From a virus: 40,885 nucleotides of DNA. Below the pieces are notes generated by a model. That model did no database searches, was not told the DNA's origin, and saw only the letters and a list, made by a program, of their open reading frames with translations. The translations under genes and the position numbers were made by a program. Location: the IMG/VR virus record IMGVR_UViG_3300036820_000038, positions 1 through 40,885 of that record. One strand, given 5' to 3'. Below, one piece after another: positions 1 to 40,885 of the stretch (position 1 is the stretch's first letter; each line of letters opens with the position of its first letter).

Positions 1-205
1 TATATTCAGGCGTATCTTTCATGAAACCATCAAATGATTCCACATAAAATTGATTTTTCCTATAATATTCTCTGATTTTTAAAAAAGATTCTTCATTTGG
101 AACTACCAACTTTATACATTTCTCAGCAAAATCTAAAGCAGATATAATTTTTTCATCATAAGACAAATTATCCTCCCAATTTATTGTTTTTATTCCATAA
201 ATCAT
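1..205 (-). CDS. Hypothetical protein, 3' part outside window
   Basis: An open frame runs leftwards from an ATG at 205-203 to the window edge without a stop, giving 68 residues that start MIYGIKTINWED. The reading is rich in Lys, Glu and aromatic residues, as expected for a soluble protein, with no signal peptide or membrane segment. The ribosome site is weak. I do not recognise the family. It lies beyond the tRNA-Asn gene and could be host or phage, since the attachment region at 471-710 suggests that phage DNA may extend left of the integrase. Confidence 0.55.
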   Translation of the reverse strand, partial: MIYGIKTINWEDNLSYDEKIISALDFAEKCIKLVVPNEESFLKIREYYRKNQFYVESFDGFMKDTPEY

Positions 206-248
206 ATTTTTTTATCACAGTATATTTTATGATGAAAAAAACTTAGAT

Positions 249-261
249 CTTAAATGGTTAA
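249..261. repeat. 13-bp inverted-repeat partner of 625-637
   Basis: The sequence CTTAAATGGTTAA is the exact reverse complement of TTAACCATTTAAG at 625-637. Both copies contain TTAACCAT, the half-site reported for CtrA in alphaproteobacteria. A near copy, GTGGTTAAC, follows at 265-273. The pair brackets the tRNA-Asn gene and the tRNA-Gly core. Binding by the phage CtrA-like regulator or by a recombination factor is inference. Confidence 0.5.
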
Positions 262-319
262 AAAGTGGTTAACAGAATCATATTTATGAAAAAAATCTAT
301 GCAAAGTGAAAAGATTTTT

Positions 320-395
320 TGGCTCCCCGCGACGGATTCGAACCGCCGACAAAGTGATTAACAGCCACTTGCTCTACCAACTGAGCTATCGGGGA
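320..395 (-). tRNA. tRNA-Asn (anticodon GTT)
   Basis: Read on the minus strand, this 76-base segment folds as a full tRNA. The acceptor stem starts TCCCCGA, the D arm is GCTC/GAGC, the anticodon loop is CTGTTAA with anticodon GTT, the T arm has loop TTCGAAT, and CCA is encoded. The seventh acceptor pair (A7 with G66) is mismatched; everything else pairs well. It lies between the cut-off gene and the attachment region, so it may be a host gene or a phage-borne tRNA. Confidence 0.95.
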
Positions 396-546
396 ATATG
401 AAAACATGTTCACTTTTTTTATTTGTTGACACAAGAGATTTTTTTAGAATAATTTCAGCAAGAAACTAAGTTGTTATCTATTTGTTATCTACCTTTTTTT
501 GAGAAAGAAAATTTATTTAAAATCAGTTAGTTAGGTGGTATCAATT

Positions 547-596
547 CAACGTTGCCAAGGTTGGGGTCGAGGGTTCGAATCCCTTCGCCCGCTCCA
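547..596 (+). pseudogene. 3' half of tRNA-Gly(GCC), attachment core
   Basis: The segment holds an anticodon loop TTGCCAA (552-558), a variable region, a T arm with loop TTCGAAT (574-580), the acceptor strand CGCCCGC (586-592), U73 and CCA. The upstream 26 bases do not contain the matching GCGGGCG strand or a D arm, so it cannot be a functional tRNA. The anticodon stem has a G-G mismatch at its loop end (551/559), suggesting that identity with the real tRNA-Gly begins at about 552. Tyrosine phage integrases commonly recombine at this point in tRNA genes. Confidence 0.8.
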
Positions 597-624
597 GTAA
601 AAATACAAGTCACTCCTTATCTTC

Positions 625-637
625 TTAACCATTTAAG
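625..637. repeat. 13-bp inverted-repeat partner of 249-261, CtrA-like half-site
   Basis: TTAACCATTTAAG lies between the tRNA-Gly core and the integrase promoter. It contains TTAACCAT, a CtrA half-site, and TTAA twice with a 4-base gap. The full CtrA site TTAA-N7-TTAA is not present. See the partner copy at 249-261. Confidence 0.45.
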
Positions 638-681
638 CATCCCAAATTTACCCATGAGATCCCCCAAGATCCCTTTTTATC

Positions 682-710
682 TTGACAATTTGTTATCTAG
701 TTGTTATCTA
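682..710 (+). promoter_or_regulatory. Integrase promoter overlapping arm-type repeats
   Basis: TTGACA (682-687), a 17-base spacer and TATCTA (705-710) form a good sigma-70 promoter for the integrase at 746. Both copies of the right-hand TTGTTATCTA pair (690-710) lie in the spacer and -10, so integrase bound there would block its own promoter. In the leader, TCCGA (714-718) can pair with TCGGA (730-734), which includes the start of the Shine-Dalgarno sequence. Confidence 0.6.
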
Positions 711-745
711 GAATCCGAGAATATAAAAATCGGAGAAATTAGAAA

Positions 746-1963
746 ATGCCTAAGTTAACAAAACAAGTTATCGATTCCCATGGGAAAAAAGAGAAGCTGT
801 ACACTCTATGGGATACCGAAGTGAAAGGATTTGGATGTAGAGTTCAACCGTCAGGAAAAAAGATATATATATATCTTTACCGCACACGTAATGATCCAAA
901 ACTGAAATATCTCACAATAGGAGTACATGGTTCTATTACGATAGATACAGCACGCGAAATTGTGAAAGGATGGTCCGCAGATGTGGCCCGAGGGAATGAC
1001 CCAAAACAATCTTCTAACATTGAAGTGGAAAAGAAAATTGAAAAAGAAGTTACTTTTGAAGAATTTTTTCAAATATTTACAGAAAAACATCGAAATATTG
1101 AAAGTAAACAATTAAATTTAAAAACAGAACAATGGAGTATTAACAAATGGATATTACCATTTTTTGGTAAAAAAAAACTTTCTGAAATCTCAAAAAAGGA
1201 TATATTAGCTTTTAAAGATGTTATGAAAAAGGTCCCAGGAGCTTTCAATAGATGTTTTAATATAGTTCGAGCTGCCTTTAATAAAGCTGAAGAATGGGAG
1301 TTTATCCCCAAAACAATTAATCCTTGCAATAAAATTACTAAGTATCCTGAAAAAAAGATGGAAAGATTTCTATCGAATTCTGAGCTACACACCTTAGAAT
1401 CTATTTTAAATTCAGAAGATATTTTAAAAATATATAATAAAGGATATGGATTTTCCATTTATGCAATTAATGCTCTTAAATTAATAATTTATACAGGATG
1501 TCGTAAAAATGAAGTTCTTTCACTTAAGTGGGAAGATGTATATTTGGAAGAGAATTATTTTCATCTTAAAGATAGCAAAGGAGGAGAAAGAATTGTTCCA
1601 CTAAACAGAATATCTATTGATATCCTATCCAAAACACCCAAGCTTTTAGGTAATCCTTACGTTTTTCCATCGATAACAACCAAAAGCTCTTTTGCAGTAA
1701 CAAAGAACCATTTATCCCCAAGTGGCCTCAACCGTTTATGGAACACAATTCGGAACGCCATAGACTGCAAGGATGTCCGCATTCACGATTTGCGTCATAG
1801 CTTTGCATCCTTCGCCATTAAAAAAGGCATTGATATCTTCCGTGTAGCTAAGCTATTAGGTCATAAGGATATTAAAACTACAATGCGCTATGCACATATT
1901 TCAAAAGAGGATATGATTAGCGCATCTAATGTAGTAGGGGAGATATTTGGAAATGGAATATAA
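746..1963 (+). CDS. int: Tyrosine-family site-specific integrase
   Basis: This 405-residue protein should carry out phage integration and excision at a tRNA-Gly gene. Residues 1-95 match the DUF4102-type arm-binding domain of P4/Sf6-like integrases. A SAM-like core-binding domain follows (about 100-195), then the catalytic domain. The catalytic residues can be read: R253 in TGCRKNE, K278, H347 and R350 in HDLRH, H373 in LLGHKD, and the nucleophile Y382. Length is normal and no active residue is missing. The start ATG at 746 follows GGAG by 10 bases. The attachment core lies 150 bp upstream, and the next gene overlaps the 3' end. Confidence 0.95.
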   Translation: MPKLTKQVIDSHGKKEKLYTLWDTEVKGFGCRVQPSGKKIYIYLYRTRNDPKLKYLTIGVHGSITIDTAREIVKGWSADVARGNDPKQSSNIEVEKKIEKEVTFEEFFQIFTEKHRNIESKQLNLKTEQWSINKWILPFFGKKKLSEISKKDILAFKDVMKKVPGAFNRCFNIVRAAFNKAEEWEFIPKTINPCNKITKYPEKKMERFLSNSELHTLESILNSEDILKIYNKGYGFSIYAINALKLIIYTGCRKNEVLSLKWEDVYLEENYFHLKDSKGGERIVPLNRISIDILSKTPKLLGNPYVFPSITTKSSFAVTKNHLSPSGLNRLWNTIRNAIDCKDVRIHDLRHSFASFAIKKGIDIFRVAKLLGHKDIKTTMRYAHISKEDMISASNVVGEIFGNGI

Positions 1964-2294
1964 AGAAACCATCGAAAATCTAAAAAAAGAAATTGAAGAA
2001 TACCCACGTTCAAAGTACGAAAAAATTGGGCCACTCGTAATGTCCTTTATCGAAGAAACTTATAAAAACTATGAAATTGAAGAAGCAATTAGGATACTTA
2101 GATTTTTTTGGCAATCTTTTGCATTAGAAATAGATCAGCTCGCACTATGTAAAATGAGAGAATTATCAGATGAAAATGATGTAATAAAAGATAAAATGAA
2201 AATTTATATTGAAAAAAATGAGGAAGAACTTGAAGCAAGAAGTTATATCTTAAATATACGTTATAATTATTACTATGGGAATGAAGATGGATAA
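1953..2294 (+). CDS. Small hypothetical protein, paralogue of the 2892-3218 product
   Basis: A predicted 113-residue charged alpha-helical protein overlaps the integrase end by 11 bases. ATG 1953 is preferred over TTG 1947 because GGGGAG at 1937-1942 is then 10 bases away rather than 4. Its middle part, with YEIEEAIRILRFF, resembles YEIEEASEMLRRF in the product of 2892-3218, preceded in both by a SFIEETY/AYIDDMY-like stretch, so the two genes are probably old duplicates. No enzymatic or membrane motif is visible. It appears to be cotranscribed with the integrase. Function unknown. Confidence 0.7.
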   Translation: MEYKETIENLKKEIEEYPRSKYEKIGPLVMSFIEETYKNYEIEEAIRILRFFWQSFALEIDQLALCKMRELSDENDVIKDKMKIYIEKNEEELEARSYILNIRYNYYYGNEDG

Positions 2295-2568
2295 GAATAT
2301 AGGTAAGAATATAGGTAAGAATATAGAAAAGAGCCTAATGGTTCCTAAGGGTAATTTCGATGATCCTCCTTTTACAAATGGGCCTATTGATGGAATAATG
2401 AGAGCAGATGAAAATCATGTTTTTGTTTTTTCAAATGGTAAATGGGAAGAAGTAATGACCACTGAAGATTTCCAACGCACATGCTTTCTTGCTGACCAAA
2501 AAAATATGTCACTTAACGAATATATTAAGCATGCATTAGAAGAACATATGAAAAAAACAGGAGGGTGA
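2287..2568 (+). CDS. Small protein with possible ribbon-helix-helix C-terminus
   Basis: The 93-residue product begins with a lysine-rich KNIG repeat encoded by 12-bp tandem repeats (2293-2326). Its C-terminus (LADQKNMSLNEYIKHALEEH) resembles the ribbon-helix-helix segment of Arc/HicB-type DNA-binding proteins, where SLNEYI-like helices follow a short strand. ATG 2287 is chosen because GGGA stands six bases upstream and the same GAAGATGGA context is used by the genes at 2571 and 3285. ATG 2275 is possible. It overlaps the previous gene by 8 bases. A regulator or excision factor is conceivable but unproven. Confidence 0.6.
   Translation: MDKNIGKNIGKNIEKSLMVPKGNFDDPPFTNGPIDGIMRADENHVFVFSNGKWEEVMTTEDFQRTCFLADQKNMSLNEYIKHALEEHMKKTGG
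2293..2326 (+). repeat. 12-bp tandem repeat, 2.8 copies
   Basis: The unit AAGAATATAGGT is repeated perfectly at 2293, 2305 and 2317 (last copy partial). It stays in frame and encodes KNIG units at the N-terminus of the 93-aa protein. Copy number could vary by slippage. Confidence 0.9.
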
Positions 2569-2570
2569 AG

Positions 2571-2870
2571 ATGGAACTGAATGATACAACTGAGATGGAA
2601 ACATTTTTTTTTAAAGAAAAAGAAATGAGACCAATATTAGTTAATAAACTATTGCAAAAAAGAGCAGAAGAAGAGTTAGAAATTTTAAAGAAAAAATTAT
2701 CTAAGGAATACCTAGATATATGTTCAGATCTATGTGATGAAAAATTACCAGATTGGTCCGAAGAAGCAACTAAGTTAATAGTATTGAGAATTCTTAAAAT
2801 AATTATAGATGCACTTCTTGTTAAAGATCACAAAATAAAAGAAATTAATACTTTTTCAGCAAGAGTTTAA
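2571..2870 (+). CDS. Small hypothetical helical protein
   Basis: The 99-residue protein starts at ATG 2571, five bases after AGGAGGG (2559-2565). The in-frame GTG at 2565 lies inside that ribosome site and is unlikely. The sequence is Lys/Glu-rich with long predicted helices (LQKRAEEELEILKKKL, about residues 28-43), so a coiled coil is plausible. It starts two bases after the stop of the previous gene, as expected for an operon. I do not recognise the family. Confidence 0.65.
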   Translation: MELNDTTEMETFFFKEKEMRPILVNKLLQKRAEEELEILKKKLSKEYLDICSDLCDEKLPDWSEEATKLIVLRILKIIIDALLVKDHKIKEINTFSARV

Positions 2871-2891
2871 GATAAAAAGAAAGGCATTCCA

Positions 2892-3218
2892 ATGCAACAG
2901 ACTGAATCACTCTCCTATAGTCAACCACCTTTAGATATTAAGGTAAAAAAAGAAATTTATGCTTACATAGATGATATGTATGAAACATATGAAATTGAAG
3001 AAGCAAGTGAAATGCTGAGACGATTTCTTCACTCTGTTACAAAGGAAATCACGCAGCAAATAATTTCACATCTCATGAAGTTACCCAATGGAGAAGAAGC
3101 TATTGATAAATTATTTGGGATAACGGCAAAAGAAAATAAAGAAAAAGGAGAATTAGAGGAGGTATTTGACTACGTGTTTGAAGATATAAAAAATCTATTA
3201 GAAAAAGGATATGTATGA
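2892..3218 (+). CDS. Small hypothetical protein, paralogue of the 1953-2294 product
   Basis: The 108-residue acidic, helical protein has AAAGAAAGG (2877-2885) upstream of its start. Residues 25-55 match the 1953-2294 product in pattern (YEIEEAxxxLRxF followed by an ALEIDQ/TKEITQ-like stretch). Two diverged copies in one small operon downstream of the integrase suggest an accessory module that grew by duplication. No catalytic motif, signal peptide or membrane segment is seen. Function unknown. Confidence 0.65.
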   Translation: MQQTESLSYSQPPLDIKVKKEIYAYIDDMYETYEIEEASEMLRRFLHSVTKEITQQIISHLMKLPNGEEAIDKLFGITAKENKEKGELEEVFDYVFEDIKNLLEKGYV

Positions 3219-3284
3219 AATAGGTCAGTTTAATACAAACATACTTACACTAAAATGACGTTTTAAGAAGATAGGGGAATGAAG

Positions 3285-3524
3285 ATGGATAAGAAAAAAT
3301 ATAATCTTAATAAATGTGCCACATATGCAACAACTAATCTGAACTTAATTCTTGCGCGAACAATGTTCTTATCAAGTTATCATATTAGTGATATTTTTCG
3401 TGATGATTATGATGAATTATCTCGTAAAAGAAAAGAACACTCAAAAGTATTATTTCCAAATAGTGAAGATGATGTTGAGTTGCAAGAGTCTATTCCTCAG
3501 TTTGAACCGCCAACGGAGTCTTAG
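3285..3524 (+). CDS. Small hypothetical protein
   Basis: The 79-residue product (MDKKKYNLNKCATYATT...) uses ATG 3285, six bases after AGGGGA. ATG 3279 is an alternative two codons earlier but too close to that site. It is the last gene of the integrase-side operon. Its 3' end overlaps, tail to tail, 35 bases of the 727-aa virion gene read from the other strand. The TAG stop lies inside a 12-bp palindrome TCTTAGCTAAGA (3519-3530). The family is not recognised. Confidence 0.6.
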   Translation: MDKKKYNLNKCATYATTNLNLILARTMFLSSYHISDIFRDDYDELSRKRKEHSKVLFPNSEDDVELQESIPQFEPPTES

Positions 3525-5673
3525 CTAAGATTTCCTTTTCAAATATAGTTTCCATGGAGCGTTGGTATTGCATCGCTTTCTTGAAGTTATGTTGTTGACG
3601 CGCCAGTGCATACTGCACTGCGGCGTCTACATATCTTGGATTAGCAACAATTTTAGATAGAACATAGGGTGTCATAAGAGCACCAGCAGTTTTATAACTT
3701 CCTGTGGCTACTGCTGTAGCTGTGCCAATGCTTAAGATACTATCCATTACTTTTCCAATCTTACCAAAATCAGATTGAACAAGAGCTGTGCCACTAGGAT
3801 TAGCTAATTCTTTGCCAGATTTAACAAAAGCTTGAGATATTTTTGCGAGTCTTTGCATCCCTTCATTAGCTTGTCCTGATAATTCTCTTAATAAAGGATT
3901 CAAGTTACTCTTTTTTGTAAATGTGTTTGCCAAATTTGAATAGCTTAAAGTTCCATCTGAATTAGTAACTTGATCTATAACAAGTTGCTGAAACTTAGCC
4001 TTCTTAAGACCATTCATGACTTCTTGTTTATGTGGAATGTTACCCAAAATATGAGAAAGTTCCTTAATTTCTTGAGGAGATCCCATGTACTTAATAGCAT
4101 CTTTTGGCATTTGTCCTTCAAGAACTGAACGTGCTATATCAGTTTTAATTCTATCAGCCCATTCGTTTTTATAATACTTATTCGCTGCACGCCATTTTGT
4201 TCCAAATTCTTTATTGGAAGCTCTCATAATATCTTTATCAATGGCAGCAATAATAGGTTTTATAAACCCACGAATGCCTTGAGCTTTATCACCATAATCA
4301 ATATCATTTAAAAGAGCTGATCTTTGTTTTACGAGCTTTTCAAGAGGAATTGCTCTTGGATTTGTTTTCAACTTCTTTTCAATTTGAGCATAAATTTCAG
4401 GCGTTACATCATGTTGCAAGTCTTCAATAGCTTTCATGGCTTCAGAAGGAGTACTCCACTCTTCAAGAAGCTTATTGACTCTTTTATTAACAAATCTCAT
4501 GGGCTCTGAAGGAGCCGGTACATTAAATTTACTTTTAATAACATCTAGAGCTTCTAGGGTATGCTGTGGGACCACTTTATCTTGTTCAGTTAAGGATTTT
4601 GCAGCTTCATCATAAAGTTTTGAGACTTCACTTTTTACAACATCCTGTTCTTCTATAAGTGCTTGTTTGTATCTTTGAGAAGCAACATCTTTTTCAATAT
4701 ACTCAGGATGAATTTTATTGATATTATTTTCAAATGCATCAAACATCCCTTTGTGAGCATTATTCATAACATCTTTATAAGCCTTACTTACAAAGATTGA
4801 TTTAAATACATTGTTAGCAAAGAAATCTCCCCATCGTGCTCCAAGTTTAATATTAAAGGGAAGTCCCACACCTTCCTTTTTTGCTGCATCAAGCACTATT
4901 TTATCTGGTTTTGCTCCAATAGATAAAGCTCTTCCTAATGCAGCTTCAACAATTGGTCTTGCTTGAGTGGCTTCACTGACAGTTGTATCTAATGCCTTAA
5001 CCATTTTAGTATTTCTTGGTGCCATAGATTTGTTAGCGAGTGCCATTCCAGCTACACTCTTTAAGAGATCATCAATCCCTTGAACACCAGTTACTGGCAC
5101 ATCTTTTAATGTTTCTAGAGCAGTTCCCGCACCTACCGCTTGACCAATGTCTTTTGCAAGATATGGGAAGGCTTTAGTAGCAGCTTGGGTTCCTTTTACG
5201 GCTGCTCCTCCAGGGATAGGCAAGAACATTTCGCCGGTTTTTTTACTGATATTAGCAAGTGTATCTTCTGGTGTATTTCCAAACACTTCAACTGGCTGTT
5301 GATAATAATCTCTAGCTTGATAGGCCTTTTGAGCTAGATTCTCAGCATCTTGTTCAAATTCAGATGAGAGTTTACCACCCAAATATCCAATACCTTGCGC
5401 TGTTCCTCCTGCAAGATTAAGGAGGGGTGCTGCAACCATTTGATTAGCTGATTGAGCTAATCCTTCCGTAAATGCACCTGCTGTGCGTTTAGGTACATTA
5501 GCTAATTGATTAAGGTAGGATTCTTCTTGAGGATGCATTAATTCAGCACCCGTTTCTAGCGGCTGCTCTGGTTCTAAAGATTGATTTTGAAGAGGTCTTG
5601 TTCTCAAACCTTCAGATGATAATGGTCTTGATCTAATAGGTCGTGTTCGTATTCCTTGAGAGTCTAATGCCAT
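3490..5673 (-). CDS. Large internal virion / DNA-ejection protein
   Basis: This 727-residue product is the last gene of the late module. The N-terminus carries repeated R-T/S-RPL motifs, then alanine/glycine-rich amphipathic helices (about 60-110 and 150-220). The middle is a long charged helical region. The C-terminus has a hydrophobic, small-residue segment (SILSIGTATAVATGSYKTAG) and a TPYVLSKIVANPRYV-type ending, a pattern I associate with large internal proteins of podoviruses that pass through the host envelope with the DNA. No lysozyme or peptidase motif is visible. The start is four bases after the upstream stop, with ACGAGG as ribosome site. Confidence 0.7.
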   Translation of the reverse strand: MALDSQGIRTRPIRSRPLSSEGLRTRPLQNQSLEPEQPLETGAELMHPQEESYLNQLANVPKRTAGAFTEGLAQSANQMVAAPLLNLAGGTAQGIGYLGGKLSSEFEQDAENLAQKAYQARDYYQQPVEVFGNTPEDTLANISKKTGEMFLPIPGGAAVKGTQAATKAFPYLAKDIGQAVGAGTALETLKDVPVTGVQGIDDLLKSVAGMALANKSMAPRNTKMVKALDTTVSEATQARPIVEAALGRALSIGAKPDKIVLDAAKKEGVGLPFNIKLGARWGDFFANNVFKSIFVSKAYKDVMNNAHKGMFDAFENNINKIHPEYIEKDVASQRYKQALIEEQDVVKSEVSKLYDEAAKSLTEQDKVVPQHTLEALDVIKSKFNVPAPSEPMRFVNKRVNKLLEEWSTPSEAMKAIEDLQHDVTPEIYAQIEKKLKTNPRAIPLEKLVKQRSALLNDIDYGDKAQGIRGFIKPIIAAIDKDIMRASNKEFGTKWRAANKYYKNEWADRIKTDIARSVLEGQMPKDAIKYMGSPQEIKELSHILGNIPHKQEVMNGLKKAKFQQLVIDQVTNSDGTLSYSNLANTFTKKSNLNPLLRELSGQANEGMQRLAKISQAFVKSGKELANPSGTALVQSDFGKIGKVMDSILSIGTATAVATGSYKTAGALMTPYVLSKIVANPRYVDAAVQYALARQQHNFKKAMQYQRSMETIFEKEILAKTPLAVQTEE

Positions 5674-5675
5674 TA

Positions 5676-6884
5676 TTATAGCCTCGTATATCCCATAGAT
5701 TCTGCTTTTGCCACATCTTCGGGATGAACTTCTTCTGGTTGACCGCTAGAATTTCTCATTTGAATCCATTGTTCATCCCCTGTTATGGGTGCCTGTGTTT
5801 GAGGTGCTACCAATGGAGCAGCTTGAGTATGTCCAGGAGAACTACTAAAATAATGAGCAAAATCTTCAGAATCTAATTGGTCTCCTCCTAAAAGTCTTCC
5901 ATATAAGTCTTCCATTTGTTTCTTCTTTTCATAAACAGGAGATAAAATTTCTTTTGCTCTTTTAATAATAGCTAAGTTAGCTTCTTTAGATAAGCGTGGA
6001 TCTGGAGTTCCTAAAGATTTAAACTCTACTGTGGACCTCAGTCCCTTACCTGCATATTTAGCGGCTTTTATATCACCTTCTAATACTTCCATTTCAGCTT
6101 GCCCTGGTGTACGCAAAGCCTTTGGACGACCTCCTATAATGCTAAAAGCTGCTTCTGCTGCCGGACTATAAAGAGAATCTTCTTTTTGTACCAATTCTTC
6201 GGCAGCATCATATGCTGCCATTAAGTCACTAAGTGGCTTAAGTTCTTTAAGATCTTGATTTAATTTGGTATAAAGTTGAGGTGGTATCTTACCTGTTTTC
6301 TTCTGTGCTTCTGCTGCATGTTTAATTTGAAAGCCTGCTCTTTTTAAAGCTAATTGTTCCTGATGAAATCCATGCATTTGACCAAGCTTTTCAGATCTAT
6401 GTTGTTCTGTAGCTTGGTGAGCTCTTCTGGTCTCTCCCAATTGCGCTTCTCTATGAGCTTGAGCAGCTTGATGTTCCATCATCTTTTGTTGCATCATAGC
6501 TTGATGTTGCTGTTGCTTTTCATACTGTTCTCCAAGCTGAGAATTTAAAGCAGCAACATTATTTTGCTCTTGCATATAAGCTTGTACGGCTGGATTAAGC
6601 GATTGAGTGATACCTGCAAGTCTTCCATTGAATCCAGGACCAAAGCCTCCCTTACTTAAATTAGTAAAGAAGTTCATGATGGCTAAACCTTGCGCACGAT
6701 TTTTTTCTTCAGCGTTCATTCCAAGAGATTGCTTTGCAGATTGAATAGCTGCATTCGCTCCACTTACAAAAGGAGAATTTCCTTCTTGAGGTGGCATTTG
6801 TTGTTGCTCTTGCGGCTGTTGTCCTTGATATTGCTGTTGTTGAGCTTCAATCGTTTGCATATAATTGAGAAGTGCCGGATCCAT
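5676..6884 (-). CDS. Gln-rich internal virion protein
   Basis: A 402-residue protein with a Gln-rich N-terminus (runs of Q at about 14-32), a long Gln/His/Ala-rich predicted coiled coil (about 110-185) and a mixed C-terminal part ending with WIQMRNSSGQPEEVHPEDV. Its ATG overlaps the upstream stop by one base (TAATG), so translation is coupled. The place among ejection-type proteins and the composition suggest an internal virion or DNA-transfer protein. No enzyme motif was found, and the exact role is inferred from position only. Confidence 0.65.
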   Translation of the reverse strand: MDPALLNYMQTIEAQQQQYQGQQPQEQQQMPPQEGNSPFVSGANAAIQSAKQSLGMNAEEKNRAQGLAIMNFFTNLSKGGFGPGFNGRLAGITQSLNPAVQAYMQEQNNVAALNSQLGEQYEKQQQHQAMMQQKMMEHQAAQAHREAQLGETRRAHQATEQHRSEKLGQMHGFHQEQLALKRAGFQIKHAAEAQKKTGKIPPQLYTKLNQDLKELKPLSDLMAAYDAAEELVQKEDSLYSPAAEAAFSIIGGRPKALRTPGQAEMEVLEGDIKAAKYAGKGLRSTVEFKSLGTPDPRLSKEANLAIIKRAKEILSPVYEKKKQMEDLYGRLLGGDQLDSEDFAHYFSSSPGHTQAAPLVAPQTQAPITGDEQWIQMRNSSGQPEEVHPEDVAKAESMGYTRL

Positions 6885-8047
6885 TATATTCTACCATGAC
6901 GAGAAGGATGCTTCCCAACTTTAGGGCTATTCGTATTAAACTTTAATCCTTCAACTCCAAAATAAGATTTTGTTTTTGGCTTTTTAGATTTCTTATGACT
7001 TACTAAAGAAGATAAGACTGAACCTCCTTCTTTGAACATGCCTGTACGACGAGCACCATAAAGGCTGCCAGCAAGTTCACCCAGTCTTCCTATTGTATTT
7101 GTACGGGGAGGACCTGGAGGAGGAGCAGATACATTAAAACTAGAAGACTGAGTTGAATAAGGTTGTCCATGAAGACGACTAGTATGCTCACCTAATCTTT
7201 GAGATGGATATTCTTGTTCTCTTAGAAATTCTTGATATGGAATATTTAATGCTTCTTGTGAACGCTCACGTTGAGCTTCACCTGCATGCCCTATTCCAGC
7301 AGCAGCCCCAATAGTAGCCCCTTGATGCTGCTGTCCAATATCTGCTGTGGCACGTGCCGTCTGTAAAGCACGCAATTGATCCGCATTAAATAAATTGCCA
7401 CCAGTTTCATAATTTTGAGAAAGTCCTTGCTGTCTAAGACGAGCTGCTTCTAACGCACGTCCTTGATCTGCATTAAATAAATTGCCTGCAGTGCCATATC
7501 CTTCAGAAAGCGCTTGGTGTTGTTGATTTAAAATAGCTTCTTGCATATCGCGTGCAGCTCTTTGAGCTAACTGTGCATGTCGAGAGGAGCCAAATTGACC
7601 TAAACTTTCAAACTGTCCGGATAACGCTGGCAACATATTTTCTTGAAAATTTCTATTTCCTAATGTCGCAATCTGGTTAACAACATGTTGTCGATAGGGA
7701 TCCATATATTGTTGAACATTTTGAGGAAATCTTTGCATAGCAGTTTGTACATCAGCATTTAATTGTGGATTAATATTTCCATAATTTTGGGCTTGTTGAG
7801 GGAAGTTTTGACGACTTTGTTGCAAGGATTGATTTGCAAAAGTTGCATAAGGCGAATATTGGTTTTGCAAACCACCTAATATATTTTCTGATTGCGTTAT
7901 ATAAGGATTTACAGGCGCAAGTTGAGGTTGTTGATACCGGCGATAAGGCTCTCTCGCAAGAGCAGAAGATTGCTCCCCAGCAGATCTAAGAAGCACATCT
8001 AACCACGGGGGTAAATTTTGAGTGGTACTCGTTGCACCAGGTGGCAT
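6884..8047 (-). CDS. Conserved podovirus virion protein of the YMDPY / GQFGSSRH type
   Basis: The 387-residue protein has an N-terminal Gln/Tyr-rich half, then YMDPYRQHVVNQ (about residues 115-126) and SLGQFGSSRHAQLAQRAA (about 152-170). This combination is typical of a structural protein repeatedly seen in marine and freshwater short-tailed phages (YMNPYT...GAFGGSRQG). A duplicated NYETGGNLFNADQ / GYGTAGNLFNADQ repeat follows. The C-terminus is basic and contains a KEGGSV motif shared with two other virion proteins here. GGAGAA stands before the ATG. A role in DNA ejection is inferred from family context. Confidence 0.7.
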   Translation of the reverse strand: MPPGATSTTQNLPPWLDVLLRSAGEQSSALAREPYRRYQQPQLAPVNPYITQSENILGGLQNQYSPYATFANQSLQQSRQNFPQQAQNYGNINPQLNADVQTAMQRFPQNVQQYMDPYRQHVVNQIATLGNRNFQENMLPALSGQFESLGQFGSSRHAQLAQRAARDMQEAILNQQHQALSEGYGTAGNLFNADQGRALEAARLRQQGLSQNYETGGNLFNADQLRALQTARATADIGQQHQGATIGAAAGIGHAGEAQRERSQEALNIPYQEFLREQEYPSQRLGEHTSRLHGQPYSTQSSSFNVSAPPPGPPRTNTIGRLGELAGSLYGARRTGMFKEGGSVLSSLVSHKKSKKPKTKSYFGVEGLKFNTNSPKVGKHPSRHGRI

Positions 8048-8057
8048 TGTATTCTCC

Positions 8058-9728
8058 CTATCTATGCTTCATTTGCATATATTGTTGTAAGGATTTTGCT
8101 TTTGGAGGAAATCCTTTAACACCTTTATGGTTGCGAACATTCTTAACAACATTCTTAAGAAGCTTAGCGCCTACTTTGTTGTCCCCATTGCCAAGGTTAG
8201 TAACAGCTGTGCTTGGCATTCTATATTCGCCATCAGATAATTTAGCTAAAATAGAACGAGGTGGATTAACTGAATGAGAATTTAATCCGCGGCGATGTAA
8301 AGCTTGCTGCATATGCGCAAGCTTTATAGCACCAGCTTTGTTGTTTCCATTTCCAAGATTGGCTACTGTTGTGGCATCAAAAATAAAATCGCCATCGCTT
8401 AAAGGAACTTCCCGTGTATCCGCATGTCCATCATCATTACCTTCAATATAGCCCCCCGCAGCTAAGTTAACAGGACCCCCCCGTCGATATTGCCAAGGAT
8501 TGACATCTCTAAAAAACTGATGCGCTCCATGAGTGGTGGGACTGTAGCCAGCAGGGAGTGGAACGTATTCTCTCTGATAAGCTCCTATTGGACGAGGTTG
8601 ATGATAGGATTGCCATTGAGGAGGAAGTTGTTGAGCAAGTTTTGCCAAAGATGTTTGTTTAGGTTGTTTTTCACGTCCCAATACAGTTCCCAGAAGAGCT
8701 GTTAATCCGAGCCCCTTATCAATAAGATTACCGCTGCCACCCACGCCTAGTAATGACCCTAATAAACCTCCACCTTGTCCGTTCCCCTGAGGTGCGCCAC
8801 CGCCTCCTGTTAATGCGTTCAAAGCTGTAGGGAGAAGCCTTTGAACTGCATTACCCCCTCCGCCTCCTGAACCTAAGAATGATCCTAATGCTGAACTTCC
8901 GCCACCGCCTAATGTCTTTTGGAAGGCATTTGCAAGAGTATTACTTTTTGCGTTTGTAATATAACCTTTTAAATCAGTAGCTCCCCCCATATTTCCCATT
9001 GAGCCAGCGGCACCAGGAGCTCCTTGCGCTCCTCCCAAACCATAAGCTTTAGCTCCTAGATATCCTCCAACACCACCTATGATAGCTCTTTTTCCAATAC
9101 CTTTTGCACCTTTTTTATTTACGAGCCCAGCTGCAGCACCTCCTAATGCTCCACCCGCAGCAGCACCCGCTGGCCCTCCATATATCCCACCTACAATAGC
9201 TCCAGCTATGGGTGCGACATACCCAAACATTTTCTTTTCGTGTTTAATAAATTTCTTTCCACCTAATGGAGTAGTTTTTTGAACAAAATTTTTGATCTTT
9301 TTAAACCAACCAAATTGAGGTAATCCCGTCATAGGATTGACATCATATCCATATTTTTTTGCTAAGAAGTCTGCTTCTTCTCTATTAATATGAGCGAGAA
9401 TACTATCTTCACCTTGACCTTGTTGCTGAATTAATTGAGCAAGTTCACTCAATCCTTGTTGAGGAGATTGCTCTTGTTGAGGAGGCATCATCATATCTTG
9501 AGGATGCACTTCTCCTCCCTCAGCATAGCGTGCTTGCATTAAATTAGGCGAACTAAAGGGCGCTTGAGGATATTGCTCAGGCGTCATTATACTGGGGAAT
9601 AAAGCAGGTAAGGTACTTACAGGCTGAGGATTCATCCGCATGGATGAATCACTATCCATTCCATCAGAAGACATTCGGGTTTCCGGTTGTTCCTGAAAAG
9701 GTGAATATTGAGGAAATTGATTAAGCAT
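8058..9728 (-). CDS. Gly-rich virion protein with glycine-zipper and duplicated LSDG module
   Basis: The 556-residue product has a Pro/Gln-rich N-terminus with YAEGGEV (about 68-74) and a glycine-zipper hydrophobic segment (AGAIVGGIYGGPAGAAAGG, about 174-192) that could insert in membranes. Low-complexity Gly-rich stretches follow. Near the C-terminus lie two copies of a module, one beginning PLSDGDFIFDATTVANLGNG and one KLSDGEYRMPSTAVTNLGNG. The LSDGEF/Y...A..V..LG.G pattern is known from phage tail and structural proteins. RRGGPVNLAAGG just before the first copy repeats the GGxV motif. Probably an ejected or tail-internal protein. Confidence 0.7.
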   Translation of the reverse strand: MLNQFPQYSPFQEQPETRMSSDGMDSDSSMRMNPQPVSTLPALFPSIMTPEQYPQAPFSSPNLMQARYAEGGEVHPQDMMMPPQQEQSPQQGLSELAQLIQQQGQGEDSILAHINREEADFLAKKYGYDVNPMTGLPQFGWFKKIKNFVQKTTPLGGKKFIKHEKKMFGYVAPIAGAIVGGIYGGPAGAAAGGALGGAAAGLVNKKGAKGIGKRAIIGGVGGYLGAKAYGLGGAQGAPGAAGSMGNMGGATDLKGYITNAKSNTLANAFQKTLGGGGSSALGSFLGSGGGGGNAVQRLLPTALNALTGGGGAPQGNGQGGGLLGSLLGVGGSGNLIDKGLGLTALLGTVLGREKQPKQTSLAKLAQQLPPQWQSYHQPRPIGAYQREYVPLPAGYSPTTHGAHQFFRDVNPWQYRRGGPVNLAAGGYIEGNDDGHADTREVPLSDGDFIFDATTVANLGNGNNKAGAIKLAHMQQALHRRGLNSHSVNPPRSILAKLSDGEYRMPSTAVTNLGNGDNKVGAKLLKNVVKNVRNHKGVKGFPPKAKSLQQYMQMKHR

Positions 9729-9740
9729 TTTTTAATTCCT

Positions 9741-9974
9741 TTACATTCCAGTATTGCTCATGACAAAGTATACTTCATCTGCCCATTCTTTCCAATCATT
9801 ATAATAACGCGTCCCTGGGGCATTATTATCTATAAAACTATCTTCTTGAATTAAATTATCTCCCCATTCGTGCCATTTAGATTCATCCGTTAGAATAGGA
9901 ATATTATCATCAGGAAAATCAATAATAAGAGTAAGCGCCCAATTGGTAAGTGTTATAAATTCAGGTATAACCAT
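9741..9974 (-). CDS. Small acidic virion-module protein
   Basis: The 77-residue acidic product (MVIPEFITLTNWALTLII...) starts at ATG 9974, with AAAGG seven bases upstream. A longer frame reaching 10022 would overlap the gp10-like gene and lacks a ribosome site, so it is not preferred. Trp-rich C-terminal part (WHEWGDNL, WKEWADEV). It sits between the gp10-like tail gene and the Gly-rich virion gene and is probably cotranscribed with them. Family unknown. Confidence 0.6.
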   Translation of the reverse strand: MVIPEFITLTNWALTLIIDFPDDNIPILTDESKWHEWGDNLIQEDSFIDNNAPGTRYYNDWKEWADEVYFVMSNTGM

Positions 9975-9984
9975 ATAACACCTT

Positions 9985-11511
9985 TTATGTAGAAGCTCTT
10001 GTATCGCCAAGGCCAATATCAAGTAATGTTTGGTTCATTTCGTAAAATCCTCCCACAATATTACTCTCAAATCGAATAGTCATTTCTCGTCCCTGTTCTC
10101 TTAGATCAACCTTCATTGTAGTTGGTAAAAAAGAATATGTTTGACTGATAACGACAGGTGAACGCGCATAAGCCCGTGTATTAACAGTAAAGGTAATAGG
10201 TCCATTTTGTAGAAGATCCGGCTCTACACTATGTAAATCAACCCATTTATTAACTCCGCTCCAGGAACCTCCAGGGTCAATAGCTACCCATGAAAGATCT
10301 CCTGTTTCTATAAATGAATCGATAGGGGTAAGAACACCTCCAATATTTTGATCAATTCCAGATTCATGCTGCCATACCCCGTAAGTTCCTCCAGTTGCCG
10401 TGCTATCAGCCCAAATAGGATCAGTGAATGTTTGTTCAAAAAAACCACTACTGCGTGTAATGACCGTATCATACCACGTATTTTCGCGCTTATTAAAGAT
10501 AACAGCTGCACTGCATTCTGTATTAGTTCCCGATGGAAAGTGCCACCAGATCTCTCCAAATTGCGGCACTTTTGTGGCCCATACTTTTTGACGATAAGGA
10601 TAATTTAGTCCGGTGGTACCCCCGGGGGGATTGTAAAAGAAAAAGTTCAAATTCATTTGATTGGGAAGCTCTTGAACTACACCATTATAAACAAGCCATC
10701 GGTCCGCCCCAGCCCAAAAATAAAGTCCGTCATATTCAACAATCGATTGACTGGAGAGAATGGAATTTTCGTTTGTAATACTATCAAACTTAAATTCAAG
10801 ACCATTCGCCGTATTAACCGTTGTCACTCGAATCACACTATCCAAGCTCCACAAAAGGCCTGCAGGGGAAGAGTTCCCTCCCCGCGTCGGCATTCCAGCC
10901 ACAATCTTTGCGGACGCTACACGTGCTGTATTTGCAACTGTCGTAGGATCATTCTCGCTTGAAATATTTACCAAGCCTGCATTTCCAAAAGAAAAAAGAC
11001 GAGGATGAAAAACAGAAATACCTCCTGAAGCAACTTGTCCAGTTGGAATCAAAGGAGCAGCTGAATTAAGAGGGCCAAAATAAATAGGGGTTTCTACTGT
11101 ATTACTAATATATTGTAAATTAGGGGCCGCATGAGCTATTAAGACATTCACATTACTAACTGCATCAAACATAACGTCAAAAGACCACATATTGTTTGCA
11201 TCAGCAATAAATCCTACGGGTGTAATGTCTGTTAAAGGCGTAATTAAATTTCCAAATTCATCAATAGTGAAATATTTCAGACTTTGAAAATCGCCTATAT
11301 ATACATTAAAATAAGGTGTAACAGGAGCTACATACATTCCTCTTGGAATATTAGGAAGGCCCCCTAATAATTGTTTATATCCTCCCATTTTACGGGCAAG
11401 ACCACGTTGGAAGCGACACCATTGGCCATCAATGTAAAATCGACTAGCAAATTGCGTGCCATCTCTTTTAATTCCAGGTTGAGAAACAATAGGAAAGAGT
11501 TTGCGAGCCAT
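9985..11511 (-). CDS. Tail protein resembling P22 gp10 (DNA-stabilisation hub)
   Basis: A 508-residue beta-rich protein beginning MARKLFPIVSQPGIKRDGT and continuing with QWCRFQRGLARKMGGYK, the opening typical of P22 gp10-like tail-closure proteins. Repeated strands with VYIG, LYFWAG, WLVYNG and TWYDT fit a beta-propeller-like hub, and the C-terminus ends in sheets with the EQGREMTIRFES pattern. In P22 this protein plugs the portal channel after packaging. Its ATG overlaps the stop of the adaptor-like gene upstream (TAATG). No contractile or long-tail genes are present, which agrees with a podovirus. Confidence 0.75.
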   Translation of the reverse strand: MARKLFPIVSQPGIKRDGTQFASRFYIDGQWCRFQRGLARKMGGYKQLLGGLPNIPRGMYVAPVTPYFNVYIGDFQSLKYFTIDEFGNLITPLTDITPVGFIADANNMWSFDVMFDAVSNVNVLIAHAAPNLQYISNTVETPIYFGPLNSAAPLIPTGQVASGGISVFHPRLFSFGNAGLVNISSENDPTTVANTARVASAKIVAGMPTRGGNSSPAGLLWSLDSVIRVTTVNTANGLEFKFDSITNENSILSSQSIVEYDGLYFWAGADRWLVYNGVVQELPNQMNLNFFFYNPPGGTTGLNYPYRQKVWATKVPQFGEIWWHFPSGTNTECSAAVIFNKRENTWYDTVITRSSGFFEQTFTDPIWADSTATGGTYGVWQHESGIDQNIGGVLTPIDSFIETGDLSWVAIDPGGSWSGVNKWVDLHSVEPDLLQNGPITFTVNTRAYARSPVVISQTYSFLPTTMKVDLREQGREMTIRFESNIVGGFYEMNQTLLDIGLGDTRAST

Positions 11512-12146
11512 TAATCACTATCCCGATTGCTGGCGCGATCAAGCTTACGCATCTCATCTTGATTATTAAGACTTGCAATTCCCCGATCATAATAAGTTGT
11601 CCAAACCGGTATAACTTCTTGATTTTTTAGAAAGGGAGTTGCTTCAAGAAGAGCGGCGTATAATAAAACATCAGGCGCATAATTGGTTAACCAATTTGTT
11701 TGTTGAGTAACCCCTAGAGGTACCGGAAGCTCAAGATAGGAATATTGAAAGGGATAAGCCTGATCTGGAGTGGGACCTACAAGAAGAAAATTTCGAGAGT
11801 AATCTGCATAATATACAGGAGGAGCCAGCAATGTACTGTTTGGCCAATAACTTCTTATATAATCATAGCTTCTAAGATAAAGCTGATTGGAAGTATTATT
11901 GCCAGTACCACTTCCATATTGAAAAGAAATATTTCTTCTCCAACGTGCAGGTTTTGCATAAGTAGATTCACCAACAATAAAATTGTCTGTTACATAGACT
12001 TCAAATCCAATGTCTTTGCATTCTCGACAAATACGTTGTTCAGCTTGATAGATAAAGTCAGGTACTCTTGCTAGAGTATCTCCATCTGTTCTATCTAAGT
12101 AATCCATGACTTCATCAGTTAAGGATGCATATGTCATTGCAGGCAT
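11511..12146 (-). CDS. Head-tail adaptor-like protein
   Basis: The 211-residue protein starts MPAMTYASLTDEVMDYLDRTD, with an inner start MTYASL three codons later. It contains IYQAEQRICRECK and a C-terminal YAALLEATPFLKN...YDRGIASLN helix pair. This arrangement is common in a family of phage proteins placed directly before the gp10-like tail protein and predicted to be a second adaptor or neck component. The stop overlaps the next start by one base. Confidence is good for a virion connector, lower for the exact ring it forms. Confidence 0.65.
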   Translation of the reverse strand: MPAMTYASLTDEVMDYLDRTDGDTLARVPDFIYQAEQRICRECKDIGFEVYVTDNFIVGESTYAKPARWRRNISFQYGSGTGNNTSNQLYLRSYDYIRSYWPNSTLLAPPVYYADYSRNFLLVGPTPDQAYPFQYSYLELPVPLGVTQQTNWLTNYAPDVLLYAALLEATPFLKNQEVIPVWTTYYDRGIASLNNQDEMRKLDRASNRDSD

Positions 12147-12217
12147 GTCATTCTCTTTTTTTTATTTTTATTGACATGTAAAAAAACTATTTAAATCTAT
12201 CTAAGTATTAAGATTAA

Positions 12218-12370
12218 TTACTTTTTTCTTTTATTCTGTTTTGCCTGACGGCAAACAGAATACCCAATTGCGGCAGCTTGCTTCACTGGTTTCCCAGCTA
12301 CCACTTCAGCACGAATGTTCTTGGATAAGTTCTGTTTACTACAGGCTTTATTTCCTTTAACAAGTGGCAT
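12218..12370 (-). CDS. Small basic conserved phage protein (MPLVKGN... type)
   Basis: A 50-residue reading frame begins at ATG 12370, overlapping the upstream stop by one base (TAATG). The product starts MPLVKGNKACSKQNLSKNIR and continues with EVVAGKPVKQAAAIGYS, ending in a basic tail. It closely follows the pattern MPLxKGKS..TISKNIk.ExxaGkPqkQAvAIAls, a small protein widespread in phages with this tail module. Function is unknown; the basic C-terminus suggests contact with DNA or other virion proteins. Confidence 0.75.
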   Translation of the reverse strand: MPLVKGNKACSKQNLSKNIRAEVVAGKPVKQAAAIGYSVCRQAKQNKRKK

Positions 12371-12831
12371 TACATTTCACCTAAAACGCCTAAGATTTCA
12401 GTAGGCCACATTTTCTCAAGGTCTCTAACTGTTTGAGCGGTCTCTAAATTAATGGTAAGCGGAAGATCCCTGAGAAGTTGTTTCTGGGTTTCAATTTCAT
12501 CCATTTTTTGTTGGTTTTTATTATCAAAATATTTACAATAATCTTGATCCAATCTTAAAAGCGCTTTGGTTCGCTTAAAACGAAAATGTTGCATATAGAG
12601 TTTCTTAGCTTTTTCAAGGTTTACTTCAATGTTACCTTCTTCATCAAAATCTTCAAAAGCACGTTCCCATATCTTATTAGGAACTTTGGACTTGTGAGCC
12701 ACGACAACATGCATGTCAGGGCGATACATATGTTTTAAATAGGTATCGATTAAAGCCTCATGAGGAGGTACTTGAATGCTTATTGCAGGATGTCTTCCAA
12801 TTTTACGCTTAATTAAAAATACTTTTTCCAT
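12370..12831 (-). CDS. Hypothetical protein downstream of the main fibre gene
   Basis: The 153-residue charged protein (MEKVFLIKRKIGRHPAISI...) has a strong ribosome site, AAAGGAG, before its ATG. It is rich in Lys, Arg and Asp with helical C-terminal half (ENLEKAKKLYMQHF-like) and ends in DLEKMWPTEILGVLGEM. It follows the 1000-aa fibre gene by 12 bases, a place often taken by fibre-assembly chaperones, but I see no family signature to prove this. Not a membrane protein. Confidence 0.6.
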   Translation of the reverse strand: MEKVFLIKRKIGRHPAISIQVPPHEALIDTYLKHMYRPDMHVVVAHKSKVPNKIWERAFEDFDEEGNIEVNLEKAKKLYMQHFRFKRTKALLRLDQDYCKYFDNKNQQKMDEIETQKQLLRDLPLTINLETAQTVRDLEKMWPTEILGVLGEM

Positions 12832-12843
12832 TTTTAGTCTCCT

Positions 12844-15800
12844 TTAGGGGTTAATGATAAACCAATTAACAGCTGCGGTATCAGCTGCAACGGTTGAATA
12901 AATTGTAAAAGATGTAGCCGGAACAATTGATCCTACTACTAATTCACCAATATTTAAGATAGTTGGAGCTCCAGTTCCTGTGGAATGCGTTACAAGAACG
13001 ATAGTTGACGTGGTTACAGCAGTTGTGCTAATAACGACGCCAGTCGTACCATTTAAAGTTGCTTGACCACACGTAGCCGCACTACCAGTAGTGTTTGCAG
13101 TAGTAATCGCTCCTTGATATTGTGAAGTACCACTCGTAAAGAGAGGCTTTCCTAAAAATACTGAAAAAATTCCATCGTTAGCCGCTACGGGAGGAGTAGG
13201 TGCAGCTCCCGCATCCATTATATAAAATAAAGGAGTACTTCCATTATCTGTGCCTAATTGAAGCGAATAGGCCGGGGAATTTTCTCCAATGCCTACAAAG
13301 CATCCACTTCCAAGAACAAGAGCGTTACTAACATTTACAATGGCATTAGCTCCCAAGGCACATGCATTTGTAAGAGAATCTGCGCCTGCATCAGAAAAAA
13401 CACCTAAAAAAGTACAATTATCATACGTATCCTGAGCGCCACCAGCGCTAGAGCCAAAGGCGCTATTTCCATCTCCTCCAATTGTACTTCCTGCAAGAGC
13501 AGCAGTTCCGAATGCGGAATTGTTATTCCCGTCGACATTAGAAGCTAATGATCCTGATCCGAATGCGCTGTTTGCTGTTCCAATTGTGTTATTTTCAAGG
13601 GACCCCGTTCCGTAAGCGTTGTTGTCGGATGCAATCGTATTTACTGCTAAGCAATCTACTCCAATTGCATTATTATCGCCTCCAGTTAAATTTGACTGTA
13701 AAGCTAGCGTTCCAATTCCATTATTATTTGATCCACTGCTATTATCTAGTAAAACTAGCGTTCCAAAAGCATTGTTATTGCCGCCATCAATATTCGATGT
13801 TAATGCATTTAGTCCGAAAGCATTATTATTTACTCCGATTGTGTTTGAACTTAAGGCGTTTGTTCCAAAAGCATTGTTATTATCGCCGCTTAAATTTGCA
13901 AATAAAGTACTTGTTCCAAAAGCGTTATTTGAAGCCCCATCAATATTAGAAAATAAAGCTACATCTCCGAATGCATTATTCGAAGATCCAATCGTATTTT
14001 GATTAAGCGCTGCTGATCCGAAAGCGCTGTTAAATTGTCCAGTGAGGTTAGATTGTAATGTATCAAATCCAAATGCGTTATTGTCTGTTCCGTTTGAATT
14101 TGATTGTAAAGAATTGCTTCCAATTGAATTGTTATTTGTTCCGGTGTCATTTTGTTGAAGAGCCTGAAATCCGAAAGCGTTATTATCATTTCCGACGGAA
14201 TTTGCCCCTAATGAATCACTTCCGAAAGCATTATTATTATTGCCATCCGTATTTAATTCTAACGAATTTGATCCGAAAGCATTATTATTGTTGCCGTCCG
14301 TATTTAATTTTAATGAATTTGCTCCGAAAGCATTATCATTAATACCATTTATATTTGATGTAAGGGCGGAATCCCCAAATGCTGAATTCCCACTTACATT
14401 TACACTTTGAGCTAAAGTATCATTTCCAAATGCGCAATTAGCAATTCCATTGTTATTTGAAGACAACGAATTAAAACCAAAAGCGCAATTCGAAAATCCA
14501 GTTGTATTTGCACTTAATGAATTTGATCCAAAAGCGTTATTAGATGATACGTTATTAACTAATAATGAATTGTATCCAAAAGCGCATATATTATTTGATG
14601 ATGTACTTGAGGATGCAGCATTTGTTCCGAAAGCACTATTAAATGAGCCCGTCGCATTTGCATTTAAAGCACTATAGCCGAATGCACTACATAAAGAGCC
14701 GCTAGTATTATTTTGAAGAGCATTTTTTCCGAGGGAGCTATTATTGGTCCCAGTGGATGAGGTTGGCAACGAAGAAGTACCCAATGAAACATTGGTTAAT
14801 CCATCATCTAATAAATATGATTTCCATAGAGGATCCACGCCATTAGACGTTAGAACTTGATTAGTAGTTCCAACGGGTAATCGAGCGGGGCCAGGGAGGG
14901 AAGCATTATAAAATAACATATCCCCTTCCGTTGTCCATGGAAGAGAACCTGCGCCTGTAGCTGTAATGGTAATGCTTCCTGCGCCGTTAGTGACTGTTAT
15001 CCCTGCTCCGGCAGTCAGACTTGAGGCTACTGGATCAGCTCCTGTTGAACCAACGAGAAGTTGTCCATTTGTTAGGGTAATTGGATTTATAGCGCTGGTA
15101 CCTTCTCCTACCAGGATACCATGCGCCGTTAATGTTGTTTGGCCAGTTCCTCCTTGAGGAACCGTAATTGGAAAACTTACTCCTCCAGTTGATGCAATTG
15201 TAATGCTCCCGGCACCTGGCGTAATGGTTATGCCACTACCAGCAGTTAAAGAAGTTGCTACAGGATCCGCACCCGTAGATCCTATAAGGAGTTGACCATT
15301 AGTAAGAACAATGGGATTTAAAGCAGAAGCGCCTTCTCCAACTAAAATACCATGAGGTGTTTGAGAGGCCAATCCTATTGTAATCGTACCTGGCACAATT
15401 CCAACAACAAGATTGTTCCCAGCAACTAAATTAGTAGCAATAGGATCAAGACCTGGATCTCCGGTTAAAAATTGACCACTACCAAGTACAATTGAATTAA
15501 CATTCGAGGTACCTTCTCCTACCAGGATACCATGCGCCGTTAATGTTGTTTGGCCAGTTCCTCCTTGAGGAACCGTAATTGGAAAACTTACTCCTCCAGT
15601 TGATGCAATTGTAATGCTCCCGGCACCTGGCGTAATGGTTATGCCAGCGCCTGCTGTCAGACTAGCAGCCACCGGATCGGCGCCTGTCGACCCAACAAGC
15701 AATTGACCATTTGACATTACAATTGAATGAAGAGGAGAAGTTCCTTCTCCTATTAAAACTCCATGAGTTGTAAATGTGGTGCTTCCAGTTCCCCCATTAC

Positions 15801-15846
15801 TTATAGAAAGGGGTAAAGGTCCATTTATTGCGTTGTTTAAAGACAT
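12844..15846 (-). CDS. Giant tail-fibre protein with 17-residue AFG repeats
   Basis: This 1000-residue protein is built from repeats. Residues about 12-300 hold several copies of a GGTGQTTLTAHGILVGEGTS block followed by GQLLVGSTGADPVA and ITITPGAGSITI, typical of phage fibre shafts. From about 365 to 800 come about 25 units of 17 residues, consensus NAFGxNSLxxNxxGxNN, suggesting a regular trimeric beta-helix. The C-terminal 150 residues are non-repetitive (ENSPAYSLQLG onward) and may fold into the receptor-binding or trimerisation tip. Low Lys and Arg, no Cys-rich region. It is the longest gene in the window and the best candidate for host recognition. Confidence 0.85.
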   Translation of the reverse strand: MSLNNAINGPLPLSISNGGTGSTTFTTHGVLIGEGTSPLHSIVMSNGQLLVGSTGADPVAASLTAGAGITITPGAGSITIASTGGVSFPITVPQGGTGQTTLTAHGILVGEGTSNVNSIVLGSGQFLTGDPGLDPIATNLVAGNNLVVGIVPGTITIGLASQTPHGILVGEGASALNPIVLTNGQLLIGSTGADPVATSLTAGSGITITPGAGSITIASTGGVSFPITVPQGGTGQTTLTAHGILVGEGTSAINPITLTNGQLLVGSTGADPVASSLTAGAGITVTNGAGSITITATGAGSLPWTTEGDMLFYNASLPGPARLPVGTTNQVLTSNGVDPLWKSYLLDDGLTNVSLGTSSLPTSSTGTNNSSLGKNALQNNTSGSLCSAFGYSALNANATGSFNSAFGTNAASSSTSSNNICAFGYNSLLVNNVSSNNAFGSNSLSANTTGFSNCAFGFNSLSSNNNGIANCAFGNDTLAQSVNVSGNSAFGDSALTSNINGINDNAFGANSLKLNTDGNNNNAFGSNSLELNTDGNNNNAFGSDSLGANSVGNDNNAFGFQALQQNDTGTNNNSIGSNSLQSNSNGTDNNAFGFDTLQSNLTGQFNSAFGSAALNQNTIGSSNNAFGDVALFSNIDGASNNAFGTSTLFANLSGDNNNAFGTNALSSNTIGVNNNAFGLNALTSNIDGGNNNAFGTLVLLDNSSGSNNNGIGTLALQSNLTGGDNNAIGVDCLAVNTIASDNNAYGTGSLENNTIGTANSAFGSGSLASNVDGNNNSAFGTAALAGSTIGGDGNSAFGSSAGGAQDTYDNCTFLGVFSDAGADSLTNACALGANAIVNVSNALVLGSGCFVGIGENSPAYSLQLGTDNGSTPLFYIMDAGAAPTPPVAANDGIFSVFLGKPLFTSGTSQYQGAITTANTTGSAATCGQATLNGTTGVVISTTAVTTSTIVLVTHSTGTGAPTILNIGELVVGSIVPATSFTIYSTVAADTAAVNWFIINP
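13440..14760 (-). repeat. 51-bp coding repeat array, about 25 units
   Basis: The middle of the fibre gene is an array of diverged 51-bp units, each encoding a 17-residue AFG-type repeat. Neighbouring units at about 14220-14330 are nearly identical (NTDGNNNNAFGSNSLEL-like), a sign of recent unit duplication; outer units are more diverged. Such arrays can change length by recombination. Confidence 0.85.
15097..15235. repeat. 139-bp perfect direct repeat, copy 1
   Basis: This segment of the fibre gene is identical, base for base as far as I can read, to 15508-15646. The offset is 411 bp (137 codons), so the copies are in frame. Silent differences are absent, which points to recent duplication or gene conversion of a shaft block. 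Confidence 0.9.
15508..15646. repeat. 139-bp perfect direct repeat, copy 2
   Basis: Second copy of the repeat at 15097-15235, in frame 411 bp away. The blocks around both copies encode similar protein but differ in DNA, so identity is confined to this stretch. Confidence 0.9.
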
Positions 15847-15895
15847 TTTTTTCGCCTTAAGTTATTATTATTTTTATTATTCTTAAGTTCTTTTT

Positions 15896-17020
15896 TTAAC
15901 TTACATTTATATTTCCAATACTTGAAATAACAGCAAAATTAGTATTGGTAGCAATACAGACAAGTTCAACACAGTCTCCGTGATTGGTAGCTGCTAAAGA
16001 ACCCCCAGCGCCTGTAGTGGTATTTACATTTCCGAATTGAATCGATTGACCTGCATTTTGTGCTATGGTCCAAAGACCTACATTTCCTGCAATTCTAAAT
16101 TGCGCTCCAACAGCTGCAGTAGCGGGAAGAGTAAATACAACTGATGCTAAAGGAATGTATCCATTACCACTTACAAAAGTGGTAGGAACCGCAACCACAC
16201 TCCATTGAATTCCGCTAGCGCCTGTAACAGGGGTCCAAGTTCCACCCTGGTAGATATTGACTGATCCCAGTGTGGTGTCATAAAGAATCATTCCATTCTG
16301 GGGATTGATTAAGGCATTTTTCTGGACTGTTGTCATACGAGACAGAAGAAGAGCACCAGTTGTAGAATCCAACTCGACAAGGGCTGACAGGGAAGAAGGA
16401 ATTAATGAAGCGGTGCTGTCAACAAAAACTGTATTGGTTAAATTTGTTGCACTATCAATATAAAATCCAATACTTACATAATTTGAAAGAGGAGTTCCTC
16501 CTGTAATGGAAATAAATCCAGGATCGACAAATGTTAAGATTCCCAGATTTCCAAGATCATTTACATTTACAAGGGGAGCTGCTGAAGGATTAGTAAGAAA
16601 AGATGGAATGGGAACAGCCGTAATGGAAACACCACTATCAGCTAAAAGCTTACCAGTCGTATCCGCAAATATAGCAATATCGTTGGCAACAGATACCACA
16701 GGGCCACTTACATCCCCACTCCCTGACGCAATATTTACCCATACTCCCCCCGATCTAATCTGAAGAATTCCAGCATCTGTATTAAAGAAAACCATCCCAT
16801 CGGTTGCAAGAAAAGTAGGAGCATTGCTTTGTGCGGTGGTCATACGTGTAAAAAGAAATGCCGCATCAGTAGCTTGTAGCTCGAGAGCGGCGCTAACAGG
16901 TTGTCCTCCTATCATAGTTAAGGTAGGAATAGAATCTGTCGATCCACCTGCGGTATGAACTGTATCCGCAACAAGGACTGAAGTTGTAAATATTGTAGGA
17001 GAGAGTAAATTTAAAGCCAT
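15896..17020 (-). CDS. Fibre-like virion protein, paralogue of the 418-aa product
   Basis: A 374-residue, Ser/Thr/Gly-rich beta protein. Its first 130 residues (SPTIFTTSVLVADTVHT, then ELQATDAAFLFTRMTTAQ, GMVFFNTDAG and VSVANDIAIFADTTGKLLADSGV) match the start of the 418-aa protein at 19991-21247. A second copy of the ELDSTTGALLLSRMTTVQ / NGMILYDTT block follows at about 215-260. The C-terminal domain (GSLAATNHGDCVELVCIATN) resembles the end domain of other phage fibres. Charged residues are scarce. Probable secondary fibre or appendage, exact location unknown. Confidence 0.7.
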   Translation of the reverse strand: MALNLLSPTIFTTSVLVADTVHTAGGSTDSIPTLTMIGGQPVSAALELQATDAAFLFTRMTTAQSNAPTFLATDGMVFFNTDAGILQIRSGGVWVNIASGSGDVSGPVVSVANDIAIFADTTGKLLADSGVSITAVPIPSFLTNPSAAPLVNVNDLGNLGILTFVDPGFISITGGTPLSNYVSIGFYIDSATNLTNTVFVDSTASLIPSSLSALVELDSTTGALLLSRMTTVQKNALINPQNGMILYDTTLGSVNIYQGGTWTPVTGASGIQWSVVAVPTTFVSGNGYIPLASVVFTLPATAAVGAQFRIAGNVGLWTIAQNAGQSIQFGNVNTTTGAGGSLAATNHGDCVELVCIATNTNFAVISSIGNINVS

Positions 17021-17032
17021 TTTTTCTATATC

Positions 17033-17416
17033 CTAAAAGACAACCCACACAGTTCCATTGAAATATTCCATATGGGCTGATTGAGTATTAAATCGCATAG
17101 TACCGGTTACATTTTGTCTTTGAACGAATGTCCCTTGCGGAAGCACCACTCCTCCAGTTCCTGGAAGAACAGGATTGGGCGTACAAACTTGGTTAATAAT
17201 GGAAGTCAATGAAATCAAAGGAACTCCATCTAATTGGAAAGTACTTCCTCCGCTCCTATCGAAGTTGACTTGATTCGTTGCTATTGAAATGGTGCTATTA
17301 TTTCCTAAGCCATCTTGAAGAGGTAAAAGGTTAGTTGTGAGACCTTGACCATTGTTCGTTGTGGTAAGAACATCTCCATAGCTGGCGCCGATCACAAGAT
17401 TGGTTAACTGTGTCAT
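17033..17416 (-). CDS. Small fibre-module protein
   Basis: The 127-residue beta-rich product starts MTQLTNLVIGASYGDVL and ends with TMRFNTQSAHMEYFNGTVWV, an ending found in many phage tail and fibre proteins (MRFNTxTxxxEYFDGTxWV). The start overlaps the preceding stop (TAATGA) with GGGGGT upstream. It could be a baseplate-like or fibre-attachment subunit. It shares no long similarity with the two bigger fibre-like paralogues, only composition and the short motif. Confidence 0.65.
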   Translation of the reverse strand: MTQLTNLVIGASYGDVLTTTNNGQGLTTNLLPLQDGLGNNSTISIATNQVNFDRSGGSTFQLDGVPLISLTSIINQVCTPNPVLPGTGGVVLPQGTFVQRQNVTGTMRFNTQSAHMEYFNGTVWVVF

Positions 17417-17823
17417 TAATTAAACCCCCAATTAGCTGTTTGAAGTTGTTGGAGACGTTGCGTAGGAATGAGAGCTGGAATCCCATCTTCAGAGCCACTT
17501 GAAGAAGCCCATGTATAATAAGTTTGACTTACCCATGTACCTGGCGTGGTAGACCATGTTATAGAATCAAACTGTTGTGGTCGTGGGAGTCTTACTGGAA
17601 CCGGATCAGGTGGTAAGATTGGTGGTCGCAGTTGTTCGTTGGGGACATCGACATACGGCCGTCCTACAAGAAATCCAGTCCAAATAAGAGCATTCCCACG
17701 CCACTCCATTTGTTTCACAAGATCTTTTCTCATGAAGACAAATCCAGTGTAATCACAAATCCCTAAAGCTTCAGGATTTGTTTGATCAATGCTTACGTGC
17801 TTTCCTTTAGGACGATGACTCAT
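17416..17823 (-). CDS. Conserved neck/head-completion protein of podovirus type
   Basis: The 135-residue product starts MSHRPKGKHVSIDQTNP and contains ICDYTGFVFMRKDLVKQMEW, GNALIWTGFLVG and PPDPVPVRLPRPQ. I know this arrangement (C.R.G..xxxxDLVKQMEYxGN.LVWTGLLV...DPVPVxxPRP) from phages that carry a gp4-like adaptor next to it. ATG 17823 gives the usual 4-base ATGA overlap with the upstream gene; ATG 17835 is possible. The C-terminus is Ser/Thr/Trp-rich. Role at the head-tail joint is inferred from gene order. Confidence 0.65.
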   Translation of the reverse strand: MSHRPKGKHVSIDQTNPEALGICDYTGFVFMRKDLVKQMEWRGNALIWTGFLVGRPYVDVPNEQLRPPILPPDPVPVRLPRPQQFDSITWSTTPGTWVSQTYYTWASSSGSEDGIPALIPTQRLQQLQTANWGFN

Positions 17824-18875
17824 GAGCGTGTCCATCCATTTAAGAAATCACCATAAATACGAAGTGGCACACGTTCGGAATCTTCTTGTGCGGCCTTATC
17901 AAAAGCTTGATCTGCTTCTGGTTTAAGGTGCGCAAGTCTATCTGGCATATATTTCACAGCTAATTTCACAGCTAAACCAGCAATTAAGGCTTCATAAAAT
18001 CTTTGAGGAATATCAGCCATGTTTGTCATGGCTCCAATGTCTTGAATCAATTCTATGCGCGTATAATAAAGATTATTATAAGGAAGGATTGGAGTGGGCC
18101 ATAAGTAGATGACGGGATTGATCTGACGATCAACCCAAAAACTTGAAGGACGACCAGTCTGATTCTTTTGTGGTAAAGATATATATTCCGAACGTGAAAT
18201 CCGTGTAATAGGAACATCATTCAGAGTTGTGTTAAAATAAAGCTCTTGGATATTAAGAGTCGCCCCACCGAGCTCGCGCACACGGAAATATTGACCTAAT
18301 GTAGGAACTGGCACTACAAACCAAATATTAATTCCAGCATTAAATGTTTGCGCAGGAGGAGTGTAAGCAGTTAACCACGTAATGTTGTCATTTGAATATT
18401 CAAATGTAAGGGTATATATGAGTGTAGCATTTGATTGTACTCCGACCATAGCAATTGCGTATTGTAAGCCGTTTCCGTAGTTATAGCTGATGTATCCATC
18501 GGGGGCAGTTTGCGTACAAGCAGTGTTAGCATTATTATCAAAAGCATTTTGTGGATTTCCTCCTGCACTTGAAAACGCAATTCCCCCTAAATTGCGTTGA
18601 GATGTACGAATAGTTGCTTCCAACACGTCACTTGTTGGATAAGGCAACACATAAGCAGTTTGATTAGGAATTAAATTGAGCATAGACTGTTTAACAGTCC
18701 AAAGATTTAATCCATGATTAATCCATTCTGAAAGAAGAAGATTAAGACTTCGTTGAGCAGATTGAACTTGCTCAGCGGTTATAATATCAGGAAGAATGCC
18801 ACACCGTTCATAAGCATCAATTATAAATTGATCGTTTATTGTCGATCCAAATGTAAATGTTCCTGATGTTGCCAT
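17820..18875 (-). CDS. gp4-like head-tail adaptor with inserted discoidin-like domain
   Basis: A 351-residue protein whose two ends match the P22 gp4-type adaptor: residues 10-90 (IIDAYERCGILPD, AQRSLNLLLSEWINHGLNLWT) and about 240-351 (RPSSFWVDRQINPVIYLWPTP, IPQRFYEALIAGLAVKLAVKY). Between them, about residues 95-215, lies an extra beta domain with ASSAGGNPQNAFDNN-like start, GYISYNYG, TLTFEYSNDNITW and YFRVREL, the pattern of an F5/8 type C (discoidin) sugar-binding fold. P22 gp4 is 166 residues, so the extra size is explained by this insertion. AAGGATG precedes the ATG. Confidence 0.75.
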   Translation of the reverse strand: MATSGTFTFGSTINDQFIIDAYERCGILPDIITAEQVQSAQRSLNLLLSEWINHGLNLWTVKQSMLNLIPNQTAYVLPYPTSDVLEATIRTSQRNLGGIAFSSAGGNPQNAFDNNANTACTQTAPDGYISYNYGNGLQYAIAMVGVQSNATLIYTLTFEYSNDNITWLTAYTPPAQTFNAGINIWFVVPVPTLGQYFRVRELGGATLNIQELYFNTTLNDVPITRISRSEYISLPQKNQTGRPSSFWVDRQINPVIYLWPTPILPYNNLYYTRIELIQDIGAMTNMADIPQRFYEALIAGLAVKLAVKYMPDRLAHLKPEADQAFDKAAQEDSERVPLRIYGDFLNGWTRS

Positions 18876-18888
18876 TCACCATTCATCC

Positions 18889-19098
18889 TTATGAGGCTCT
18901 CGAATGTTTATGACGACGCATTTTTCCTAACGTTTCAGCTAAGACTGCTTCTTTACGTAATGTTGGATTTTTCGAATGAGATGCTTTTTCTAATTTTGCT
19001 TTTGGAATTTTATGTCCTGGACGCGCATGAAGCTTTTTTCTCAAAGCTCCCGGATGTTCAATCGCTCCTTGTATCCATAATTTCTTTGCACGACTCAT
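18889..19098 (-). CDS. Small conserved phage protein (WIQGAI-HPGAL type)
   Basis: A 69-residue very basic protein. The pattern WIQGAIEHPGALRKKLHARP, then KIPKAKLEKASHSKNPTLRKEAVLAETL, is that of a small conserved protein found in many phages and prophages (WIQGAIKHPGALRxxL...KIPxxKL). Its function is not established; the high Lys/Arg/His content suggests DNA or RNA contact. The start overlaps the previous stop by one base (TAATG). Confidence 0.75.
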   Translation of the reverse strand: MSRAKKLWIQGAIEHPGALRKKLHARPGHKIPKAKLEKASHSKNPTLRKEAVLAETLGKMRRHKHSRAS

Positions 19099-19724
19099 TA
19101 TGTGATTCCTTGTTGTAAGAAAGTAGCAACTAAAGAACCGGTGGCATTTGATGCAGTAATTGAAATTTTTGAATAACGAGCAGTATTATTATAAAAACCA
19201 ATTTGTGTCGTTGTGGCAGCCGTTAAATTTACAACGGGTGTAAAGACAGTTGGCGTAGGATTTGTTTGAACATCGTCTAAGGTAGTTTGAAATGAATATG
19301 TAATAGTTCCAGTGACAATGACTTGAATAGTCATTCCTAAAACAGTTGCATGATAATTGCTATTAAACCAATCGGTTGCTCCAGTTGTTCCTGTGCCGGC
19401 ACTTACGGCCGTCACAGCGCCATCCACACTAATACTTGTAATAGTATCAAAAACATTTACAGTTTCAACTGTATCTGCGTTAGGACCAGCGATGGTTTCT
19501 ACAATTGGATGTGAATAACGAGACCCAGTAATAGTAAAGTTAACCCCAGAATTATCACCGGCTGAAGTTAAAGAAACTGTACGTCCAAATCCTTGAAATA
19601 CGACAAATCCATTAAGCGCTAAATTACCATTAAGAAGAAGATTTCCAGCAGCTCCTGTGTTCTGTGTCAAACTGATGGCTTGTGTATCAGAAAGAGGCCA
19701 CGTAAAGACTGCTGGAATCGCCAT
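19098..19724 (-). CDS. Virion structural protein, beta-rich
   Basis: The 208-residue Thr/Val/Gly-rich protein includes GRTVSLTSAGDNSGVNFTITG (split across residues about 47-67), a pattern seen in head-associated proteins of environmental podoviruses. There are almost no Lys or Glu residues, as expected for an extracellular beta-sandwich or decoration protein. It starts two bases after the stop of the coiled-coil gene and ends at the start of the WIQGAI gene. Likely a capsid or neck accessory protein; the exact role is not known. Confidence 0.6.
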   Translation of the reverse strand: MAIPAVFTWPLSDTQAISLTQNTGAAGNLLLNGNLALNGFVVFQGFGRTVSLTSAGDNSGVNFTITGSRYSHPIVETIAGPNADTVETVNVFDTITSISVDGAVTAVSAGTGTTGATDWFNSNYHATVLGMTIQVIVTGTITYSFQTTLDDVQTNPTPTVFTPVVNLTAATTTQIGFYNNTARYSKISITASNATGSLVATFLQQGIT

Positions 19725-19725
19725 G

Positions 19726-19971
19726 TTACTCGCTCAATTCTTGAACGATTGGAATTTCTTCAACTTTTGGTTTGAATGTGTTTACAGAATCCTGATAAGC
19801 TTGGAAAGCTCCATTGATTGTATGTAATTTTTGTTGAGTTTCTTTACGCTTTTCTCTCAAAGTCTTAATAGACTTATTAACTTCATTTAAAAAGTTATTT
19901 TCTTTTTGAAACTCTTCTTGAAGATTTTTTACCTTCATCTCCAAAGTCTGTACTTTGTCTATATTTTCCAT
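19726..19971 (-). CDS. Small coiled-coil protein
   Basis: The 81-residue product is almost all heptad-like helix: VQTLEMKVKNLQEEFQKEN and IKTLREKRKETQQKLHTI, with a short acidic tail. GGGGGAA precedes the ATG. It lies between the 418-aa fibre-like gene and a beta-rich structural gene in the late operon. Such small coiled coils can be fibre trimerisation or assembly factors; nothing in the sequence identifies the family. Confidence 0.6.
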   Translation of the reverse strand: MENIDKVQTLEMKVKNLQEEFQKENNFLNEVNKSIKTLREKRKETQQKLHTINGAFQAYQDSVNTFKPKVEEIPIVQELSE

Positions 19972-19990
19972 TTTATTTCCCCCTTTATCG

Positions 19991-21247
19991 TTAAACTGGA
20001 ATAATATTGTAATAAACAGTGACAGTTAAAGTACCATCCCCTGTTGTATATTCAGGACCTACTGAATTTTGAATAACGAGAGCGTTATTTGAAAGAGTCG
20101 CCATAGCAACACCTGTGGATTGATTAGCAGCAGTTGTAGAAGCAACTGTACTCGCAGCTTGATCTAAAAGACCGGTCGCAGCAATATCAGTTCCTACCTC
20201 CAGATTGTTAATCAATAACTGAAGTTGAGAAGTTCCCGGAACGACATAGGCGGTCGTATTAAAATTATATTCTAGGGTTGCATTAACGATTGAAATAAGG
20301 GTACCAGCGCCAGCAGCAGGGATAATAGTTACAGGGGTTGCATGAAGCGCTAAAAGTTGGGCGGATGTGACAACAACGGTGGCTGTTTGAGTACCAATAG
20401 AATTCCAACTTAAAATACCAGCAGCATTGCTTGTTAATGCTTGACCGGGGATTGTTGCATCAACTGTAGGAAGAGTCCAAGTGACATTAGCAGCGGGGTT
20501 CCCTGCCTGGAATGCTGAATAAAAAGTACTTGCAGCATTATAAAGAGCAATCTTTCCTACATCGCCACCATTTGTTAAAACTTCAACAAAACCAGTCCCT
20601 TTAGGCTGAAGATCAAGATTGATGTTTGCATCAGTTCCCTGAGCAGATACACCCACTGGTGCAGTTGTAAGAGATCCATCAAGTTGAACATAGTTAACCG
20701 CGCCAGGATTGTTTCCAATTTTTACTTGGCGCGCTCCCCCTGTCGCAAAATCAAGTCTTCCTACGCTACTTTGAAACATTCCTGTGTCAATACTTCCTGT
20801 AAAAGTATAGGAAGGAGCGGTAGCGACACCCTGGTCATTTTGAATTGAATTAACAACGGTTATATCGCCAGCATTGCTAACTAAAACAGTGGAATCTTCT
20901 AAGACTGTGCCGCTAACGCCGCTCCATCGAACAATAGCCGTATCAGTCGAAGCGCCTGGTCCTGTAATCGTGCCTCCGGCCGCTGCATTCACAATCGCAA
21001 ATGCTCCGTTTTGGTACATATTGAATTGATTGGTGCTTAAATTGTAAACAATCATCCCATTCGTAGGAATAAATCCAGGATCAGCTAGTTGAGCATTTGT
21101 TAGCCGAGACATACAAAATGCAGATACCGTGGATTGCAATTCAATGCCACAAGAGACAGTTGTTGGAACTGTTTCAACGGTTCCTGTGAAAATATCATCA
21201 CATATTAAAACATTTGTAGTAAAAGTGGTCGGAGCTATGACAGACAT
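19991..21247 (-). CDS. Fibre-like virion protein
   Basis: A 418-residue Thr/Ala/Val-rich protein. The N-terminal 130 residues (APTTFTTNVLICDDIFTG, ELQSTVSAFCMSRLTNAQ, NGMIVYNLSTNQFNMYQNG, ASTDTAIVRWSGVSGTVLEDS) are shared with the 374-aa product at 15896-17020. The middle has NLDLQPKGTGFVEV, a version of the PNGTG repeat in the 399- and 499-aa proteins. The C-terminus is a separate beta domain (TATVVVTSAQLLALHATPV...) of the kind found at fibre tips. It lies directly after the major capsid gene, an unusual place for a fibre. Confidence 0.7.
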   Translation of the reverse strand: MSVIAPTTFTTNVLICDDIFTGTVETVPTTVSCGIELQSTVSAFCMSRLTNAQLADPGFIPTNGMIVYNLSTNQFNMYQNGAFAIVNAAAGGTITGPGASTDTAIVRWSGVSGTVLEDSTVLVSNAGDITVVNSIQNDQGVATAPSYTFTGSIDTGMFQSSVGRLDFATGGARQVKIGNNPGAVNYVQLDGSLTTAPVGVSAQGTDANINLDLQPKGTGFVEVLTNGGDVGKIALYNAASTFYSAFQAGNPAANVTWTLPTVDATIPGQALTSNAAGILSWNSIGTQTATVVVTSAQLLALHATPVTIIPAAGAGTLISIVNATLEYNFNTTAYVVPGTSQLQLLINNLEVGTDIAATGLLDQAASTVASTTAANQSTGVAMATLSNNALVIQNSVGPEYTTGDGTLTVTVYYNIIPV

Positions 21248-21278
21248 TGATTCTCTCTCTCAAATATGTAATAATATG

Positions 21279-22187
21279 TTACGCTCCTGGTGAACCATAA
21301 GCTGCACGAGGGTTTGAGACCCCGAACGAATATCTCTCCACTGCTTTAGCCAAAAGGTTATCTGTACTGAAGTCAGTATAGATATCTGTATCTATCTTTT
21401 CTCTGATATAATGCTTGAAACCATCCTGAGCATCTGTAAGGAGAAACCAGGGGTTACTGGTGCCAGAGGGCTGCAAAAATTGGTTGACCCTATAGCCTTC
21501 TGGTATAGCAGAAATATTATAGATAGCAGAAATATCGTTATTGGCTGTGTTCGTCCTAAAGGCCGATGCCAAAAGACGTTCCGCAACGAATTGATTCTGA
21601 GGACCTACACTGAGCTTCTTTGGCTTTGTCTGAACAATAAGCCCTGCTTGGTTTCTGAACTGTTGAATGGCAATAATAGCAGCTTCTAAAGAAGCTTCAT
21701 TGAGGTCAGCAGCCACAGCTGGAGTATTAGAAAAAGTTCCACCATCAATGGGATGGGCGGTGCTAAACAAGGGCTGACCATCACCGATAGGAAATGCTGG
21801 GTTGAACCCATTGTTTAAAATCGATGCGCCTAATATTTCTTTTGTCTGAGCCATTGAGTCCCTCAATGCCTTCGCCATCATCGGAAATTTGGTCTTATAC
21901 AGGTTGTCCATAAGGGCCTGACGCGTGATTTGGAAGCCTAAAGCTATGTATTTATGGTTGTAGTTTGTGATAATTCTTTGGCCCATATTATCCATTGCAG
22001 TCGGCGAACCTTCAGGACGAATTTCAGCAAGTCCTAAAAATTTCATTTCAACTTCAATTTCAACTGCCTTATCAGATTCGTATACATCGAAAATCTCAGA
22101 CCATTGACTGGGGTACTGTGGGTAACTCCCAAAAACGGCCGCAAGGCCAGGACGGAGGAGACTTTGAATGGCGGCTATATTAATCAT
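21279..22187 (-). CDS. Major capsid protein, Mu gpT-like HK97 fold
   Basis: The 302-residue protein resembles Mu gpT-type major head subunits: an N-terminal start MINIAAIQSLLRPGL, QYPSQWSEIFDVYES, GLAEIRPEGSP, then GFQITRQALMDNLY (about 90-105), FSTAHP (about 155) and GYRVNQFLQPSGTSNPWFLL, ending in RYSFGVSNPRAAYGSPGA. This family forms the icosahedral shell with the HK97 fold. AAGG precedes the ATG. The probable decoration gene is directly upstream and scaffold lies further up the operon. Its length matches the family. Confidence 0.8.
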   Translation of the reverse strand: MINIAAIQSLLRPGLAAVFGSYPQYPSQWSEIFDVYESDKAVEIEVEMKFLGLAEIRPEGSPTAMDNMGQRIITNYNHKYIALGFQITRQALMDNLYKTKFPMMAKALRDSMAQTKEILGASILNNGFNPAFPIGDGQPLFSTAHPIDGGTFSNTPAVAADLNEASLEAAIIAIQQFRNQAGLIVQTKPKKLSVGPQNQFVAERLLASAFRTNTANNDISAIYNISAIPEGYRVNQFLQPSGTSNPWFLLTDAQDGFKHYIREKIDTDIYTDFSTDNLLAKAVERYSFGVSNPRAAYGSPGA

Positions 22188-22214
22188 TTTAGTTAACCTT
22201 TTCTAATTAAGTGG

Positions 22215-22868
22215 TTACACACCGAGAGTACCAGTGCCACCCTTGTAGATGTCATTGTTGAGTTGAACGAGGACGTTATTGAAACGCAGACCAGCTATGT
22301 TTTGACCCCCTGTATAAGGAGCGGCTCCTATAAGACCAGGTTGATTTGTAAATGCTGGTGTTATCCTGATAATTTTGAGATTGAGAGTAGCTGTCGCAGC
22401 TATTGTAGTAACGTCTAAATAAGCGCCTGATTGACCACTTATAGTTGATCCAGCGCCTAGGACAAAATTTGCGTTAAATCCAAGTTGAGCTTGTGTAACT
22501 GTAGTTGTATTACCTATCGCGCCCGATGTCATTGATTGTATATCAAAAAGGATAGTAGGATCATCAACAACAAAAGCCGTTGCAGGAGCTCCATTTAAAG
22601 TAACAGTATTCGCAGGCCAAAAAGGTGAAAATTGAGGAGTATTTGTTATATCTGTGTATTGGCATCCCATAAAAACGCCTGCGTTGGCTGTTCCAGTGGT
22701 ATTCCCGATAACTATAAATCCGGCTGCTGTCTGTATAGGATCTCCTTGAAAGATGCTAGTCCCATATCCAGAAGCAATTGAATAAGTATTTGTTTGTCCG
22801 TTCCAGGCTGCCCCTGTATTCGTCATCCGAGGTTGCAAACCAAAAGGCGCATTAGTTCCATAAGCCAT
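22215..22868 (-). CDS. Probable capsid decoration / accessory protein
   Basis: A 217-residue Gly/Ala/Thr-rich beta protein beginning MAYGTNAPFGLQPRMTNTG, with IFQGDPIQTA, VFMGCQYTDI and LDIQ/LNLKI strands. This type of protein commonly accompanies the gpT-like capsid gene in environmental podoviruses. Its Shine-Dalgarno AGGAT (22877-22881 on the complementary strand) can be hidden by pairing with 22911-22922, see the leader entry. Assignment as decoration protein rests on gene order and composition. Confidence 0.6.
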   Translation of the reverse strand: MAYGTNAPFGLQPRMTNTGAAWNGQTNTYSIASGYGTSIFQGDPIQTAAGFIVIGNTTGTANAGVFMGCQYTDITNTPQFSPFWPANTVTLNGAPATAFVVDDPTILFDIQSMTSGAIGNTTTVTQAQLGFNANFVLGAGSTISGQSGAYLDVTTIAATATLNLKIIRITPAFTNQPGLIGAAPYTGGQNIAGLRFNNVLVQLNNDIYKGGTGTLGV

Positions 22869-23091
22869 GTATAGTTATCCTATATCTTTTTATTGTTATT
22901 CTTCTTTTTTGATATTTAGGATTACATCGAGAACCTGAAGGCAGGTTAGAAGTGGCTGCCCCACTTTTAGCTTTCGCTCGACAATTTTTAAGTCGTTGCC
23001 CAGACTTTGTCTCTAATATTGTAGATATTATCTACTGTAACTTGACTTTATTGATAATGCAAATTATTTCTGTAAAACATTTATGATTATT
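22869..23091 (-). promoter_or_regulatory. Structured 5' leader of the capsid genes with SD-hiding helix
   Basis: Read on the minus strand this 223-base gap has no reading frame but many perfect helices: GTAGAT/ATCTAC (23021-23035), GACAA+AGTC/GACT+TTGTC (22980-23011), AGC-GAAA-GCT with a GNRA loop (22969-22978), AAGTGG/CCACTT (22950-22966) and AACCTG/CAGGTT (22932-22947). TCGAG/CTCGA (22927-22931 with 22977-22981) can close the last group as a junction. Finally 22911-22922 can pair with 22877-22886, covering the ribosome site of the next gene. It could be a regulated leader RNA or a processing site. Confidence 0.6.
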
Positions 23092-24591
23092 TTAATAAAA
23101 AATAACCATAGTTATAAAAGCATCAGCAGGTGGGGTTTGTATAAAAACACGAAGAGATGTAGGAGTATTCGCACCCCATTGGGCAAAACGTGCAGCACCG
23201 CCTACCGTAATAACTGGAATATAGTCACTAGTTGGAAAAACATAAGAAAAATTAAATGTATAATCGCCTACCCCATTTTTTGTTACTGTTGCTATGTTTA
23301 CAGAAGAAACTATAGTATTAAGAGTGCCATCGTATTTAACAGAAGCTCTTGGAATAGGGATCAAATTTCCTTGAACATTTATTGAATTACAAAGTACATT
23401 TGTCGCAGTTATATTTCCAACATTGAAAATATTCTGATTGTTCATGTTCAGATTTGCAGTGATAGAAACTCCACCTGTGCCATTAGGGACTATTCCAATA
23501 GAAGCATTAGCTGTAGAAGAAATAATATTTGCAGACAAAACAAGGCTTCCAACATTAATTGAAGAGGTGGCAGTCAGTGTACCTGAATTTAGAGATGTTA
23601 AACGTGTAAAATTACCAGCAGAATCAACAATAGGAGATGAAGCAAGATTTGTTCCTAAGACAATTGAACCTGTTCCATTGGGATTAAGTTGAATTCCTCC
23701 ATTAACATTCGTTGCACTTAGAGCATTTCCGGCAAGTGTTAGATTTCCCCCTTGCATAGAAGTGGATGAAAAGGTTGTTACATTCGATATTGAATGAGTA
23801 TTAGCGTCTAAATTGTTCGCTAATTGAATGGTGCCAGTTCCATTAGCAGCTAAGATAAGATTTTGATTCCCACTCGTTGTCGTGATGGTCTGACCAGAAA
23901 TCTGTATATTTCCACTGGTTAATGACGTAATTCCCGTAAGAGATGTATTGAGTGAAATTGTTGGATTAGCGGCCACCCCATCTGGATTTGCAATGGATAT
24001 ATTGGTCCCCGCTACTAAAGAACGAGAAATCCATGTTCCTGGGGCTGTAACAACCTGAAAGCCTGTTGTAGAAATATTGGAAACCGCAACTAAGTTAGGA
24101 GATAAAGAAAAAGTAAAGGTGCCTGTAGTCGTTATAGGGCTTCCTGTAATAGTTAGACCAGCGGTGGCCGCTACAGCGGCAACAGAGGTCACAGTTGATC
24201 CCGCTCCCAATCCCCACGGAGTTATGGTCCACGTTCCTCCAATTGTCGTATTGTCAGTCAAATAAAAATAAAAAATTGTTTGAGCAGCAATCGCTGTTAA
24301 AACAGCGCCATTATTTTTTAACAAAGTAAAAGAATGAGTACCTGAAAGGTTGTTAAATAAAAATGATTGTCCCACAGAAACTTGATTTGCTGGTGGTAAA
24401 GTTAATGTAAAACCGCCAGCAGAAGGAAGAACATCCATAATTTGAGCTGTTGTAACTTGAGCAAGCAAACTATTAGGGTCAGGAAATTGAGTAGGCCAAC
24501 TCAAAGTTGTATTAGCAGTTAATGTAATAAGGGTATAAGAAACATCTGCGGGTTGGACAACTGATCCCCCAAATACATTTACAAAGCTCAT
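23092..24591 (-). CDS. Fibre-like protein with PNGTG repeats and GDYT C-terminal domain
   Basis: The 499-residue protein has an N-terminal beta domain (about 1-150, NLSGTHSFTLLKNNGAVL), then ILAANGTGTIQL, GGIQLNPNGTGSIVLG and GIVPNGTGGVSI repeats in a shaft region with GNxLSATN-type spacers. The last 90 residues (RASVKYDGTLN..., GVGDYTFNFSYVFPTSDY) match a widespread C-terminal domain of phage fibres. It shares shaft and end domains with the 399-aa product upstream. It lies among capsid genes, so it could be a head fibre rather than a tail fibre. Confidence 0.75.
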   Translation of the reverse strand: MSFVNVFGGSVVQPADVSYTLITLTANTTLSWPTQFPDPNSLLAQVTTAQIMDVLPSAGGFTLTLPPANQVSVGQSFLFNNLSGTHSFTLLKNNGAVLTAIAAQTIFYFYLTDNTTIGGTWTITPWGLGAGSTVTSVAAVAATAGLTITGSPITTTGTFTFSLSPNLVAVSNISTTGFQVVTAPGTWISRSLVAGTNISIANPDGVAANPTISLNTSLTGITSLTSGNIQISGQTITTTSGNQNLILAANGTGTIQLANNLDANTHSISNVTTFSSTSMQGGNLTLAGNALSATNVNGGIQLNPNGTGSIVLGTNLASSPIVDSAGNFTRLTSLNSGTLTATSSINVGSLVLSANIISSTANASIGIVPNGTGGVSITANLNMNNQNIFNVGNITATNVLCNSINVQGNLIPIPRASVKYDGTLNTIVSSVNIATVTKNGVGDYTFNFSYVFPTSDYIPVITVGGAARFAQWGANTPTSLRVFIQTPPADAFITMVIFY

Positions 24592-24639
24592 TTTGATAAA
24601 TCCTGTTATTTTTATTTTTTTTTATTTTATCATATCAAC

Positions 24640-25839
24640 TTAGTAAAACATAGTACAATAAAGAGTAGCATCTCGTCCTGTTGAGATAACAATATCAAAA
24701 CTTTGATTATTTTGATTTTTTATATTTGCGATGTTTGGAGCGCCATTCGTGTCTAACGCTGTTGAAACATTGATTCCATAAAAAGGAGTTGGAGGGCGTA
24801 CGATCCAATTAACCGTATAATTTCCAGGACTATTGCGATCAATCGTAGCATTTAATGCCTTATAAGTATCATCAGTGACAGGATTATAAATAATCCACCC
24901 TCTATAAATCGGCGATGAAACTGTTTGTGATGTAATAGTTATATCATTTGAATGTAATGTATTTGTAGATATATCATCTATATTAAAAAAATTATTATTA
25001 TTTCCATCTAAATTTGAATGATAAACAACATTACCTTGTCCATTGGCATGCAAATCAATATCGCCATTATTATTAATGGCGATAATTGAATTATTAACAA
25101 TTCTTAAATTTCCTGCTATAATTTCTGGTGTTTTTATACTTGAATTTACTGTTAGAACATTTGTAGTGGTATTTATGGAAAATAAATTTGTTGTACTAAT
25201 GGAATTTACATTAGATATATTTCCATTATTAATAATGATGCCGCCAACAATAACTTGTCCGGTACCATTAGGGGCTATAATGATATCGCCATTAAGATTA
25301 ACAGAACTTAATGTGTTCCCTTGAAGTTCTAAATTTCCGGCAGTGACTGAATTGAGGTTAAAAAGATTAGCCATTGAATCCAACGTAGGAGGATTCATAG
25401 CTTGATTACCTAAGATAATATTTCCCATTCCATTCGGAGACAAAATAATATTGCCATCCATATTTGTGGAATTTATAGTATTACCTTGAAATCCTAGATT
25501 TCCTGTGAGAACAGAGCCTGTTCCATTAGGAGTTAGAACAATATTTTCATTTGCATTTAAGGAGCTAATAACATTCGTTAAAACCTGAAGATCCGTACCA
25601 AAAATAATAGGATTTCCAGCAGATGGTAATAAACTTATCCCTCCCGCGGAGGGAACAAGATTTAAGCTACCTGAACTTGTGATATTATTACCACTAAAAT
25701 CAATATTACTATTTACAAGGTCAAGCAAGACCCCACCTAAAGATAGAGTAACACTCCCACCAGGAGGTTCTATGATTGGATCTGGAACCGCTACTACGAT
25801 TAATTCAGTAGGTTCTGCTGAAGTAAAAACAATAGGCAT
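24640..25839 (-). CDS. Fibre-like protein, paralogue of the 499-aa product
   Basis: A 399-residue protein with an N-terminal MPIVFTSAEPTELIVVAVPD segment and a Pro/Gly linker, then at least five NGxIxLxPNGTGxxxxG repeats (about 95-250: ENIVLTPNGTG, GNIILSPNGMG, GDIIIAPNGTG, GDIDLHANGQG). The C-terminal domain includes SPGNYTVNWIVRPPTPFYGI, matching GVGDYTFNF in the neighbour. Asn and Ile are very frequent. Two adjacent paralogues with different tips suggest alternative or mixed fibres. Placement between the head genes is unusual. Confidence 0.75.
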   Translation of the reverse strand: MPIVFTSAEPTELIVVAVPDPIIEPPGGSVTLSLGGVLLDLVNSNIDFSGNNITSSGSLNLVPSAGGISLLPSAGNPIIFGTDLQVLTNVISSLNANENIVLTPNGTGSVLTGNLGFQGNTINSTNMDGNIILSPNGMGNIILGNQAMNPPTLDSMANLFNLNSVTAGNLELQGNTLSSVNLNGDIIIAPNGTGQVIVGGIIINNGNISNVNSISTTNLFSINTTTNVLTVNSSIKTPEIIAGNLRIVNNSIIAINNNGDIDLHANGQGNVVYHSNLDGNNNNFFNIDDISTNTLHSNDITITSQTVSSPIYRGWIIYNPVTDDTYKALNATIDRNSPGNYTVNWIVRPPTPFYGINVSTALDTNGAPNIANIKNQNNQSFDIVISTGRDATLYCTMFY

Positions 25840-25870
25840 TTTATTCTATCTCTAACTTCTTTGGATCATC

Positions 25871-26329
25871 TTAATTTTTTGGAGAAACAAATGTCTTGTT
25901 TTCAAAAACTTTCATTGGCATTGTTGGTTCATTCATGAAATTTTCAAGACCAGGTAATGATTGCATATACATTTGATTGTTTTCATCTCTAGTCTCGGTT
26001 TCGATTTGACCGTATTCTTGATGACGTTCCATTAAAACCAATCCACCAGTTTCGATATATCCTTTTGTGTCTTCAGGATCAATTAAATCAGGATGACGAT
26101 CAGCAGGCACGTACTCCCAACCTTTCCGACGGAGTTCAGGAATTCTTTGATGATCAATTTCTCCACGGAGACTTTTACGACCACGGAAATAATCTACCTC
26201 ATCCGGCTTAGGATAGGAACCTAACTCCAGGGGATCATGATACGCCATTTTAAGCTTTCTTCTAATTTCACTATCACGCGTGTGAAGATTGCGAGATTCT
26301 TGAATTCTGTCTTTTCTATCTGAAGCCAT
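25871..26329 (-). CDS. Head-module hypothetical protein
   Basis: A 152-residue highly charged protein (MASDRKDRIQESRNLHTRD...) with GWEYVPADRHP near the middle and a C-terminal FENKTFVSPKN. Charged and basic at the N-terminus, acidic later. It overlaps the scaffold-like gene upstream by 14 bases and has AGAGGAA as ribosome site. Gene order between scaffold and capsid, and the composition, suggest a head-assembly component. I do not know the family with certainty. Confidence 0.6.
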   Translation of the reverse strand: MASDRKDRIQESRNLHTRDSEIRRKLKMAYHDPLELGSYPKPDEVDYFRGRKSLRGEIDHQRIPELRRKGWEYVPADRHPDLIDPEDTKGYIETGGLVLMERHQEYGQIETETRDENNQMYMQSLPGLENFMNEPTMPMKVFENKTFVSPKN

Positions 26330-27326
26330 TAGTAATTCCTCTTGTTTTTTGTTTTTCTAAATCACTTTTTTTAAATAAAATATAAGACTCCTCACTTACT
26401 CCTAAGTTTTTAGCCATTCGTTTTTCTTCTGCATCTAAAGTAATCGTTTCTTTTCTTGGAGGCGCTGCAACGGAACTTTTATTACGAACGGGCTCTACAT
26501 ATTGATTGGAACTTTTCATTTTCATTGGAGCTGGCGTTATAGAAGCTTGCTTGCCGTAAGTATCATTCACATAAGCATCAATTTTATTGAAATAAGCTTT
26601 GGTAAAGCGTTGATGATCTTTTCCTGTACGAGCTAAATGCTCATCTAATGAAGCAATATAATCATTAACATCCTCAAACACTTCTGGAATATGTTCTCGG
26701 CTATTTGGATCAAACCACGGATTGGCTTCAATCCAAGTCTCAGTTTCTTCATTTATTTCAACTGGTGGAGGCTCGTAATATTGTTGTTGATATTGTTGAG
26801 TTTCTTGTTGTTGATTATATTGTCTTATTGATTCTTGCGTTTTCCACGATTGAATATTTTTTAATTCTGCGACAGCTTCAGCTAATTCCTGATCTCTTTC
26901 GACAACCGATTCCATATCGCCAATTTCAAGAGCTTTAAGCTTTTCTTTCTTAGCTGTATCAATTCGCAACTGAACATTGTTATCATAGTGCGTCATTGCA
27001 GCTTGACTTGAATGATCCATATGTTGACGAAGTAATTGATTTTCTTCTTTTAGTTTTTGAGTTTCTGCCGCAAGTCGATGGCGTTCCCGTGTTAATTTTG
27101 AGAGCTTCTTTTTAGCAAGAATTTGTCTTTGCAATTCATCATCAATATCCAAAGATTTTGATTCTTCATGATGAACCTCTTGAAGAGGTTCATCTCCTTC
27201 AATTTCTTGAATATCTTCAATTGGAGTTTCTTCTGCAAGTGAAGGTCCTTCATTTAATTTTTCACTTTCAAGAAATTCTTCAACTTTATCCATTGATTTT
27301 TGTAGTTCGACATTTTCGTCAATCAT
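26316..27326 (-). CDS. Probable scaffolding protein
   Basis: The 336-residue acidic, Gln/Glu-rich protein is mostly helix. It has an acidic N-terminus, a coiled coil (about 65-105: RQILAKKKLSKLTRERHRL), a Gln/Tyr-rich stretch (QQQETQQYQQQYYEPPP, about 170-187) and a basic C-terminus. This is the usual build of phage scaffolding proteins, whose basic tail binds the capsid shell. It stands upstream of the capsid gene, as scaffolds usually do. No protease signature is seen. Start ATG 27326 lies 9 bases after the upstream stop. Confidence 0.7.
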   Translation of the reverse strand: MIDENVELQKSMDKVEEFLESEKLNEGPSLAEETPIEDIQEIEGDEPLQEVHHEESKSLDIDDELQRQILAKKKLSKLTRERHRLAAETQKLKEENQLLRQHMDHSSQAAMTHYDNNVQLRIDTAKKEKLKALEIGDMESVVERDQELAEAVAELKNIQSWKTQESIRQYNQQQETQQYQQQYYEPPPVEINEETETWIEANPWFDPNSREHIPEVFEDVNDYIASLDEHLARTGKDHQRFTKAYFNKIDAYVNDTYGKQASITPAPMKMKSSNQYVEPVRNKSSVAAPPRKETITLDAEEKRMAKNLGVSEESYILFKKSDLEKQKTRGITNGFR

Positions 27327-27335
27327 TGAGAGTAC

Positions 27336-27806
27336 CTATTCTTTAGTTACGTAAGTTGGATCAGAAATAACCCAGAAAATTTTATCATCGTTCACGACAT
27401 GCATAAAAGTTCCACGGTAGAGAAGCTGAGTTCCTTCATGGCGTGGATACACCACAAAATCTCCTATTTTGCACCAGGGGCCTGTATGCTTAAATCGATC
27501 GCCTTGATAACAATCTGGCCCCATAGCTACTACGAGGCCAACACAAGTTTGGTAGCGTTCCATACTTTTCGCAGTGTCTGTTTTAAGAATTGATGAAACT
27601 ATTTTTTTCCCAGATTTGTCATAAAAAACGCATTTGTTATCATCATCAGTCAGATGAAGTTTTAAAGTAATCTGATATCCACAGGTTCTAGGAGGCTCAA
27701 ATCCTAGAGATTCAGTGATCAAATCTTTAGCTTTTTGTTCTTCGTGCGGTTCAATATAACTATGCGTAGATTCTCGAGTAGGCGATGTTTTTTGTTTTTT
27801 ACTCAT
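27336..27806 (-). CDS. Phage GroES-like co-chaperonin
   Basis: A 156-residue protein. Residues about 88-152 follow the Cpn10 pattern: GLVVAMGPDCYQG, then WCKIGDFVVYPRHEGTQLLY and VNDDKIFWVISDP, matching G.VVAVGPG...G....VK.GD.V.....GT......... .EDDI..VI. The N-terminal 40 residues are a polar extension. Phage Cpn10 proteins (for example T4 gp31) join host GroEL to fold the capsid protein. Here it stands between portal and scaffold, a fitting place. The mobile loop is not clearly conserved. GGGGGC precedes the ATG. Confidence 0.7.
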   Translation of the reverse strand: MSKKQKTSPTRESTHSYIEPHEEQKAKDLITESLGFEPPRTCGYQITLKLHLTDDDNKCVFYDKSGKKIVSSILKTDTAKSMERYQTCVGLVVAMGPDCYQGDRFKHTGPWCKIGDFVVYPRHEGTQLLYRGTFMHVVNDDKIFWVISDPTYVTKE

Positions 27807-27903
27807 GATGCCCCCATCAAATTGAATTATTTATAATTTTCATTCATAATGATAGGGAATAAATTTAATAAATCAATCTATTTTGCTTAAACTTTTATTA
27901 TAA

Positions 27904-28104
27904 TTATTTATTGATATCTTTGTGATTTACAAGAGAATCATAGGTCATTTTTAAAAATTCTTCTGCTTCTTCAAGTCCTTTAATCTTACCGGAAATAGTA
28001 CGGTAATCTTCTAGATTAAGAGCTTTATTAAGAATAGTATTCGCATAGATATTCCGTTGTTCTCTTAATCTTTGAAGAGTAAATTCAAGCAGCCTGTTAA
28101 TCAA
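27904..28104 (-). CDS. Small helical head-module protein
   Basis: A 66-residue helical protein (MINRLLEFTLQRLREQRN...) that starts with TTG two bases after the previous stop; no ATG lies near the 5' end. The sequence, with LNLEDYRTISGKIKGLEEAEEFL, resembles small proteins found between portal and head genes in environmental phages. A TTG start without a strong ribosome site makes the exact start uncertain. Function unknown. A 97-base gap with no gene follows before the GroES-like gene. Confidence 0.6.
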   Translation of the reverse strand: MINRLLEFTLQRLREQRNIYANTILNKALNLEDYRTISGKIKGLEEAEEFLKMTYDSLVNHKDINK

Positions 28105-28106
28105 GT

Positions 28107-28754
28107 TTAATAACCCATTGGGGTTTTGCGATTAATAGGTTTGCCATTCTTATCGGCAACACCACGACGTTCTTTAGCCACTCCTCCAGCCGCCATTTTT
28201 ACAGAACCTCCCTTTTTCTTATACTGACCATGAGAGGCATCCATAGCATTAGAAGGTCGTCTTATAAGCTTTCCTCCCTGTGCTTTTCTTTCGGGTGTTT
28301 CGCCCATCATTTCAGACTCATAATTAATATGAGGCGTTTTACGGGAAGGATGTTCACCAAGCATATCATGTTCATAGACTGAACCCCCCCGAGCTCTCTT
28401 AACATGCTTCTTTTCTGCACGGCCTCCCTTACGCATGCCGTCAGCTTCTCTAAAGTTTTCCACATTGAGACGCATATGCTTTGGAAGATGTAGGTTCGTT
28501 AAATGACCCCCGGCTTCATTGTCATCATCAGCGCGACCTCCATGAGACATATGCTTCTCAGTTCCCTTAACAGGGCCACCCTTTTTATAGAGGCGCATCT
28601 TTTCACGACTCGGAGTTGTCATGCTTGCTGGTTTGGTCATGGGAGTATTTGCAAATTCATCAGCAAGTAACTTATGAGCTTTTGCACGCATTGAGTCTTC
28701 GCCAGCATAGCCAGAAGCGAATCTCATATCTCCTTCAAGTTTTTTCATTACCAT
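28107..28754 (-). CDS. Basic virion protein with GGxV motifs
   Basis: A 215-residue Lys/Arg/Gly/His-rich, low-complexity product. Five or more copies of a [KR]-x-GG-x-V/A-like motif are spread over it: YKKGGPVKG, RKGGRAEKK, RARGGSVYEH, KAQGGKLIRR and KKKGGSVKMAAGGVAKE. Repeated M..E.PERK/M.GEHPSRK-like segments lie between them. Starts MVMKKLEG; the second Met is an alternative. The highly basic nature suggests binding to DNA inside the capsid. The motif also occurs in two ejection proteins (6884-9728). Confidence 0.65.
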   Translation of the reverse strand: MVMKKLEGDMRFASGYAGEDSMRAKAHKLLADEFANTPMTKPASMTTPSREKMRLYKKGGPVKGTEKHMSHGGRADDDNEAGGHLTNLHLPKHMRLNVENFREADGMRKGGRAEKKHVKRARGGSVYEHDMLGEHPSRKTPHINYESEMMGETPERKAQGGKLIRRPSNAMDASHGQYKKKGGSVKMAAGGVAKERRGVADKNGKPINRKTPMGY

Positions 28755-28818
28755 TTTATGGTGCCTTCTTTTTATTATTTATTGTTATTTTAGTAGTCTC
28801 TCGGTCGTATGACAGTGT

Positions 28819-28986
28819 TTACTTTAACATATTGGACTCCTTTGCCCCCAAACGCTTAACCCAATAACTTAAGTAGTTTACCATATGAATAATATAATAT
28901 AAACGCATAAATCTAATAAATCGCAATCCTTTTTTTCTCTTACAACAATGAACTTCTAAATTCATTTGCAAATCAATATGTTTCAT
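28819..28986 (-). CDS. Candidate 55-residue basic protein
   Basis: An open frame starts at ATG 28986, three bases after the portal stop, with GAGGA at a six-base spacing. The product MKHIDLQMNLEVHCCKRKKG... continues with a basic, aromatic helix (LRFIRFMRLYYIIHMV) that could lie on a membrane. The good ribosome site and the tight spacing argue for a real gene; the absence of a known family and the short length argue against. A 65-base gap follows before the basic virion gene. Confidence 0.4.
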   Translation of the reverse strand: MKHIDLQMNLEVHCCKRKKGLRFIRFMRLYYIIHMVNYLSYWVKRLGAKESNMLK

Positions 28987-28989
28987 GTT

Positions 28990-31365
28990 CTATCCTCGTT
29001 CAAGTTTCATTTCTTCAAGTGTGAGCGCCGTTTCATTCTTCTCTTCGGCTAATTGCTTTTGTGTTTCCATCTTCTCTTTTTCAGTCTCAAATTGCAACTG
29101 GGCTTTGAAGGCTTCTGACTCAACCTTCTGAGTTGCAATCTTTTCTTTTGCAATCGTTTCCTCACGACGTTGTTGTATATCAGCCATCATTAACTGACTT
29201 GGATCGAGAGCTGGATTTTCTTGAGAAGCTTTTTGTTGCATTTCTTGTTCTGCAATTTGTGCAGACTTCATAGCGATATCATTTTGCACCTGTGGATCGC
29301 GGAGAGCCTCTTCAGGAGGCATTTGCATTCCCATCTTACTTTGCATCTGTACGAGGTAATCAAGGGCCCTGTGCTCGTAGATATGGTCCATCATGGTAGG
29401 TTCTGATTCGGGATTATTTTGAATGAACGCCATATGCGCAATAATGTGAGAAGAATGGTCTTGATAGATAGCAGCTTTTAAAGGTTTACCACGTAAAACA
29501 TTCATATTCTCTGTTACGGGATCTAACGGTTCTGCTTCTTCTGGAGGAGGAAGTACTTCATTAAGATCTGCAATATTAAGAGCTTCCAGCATTCGTATCT
29601 GGACTTTTCTTTTATCATATAATTCAGGAGCTGTTTCTGAAATCCGAACCAAAGCTTCAGCACGTAAAATTCTCTGCGTAGGCGTTGTAAGATTTGGATC
29701 CGAAACAGGAACCATACGAATATTATCATTAAAATCTTCTCGACTAATTTTAACTTCTTTACCAGGGAGATTAAAGGTATGAGCGCTATCGGGAAGATAT
29801 TTACCAAAGAAACTATAAAGTAATCCTAATTCATTGGTTAATGAAACATGTAAGGATCGGAAAATAGAAGATTGCACTTTATTAGCCACTTCTAAGATAG
29901 CTAATGTGGTGCCAACTGGTGCATTCTTATTGTTTTCCGCAATTTGAGTTTCTGAAGTTGAAGCTAATGTTTGCGTTTGTTCAATGAGTTCATTTCTTAA
30001 TTCTTTTAAAACAGCTGAAGGTTCTTGATAAGGCATCGGCATAACCGAATCTCTTATGGGCAATCCACCTGTCTCCACATCCAAGAACTCACTTGGCCCA
30101 ATTGCTTTATCATTATTTTCAATTCGAAGACCCTTGACCTTTAAGCCGCCTGGGAAGTTTCTTAAAGTACCAGCGTCAATCAACTGTCTAAGAATTGATG
30201 TTAATGCTACTTCATTAGATCCAATAAGCTGAGCCAAGCCCATACCATAAAGTCCAAAACCTGGGAGATAATTATACTGTACAAAGCATTCTTTACGCTT
30301 ACAAAATTCATCATCTTCATGCCAATTGCGACGAATAGATAGTACTTTTCGCGAAGTTCCACAGATGGTTACAATGTAGGGAAGAGGAATATCTAGCTTT
30401 TCTGATTTTCTTTCAAATGAATCTAAATTATCAAAAACCCAATCCGTATGAACCTCATAAATATCGAACAAATCCTTGTTTTCATATACAGAAGTATTGA
30501 CACCTTCAATATTTTGAATTGTTTTTTTTGTCTCGGAATCTTGTTCTAAATCATCGTTAACATCAGGTAAATCAACATCTCGATAATAGTCATTAAGTTG
30601 TCTAATCTTGATATCATGCTTTGTAAGATGAAGAACATGCGTTAGTCGTGTTGAACTAAGAATGCTTACGCAGTTATTGTTGACAATAAAATCAGGAGGA
30701 TTAATAAAGCGAGCTATTGGCTTATTTGTTGAGGGATCTTGAGAAACTTTCCTAAATACACATCCAATAATTCCCAAATACATTAAGAGTCGTTCTGAAT
30801 CTGGGTAATAATCCTTATCTTCTTGTGTTAGATAGCAATTAAGCCATTCCTTAATACGATTGCCCTGCTCCTCGAGAGTTTCAGTCTTTTCACCCCATAT
30901 TTCATAGTTTGAGGGCCCTTGATTGGGAAAAAGTTCTGCTCGCGCCATAGAATAGAAGCGTAGCAACGCTGTTGACATTGTTGTATCAAAAGCACGACAA
31001 GCCGTCATAAAAGGAACATCTTTAAAATCTTCAAGTTTAAAGCCAAGATAACGAATACCCTTTAAATAAGCTTGCTCCCACTCAGTTCTTGATTCTTTGT
31101 CTTCATCAATGGCCTCCAGAAGAGTAGCTGCCATTCCATTTAACTCAGTTTCTGGAAGTTTTTCCGCAAGATTTTCATAGAAAGCCGGATCTTCACTGAT
31201 TTCTTCTTCGGTTTCGTCTTCCCCATTATGAATCTCATAAACACTTGATCCATCAGGTAAGTCTTCAACTTTTACGATATTTTGATTCTCATCCATTGAT
31301 AATGGATGAGATCCCATAGAGGGTTCTGAACCTTGAAGTTCACTATAAATTTCTGATTGGCGCAT
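28990..31365 (-). CDS. Portal protein, P22 gp1-like
   Basis: The 791-residue protein forms the dodecameric entrance for DNA. Signs are MTACRAFDTTMSTALLRFYSMARAEL-like helices (split, about 125-150), SERLLMYLGIIGCVFRKV, YLPGFGLYGMGLAQLIGSNE, LRQLIDAGTLRNFPGG and ASTSETQIAENNKNAPVGTT, a pattern I recognise from P22-like portals. The length is near that of P22 portal (725). The C-terminal 130 residues are a long charged coiled coil (EKIATQKVESEAFKAQLQFE), like the P22 barrel. ATG 31365 is chosen over an upstream TTG at 31386 without a ribosome site. Confidence 0.85.
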   Translation of the reverse strand: MRQSEIYSELQGSEPSMGSHPLSMDENQNIVKVEDLPDGSSVYEIHNGEDETEEEISEDPAFYENLAEKLPETELNGMAATLLEAIDEDKESRTEWEQAYLKGIRYLGFKLEDFKDVPFMTACRAFDTTMSTALLRFYSMARAELFPNQGPSNYEIWGEKTETLEEQGNRIKEWLNCYLTQEDKDYYPDSERLLMYLGIIGCVFRKVSQDPSTNKPIARFINPPDFIVNNNCVSILSSTRLTHVLHLTKHDIKIRQLNDYYRDVDLPDVNDDLEQDSETKKTIQNIEGVNTSVYENKDLFDIYEVHTDWVFDNLDSFERKSEKLDIPLPYIVTICGTSRKVLSIRRNWHEDDEFCKRKECFVQYNYLPGFGLYGMGLAQLIGSNEVALTSILRQLIDAGTLRNFPGGLKVKGLRIENNDKAIGPSEFLDVETGGLPIRDSVMPMPYQEPSAVLKELRNELIEQTQTLASTSETQIAENNKNAPVGTTLAILEVANKVQSSIFRSLHVSLTNELGLLYSFFGKYLPDSAHTFNLPGKEVKISREDFNDNIRMVPVSDPNLTTPTQRILRAEALVRISETAPELYDKRKVQIRMLEALNIADLNEVLPPPEEAEPLDPVTENMNVLRGKPLKAAIYQDHSSHIIAHMAFIQNNPESEPTMMDHIYEHRALDYLVQMQSKMGMQMPPEEALRDPQVQNDIAMKSAQIAEQEMQQKASQENPALDPSQLMMADIQQRREETIAKEKIATQKVESEAFKAQLQFETEKEKMETQKQLAEEKNETALTLEEMKLERG

Positions 31366-31452
31366 TATTATTTTTCTTTTGTCCAAACAATAGATACAGA
31401 GCTGAATTCATAATTCATCTCAGTAATGACAAAATACTATCAGTTCATTTGA

Positions 31453-31481
31453 TAAATATCCATATAAATAATTTTAATCAA
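31453..31481 (-). promoter_or_regulatory. Candidate leftward promoter for the portal gene
   Basis: On the minus strand TTGATT (31481-31476), a 17-base spacer and TATTTA (31458-31453) form a moderate promoter. The -35 lies inside the palindrome at 31477-31495. If real, the MarR-like repressor would control both the cassette and the head genes downstream. Confidence 0.4.
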
Positions 31482-31495
31482 AATGTTGTTTTGAT
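31477..31495. promoter_or_regulatory. 19-bp palindromic operator of the MarR-like regulator
   Basis: ATCAAAA-TGTTG-TTTTGAT is a perfect inverted repeat with 7-bp arms, ending one base before the -35 of the rightward promoter and overlapping the -35 of a possible leftward one. MarR proteins bind such 16-20 bp palindromes as dimers and usually repress their own gene. Confidence 0.65.
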
Positions 31496-31496
31496 G

Positions 31497-31525
31497 TTGA
31501 CTTATCTTAAAACCATATCTATACA
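31497..31525 (+). promoter_or_regulatory. Strong promoter of the MarR-led cassette
   Basis: TTGACT (31497-31502), a 17-base spacer and TATACA (31520-31525) match the sigma-70 consensus in ten of twelve positions. AGGAG at 31541-31545 then serves the ATG at 31552. Confidence 0.75.
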
Positions 31526-31551
31526 ATAAAGAAACAAAATAGGAGCTTGTA

Positions 31552-32019
31552 ATGATTGAAACCTATGCAAATTTAATTCAATTAACAGAAGAAACTTCCA
31601 GAATTGCTTTAAAATCTCTCGATGTTCAACTTAAAAAACAAAATATCAATGATACAAATAGTAAGGAATGCCTTATATTGTATAAAATTGAAAACACAAA
31701 AATGAACAATGTATCTTTCAAATACATAAAAGAATCAATTTTTGTTGGCACTAATCCATCCTATATTATTAAAAAAATGACAGACAATGGATACATTTGT
31801 CAGATTATAAATAATCATGATAGTCGGCAATTAAACCTTGGATTAACACCAAAAGGCAAAGAACTCTATAAAAAAATTAGTGAATTTATGGAAAAAGATC
31901 TTCAACTTTTAAATGAAAATGATCTTTCAACAGAACTTCTTAATAATTACCATAATTTTTCCAAAAAATTCAAAAATATTCTATTTAATAAGATATCAAA
32001 TGAAATGATTGTTGTGTAA
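31552..32019 (+). CDS. MarR-family transcriptional regulator
   Basis: A 155-residue protein with a winged-helix pattern: a helix-turn-helix around residues 55-85 (FVGTNPSYIIKKMTDNGYI) and a wing with HDSRQLNLGLTPKGKELY (about 90-110), matching D.R...I.LT.KG in MarR. Helices at both ends would form the dimer. The palindrome at 31477-31495 beside its promoter is a natural operator, so self-repression is likely. It heads a four-gene cassette pointing against the late operon. The DR of the usual DRR signature is kept, one Arg is replaced by Gln. The inducer is unknown. Confidence 0.75.
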   Translation: MIETYANLIQLTEETSRIALKSLDVQLKKQNINDTNSKECLILYKIENTKMNNVSFKYIKESIFVGTNPSYIIKKMTDNGYICQIINNHDSRQLNLGLTPKGKELYKKISEFMEKDLQLLNENDLSTELLNNYHNFSKKFKNILFNKISNEMIVV

Positions 32020-32053
32020 AATATATTAATTGTTTTCACAATAGGAGGAACCC

Positions 32054-32419
32054 ATGACGACAAAAGTTTCATCTTCAAAGCCAAGAAAAGTAATGAGTGG
32101 CCTAGAGAAGATAAAAGTAATTGTTTCAAAATATAAAGATCAATTATGTGTGATTGCCTATTCAGAAAAAGATGATTATTATCTTATTGCAAAAAAACAA
32201 ATTTTTACTGTTCATACATTAAATGAAAACTCCGTCTTCATGCCTCATGAAAAAAAGGAAGATAAGGAGATCCCCCTATTATTTCTTCTAACTTTTGGTA
32301 ATTGCAAGAAAAAAATATCTTTACTATCAAATATAAAGCTATTGAAAAATGTAAAAATCGTAATATTACCTAAAAAAATAGATGAAATTGAACATGAACT
32401 CCTTAAATTGAGTTATTAA
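32054..32419 (+). CDS. Hypothetical protein in the MarR-led cassette
   Basis: A 121-residue basic protein with a good ribosome site (AGGAGG eight bases before the ATG). The core alternates strands and helices (DQLCVIAYSEKDDYYLIAKK, KNVKIVILPKKIDEIEHELL), as in a small alpha/beta domain. No motif identifies it, and there is no membrane segment or signal peptide. Its stop directly abuts the start of the next gene. Likely cotranscribed with the MarR-like gene. Possibly a host-interaction factor or superinfection gene, which is a guess from cassette context. Confidence 0.65.
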   Translation: MTTKVSSSKPRKVMSGLEKIKVIVSKYKDQLCVIAYSEKDDYYLIAKKQIFTVHTLNENSVFMPHEKKEDKEIPLLFLLTFGNCKKKISLLSNIKLLKNVKIVILPKKIDEIEHELLKLSY

Positions 32420-32605
32420 ATGAAATTTAAAATCATTATGTTGGGATGGGTATTCTTAACAGTCTACTGTGCAAGTTATCTTTTTCTAGATTTAGGATAC
32501 CATGAAGGCCCATGGGTTGGGGCTATCAAAACATTCCTATTTTGTTTTATAACTATGCATATAGTTCTTGCCTTTATTAACAAAATCAATAGTATTGATG
32601 AATGA
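32420..32605 (+). CDS. Small membrane protein with two transmembrane segments
   Basis: The 61-residue product has two clear hydrophobic segments: FKIIMLGWVFLTVYCASYLF (about 3-22) and FLFCFITMHIVLAFI (about 39-53), joined by a short charged loop with HEGPW. The start follows the previous stop directly, and the next gene overlaps by four bases (ATGA), so all are cotranscribed. Size and topology fit either a class II holin or a superinfection-exclusion protein. No endolysin is adjacent, so the choice is open. Confidence 0.65.
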   Translation: MKFKIIMLGWVFLTVYCASYLFLDLGYHEGPWVGAIKTFLFCFITMHIVLAFINKINSIDE

Positions 32606-33000
32606 AAAAGAAAAAAACACAATCTAATGAAATTTTTCAAGCTGATGATATTCTGAGATCATTTTGTGAATCAGAAATTGACTTGTGCACCAAAGTCGAT
32701 ATGGATACTTTTCAAGTCGCTATTGGTATTGAAATGGGAATTGCATATATTAATGATCAAATTCAAAAATTAAAGTTAGAAAAAAAATTCTCGTCTGATG
32801 AAAGTCAGAATATTTATGAGAATTTTGCAGTTATTTCCAAGAAGATAGCTGCTATGGCTCGCAATATGATTAATCTTAAATCAGAACATCGTATGCAGGA
32901 AATTGGACTTCAAATTGTGCAACACAATGCCTTATCACCCTTATTTGCTATGAAGGTAACGTCTATGATGATTGAAGAGAAGTCAAGTTTTATTCATTGA
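32602..33000 (+). CDS. Hypothetical helical protein, end of the cassette
   Basis: A 132-residue helical protein (MKKKKTQSNEIFQADDILRS...) that starts within the stop of the membrane-protein gene (ATGA overlap). Predicted helices include VAIGIEMGIAYINDQIQKLK and AVISKKIAAMARNMINLKS. It resembles in size and helix content the small unknown proteins at 38462 and 38973 but without clear alignment. No membrane segment. It ends 20 bases before the tail of a gene on the other strand; GAGA-AGAA-TCTC (33000-33011) may be a weak terminator. Confidence 0.6.
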   Translation: MKKKKTQSNEIFQADDILRSFCESEIDLCTKVDMDTFQVAIGIEMGIAYINDQIQKLKLEKKFSSDESQNIYENFAVISKKIAAMARNMINLKSEHRMQEIGLQIVQHNALSPLFAMKVTSMMIEEKSSFIH

Positions 33001-33020
33001 GAAGAATCTCTTTAAATTGG

Positions 33021-33392
33021 CTACAAAAATTTTAAAGAAACAAATGGATTTTCCATTTCTTGAGTCATTTGATTTAAAATATTTATTATTCTTTTTTTGT
33101 GCCAATCTATAGCTTCTATAGCGAATAGCTCATTTAAAAAGTATTTATTATCATTTAAACAGTATTGATATTCATCAATATAATCTTTTAGAAAAGATGC
33201 ATGTTTAATTAAAAACGAAACCGATTCTTGATTTATTTCTCTTGCTATACTTTCTTTGGTAGAAAGTGATCCTATATGGTTAATTCGTTCCTTTAAATCT
33301 GTTTGTATTTTTTTAAGAAGGTTTATTTCCTCAGTGGTATCAGGCAGAGTTGACTTCACCTCTATAAAAACTTTTGTTTCTTCTTTTTTCAT
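33021..33392 (-). CDS. Hypothetical coiled-coil protein
   Basis: A 123-residue helical protein (MKKEETKVFIEVKSTLPDTTEE...) read leftwards. Helices include EEINLLKKIQTDLKERINHI and KKRIINILNQMTQEM. Its start overlaps the stop of the 30-residue membrane peptide gene (ATGA), with GGAG upstream, so translation is probably coupled. It lies between terminase and portal in the late module, where accessory or lysis genes are often found. No known family. Confidence 0.6.
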   Translation of the reverse strand: MKKEETKVFIEVKSTLPDTTEEINLLKKIQTDLKERINHIGSLSTKESIAREINQESVSFLIKHASFLKDYIDEYQYCLNDNKYFLNELFAIEAIDWHKKRIINILNQMTQEMENPFVSLKFL

Positions 33393-33481
33393 TCTTTATC
33401 TCCATATCTCATAATAAGTAGCCAAGGTAGTATCATAATAAAGAATAATATACTTAAAAAAATGTATGCATCAGGATCCAT
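33389..33481 (-). CDS. Candidate 30-residue single-pass membrane peptide
   Basis: The frame starts at ATG 33481, three bases after the stop of the 128-aa gene, and encodes MDPDAYIFLSILFFIMILPW followed by a short LLIMRYGDKE. The middle 19 residues are strongly hydrophobic; ends are acidic and mixed. Four-base overlap with the following gene supports translation. The ribosome site is poor (purine-rich AAGAAAAAGAAA). Small hydrophobic peptides at this site could take part in lysis. Without a family this remains a candidate. Confidence 0.4.
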   Translation of the reverse strand: MDPDAYIFLSILFFIMILPWLLIMRYGDKE

Positions 33482-33484
33482 GGA

Positions 33485-33871
33485 TTAGTTTCTTTTTCTT
33501 ATTAAGGCAGACTTTTCCATGCACTCATATATGTAATGATATGCAGTCCCCAAACTAATCATATCGGAAAAAATTTGATTTTCTATACTATTAATATATT
33601 CTTCATCATTATTAAATTGATCAATTCTGTTTTTGCTAAATATAAGCAACACATCATCTTGATCAATCCTAACTGAGGGGTAATTACTATCAGCAGTAGC
33701 AAATCCATTTTCTGGATCAAAATTACATAACACAAGATCACATGGGGCAATCCAATTGTCTTCTTTAGTGCAATTTAAACAAAAATACATTATTGAATCT
33801 ACTCTGCCAATTGCTTTATGCTTTCCATCTTTACTCTTGTAGGCTCTTTTTATTTGTATTCCTATAGTCAT
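33485..33871 (-). CDS. Hypothetical protein downstream of terminase
   Basis: A 128-residue protein with a beta-rich N-terminal half (GIQIKRAYKSKDGKHKAIG, SIMYFCLNC, APCDLVLCNF) and an acidic, helical C-terminal half. CLNCTKED offers two close cysteines, a possible half metal site, but no second CxxC pair is visible. The start lies five bases after the large terminase stop with GGATAA upstream. Its place suggests a packaging or head accessory factor; no family recognised. Confidence 0.6.
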   Translation of the reverse strand: MTIGIQIKRAYKSKDGKHKAIGRVDSIMYFCLNCTKEDNWIAPCDLVLCNFDPENGFATADSNYPSVRIDQDDVLLIFSKNRIDQFNNDEEYINSIENQIFSDMISLGTAYHYIYECMEKSALIRKRN

Positions 33872-33875
33872 TTAG

Positions 33876-35453
33876 TTATCCATATAGCTTCTGTGTGATT
33901 CGTCGGGATGTATCTTGTCGATCATCATCATCGGCATGAGATACCCATCCACTTGATTTTAATCTTAGTAAAGTTTGAGTCATAGTGTCAACCAAATCTC
34001 GGGAATCTCCATTGGGGAACATAGCGCAATTCTCAATGAGAGTATCGGCAAAACCAGTGAGTCTTTTGCAATCAGGCGCTTGTGTTGGTACCCATACGCG
34101 GCCTGTTTCAATGAGAGAAGATGCCACTCTCACTCTCGCTAACTTATCCCCCCACCGGTTAGGATTAAACCCAATAACAGGGATACCAGCATGATGCAGA
34201 TCTTGGATGAGGGATGAACCAGAAACCTTTGCTTCAATCAATACTAAATCTGGTTTATGCAATCCTGTTGATTTAAAGGTATCTGAACCATTATCACGCC
34301 AATCATTGTAGAGACGTTTAGCCATCTTTCTTAATTCAGGATATTCCACCCTCCCACGCCATAAGCTCAAAAGCATGACATTTGGAATGTTATGATCATG
34401 GTAAAAGACTCCCCAGGTAGTACATGCGGAATAAGCATTCGTCTCACCTGTCTCAAGAGCTGTATCCCAAGATTGAATCGTATAGCGCATAGAGGGTAAG
34501 TCTGGTTGCTTCCAATGAGAGAACCAGTTCTTCTTAATGATGCCACCCTCTGTAGGAGCAGGCCATTGTTGAAGTTGACCAGAGATGTTATATTGAGAAC
34601 CAAGTAAGATCTTAAGTTTCTTAAGTTCACTTTCTCCTATCTGTTCTGGCCATAACAGTTCACCTTCTTTTGTACGGGGATCTTGCCAAACTTTTCCATT
34701 AGTGGATGGTAACTTTACCGTTACAGCGCATCGAGCTGACTCATACTCCATGGGAAGAATAAGCTTAACCCATTCATCATCTGCATCATTCTGCATGATA
34801 TGGCCAGAGATATCAGATTCATGAAGTCTCTGTTGTACCACCACTCGACAGCCAGTCTTTGCATTGTTCAATCGGGTAGACCAGACTTGATCCCACCAAT
34901 CATTCGCACCTTCTCGTTTGACTTCAGACTCACCATCCTTAGCATTATTCGGATCATCGCAGACAAGGATGCTTCCCCCTTCTCCCGTAACAGCAGCACC
35001 CACGCTGGATGCAATACGATAACCATTGCAGGTGTTGTCGAATCGACCTTTTGTATTCTGATCCCCAACAAGACGAAAAAGATTGCCCCATCTCTCATGA
35101 TACCAGGGGGATGTTAAGAGACGACGACATTTGACGGAATCTCGAAGAGATAAGCTTGCAGCATATGATGCGAATAAGAACTGTTCCTCAGGAGCATGAA
35201 TCCATCGCCACGCTGGCCACATTACAGACACCAGGGAGCTCTTTGTACAGCGGGGTGGTATGTTGATAAGGAGATTACGTATTTGACGCTGTGAGACAGC
35301 TTCTAGGTGCTCACAGATAGCTTGTAGATGCCATCCATCAGTGAAGGGAGTTTTTCCTTCAATATGTACCCATGATTGCTTAATGAATTCATGTAGAGAT
35401 TCCTTAGCTTTACCACGCGCTAATAAGTTCGCAATGATCTCACGTCTATCCAT
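33876..35453 (-). CDS. terL: Terminase large subunit (packaging ATPase/nuclease)
   Basis: The 525-residue packaging motor. Walker A is PPRCTKSS at about 66-73, a deviant form of the terminase P-loop; Walker B is ILVCDD at about 162-167. The nuclease domain shows acidic residues SWDTALETG (D330), LIEAK (E407) and GDSRDLVDTM (D486, D489), as in RNase H-like terminase nucleases. Other conserved parts are VVVQQRLHESDISGH (coupling motif) and WPEQ. ATG 35453 is chosen because it overlaps the upstream stop by eight bases exactly as the previous gene pair does; a TTG at 35468 is the alternative. Confidence 0.9.
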   Translation of the reverse strand: MDRREIIANLLARGKAKESLHEFIKQSWVHIEGKTPFTDGWHLQAICEHLEAVSQRQIRNLLINIPPRCTKSSLVSVMWPAWRWIHAPEEQFLFASYAASLSLRDSVKCRRLLTSPWYHERWGNLFRLVGDQNTKGRFDNTCNGYRIASSVGAAVTGEGGSILVCDDPNNAKDGESEVKREGANDWWDQVWSTRLNNAKTGCRVVVQQRLHESDISGHIMQNDADDEWVKLILPMEYESARCAVTVKLPSTNGKVWQDPRTKEGELLWPEQIGESELKKLKILLGSQYNISGQLQQWPAPTEGGIIKKNWFSHWKQPDLPSMRYTIQSWDTALETGETNAYSACTTWGVFYHDHNIPNVMLLSLWRGRVEYPELRKMAKRLYNDWRDNGSDTFKSTGLHKPDLVLIEAKVSGSSLIQDLHHAGIPVIGFNPNRWGDKLARVRVASSLIETGRVWVPTQAPDCKRLTGFADTLIENCAMFPNGDSRDLVDTMTQTLLRLKSSGWVSHADDDDRQDTSRRITQKLYG

Positions 35454-35784
35454 CGGATAGAAAAGCAATAACTTCAGAAGGAGGTTGTGCGAGCCAAATA
35501 GATGGTATCAAGTAAGAACTTGGGATGTCAGACGATGCAGTCAATCTACATTTATTATATGCTTCTCTCATTGCTTCGATACCCCATTGAATTCCACGAT
35601 CAAGACATTCAATGTATTCTTTTTTTAGTTCTTGTCCTTTTTTATTGCATTCATTTAATCCACCGTGACGACTCTCTTCAAAAACTAATAACGCGATTAG
35701 TGTAATTAAGCGTGCTTTTATCATCAATTGATCATCTTCGGAAACATCTTTAATATCGATCCATTTTATCATGAGTTCATCCAT
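35446..35784 (-). CDS. Hypothetical protein between terminase subunits
   Basis: A 112-residue protein with a hydrophobic helix (MIKARLITLIALLVFEESRH, about 21-40), a charged middle and a C-terminal segment with LIPSIWLAQPPSEVI. It overlaps the small terminase stop and the large terminase start by eight bases each, at the similar junctions ATGGATGA and ATGGATAG, so the three are one translational unit. The role is unknown. The tight coupling argues that it is needed in fixed ratio with terminase. Confidence 0.65.
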   Translation of the reverse strand: MDELMIKWIDIKDVSEDDQLMIKARLITLIALLVFEESRHGGLNECNKKGQELKKEYIECLDRGIQWGIEAMREAYNKCRLTASSDIPSSYLIPSIWLAQPPSEVIAFLSDG

Positions 35785-36142
35785 CGAGCTCAGTAAGCAT
35801 CTGCTGAAGCTTCTCAGTGCTTAACTCGCCGCTGAATAACGCCTTCTCATTTGATTTGATAACTTCCTTTGACATACCGAGGTAATGGTGTCCTAGCCAT
35901 TGTATGGCTACGAGATTCTTCTCGTGTACGGCTTTCTCCCAAATAATATTCTTCAAGACACCAAGTCCACGCAGTCTTGATCTATCTAACTCTCGTTTGA
36001 TTTCAGGATCTTCTTTGAGAACCAATTCAAATTCTTCAGGGGTGAGATTCGCAAAAGCAGCGATGCTGGCATTGTCTACCTGAGCATCGCCATAAGAAGA
36101 AATCTGCCATAAAAGATCTTGTCTCTTTTGTGCAGAAAGCAT
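35777..36142 (-). CDS. terS: Terminase small subunit (probable)
   Basis: The 121-residue helical protein contains KRQDLLWQISSYGDAQ, then IAAFANLTPEEFELVLKEDP, an HTH-like arrangement, and NLVAIQWLGHHYLGMSKE, the helix typical of many small terminases (...A..FLLK..LGM). Gene order is also right: directly upstream of the 112-aa gene and terL. Small terminases bind the packaging start on phage DNA; a pac/cos site is not identified. The upstream gap (36143-36252) holds a 7-bp inverted repeat that may be a regulator site. Confidence 0.7.
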   Translation of the reverse strand: MLSAQKRQDLLWQISSYGDAQVDNASIAAFANLTPEEFELVLKEDPEIKRELDRSRLRGLGVLKNIIWEKAVHEKNLVAIQWLGHHYLGMSKEVIKSNEKALFSGELSTEKLQQMLTELDG

Positions 36143-36166
36143 TATTATTCATCCATTACTTATAAT

Positions 36167-36195
36167 TGTATGTTCAGTAATCTAAAATACATACA
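36167..36195. promoter_or_regulatory. Inverted repeat upstream of the terminase genes
   Basis: TGTATGT (36167-36173) and ACATACA (36189-36195) are exact inverted 7-bp arms, 22 bp centre to centre, i.e. two helical turns. They lie in the 110-bp gap between the CtrA-like gene and the small terminase. A binding site for a dimeric regulator, possibly the CtrA-like protein itself, is inferred. Confidence 0.4.
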
Positions 36196-36252
36196 TTTGA
36201 TTAATAAGCAAATAGAGATAGATAGAGCTTTAATAAAATTATATTGTGATGA

Positions 36253-36927
36253 TCAATCGGGATCAGATATCATATAGCCACGGCCTCGAGTGGTTTTGAT
36301 GAAGCCGTTGCCAAGCGTGGATCTGAGTTTCTTACGGATGTAGCTGATCCACACATGCACAGTTCTAGTATAGGGTCTATCAACCTCATGGAGATAGATG
36401 TGATCTAAGATTTGATCTTCAGTAACATTTTTGTTTTTGTTGAGACATAAGAATTCTAAGATTTCATATTCCTTTACAGTTAGAGCAATGATCTTATCAT
36501 CGACTAACACACGATAGCAGCTAGGCACGATGGTGAGTCTGCCTACATGGATTTGCTCGCCTAAATGACCGTGTCGGTGGCGAACAAGAAGTTTAACTCG
36601 TTCCACGAATTCAGCTAGATTGAAAGGGATTGACATACACTCGTCGGCACCAGATTGGAATGCCCTGACTTTGAGATCAGCATTGTTCATTCCACAGAGG
36701 AACATGATAGGAGTACGTACCTTTTGAGCTCGCATCTGCTTTAAGACTTGGAAACCATCACTGTCTGCAAGCATCCGTCCCATAATAATGAGGTCATAGT
36801 CATAGATCTTTGCTAGCTCTAGACCTTCCTCACCCAAGGATGTAACCTCAATAGCGAACTCATTCTTAAGACGATTCTGGATAAGTTCTTTAGTATTCTC
36901 GTTAGTTTCTATTAGTAATATTTCCAT
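36253..36927 (-). CDS. CtrA-like response regulator without phosphorylation residues
   Basis: A 224-residue OmpR/PhoB-type regulator. The receiver keeps the CtrA-like stretch SLGEEGLELAKIYDYDLIIM (about 30-49), and the winged-helix domain (about 125-224) has LTVKEYEILEFLCLNKNKNV and TTRGRGYMISDPD, close to CtrA. In the receiver, CtrA D51 is Gly (G50), the acidic pair D8-D9 is T8-N9, the Lys of KPF is I100 and the switch Ser is C78. It therefore cannot be phosphorylated in the usual way. It is read toward the terminase genes from an upstream promoter. Likely a constitutive phage activator, or a competitor of host CtrA. Confidence 0.85.
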   Translation of the reverse strand: MEILLIETNENTKELIQNRLKNEFAIEVTSLGEEGLELAKIYDYDLIIMGRMLADSDGFQVLKQMRAQKVRTPIMFLCGMNNADLKVRAFQSGADECMSIPFNLAEFVERVKLLVRHRHGHLGEQIHVGRLTIVPSCYRVLVDDKIIALTVKEYEILEFLCLNKNKNVTEDQILDHIYLHEVDRPYTRTVHVWISYIRKKLRSTLGNGFIKTTRGRGYMISDPD

Positions 36928-36996
36928 GATTACTATACTTTATTATTTTTATGTAGTTTATACTATCATTGTTATTATCATATGGAAAGATTTATT

Positions 36997-37269
36997 TTAT
37001 GTCCCAGTGGGCGCAACAGAGTTGTCATTCAATGGAGCCATAAAATCCGATTCCTCGGAAGAGGAAGAAGGATCCAGGATAACCATGTTTATAGCAGCCC
37101 AAAGGATTTTAAAAAGACTATGTCTATCTTCATCAGAAAAATATTCTAAAAGTGCGTTAACGTGATCCATCTCATCTTCTGTAAGTGTGTGGTGGAGGGG
37201 GGATAAATCCGTAGGTATGAACTCTATTGATTCTGGCTTCTTGAAGTCATTGATGTCTATGATGTTCAT
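36997..37269 (-). CDS. Small acidic protein upstream of the CtrA-like gene
   Basis: A 90-residue acidic protein: MNIIDINDFKKPESIEFIP, a central helical part (LTEDEMDHVNALLEYFSDED, then LFKILWAAINMVIL) and a Ser/Glu-rich tail. GGAAAAG stands before the ATG. It is the first gene after the leftward promoter at 37375-37403 and lies 69 bases before the CtrA-like gene, so the two are probably one transcript. I do not recognise it. A partner or antagonist of the regulator is a reasonable guess from position only. Confidence 0.6.
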   Translation of the reverse strand: MNIIDINDFKKPESIEFIPTDLSPLHHTLTEDEMDHVNALLEYFSDEDRHSLFKILWAAINMVILDPSSSSEESDFMAPLNDNSVAPTGT

Positions 37270-37317
37270 GTATGCTTTTCCTAATGATATCCAAGCCTTA
37301 TACCATAGTTCACAGGA

Positions 37318-37344
37318 GAATGCAACCTCTGTAAGGTTGCATTC
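37318..37344. terminator. 11-bp perfect hairpin in the leader of the regulator operon
   Basis: GAATGCAACCT and AGGTTGCATTC pair perfectly with loop CTGTA. On the plus strand it is followed by TTATAA; on the minus strand there is no T run. It lies between the leftward promoter (start near 37367) and the 90-aa gene, so it could act as an attenuator or RNA stabiliser, or stop rightward transcripts. Confidence 0.55.
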
Positions 37345-37374
37345 TTATAACGCAACTTATTGATTAAATTATAT

Positions 37375-37403
37375 ATTATATTGTGCCACACCGTACCAGA
37401 TAA
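37375..37403 (-). promoter_or_regulatory. Leftward promoter of the regulator operon
   Basis: Read leftwards: TTATCT (37403-37398), 17-base spacer, TATAAT (37380-37375). The -10 is a perfect consensus. It drives the 90-aa gene, the CtrA-like gene and possibly the late module. Its -35 lies about 60 bp from that of the divergent rightward promoter. Confidence 0.7.
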
Positions 37404-37449
37404 CAGGTAGACAACAGAGTGTGCAAATACCTCCTCAAACGCAACACGC

Positions 37450-37464
37450 AACGTTTAAAACGTT
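37450..37464. promoter_or_regulatory. 15-bp palindrome at the rightward promoter
   Basis: AACGTTT-A-AAACGTT is a perfect palindrome around one central base. Its last base is the first base of the -35 at 37464. Direct copies of ACGCAAC stand just upstream. A bound dimer here would touch RNA polymerase, as repressor or activator. Confidence 0.6.
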
Positions 37465-37492
37465 TGACAAGTAATAATGAATTTTATATAAT
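37464..37492 (+). promoter_or_regulatory. Perfect-consensus rightward promoter
   Basis: TTGACA (37464-37469), exactly 17 bases, TATAAT (37487-37492): twelve of twelve consensus positions. No convincing reading frame follows for almost 1 kb. Start of transcription would be near 37499. Confidence 0.8.
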
Positions 37493-37498
37493 TAAACA

Positions 37499-38190
37499 GA
37501 AAAATATACACTTAAAAAACACTTATATAAATCCTTTTATACTCTCTATAATTATATAACAAGAGATATAGTGTGGAGAAGAAAATTTTGTGGGAAAGAG
37601 GAGGGGAGAAAGGGACCTCCCGCTAGCGTTTAAATCTAATCCTAAACACCACACAATCCAACAACCCATCTCTGAACGATCTTCTCCCTCTAAACTACCT
37701 AAACCTTCATGGATCTACACACTATTCTACACCCTATACACACAATCCAATCACTCTTATAATCTCTCAATCTATTCAACAAGTTGCACCACCACTCCAC
37801 TTCCTTAGCGTGTGTATAATACCGTGTAAAAAATCAACTTTTTTTAAGCTTTTCACTCACCACTCCTCCAATCTTTCACAACTCACCCCTCTTTGACTCC
37901 TCAGACTAACATCCTTTCATGGCAAACCTCCTCCAATTACGCTAAAACCTCCATACATGGCCCGTGAAGGCACCTAAACACCATTCGGTCATATTCCTAC
38001 CAACTTACCCCTTACATGCATTGTGTGGCGAGATATGGGGCTTCCAGACACACTTCACTTCCCTATTCCAAACTCAATCTACAACTTCACTCAGATTATG
38101 GCGTTTTTTTCTCGCGCGCGCGTTTTCTAATCCAATATAATACTATATAATTTAATATAAAGACTCATTTTCTTTAAGGAAAATGAGTCT
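37499..38190 (+). ncRNA. Candidate long non-coding, G-poor transcript
   Basis: The stretch starts at the perfect promoter and ends at the first of two hairpins (38161-38190). After a purine-rich part (37571-37616) the plus strand becomes very poor in G: about 18 G in 37621-37920, while C is several times more frequent. Reading frames here are short and of unlikely composition. It holds a 10-bp CG run (38113-38122). It may be an untranslated early leader, an origin or packaging region, or a regulatory RNA; the sequence alone does not decide. Confidence 0.45.
38161..38190. terminator. 12-bp hairpin, probable bidirectional terminator
   Basis: AGACTCATTTTC and GAAAATGAGTCT form a perfect 12-bp stem with loop TTTAAG. 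Flanks are AT-rich on both sides without a long T run. Its centre ATTTTCTTTAAGGAAAAT is the reverse complement of the centre of the next hairpin. Confidence 0.65.
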
Positions 38191-38236
38191 ATTACAATAC
38201 AACATATATAGTTATATTATTAATTAACTAATATTA

Positions 38237-38270
38237 AGAGACCTATTTTCCTTAAAGAAAATAGGTCTCT
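38237..38270. terminator. 14-bp hairpin, mirror partner of 38161-38190
   Basis: AGAGACCTATTTTC pairs with GAAAATAGGTCTCT over 14 bp, loop CTTAAA, then TCTTATAATA. It probably stops transcription in one or both directions. Its loop is fully complementary to the loop of the hairpin at 38161-38190, so the two RNAs could kiss. Confidence 0.65.
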
Positions 38271-38461
38271 TCTTATAATACATAAGATTATATATAGTAA
38301 TCTACTCTTCTTATCTTTCTTTCTTATCTTTTCTAAAATGATATAAGAGTGTGTACCTTCTATGAGTTTTGTGTGTGAAATAAAGAAAAGGAGTTGTGAA
38401 GAGGAATAAGATTGAGGTAATGTGTGCCAATTGATCACAGCTACAACCCAGGAAGAATTAA

Positions 38462-38833
38462 ATGTCAATTGATCCAAAAATCAACATTCCCACTAAAGAA
38501 ATCACAACTATACTTGGAGATCATCACCAAAAATGGGAACCCTCTCATATAGCAGGAATGGTATTTGCTAGAATTACGGAAGATAAAGGGACAGAAGATG
38601 AGTCCTATGTTTTAATGTTAGAATTTTTAGTGTATGCAATTCATTTTGGAGTAGGTCAAATGCTACTTAATGCAAGAAATCAGCCATATGGAACAAATAG
38701 GTTTCAAAGAAAAATTTTTAAAAAAGCCAGAGAAATACTATTGAAACAATTAGATCAAACTTATAAATTATGGAACAATTATCCCTTACCTCTTCCAAAA
38801 TATGTTGCGCACCGTATAAAGGATGTGCATTAG
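38462..38833 (+). CDS. Hypothetical protein, first gene of the right-hand group
   Basis: A 123-residue protein with AGGAAG upstream of the ATG. It begins MSIDPKINIPTKEITTILGD, has a helical middle (YVLMLEFLVYAIHFGVGQML) and a basic C-terminal half (RFQRKIFKKAREILLKQ). The helix at about 54-75 is amphipathic rather than membrane-spanning. No family is recognised. It is the first gene after the two terminator-like hairpins; no clear promoter was found in 38271-38461. Confidence 0.65.
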   Translation: MSIDPKINIPTKEITTILGDHHQKWEPSHIAGMVFARITEDKGTEDESYVLMLEFLVYAIHFGVGQMLLNARNQPYGTNRFQRKIFKKAREILLKQLDQTYKLWNNYPLPLPKYVAHRIKDVH

Positions 38834-38972
38834 TGGGAAAAGGCAGAAGAGCCATGAATATGAAGTTTTGTTAAAACCCAAGAAAAAGGTCCTACTTATT
38901 ATATAAATGGGGAGTTAGCTCATTAGCTAATTATAAAACATATTGAAACTCAACGAAAGGTACTTTTCCAAA

Positions 38973-39296
38973 ATGACTGACCTACCAATCCCTGGCGAAG
39001 TAACACATAAAGAGATTCAAGAAAATGCTATAATAATGCTAAACTATATGATAGAAAAAATCAAGAAGGAGTTTGGAGATACTCAGGAAACACTCATTGT
39101 TATTCATGAATTAAGCAAAATGATACTATATGCTGATGTTAGGAATTTTATACTGGGTCATAAAATGACTGGAATGAGTGATGATAAATTGAGGGAGTAT
39201 CTTAAAGGATGGGTTTCTTTTTATCACACAGCATTAGACAAAGCCATAGAAACAAGTTTTAAAGAATACAATGAAGTATATAGGGAAAAGAATTAA
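38973..39296 (+). CDS. Hypothetical helical protein
   Basis: A 107-residue helical protein starting MTDLPIPGEVTHKEIQENA; the frame is open upstream to a TTG at 38943 but that has no ribosome site. AAAGG lies 12 bases before the ATG, so initiation looks weak. Helices include MLNYMIEKIKKEFGDTQETL and YLKGWVSFYHTALDKAIETS. A short inverted repeat TTAGCT-CATT-AGCTAA lies upstream (38915-38930). No known domain. Probably part of the same unit as the 38462 and 39318 genes. Confidence 0.6.
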   Translation: MTDLPIPGEVTHKEIQENAIIMLNYMIEKIKKEFGDTQETLIVIHELSKMILYADVRNFILGHKMTGMSDDKLREYLKGWVSFYHTALDKAIETSFKEYNEVYREKN

Positions 39297-39317
39297 AGGA
39301 AGAAATGGAGTCACTAT

Positions 39318-39872
39318 ATGGGAATGTTTGACTACGTAACAGTATCTAAAAACGTTTTTAAGCCGAATGAATTGATAGATAAATATAATATAGATTTAGA
39401 TTACATTCACTTTCAAACTAAAGATATTGAAGGTAAGATGTGTAGACACTTTAGAATTCAAAGAATTAATAATCAATTAGTATTATGTATCGAAATAACT
39501 AAAAAAAATGAAATCATAGATGAGAATTTTTTCATAAATGAACCACCAGGCCATAAAAACTATGGTTATTTTAATGAGTGTGATCTTCCTTTAACCGAAA
39601 GATTATATAAAAAATGCGACTCATCTGAAAAAAAAGTACAAATAAATGCAGATCTTATGTGGGATGACCACAAAGTGAAAATGATATGTTCAAATTATAC
39701 AGAACCCACCACGGGAGAAATTTATATTAATTTTGCATTTAAAAAGGGAATTATTAGCCACATAAGAGGATTTATTGATATAGTGGATAGAGAGAAAGAT
39801 ATTCATGAACGATCTATAATAATTCCACGAGTCCATGATCTTGAATGGCTTGCTCCCTTTCAATATCTCTAA
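39318..39872 (+). CDS. MGMFDY-type conserved hypothetical protein
   Basis: A 184-residue protein beginning MGMFDYVTVSKNVFKP, with HFQTKDIEGKM at about 31-41. The start MGMFDxI...FQTKD(L) is a pattern shared by many hypothetical proteins of phages and bacteria, role unknown. The rest is mixed alpha/beta, with PTTGEIYINFAFKKG and a C-terminal HDLEWLAPFQYL. GGAG stands seven bases before the ATG. It is followed by a strong hairpin at 39913-39938. Not a recognisable enzyme. Confidence 0.65.
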   Translation: MGMFDYVTVSKNVFKPNELIDKYNIDLDYIHFQTKDIEGKMCRHFRIQRINNQLVLCIEITKKNEIIDENFFINEPPGHKNYGYFNECDLPLTERLYKKCDSSEKKVQINADLMWDDHKVKMICSNYTEPTTGEIYINFAFKKGIISHIRGFIDIVDREKDIHERSIIIPRVHDLEWLAPFQYL

Positions 39873-39912
39873 TAATCGAAAATAACTTCCTTTCCTATTT
39901 TCACGCATGAAA

Positions 39913-39938
39913 AAAGACCCTCTTTGAAGAGGGTCTTT
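39913..39938. terminator. Strong hairpin terminator
   Basis: AAAGACCCTCTT and AAGAGGGTCTTT form a perfect 12-bp stem with a two-base gap. The A run on its left gives a U tract for leftward transcripts; for rightward transcripts only a short TTT follows. It separates the MGMFDY-type gene from the helix-turn-helix gene and may mark the end of the phage unit. Confidence 0.75.
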
Positions 39939-40094
39939 CCACTCAAATAACTCGGAGAAGTCATGAAAGGAGCCCGCTGGTTTTTTACGCCAGCGAACTA
40001 TCATAAATATACATTATGTTGTTATATTGTCAATGAAATTTCTTTGATATTTTATATAAATAAGGTATCCTATTCCCCTTCATCCTATTTGTGT

Positions 40095-40454
40095 ATGGAA
40101 CGACAGATGCTTGCCAAAGAAACTCATGACCTTATCCAACAGCTCCATGCAGATGGTATGCCAAAGTTAAGAATTGCTAACCAATTAAATCTTACGCATA
40201 GAACAGTAGTTAAACATATTAAGAATCCCATTTGGAAGCCATATAAGCGTGCTAATATGGGAGCAGCAGACCATAAAAATAAGAAAGATAAACTGCCGCT
40301 ATTAAAGTCTTTATCTGTTCGTGAGCTGTTGGATATGGACTTTAGAAAGAGAGAGCACGACCGTACTATTGCGGCTTATGAAGATCGGGAAGCCGAACTC
40401 TCCATTGCGGCTTATGAAGATCGCATGATGAAATCACGAACTGGATGCAGTTGA
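40095..40454 (+). CDS. Helix-turn-helix protein
   Basis: A 119-residue basic protein. Residues 6-36 read LAKETHDLIQQLHADGMPKL...IANQLNLTHRTVVKHI, a classical helix-turn-helix of resolvase/IS21 type. The rest is charged, with a duplicated IAAYEDR encoded by a perfect 20-bp repeat (40368-40387 and 40404-40423). The frame is open upstream to ATG 39963, but that part includes a stem-loop and lacks protein-like composition, so ATG 40095 or 40107 is preferred. It may be a small DNA-binding regulator or the stump of a transposase. Confidence 0.6.
   Translation: MERQMLAKETHDLIQQLHADGMPKLRIANQLNLTHRTVVKHIKNPIWKPYKRANMGAADHKNKKDKLPLLKSLSVRELLDMDFRKREHDRTIAAYEDREAELSIAAYEDRMMKSRTGCS
40368..40423 (+). 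repeat. 20-bp direct repeat, 36-bp period
   Basis: ATTGCGGCTTATGAAGATCG occurs at 40368-40387 and again at 40404-40423, in frame, encoding IAAYEDR twice near the end of the helix-turn-helix protein. Confidence 0.9.
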
Positions 40455-40505
40455 TTTTTTCTATTTTTTCTCACTCTTTCCTATTTTTTCCCACAAATTA
40501 TATTT

Positions 40506-40537
40506 TTGTTGACACTCATATTCTTCTCTATAATAAT
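40506..40537 (+). promoter_or_regulatory. Promoter of the tRNA methyltransferase gene
   Basis: Two readings are possible: TTGACA (40509-40514) with AATAAT (40532-40537), or TTGTTG (40506-40511) with perfect TATAAT (40529-40534); each has a 17-base spacer. The leader can form a stem between GTGACACTA and TAGTGCCAC (one mismatch). Confidence 0.65.
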
Positions 40538-40607
40538 AAGCGTGACACTACCAACGTAGCGACGATGATAGTGCCACTAACCAAATAACCCCGACCAAAG
40601 GAGCTAT

Positions 40608-40885
40608 ATGGCTGACAACAGCATACACACCTTAGAAAAAAATCCAAGAGCAGAATTAGATTATACGGTTGATAAGTTTATAAATGGACTTATTACAGTG
40701 AAACAACCTAAGCACGGATTCCGTGCAGGATGTGATTCTATTTTTTTGGCAGCCTCTATTCAACCAGAACCAGAGACACGCGTTTTGGATGTAGGCGCAG
40801 GTGTTGGTGTGATATCTCTTGCATTAGCAAAACGATGTCCTGATGTAAAAATAGTGGCACTAGAGAATCACCCAGATCTTGTATC
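40608..40885 (+). CDS. tRNA1(Val) adenine-N6 methyltransferase-like protein, 3' part outside window
   Basis: The first 92 codons are present. After a polar start (MADNSIHTLEKNPRAELD) come FINGLITVKQPKHGFRAGCD and SIFLAASI, then VLDVGAGVGVISLALAKRCP, the SAM-binding motif I of class I methyltransferases, and IVALENH, motif II. G.l.l.QPk.GfRaG.DailLAA is the signature of the TrmN6/YfiC family in alphaproteobacteria, which methylates A37 of tRNA1(Val) in E. coli. AAAGGAG precedes the ATG by four bases. It is a normal chromosomal gene type and suggests that host DNA starts at or before this point. Confidence 0.85.
   Translation, partial: MADNSIHTLEKNPRAELDYTVDKFINGLITVKQPKHGFRAGCDSIFLAASIQPEPETRVLDVGAGVGVISLALAKRCPDVKIVALENHPDLV

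Follow-up and report, generated by a model that had tools for sequence, protein, structure and literature searches.

Paired arm sites on both sides of a tRNA-Gly core mark a likely intact phage attP in a 40,885-bp virus record

We analyzed an entire 40,885-bp IMG/VR virus record (hereafter, the window) and found that positions 471-710 have the layout of a complete, standard attP rather than that of the edge of an ordinary integrated phage. The case for reading this region as an attP is strong, and the likely integration target is tRNA-Gly(GCC). It is also probable that the region is the attP of a temperate phage whose DNA was circular or concatemeric (infecting, induced or episomal), and that the contig is an open fragment of the circle. 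The site consists of the following elements and adjoins the integrase gene.

471-491, plus strand: P-arm pair, two putative integrase arm-type sites TTGTTATCTA with an 11-bp step (exact repeats; an architecture common to the integrase family)
547-551, plus strand: anticodon stem 5' arm CAACG (CAACC in the host), presumptive left half-site of the crossover region (alignment with host tRNA-Gly)
552-596, plus strand: attP common core, corresponding to tRNA-Gly(GCC) from its anticodon loop through the 3' CCA, within which TTGCCAA (552-558) is the likely 7-bp overlap (tRNA-Gly alignment)
690-710, plus strand: P'-arm pair, two putative arm sites TTGTTATCTA with an 11-bp step, 35 bp before int (exact repeats)
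746-1963, plus strand: tyrosine integrase of 405 aa with Arm-DNA-bind_3, SAM-like and catalytic domains (Pfam)

A preliminary description of this DNA had placed repeat pairs with an 11-bp step on both sides of a tRNA-Gly 3' half, and this was borne out. TTGTTATCTA occurs in the 40,885-bp window as four exact copies, starting at 471, 482, 690 and 701 and all on the plus strand, which form two pairs (471-491 and 690-710) on either side of 552-596; no other step-11 pair of 10 nt or more exists in the window. Two pairs of one unit arose in none of 5000 dinucleotide-preserving shuffles of positions 1-745, and any step-11 pair of at least 10 nt arose in 11 of the 5000. From 552 to 596, all 45 nt match alphaproteobacterial tRNA-Gly(GCC) over its 3' portion, anticodon loop to CCA, and immediately 5' of this core CAAC (547-550) also agrees with the host tRNA-Gly, while position 551 is G where the host has C. 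The P pair is separated from the core by 60 bp, the core from the P' pair by 93 bp, and the P' pair from the int start codon by 35 bp. Within the integrase (746-1963), Pfam PF13356, PF14659 and PF00589 all scored above cut-off.

The whole contig was searched for a full tRNA-Gly gene and for extra cores, as the preliminary description had proposed, and neither is present. ARAGORN found no whole tRNA-Gly in the window and no 5' half adjoins the core, the sole tRNA being a tRNA-Asn at 320-395 on the minus strand; likewise, no core 12-mer has a second copy in the 40,885 bp, which confirms the earlier observation that no second core lies up to position 40,885, the end of the whole virus record. A possible tRNA-Gly 5' half, raised by 85-86% matches over 518-596 in three loci (L132, L117 and L146), was dropped because the window yields no tRNA-Gly there. 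No TTGTTATCTA arm pair was found in 385 alphaproteobacterial genomes, and two viral contigs with a matching arm pair were set aside, since no tRNA was found alongside and the contigs looked unrelated. As in the attP of a tRNA-targeting tyrosine integrase, an int gene with arm-binding and catalytic domains adjoins the site, the core is the 3' part of a host tRNA without the 5' half, and arm-type sites flank this core on both sides, features on which the earlier suggestion of an intact attP stands. What would mark an integrated prophage end (attL or attR), a host tRNA 5' half or host downstream DNA replacing one arm, is absent. The presence of P and P' arms together therefore indicates that, when sequenced, the DNA was not integrated here.

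To survey the integrase family, relatives were drawn from genomes, viral contigs and phages, and 51 non-redundant upstream regions were inspected. Direct-repeat pairs with a step of 11 numbered 29 in these regions, compared with no more than 6 for each of the other steps between 6 and 30, and 27 of the 51 regions had such a pair, with unit sequences unrelated to each other. These counts make step-11 pairs a hallmark of the integrase family, and the 11-bp step would fit two integrase arm sites one helical turn apart. Among the 27 regions with a pair, an identical unit was paired on both sides only in the window and in the isolated Acinetobacter phage Acba_1, whereas chromosomal family copies had one arm pair, as expected of attL or attR. 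This contrast between one-arm chromosomal copies and the two-arm window and Acba_1 argues that the window site is an attP and not a host junction, and it backs the earlier reasoning that a host junction should miss one arm. The preliminary description had named a tRNA-Gly 5' half left of a core, and repeats absent from relatives, as evidence to the contrary; instead, the repeat architecture is found in relatives and the window holds no tRNA-Gly 5' half. In this family, paired step-11 arm sites would thus distinguish an intact attP from attL or attR by sequence alone, and the presence of both pairs could aid the sorting of free and integrated phages in metagenomes.

The anatomy of this attP is ordinary, and the site is a further example of a known attP type. 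In mycobacteriophage CrimD, two pairs of arm sites surround the attP core, and L5 and Giles are noted with direct pairs (PMC3203893). Like the window, the attP sites of L5, Giles and CrimD have a common core between pairs of short arm-type sites close to int (PMC3203893); however, the arm sequence and the integrase of the window differ from theirs and its host lies outside Actinobacteria, and the second pair of CrimD is inverted, whereas both pairs of the window are direct. Acba_1 shares with the window a broad integrase family and has TTGTAGACT pairs at two places upstream of int, but its far pair has a 12-bp step and one inverted copy, and its integrase is only 23% identical. The best integrase relative (47%) belongs to tRNA-Arg elements of the alphaproteobacterial MAG G001 (L029, L193, L194 and L196), which also have a tRNA 3'-half core and a step-11 arm pair; unlike the window, they have one arm pair per site (integrated or decayed) and target tRNA-Arg. 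L193 shows a whole tRNA followed by one pair, and L194 and L196 one pair followed by the 3' half, so these sites appear to be split as expected after integration. Multiple tRNA-Arg(ACG) 3'-half copies with family arm pairs were observed across L192-L196, which suggests repeated integration at one tRNA in G001. At L029, the core and int are present without a tRNA 5' half, and a possible transposase remnant adjoins them. Sphingomonad integrases (~25% identical) at L044, L047, L048, L049 and L063 adjoin the same tRNA-Gly(GCC) 3' half in the opposite orientation.

If 471-491 represents the P arm, positions 1-551 belong to the phage. The preliminary description had listed a left flank of phage DNA carrying the tRNA-Asn gene as one of several alternatives; it follows from the attP reading and is not a separate alternative. 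Most simply, 1-551 with its diverged tRNA-Asn is the phage's other end, which meets int in the circle. Two features lie in this flank to the left of the P arm.

2-205, minus strand: ORF running off the left end, with no convincing relatives
320-395, minus strand: tRNA-Asn(GTT) with CCA, probably phage-borne (ARAGORN; at most 94% identity to sampled Alphaproteobacteria)

The best match of the tRNA-Asn in the sampled genomes was 94%, with no clear host, and its acceptor stem, as read from the sequence, has an A-G mismatch at pair 7-66. No viral contig had the same tRNA-Asn, and in a search for host synteny across 1-551 the matches were confined to the tRNA-Asn gene region. These features agree with a phage origin of 1-551 but fall short of proof, and the divergence could also reflect a host outside the sampled clades. 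We consider it highly improbable that 1-551 is host chromosome at a tRNA-Asn locus, with the repeats to the left of the core arising by coincidence. In favour of that reading, the bacterial-type tRNA-Asn shares ~90% identity with host genes, but the left pair equals the right pair in unit and step (0 of 5000 shuffles), the tRNA-Gly 5' half is missing, and the tRNA-Cys found shortly upstream of tRNA-Asn at no fewer than 9 of the 12 inspected tRNA-Asn loci in the order of G001 is absent here.

In the mechanism that we propose, the N-terminal arm-binding domain of the integrase would contact the arm-site pairs that flank the core, and strand exchange would occur in the anticodon-loop part of the core, where we infer the crossover point to lie. 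By analogy with known tRNA-targeting integrases, we would assign the core half-sites to the anticodon stem arms and the overlap to the 7-base anticodon loop. After integration, one end would consist of the host tRNA-Gly 5' half, the core, the P' arm and int, and the other of the P arm, the core and host downstream DNA; the host 5' half and the phage 3' half would leave a working tRNA-Gly upstream of int. A further element to the left of the P arm bears on the expression of int.

426-453, plus strand: promoter-like TTGACA-16-AATAAT, oriented across the P arm and core in the direction of int, for which it is a candidate circle-only promoter (consensus match)

Three such promoter-like sites occur in the window, versus 0.24 expected, and no terminator match was found within positions 300 to 800. 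By analogy, we infer a promoter function for 426-453, which could drive int in the circle only, as integration would sever it from int; in the integrated state, the tRNA-Gly promoter could take over int. In ICEKp1, ICEclc and ICEEc1, a 3'-end promoter reaches int solely in the circular form, by reading across the junction of the two ends (PMC13023037). In contrast to these elements, the window is a phage, and its putative promoter is known here solely as a consensus match. It is a candidate int promoter that can be tested in a temperate phage whose relatives include CRP-901/902 and HTVC023P.

Although the contig is incomplete, a free circle appears to be the most likely state of this DNA. The record has no terminal repeat and both of its ends cut genes; when the ends are joined, the cut ORFs stop soon after the junction. 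Closing the contig as a circle was rejected on these grounds. A scan of window proteins with Pfam, PHROGs and NCBIfam returned head, tail, packaging, integrase and regulator matches, and no polymerase, helicase or primase was recognised among the proteins scanned. The unjoined cut genes and the lack of a recognised replication module therefore indicate that the record is an open fragment, from which, at a reasonable guess, 10-20 kb is missing. Counting against the free-circle reading are the unclosed circle itself and a chromosome-type gene at the right end, which is the main observation that misfits a simple free phage.

40509-40537, plus strand: promoter-like site upstream of the TrmN6-like gene (consensus match)
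40608-40885, plus strand: TrmN6-like methyltransferase, N-terminal 92 codons, running off the right end; a typical chromosomal gene of Alphaproteobacteria

Relatives of the TrmN6-like gene were found in 234 of 289 Alphaproteobacteria genomes, with chromosomal neighbours, and none in the viral-contig scan; only 4 of 50,697 phage records had matches, two of the four being Salmonella genome pieces. Ahead of this gene, the window has no further arm pair or core to mark a phage end. Either the phage carries a TrmN6-like gene, or the contig meets host DNA here through tandem integration, deletion or chimera. If the TrmN6-like end is host flank, the contig would be chromosomal and the attP would lie inside a tandem or rearranged prophage.

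An arrangement of tandem or nested prophages in a chromosome, where 1-551 would close one element on its right and the core would link it to the int end of a second element that shares its arm sites, would give a site structure equal to that of attP and would account for the chromosome-type gene at the right end. In G001, which has multiple att copies of a tRNA-Arg 3' half together with family arm pairs, such accumulation of elements at one tRNA does take place. However, the P arm and core of the second element should precede host DNA, and the window has no further TTGTTATCTA pair or core; moreover, identical tandem copies normally collapse in assembly, and we consider this arrangement quite unlikely. 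A defective or rearranged prophage, in which the right end with replication genes and attR was deleted so that the phage abuts host trmN6, and whose left side came from an older element, is improbable. Both the TrmN6-like gene and the unrecognised replication module would fit it, as would the insertion-sequence-like genes in related phage blocks of the alphaproteobacterium G144, but the integrase and the large structural genes have open frames, the attP arms show exact repeats, neither an insertion nor a scar was recognised near 40.5 kb, and two independent events would be required. It is improbable as well that the trmN6-bearing end was joined artificially, in an assembly chimera, or by transduction, in packaged host DNA, to a genuine attP part: the scarcity of this chromosome-type gene in phage records, with two of the four matches in bacterial genome pieces, speaks for such a join, yet near 40.4-40.6 kb there is no repeat that explains a false one, save a short T-rich repeat.

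We also considered an episomal element (phage-plasmid) which retains its full tRNA-Gly attP and can integrate too, its int being driven across attP by the circle-only promoter, with relatives in G144 that share a contig with Rep_3 and ParA. G144 has relatives of the structural block (portal 41%, major capsid 60%) on two contigs, C6 (L248, L249 and L266) and C5 (L252 and L253), and both copies of the block contain insertion-sequence-like genes. On C6 (50.6 kb), the related block lies beside Rep_3 and ParA genes, which makes an episomal relative plausible. No plasmid replication or partition genes were recognised among the proteins scanned in the window, an incomplete contig, and no window-type integrase was found in G144, where the hits were distant tyrosine recombinases only. 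We regard the episome as unlikely.

By portal and terminase, the nearest named relatives of the window are Roseobacter phages CRP-901/902; the wider group takes in pelagiphage HTVC023P and, by portal, Caulobacter phage RW. All of these have portal proteins related to that of the window, and in CRP-902 and HTVC023P the terminase and major capsid are related as well. No close DNA-level phage relatives were found for 1-25000. The records of CRP-901/902, HTVC023P and RW are 52-62 kb long, compared with 40,885 bp for the window; CRP-902 and HTVC023P (52 and 61 kb) have annotated replication genes, and no integrase is annotated in the record stretches examined. CRP-810-type phages, which encode an integrase, integrate at a tRNA and are 52-68 kb in size, resemble the window in these first two respects and in a related terminase group (PMC11288001). 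However, they have a 13-bp core in tRNA-Thr and a phage tRNA-Thr, whereas the window has a 45-nt core and a tRNA of another isotype. In tRNA-dependent lysogeny, the core is short (~10 bp) and the tRNA is not rebuilt (PMC10865867); this was rejected for the window because the 45-nt core reaches CCA, and the tRNA-Asn and the target tRNA-Gly differ in isotype.

Several other features of the gene content were observed. The structural block includes a GroES-like co-chaperonin (27336-27806, minus strand), as in CRP-902 and HTVC023P. An OmpR-type response regulator (36253-36927, minus strand) is closest to CtrA (190 bits, below the curated cut-off), the master cell-cycle regulator family of Alphaproteobacteria. 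Strong inverted repeats cluster at 38161-38276, and a 20-bp exact direct repeat with a 36-bp step lies at 40368-40423, inside a small helix-turn-helix ORF.

Follow-up and report, generated by a model that had tools for sequence, protein, structure and literature searches.

The best explanation for a 224-aa protein encoded in a viral genome is, at a probability of roughly 55%, that it is a CtrA-derived transcription factor that acts independently of phosphorylation through a pseudo-receiver and serves the phage; it would probably dimerise without phosphate and would be retargeted to phage DNA, plausibly to the late operon. CtrA is the regulator that times the alphaproteobacterial cell cycle. 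The window analyzed here is an IMG/VR virus record of 40,885 nucleotides (GC near 38%, att of the tRNA type), and the gene and its parts are located in it as follows.

36253..36927, minus strand: CtrA-like pseudo-receiver regulator gene, 224 aa (translation, Pfam, NCBIfam, trees)
36577..36927, minus strand: degenerate receiver domain, aa 1-117 (alignment; predicted model near the CtrA receiver 4qpj_C)
36906-36901, 36780-36778, 36696-36694 and 36630-36628, minus strand: receiver codons T8/N9, G50, C78 and I100, respectively
36259..36555, minus strand: winged-helix DNA-binding domain, aa 125-223 (alignment, model)
about 36366-36313, minus strand: recognition helix, aa 188-205, RTVHVWISYIRKKLRSTL (CtrA equivalent KIIDVFICKLRKKL)

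The reading frame is intact over all 224 codons. Its product has the receiver and winged-helix effector domain of the OmpR/PhoB response regulator family, with matches above cut-off to Pfam Response_reg (PF00072, 7.6e-16) and Trans_reg_C (PF00486, 3.7e-18). The best NCBIfam model is that of CtrA (NF045991), scoring 190 bits where its cut-off is 350 bits, which indicates a relative below the equivalog threshold of a model that is named RespRegCtrARhodob and may be strict for other orders. The protein does not qualify as a CtrA orthologue by this cut-off, by phospho-Asp51 and the acidic pocket (G50, T8, N9 and I100 were found instead) or by the CtrA recognition helix KIIDVFICKLRKKL, in place of which it has RTVHVWISYIRKKL. 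It also matches phrog_731 (PHROG 731, function not known) at 4.2e-44, with 151 bits over 221 residues.

In a careful tree, the protein grouped with CtrA (support 100/98) against 18 non-CtrA OmpR/PhoB proteins, and it was placed on a long branch as sister to all CtrA proteins (99/96). Its grouping with two other phage CtrA-like proteins, L014 and L023, was not rejected (p-AU 0.33); the outgroup row L267 was left out of the second careful tree. The first-pass annotation of this DNA had assigned the protein to the CtrA branch and had named a phylogeny outside that branch as a refutation, and the tree places it on the CtrA side. When the receiver and the DNA-binding domain were searched separately in a plasmid collection, CtrA was the best hit for each half, so that a chimera in which a CtrA receiver had been joined to a DNA-binding domain from elsewhere was rejected. 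As judged from sequence, the protein is CtrA-derived. Its overall identity to CtrA is about 40%, with means of 43% for the receiver, 38% for the DNA-binding domain and 33% for residues 180-206 (recognition helix included) against 36 host CtrAs (30 best genomic hits and six from plasmid-collection records). The earlier description of a protein close to CtrA in both domains was thus right about the relationship but too strong at means of 43% and 38%.

All five catalytic receiver residues are altered (D8T, D9N, D51G, S79C and K101I in CtrA numbering), whereas the catalytic site is intact in 36/36 of the host CtrAs compared. Translation and alignment bore out the pocket and switch changes that had been read from the letters (T8-N9, G50, C78 and I100). 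Pro55, the D+4 proline, is altered too, and Tyr98 of the Tyr-Thr coupling pair has become C97 in the window protein; both the proline and the pair are parts of a normal receiver according to a review of pseudo-receivers (PMC12632262). Among the 43 receiver positions that are invariant in hosts, 30 were retained and 13 lost. All six columns for phosphorylation and coupling were lost, as compared with 30 of 37 other host-invariant columns kept (p about 3e-4 for a set of six that was taken from the literature and applied after the alignment had been seen). In this alignment, the losses fall non-randomly on the phosphorylation apparatus.

The dimer-interface residues K87, D96, E107, R111 and R117 are retained (CtrA numbering, by alignment), with two changes, D97E and R118H; the corresponding interface pairs in PmrA are R87-E107, R111-D97 and R117/R118-D96 (PMC10927774). 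As aligned, the alpha4-beta5-alpha5 dimer face is mostly retained. An AlphaFold2 model built from 31 alignment rows has a mean pLDDT of 91, and in Foldseek its predicted receiver superimposes on that of CtrA (4qpj_C) at 1.1 A, with a target-length TM of 0.93; the predicted structure also matches full-length members of the OmpR/PhoB family. With a predicted receiver fold and five of five phosphotransfer positions altered, the protein has the properties of a pseudo-receiver (PsR/ALR), and a kept fold with a removed switch fits this class better than drift. Action without a phosphorelay, as the first-pass annotation had proposed, is supported by the loss of every phosphotransfer residue, together with the CtrA ancestry and the position of the gene at the head of an operon.

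That position was borne out, the earlier annotation having placed the gene directly upstream of the terminase genes. The neighboring features on the same strand are the following.

36997..37269, minus strand: 90-aa ORF upstream of the regulator, without family match
35777..36142, minus strand: 121-aa ORF in the small-terminase position, putative terS (without family match; position compared with CRP-901)
35446..35784, minus strand: 112-aa ORF with the putative terS on one side and terL on the other
33876..35468, minus strand: large terminase gene terL (phrog_38, 1.6e-76)

Between the regulator gene and the small ORF at the terS position are 110 bp; downstream of the regulator gene, on the same strand, come the two small ORFs in this position and terL, from which the structural genes run leftward. 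The regulator gene thus stands at the head of the packaging and structural operon. By TerL, the nearest named relatives are the Roseobacter phages CRP-901 (46%) and CRP-902 (44%), and related terminases are also present in two genomes (G510 and G633) of one order. CRP-901 has an identical gene order (terS-terL-portal, then GroES, then head) in the 22 kb read, and CtrA is absent from its annotation within these 22 kb. The structural region of the window contains a gene for a GroES-like co-chaperonin (27336-27806), as that of CRP-901 does, and, among the leftward genes but on the plus strand, a gene with weak similarity to the MarR-type LdtR (31552-32019). At 13608-14408, 51-bp repeats in series lie within a gene of 1000 aa that has a K1-lyase C-terminal domain and is tail-fibre-like. 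The contig ends within a methyltransferase gene (MTS domain), of phage or host origin, whose first part occupies 40608-40885.

The DNA-binding domain has changed where it would read DNA. Between residues 180 and 198, hosts are invariant at 17 positions, and the window protein differs at 13 of these (p about 0.006 relative to the remainder of the domain); the substitutions of the recognition region include K188R, I189T, I190V, D191H, F193W, C195S, K196Y and W215R (CtrA numbering). The helix SLGEEGLELAKIYDYDLIIM, read earlier as CtrA-like, is present, but the recognition helix is not that of CtrA; a CtrA-like stretch, SLGEEGLELAKIYDYD, is retained. Moreover, TTAA-N7-TTAA shows no enrichment in the window (10 observed vs 7.7+/-3.5 in shuffles). 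Because of the altered helix and the lack of CtrA-site enrichment, binding to host CtrA sites or promoters appears unlikely. Two earlier suggestions lose their footing here: that the protein couples virion production to CtrA-type sites, and that it competes with host CtrA on DNA, since nearly every host-invariant position of the recognition helix differs.

Ahead of the leftward operon, two features were recorded.

37375..37417, minus strand: candidate activator-dependent promoter, 11-bp tandem repeat CTGTTGTCTAC/CTGTTATCTGG plus TATAAT
37464..37492, plus strand: sigma-70 promoter reading the opposite way, TTGACA-17-TATAAT, 12/12 consensus

In the former, the tandem repeat occupies 37417-37396 and TATAAT follows 17 nt beyond the proximal half-site. 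This repeat has the same motif as two TTGTTATCTA repeats that flank the att sequence, and repeats with an 11-bp period are common by related integrases; 37375..37417 is therefore ambiguous as a regulator site, a lead and not evidence. The TTGTTATCTA pairs, also of 11-bp period, lie at 471-492 and 690-711, on either side of a tRNA 3'-end-like sequence (546-591) that adjoins the integrase gene at 746. They were rejected as regulator sites; since many related integrase genes have 11-bp tandem repeats of other sequence upstream, those at 471 and 690 most likely serve as integrase arm sites, and the tRNA-like sequence together with them is probably attP. A stretch of 1.2 kb (37270-38461) is nearly free of ORFs (one of 85 aa) and contains two strong terminator-like hairpins besides the 12/12 sigma-70 promoter.

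No close homologue came up when the protein alone was searched against viral and genome collections. No CtrA-like gene was found in 25 whole phage records with a related TerL, or in the flanks of 80 loci as fetched. The only related phage with such a gene is G009 (29 kb, TerL 50%), whose protein L023 has an intact active site with Asp and Lys kept and is encoded with a transporter gene on one side and ERF/YqaJ recombination genes on the other, away from terL. Because 25 related records are without the gene and the single relative's protein has kept its phosphorylation site, the regulator is an accessory gene in this phage lineage. Homologues that keep Asp and Lys had been named beforehand as a sign of a single decayed copy; this applies to L023 only, the 25 records being gene-free, whereas degenerate receivers are widespread among the CtrA-like proteins of phages.

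In profile scans of viral contigs, a complete or partial receiver was present in 23 CtrA-like phage proteins besides that of the window. By the five-residue test, 15 of them have degenerate receivers vs none of the 36 host CtrAs (p about 1e-8). The phospho-Asp position is occupied by Glu in six, Asn in two, Ala in one and Gly in one, and L218 has the same Lys to Ile change as the window protein. On a tree made without the active-site columns (14 degenerate phage rows plus the window protein), at least eight changes of state were counted; by this measure, unrelated phages show the same kind of switch loss repeatedly. The CtrA recognition helix is retained in these proteins except in L023 and, in part, L014 and L015. 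At least 10 of the 23 loci are near a DNA polymerase or primase gene, these genes spanning at least four PHROG families: downstream of a phage DNA polymerase gene, at 0.4-2.9 kb, are nine (L012, L015, L020, L021, L024, L027, L041, L223 and L224), and downstream of a primase gene, within the same range, is L022. Further phage proteins consist of a CtrA-type winged helix without receiver, such as the annotated ctrA product of Roseobacter phage RDJLPhi1 (L231), encoded near an exonuclease gene. Separately, a host-like ctrA is represented by its final third on the prophage contigs of L226-L234, which are mostly about 40 kb long; on several of them this fragment lies right at the end of the contig, a pattern that would be expected of phages integrating into the 3' end of the host's ctrA.

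It is possible, at slightly less than even odds, that alphaproteobacterial phages have repeatedly captured CtrA and freed it from the phosphorelay by a change of the phospho-Asp, often to Glu, or by a receiver shrunk or deleted. Most of these copies keep the CtrA helix, many are in replication modules, and they would override host cell-cycle control; the window protein would represent a further step, retargeted to phage DNA.

For the window protein itself, the receiver has kept its fold and most alpha4-beta5-alpha5 contacts and has lost all phosphotransfer residues, which suggests that it dimerises without phosphate, probably constitutively, and that its activity would be set by the amount made. 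We infer that direct-repeat sites in the phage genome are the most likely targets of the winged helix, whose specificity has changed. A plausible target is the leftward late operon, including the ORF at 37269, the regulator gene itself, terS, terL and portal, and activation there would let the protein reinforce its own synthesis as a late regulator, free of the host CckA-ChpT phosphorelay. Against this explanation count the related phages that run the same late operon without the regulator gene, the integrase-arm motif of the sole candidate tandem site and the long branch of the protein.

An unlikely alternative is that a single gene, taken from a host as cargo, is drifting into decay; this would suit the 25 gene-free records, the intact site in the one relative with such a gene and the long branch. 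However, drift should be weighed against an intact frame of 224 codons, losses that cluster in the phosphorylation apparatus, with 30 of the 43 receiver positions invariant in hosts unchanged, and like losses in unrelated phages. A phosphate-blind CtrA might instead occupy host CtrA sites, including the replication origin, and arrest or redirect the cell cycle. Such a role agrees with the CtrA ancestry, with the block of DnaA by host CtrA at oriC (PMC12186491) and with the other phage proteins that keep the CtrA helix, several with Glu at the phospho-Asp position, but it appears improbable for a protein whose recognition helix is replaced (the K188R to W215R set) in a phage without enrichment of CtrA sites.

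It is more improbable still that the protein is dominant-negative, forming mixed dimers with host CtrA through the alpha4-beta5-alpha5 face and thereby titrating CtrA: the interface residues and SLGEEGLELAKIYDYD are largely or wholly retained, but such interface residues are common to OmpR/PhoB proteins and hence say little about partner choice, and R118 is lost. Least probable is a new input to the receiver, for instance redox sensing via Cys78, in place of the Thr/Ser of the coupling pair, and Cys97, in place of its Tyr. The T and K-3 positions are precisely those that the two cysteines occupy, and the second Foldseek hit, RitR, is a response-regulator derivative that senses redox state; yet the cysteine pair is seen in no relative. 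The phage-serving, phosphorylation-independent regulator remains our preferred reading.

Phosphate-free action by such a protein has precedents in ChxR and HP1043, which work without phosphorylation (PMC3960148, PMC12632262). An Asp-to-Glu change can mimic phosphorylation, and ctrA.D51E has been so used in Caulobacter (PMC12186491); such a change does not always activate (PMC12632262; PMC4395418). The portion of PMC9437464 covered here describes host CtrA acting on phage promoters and phage-borne homologues of GcrA and CcrM, with no mention in that portion of phage-borne CtrA, and two reviews of aspartate-less or pseudo-receiver regulators do not mention phages; the literature considered was open-access. 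A set of phage CtrA proteins without a working switch raises the question of whether a locked copy of a cell-cycle regulator steers host replication or phage genes. The phage derivatives, several with Glu and many near DNA polymerase or primase genes, open this question to direct test, and the window protein adds a case in which the DNA-reading helix has changed as well.

Compared with known systems, the window protein shares with CtrA the two-domain OmpR/PhoB architecture, the receiver signature GEEG..L.K.YDYD and the GH linker, but it lacks the phospho-Asp, acidic pair, Ser/Thr and Lys, is phage-carried, has an altered recognition helix and scores 190 vs 350 bits. The phrog_731 proteins (for example L021, L212 and L218) are likewise phage-borne and CtrA-derived with mostly degenerate receivers, although most of them keep the CtrA helix and at least 10/23 are near polymerase or primase genes, whereas the window gene is by the terminase and its helix is altered. 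Receiver-less phage CtrA proteins (phrog_31800; RDJLPhi1, 2 and 6) also have a CtrA-type DNA-binding domain without phosphorelay input, but their receiver is absent rather than degenerate and the CtrA helix is kept. Finally, ChxR, HP1043 and RitR are OmpR/PhoB-type regulators with degenerate receivers as well; in contrast to the window protein, they are chromosomal and not derived from CtrA.
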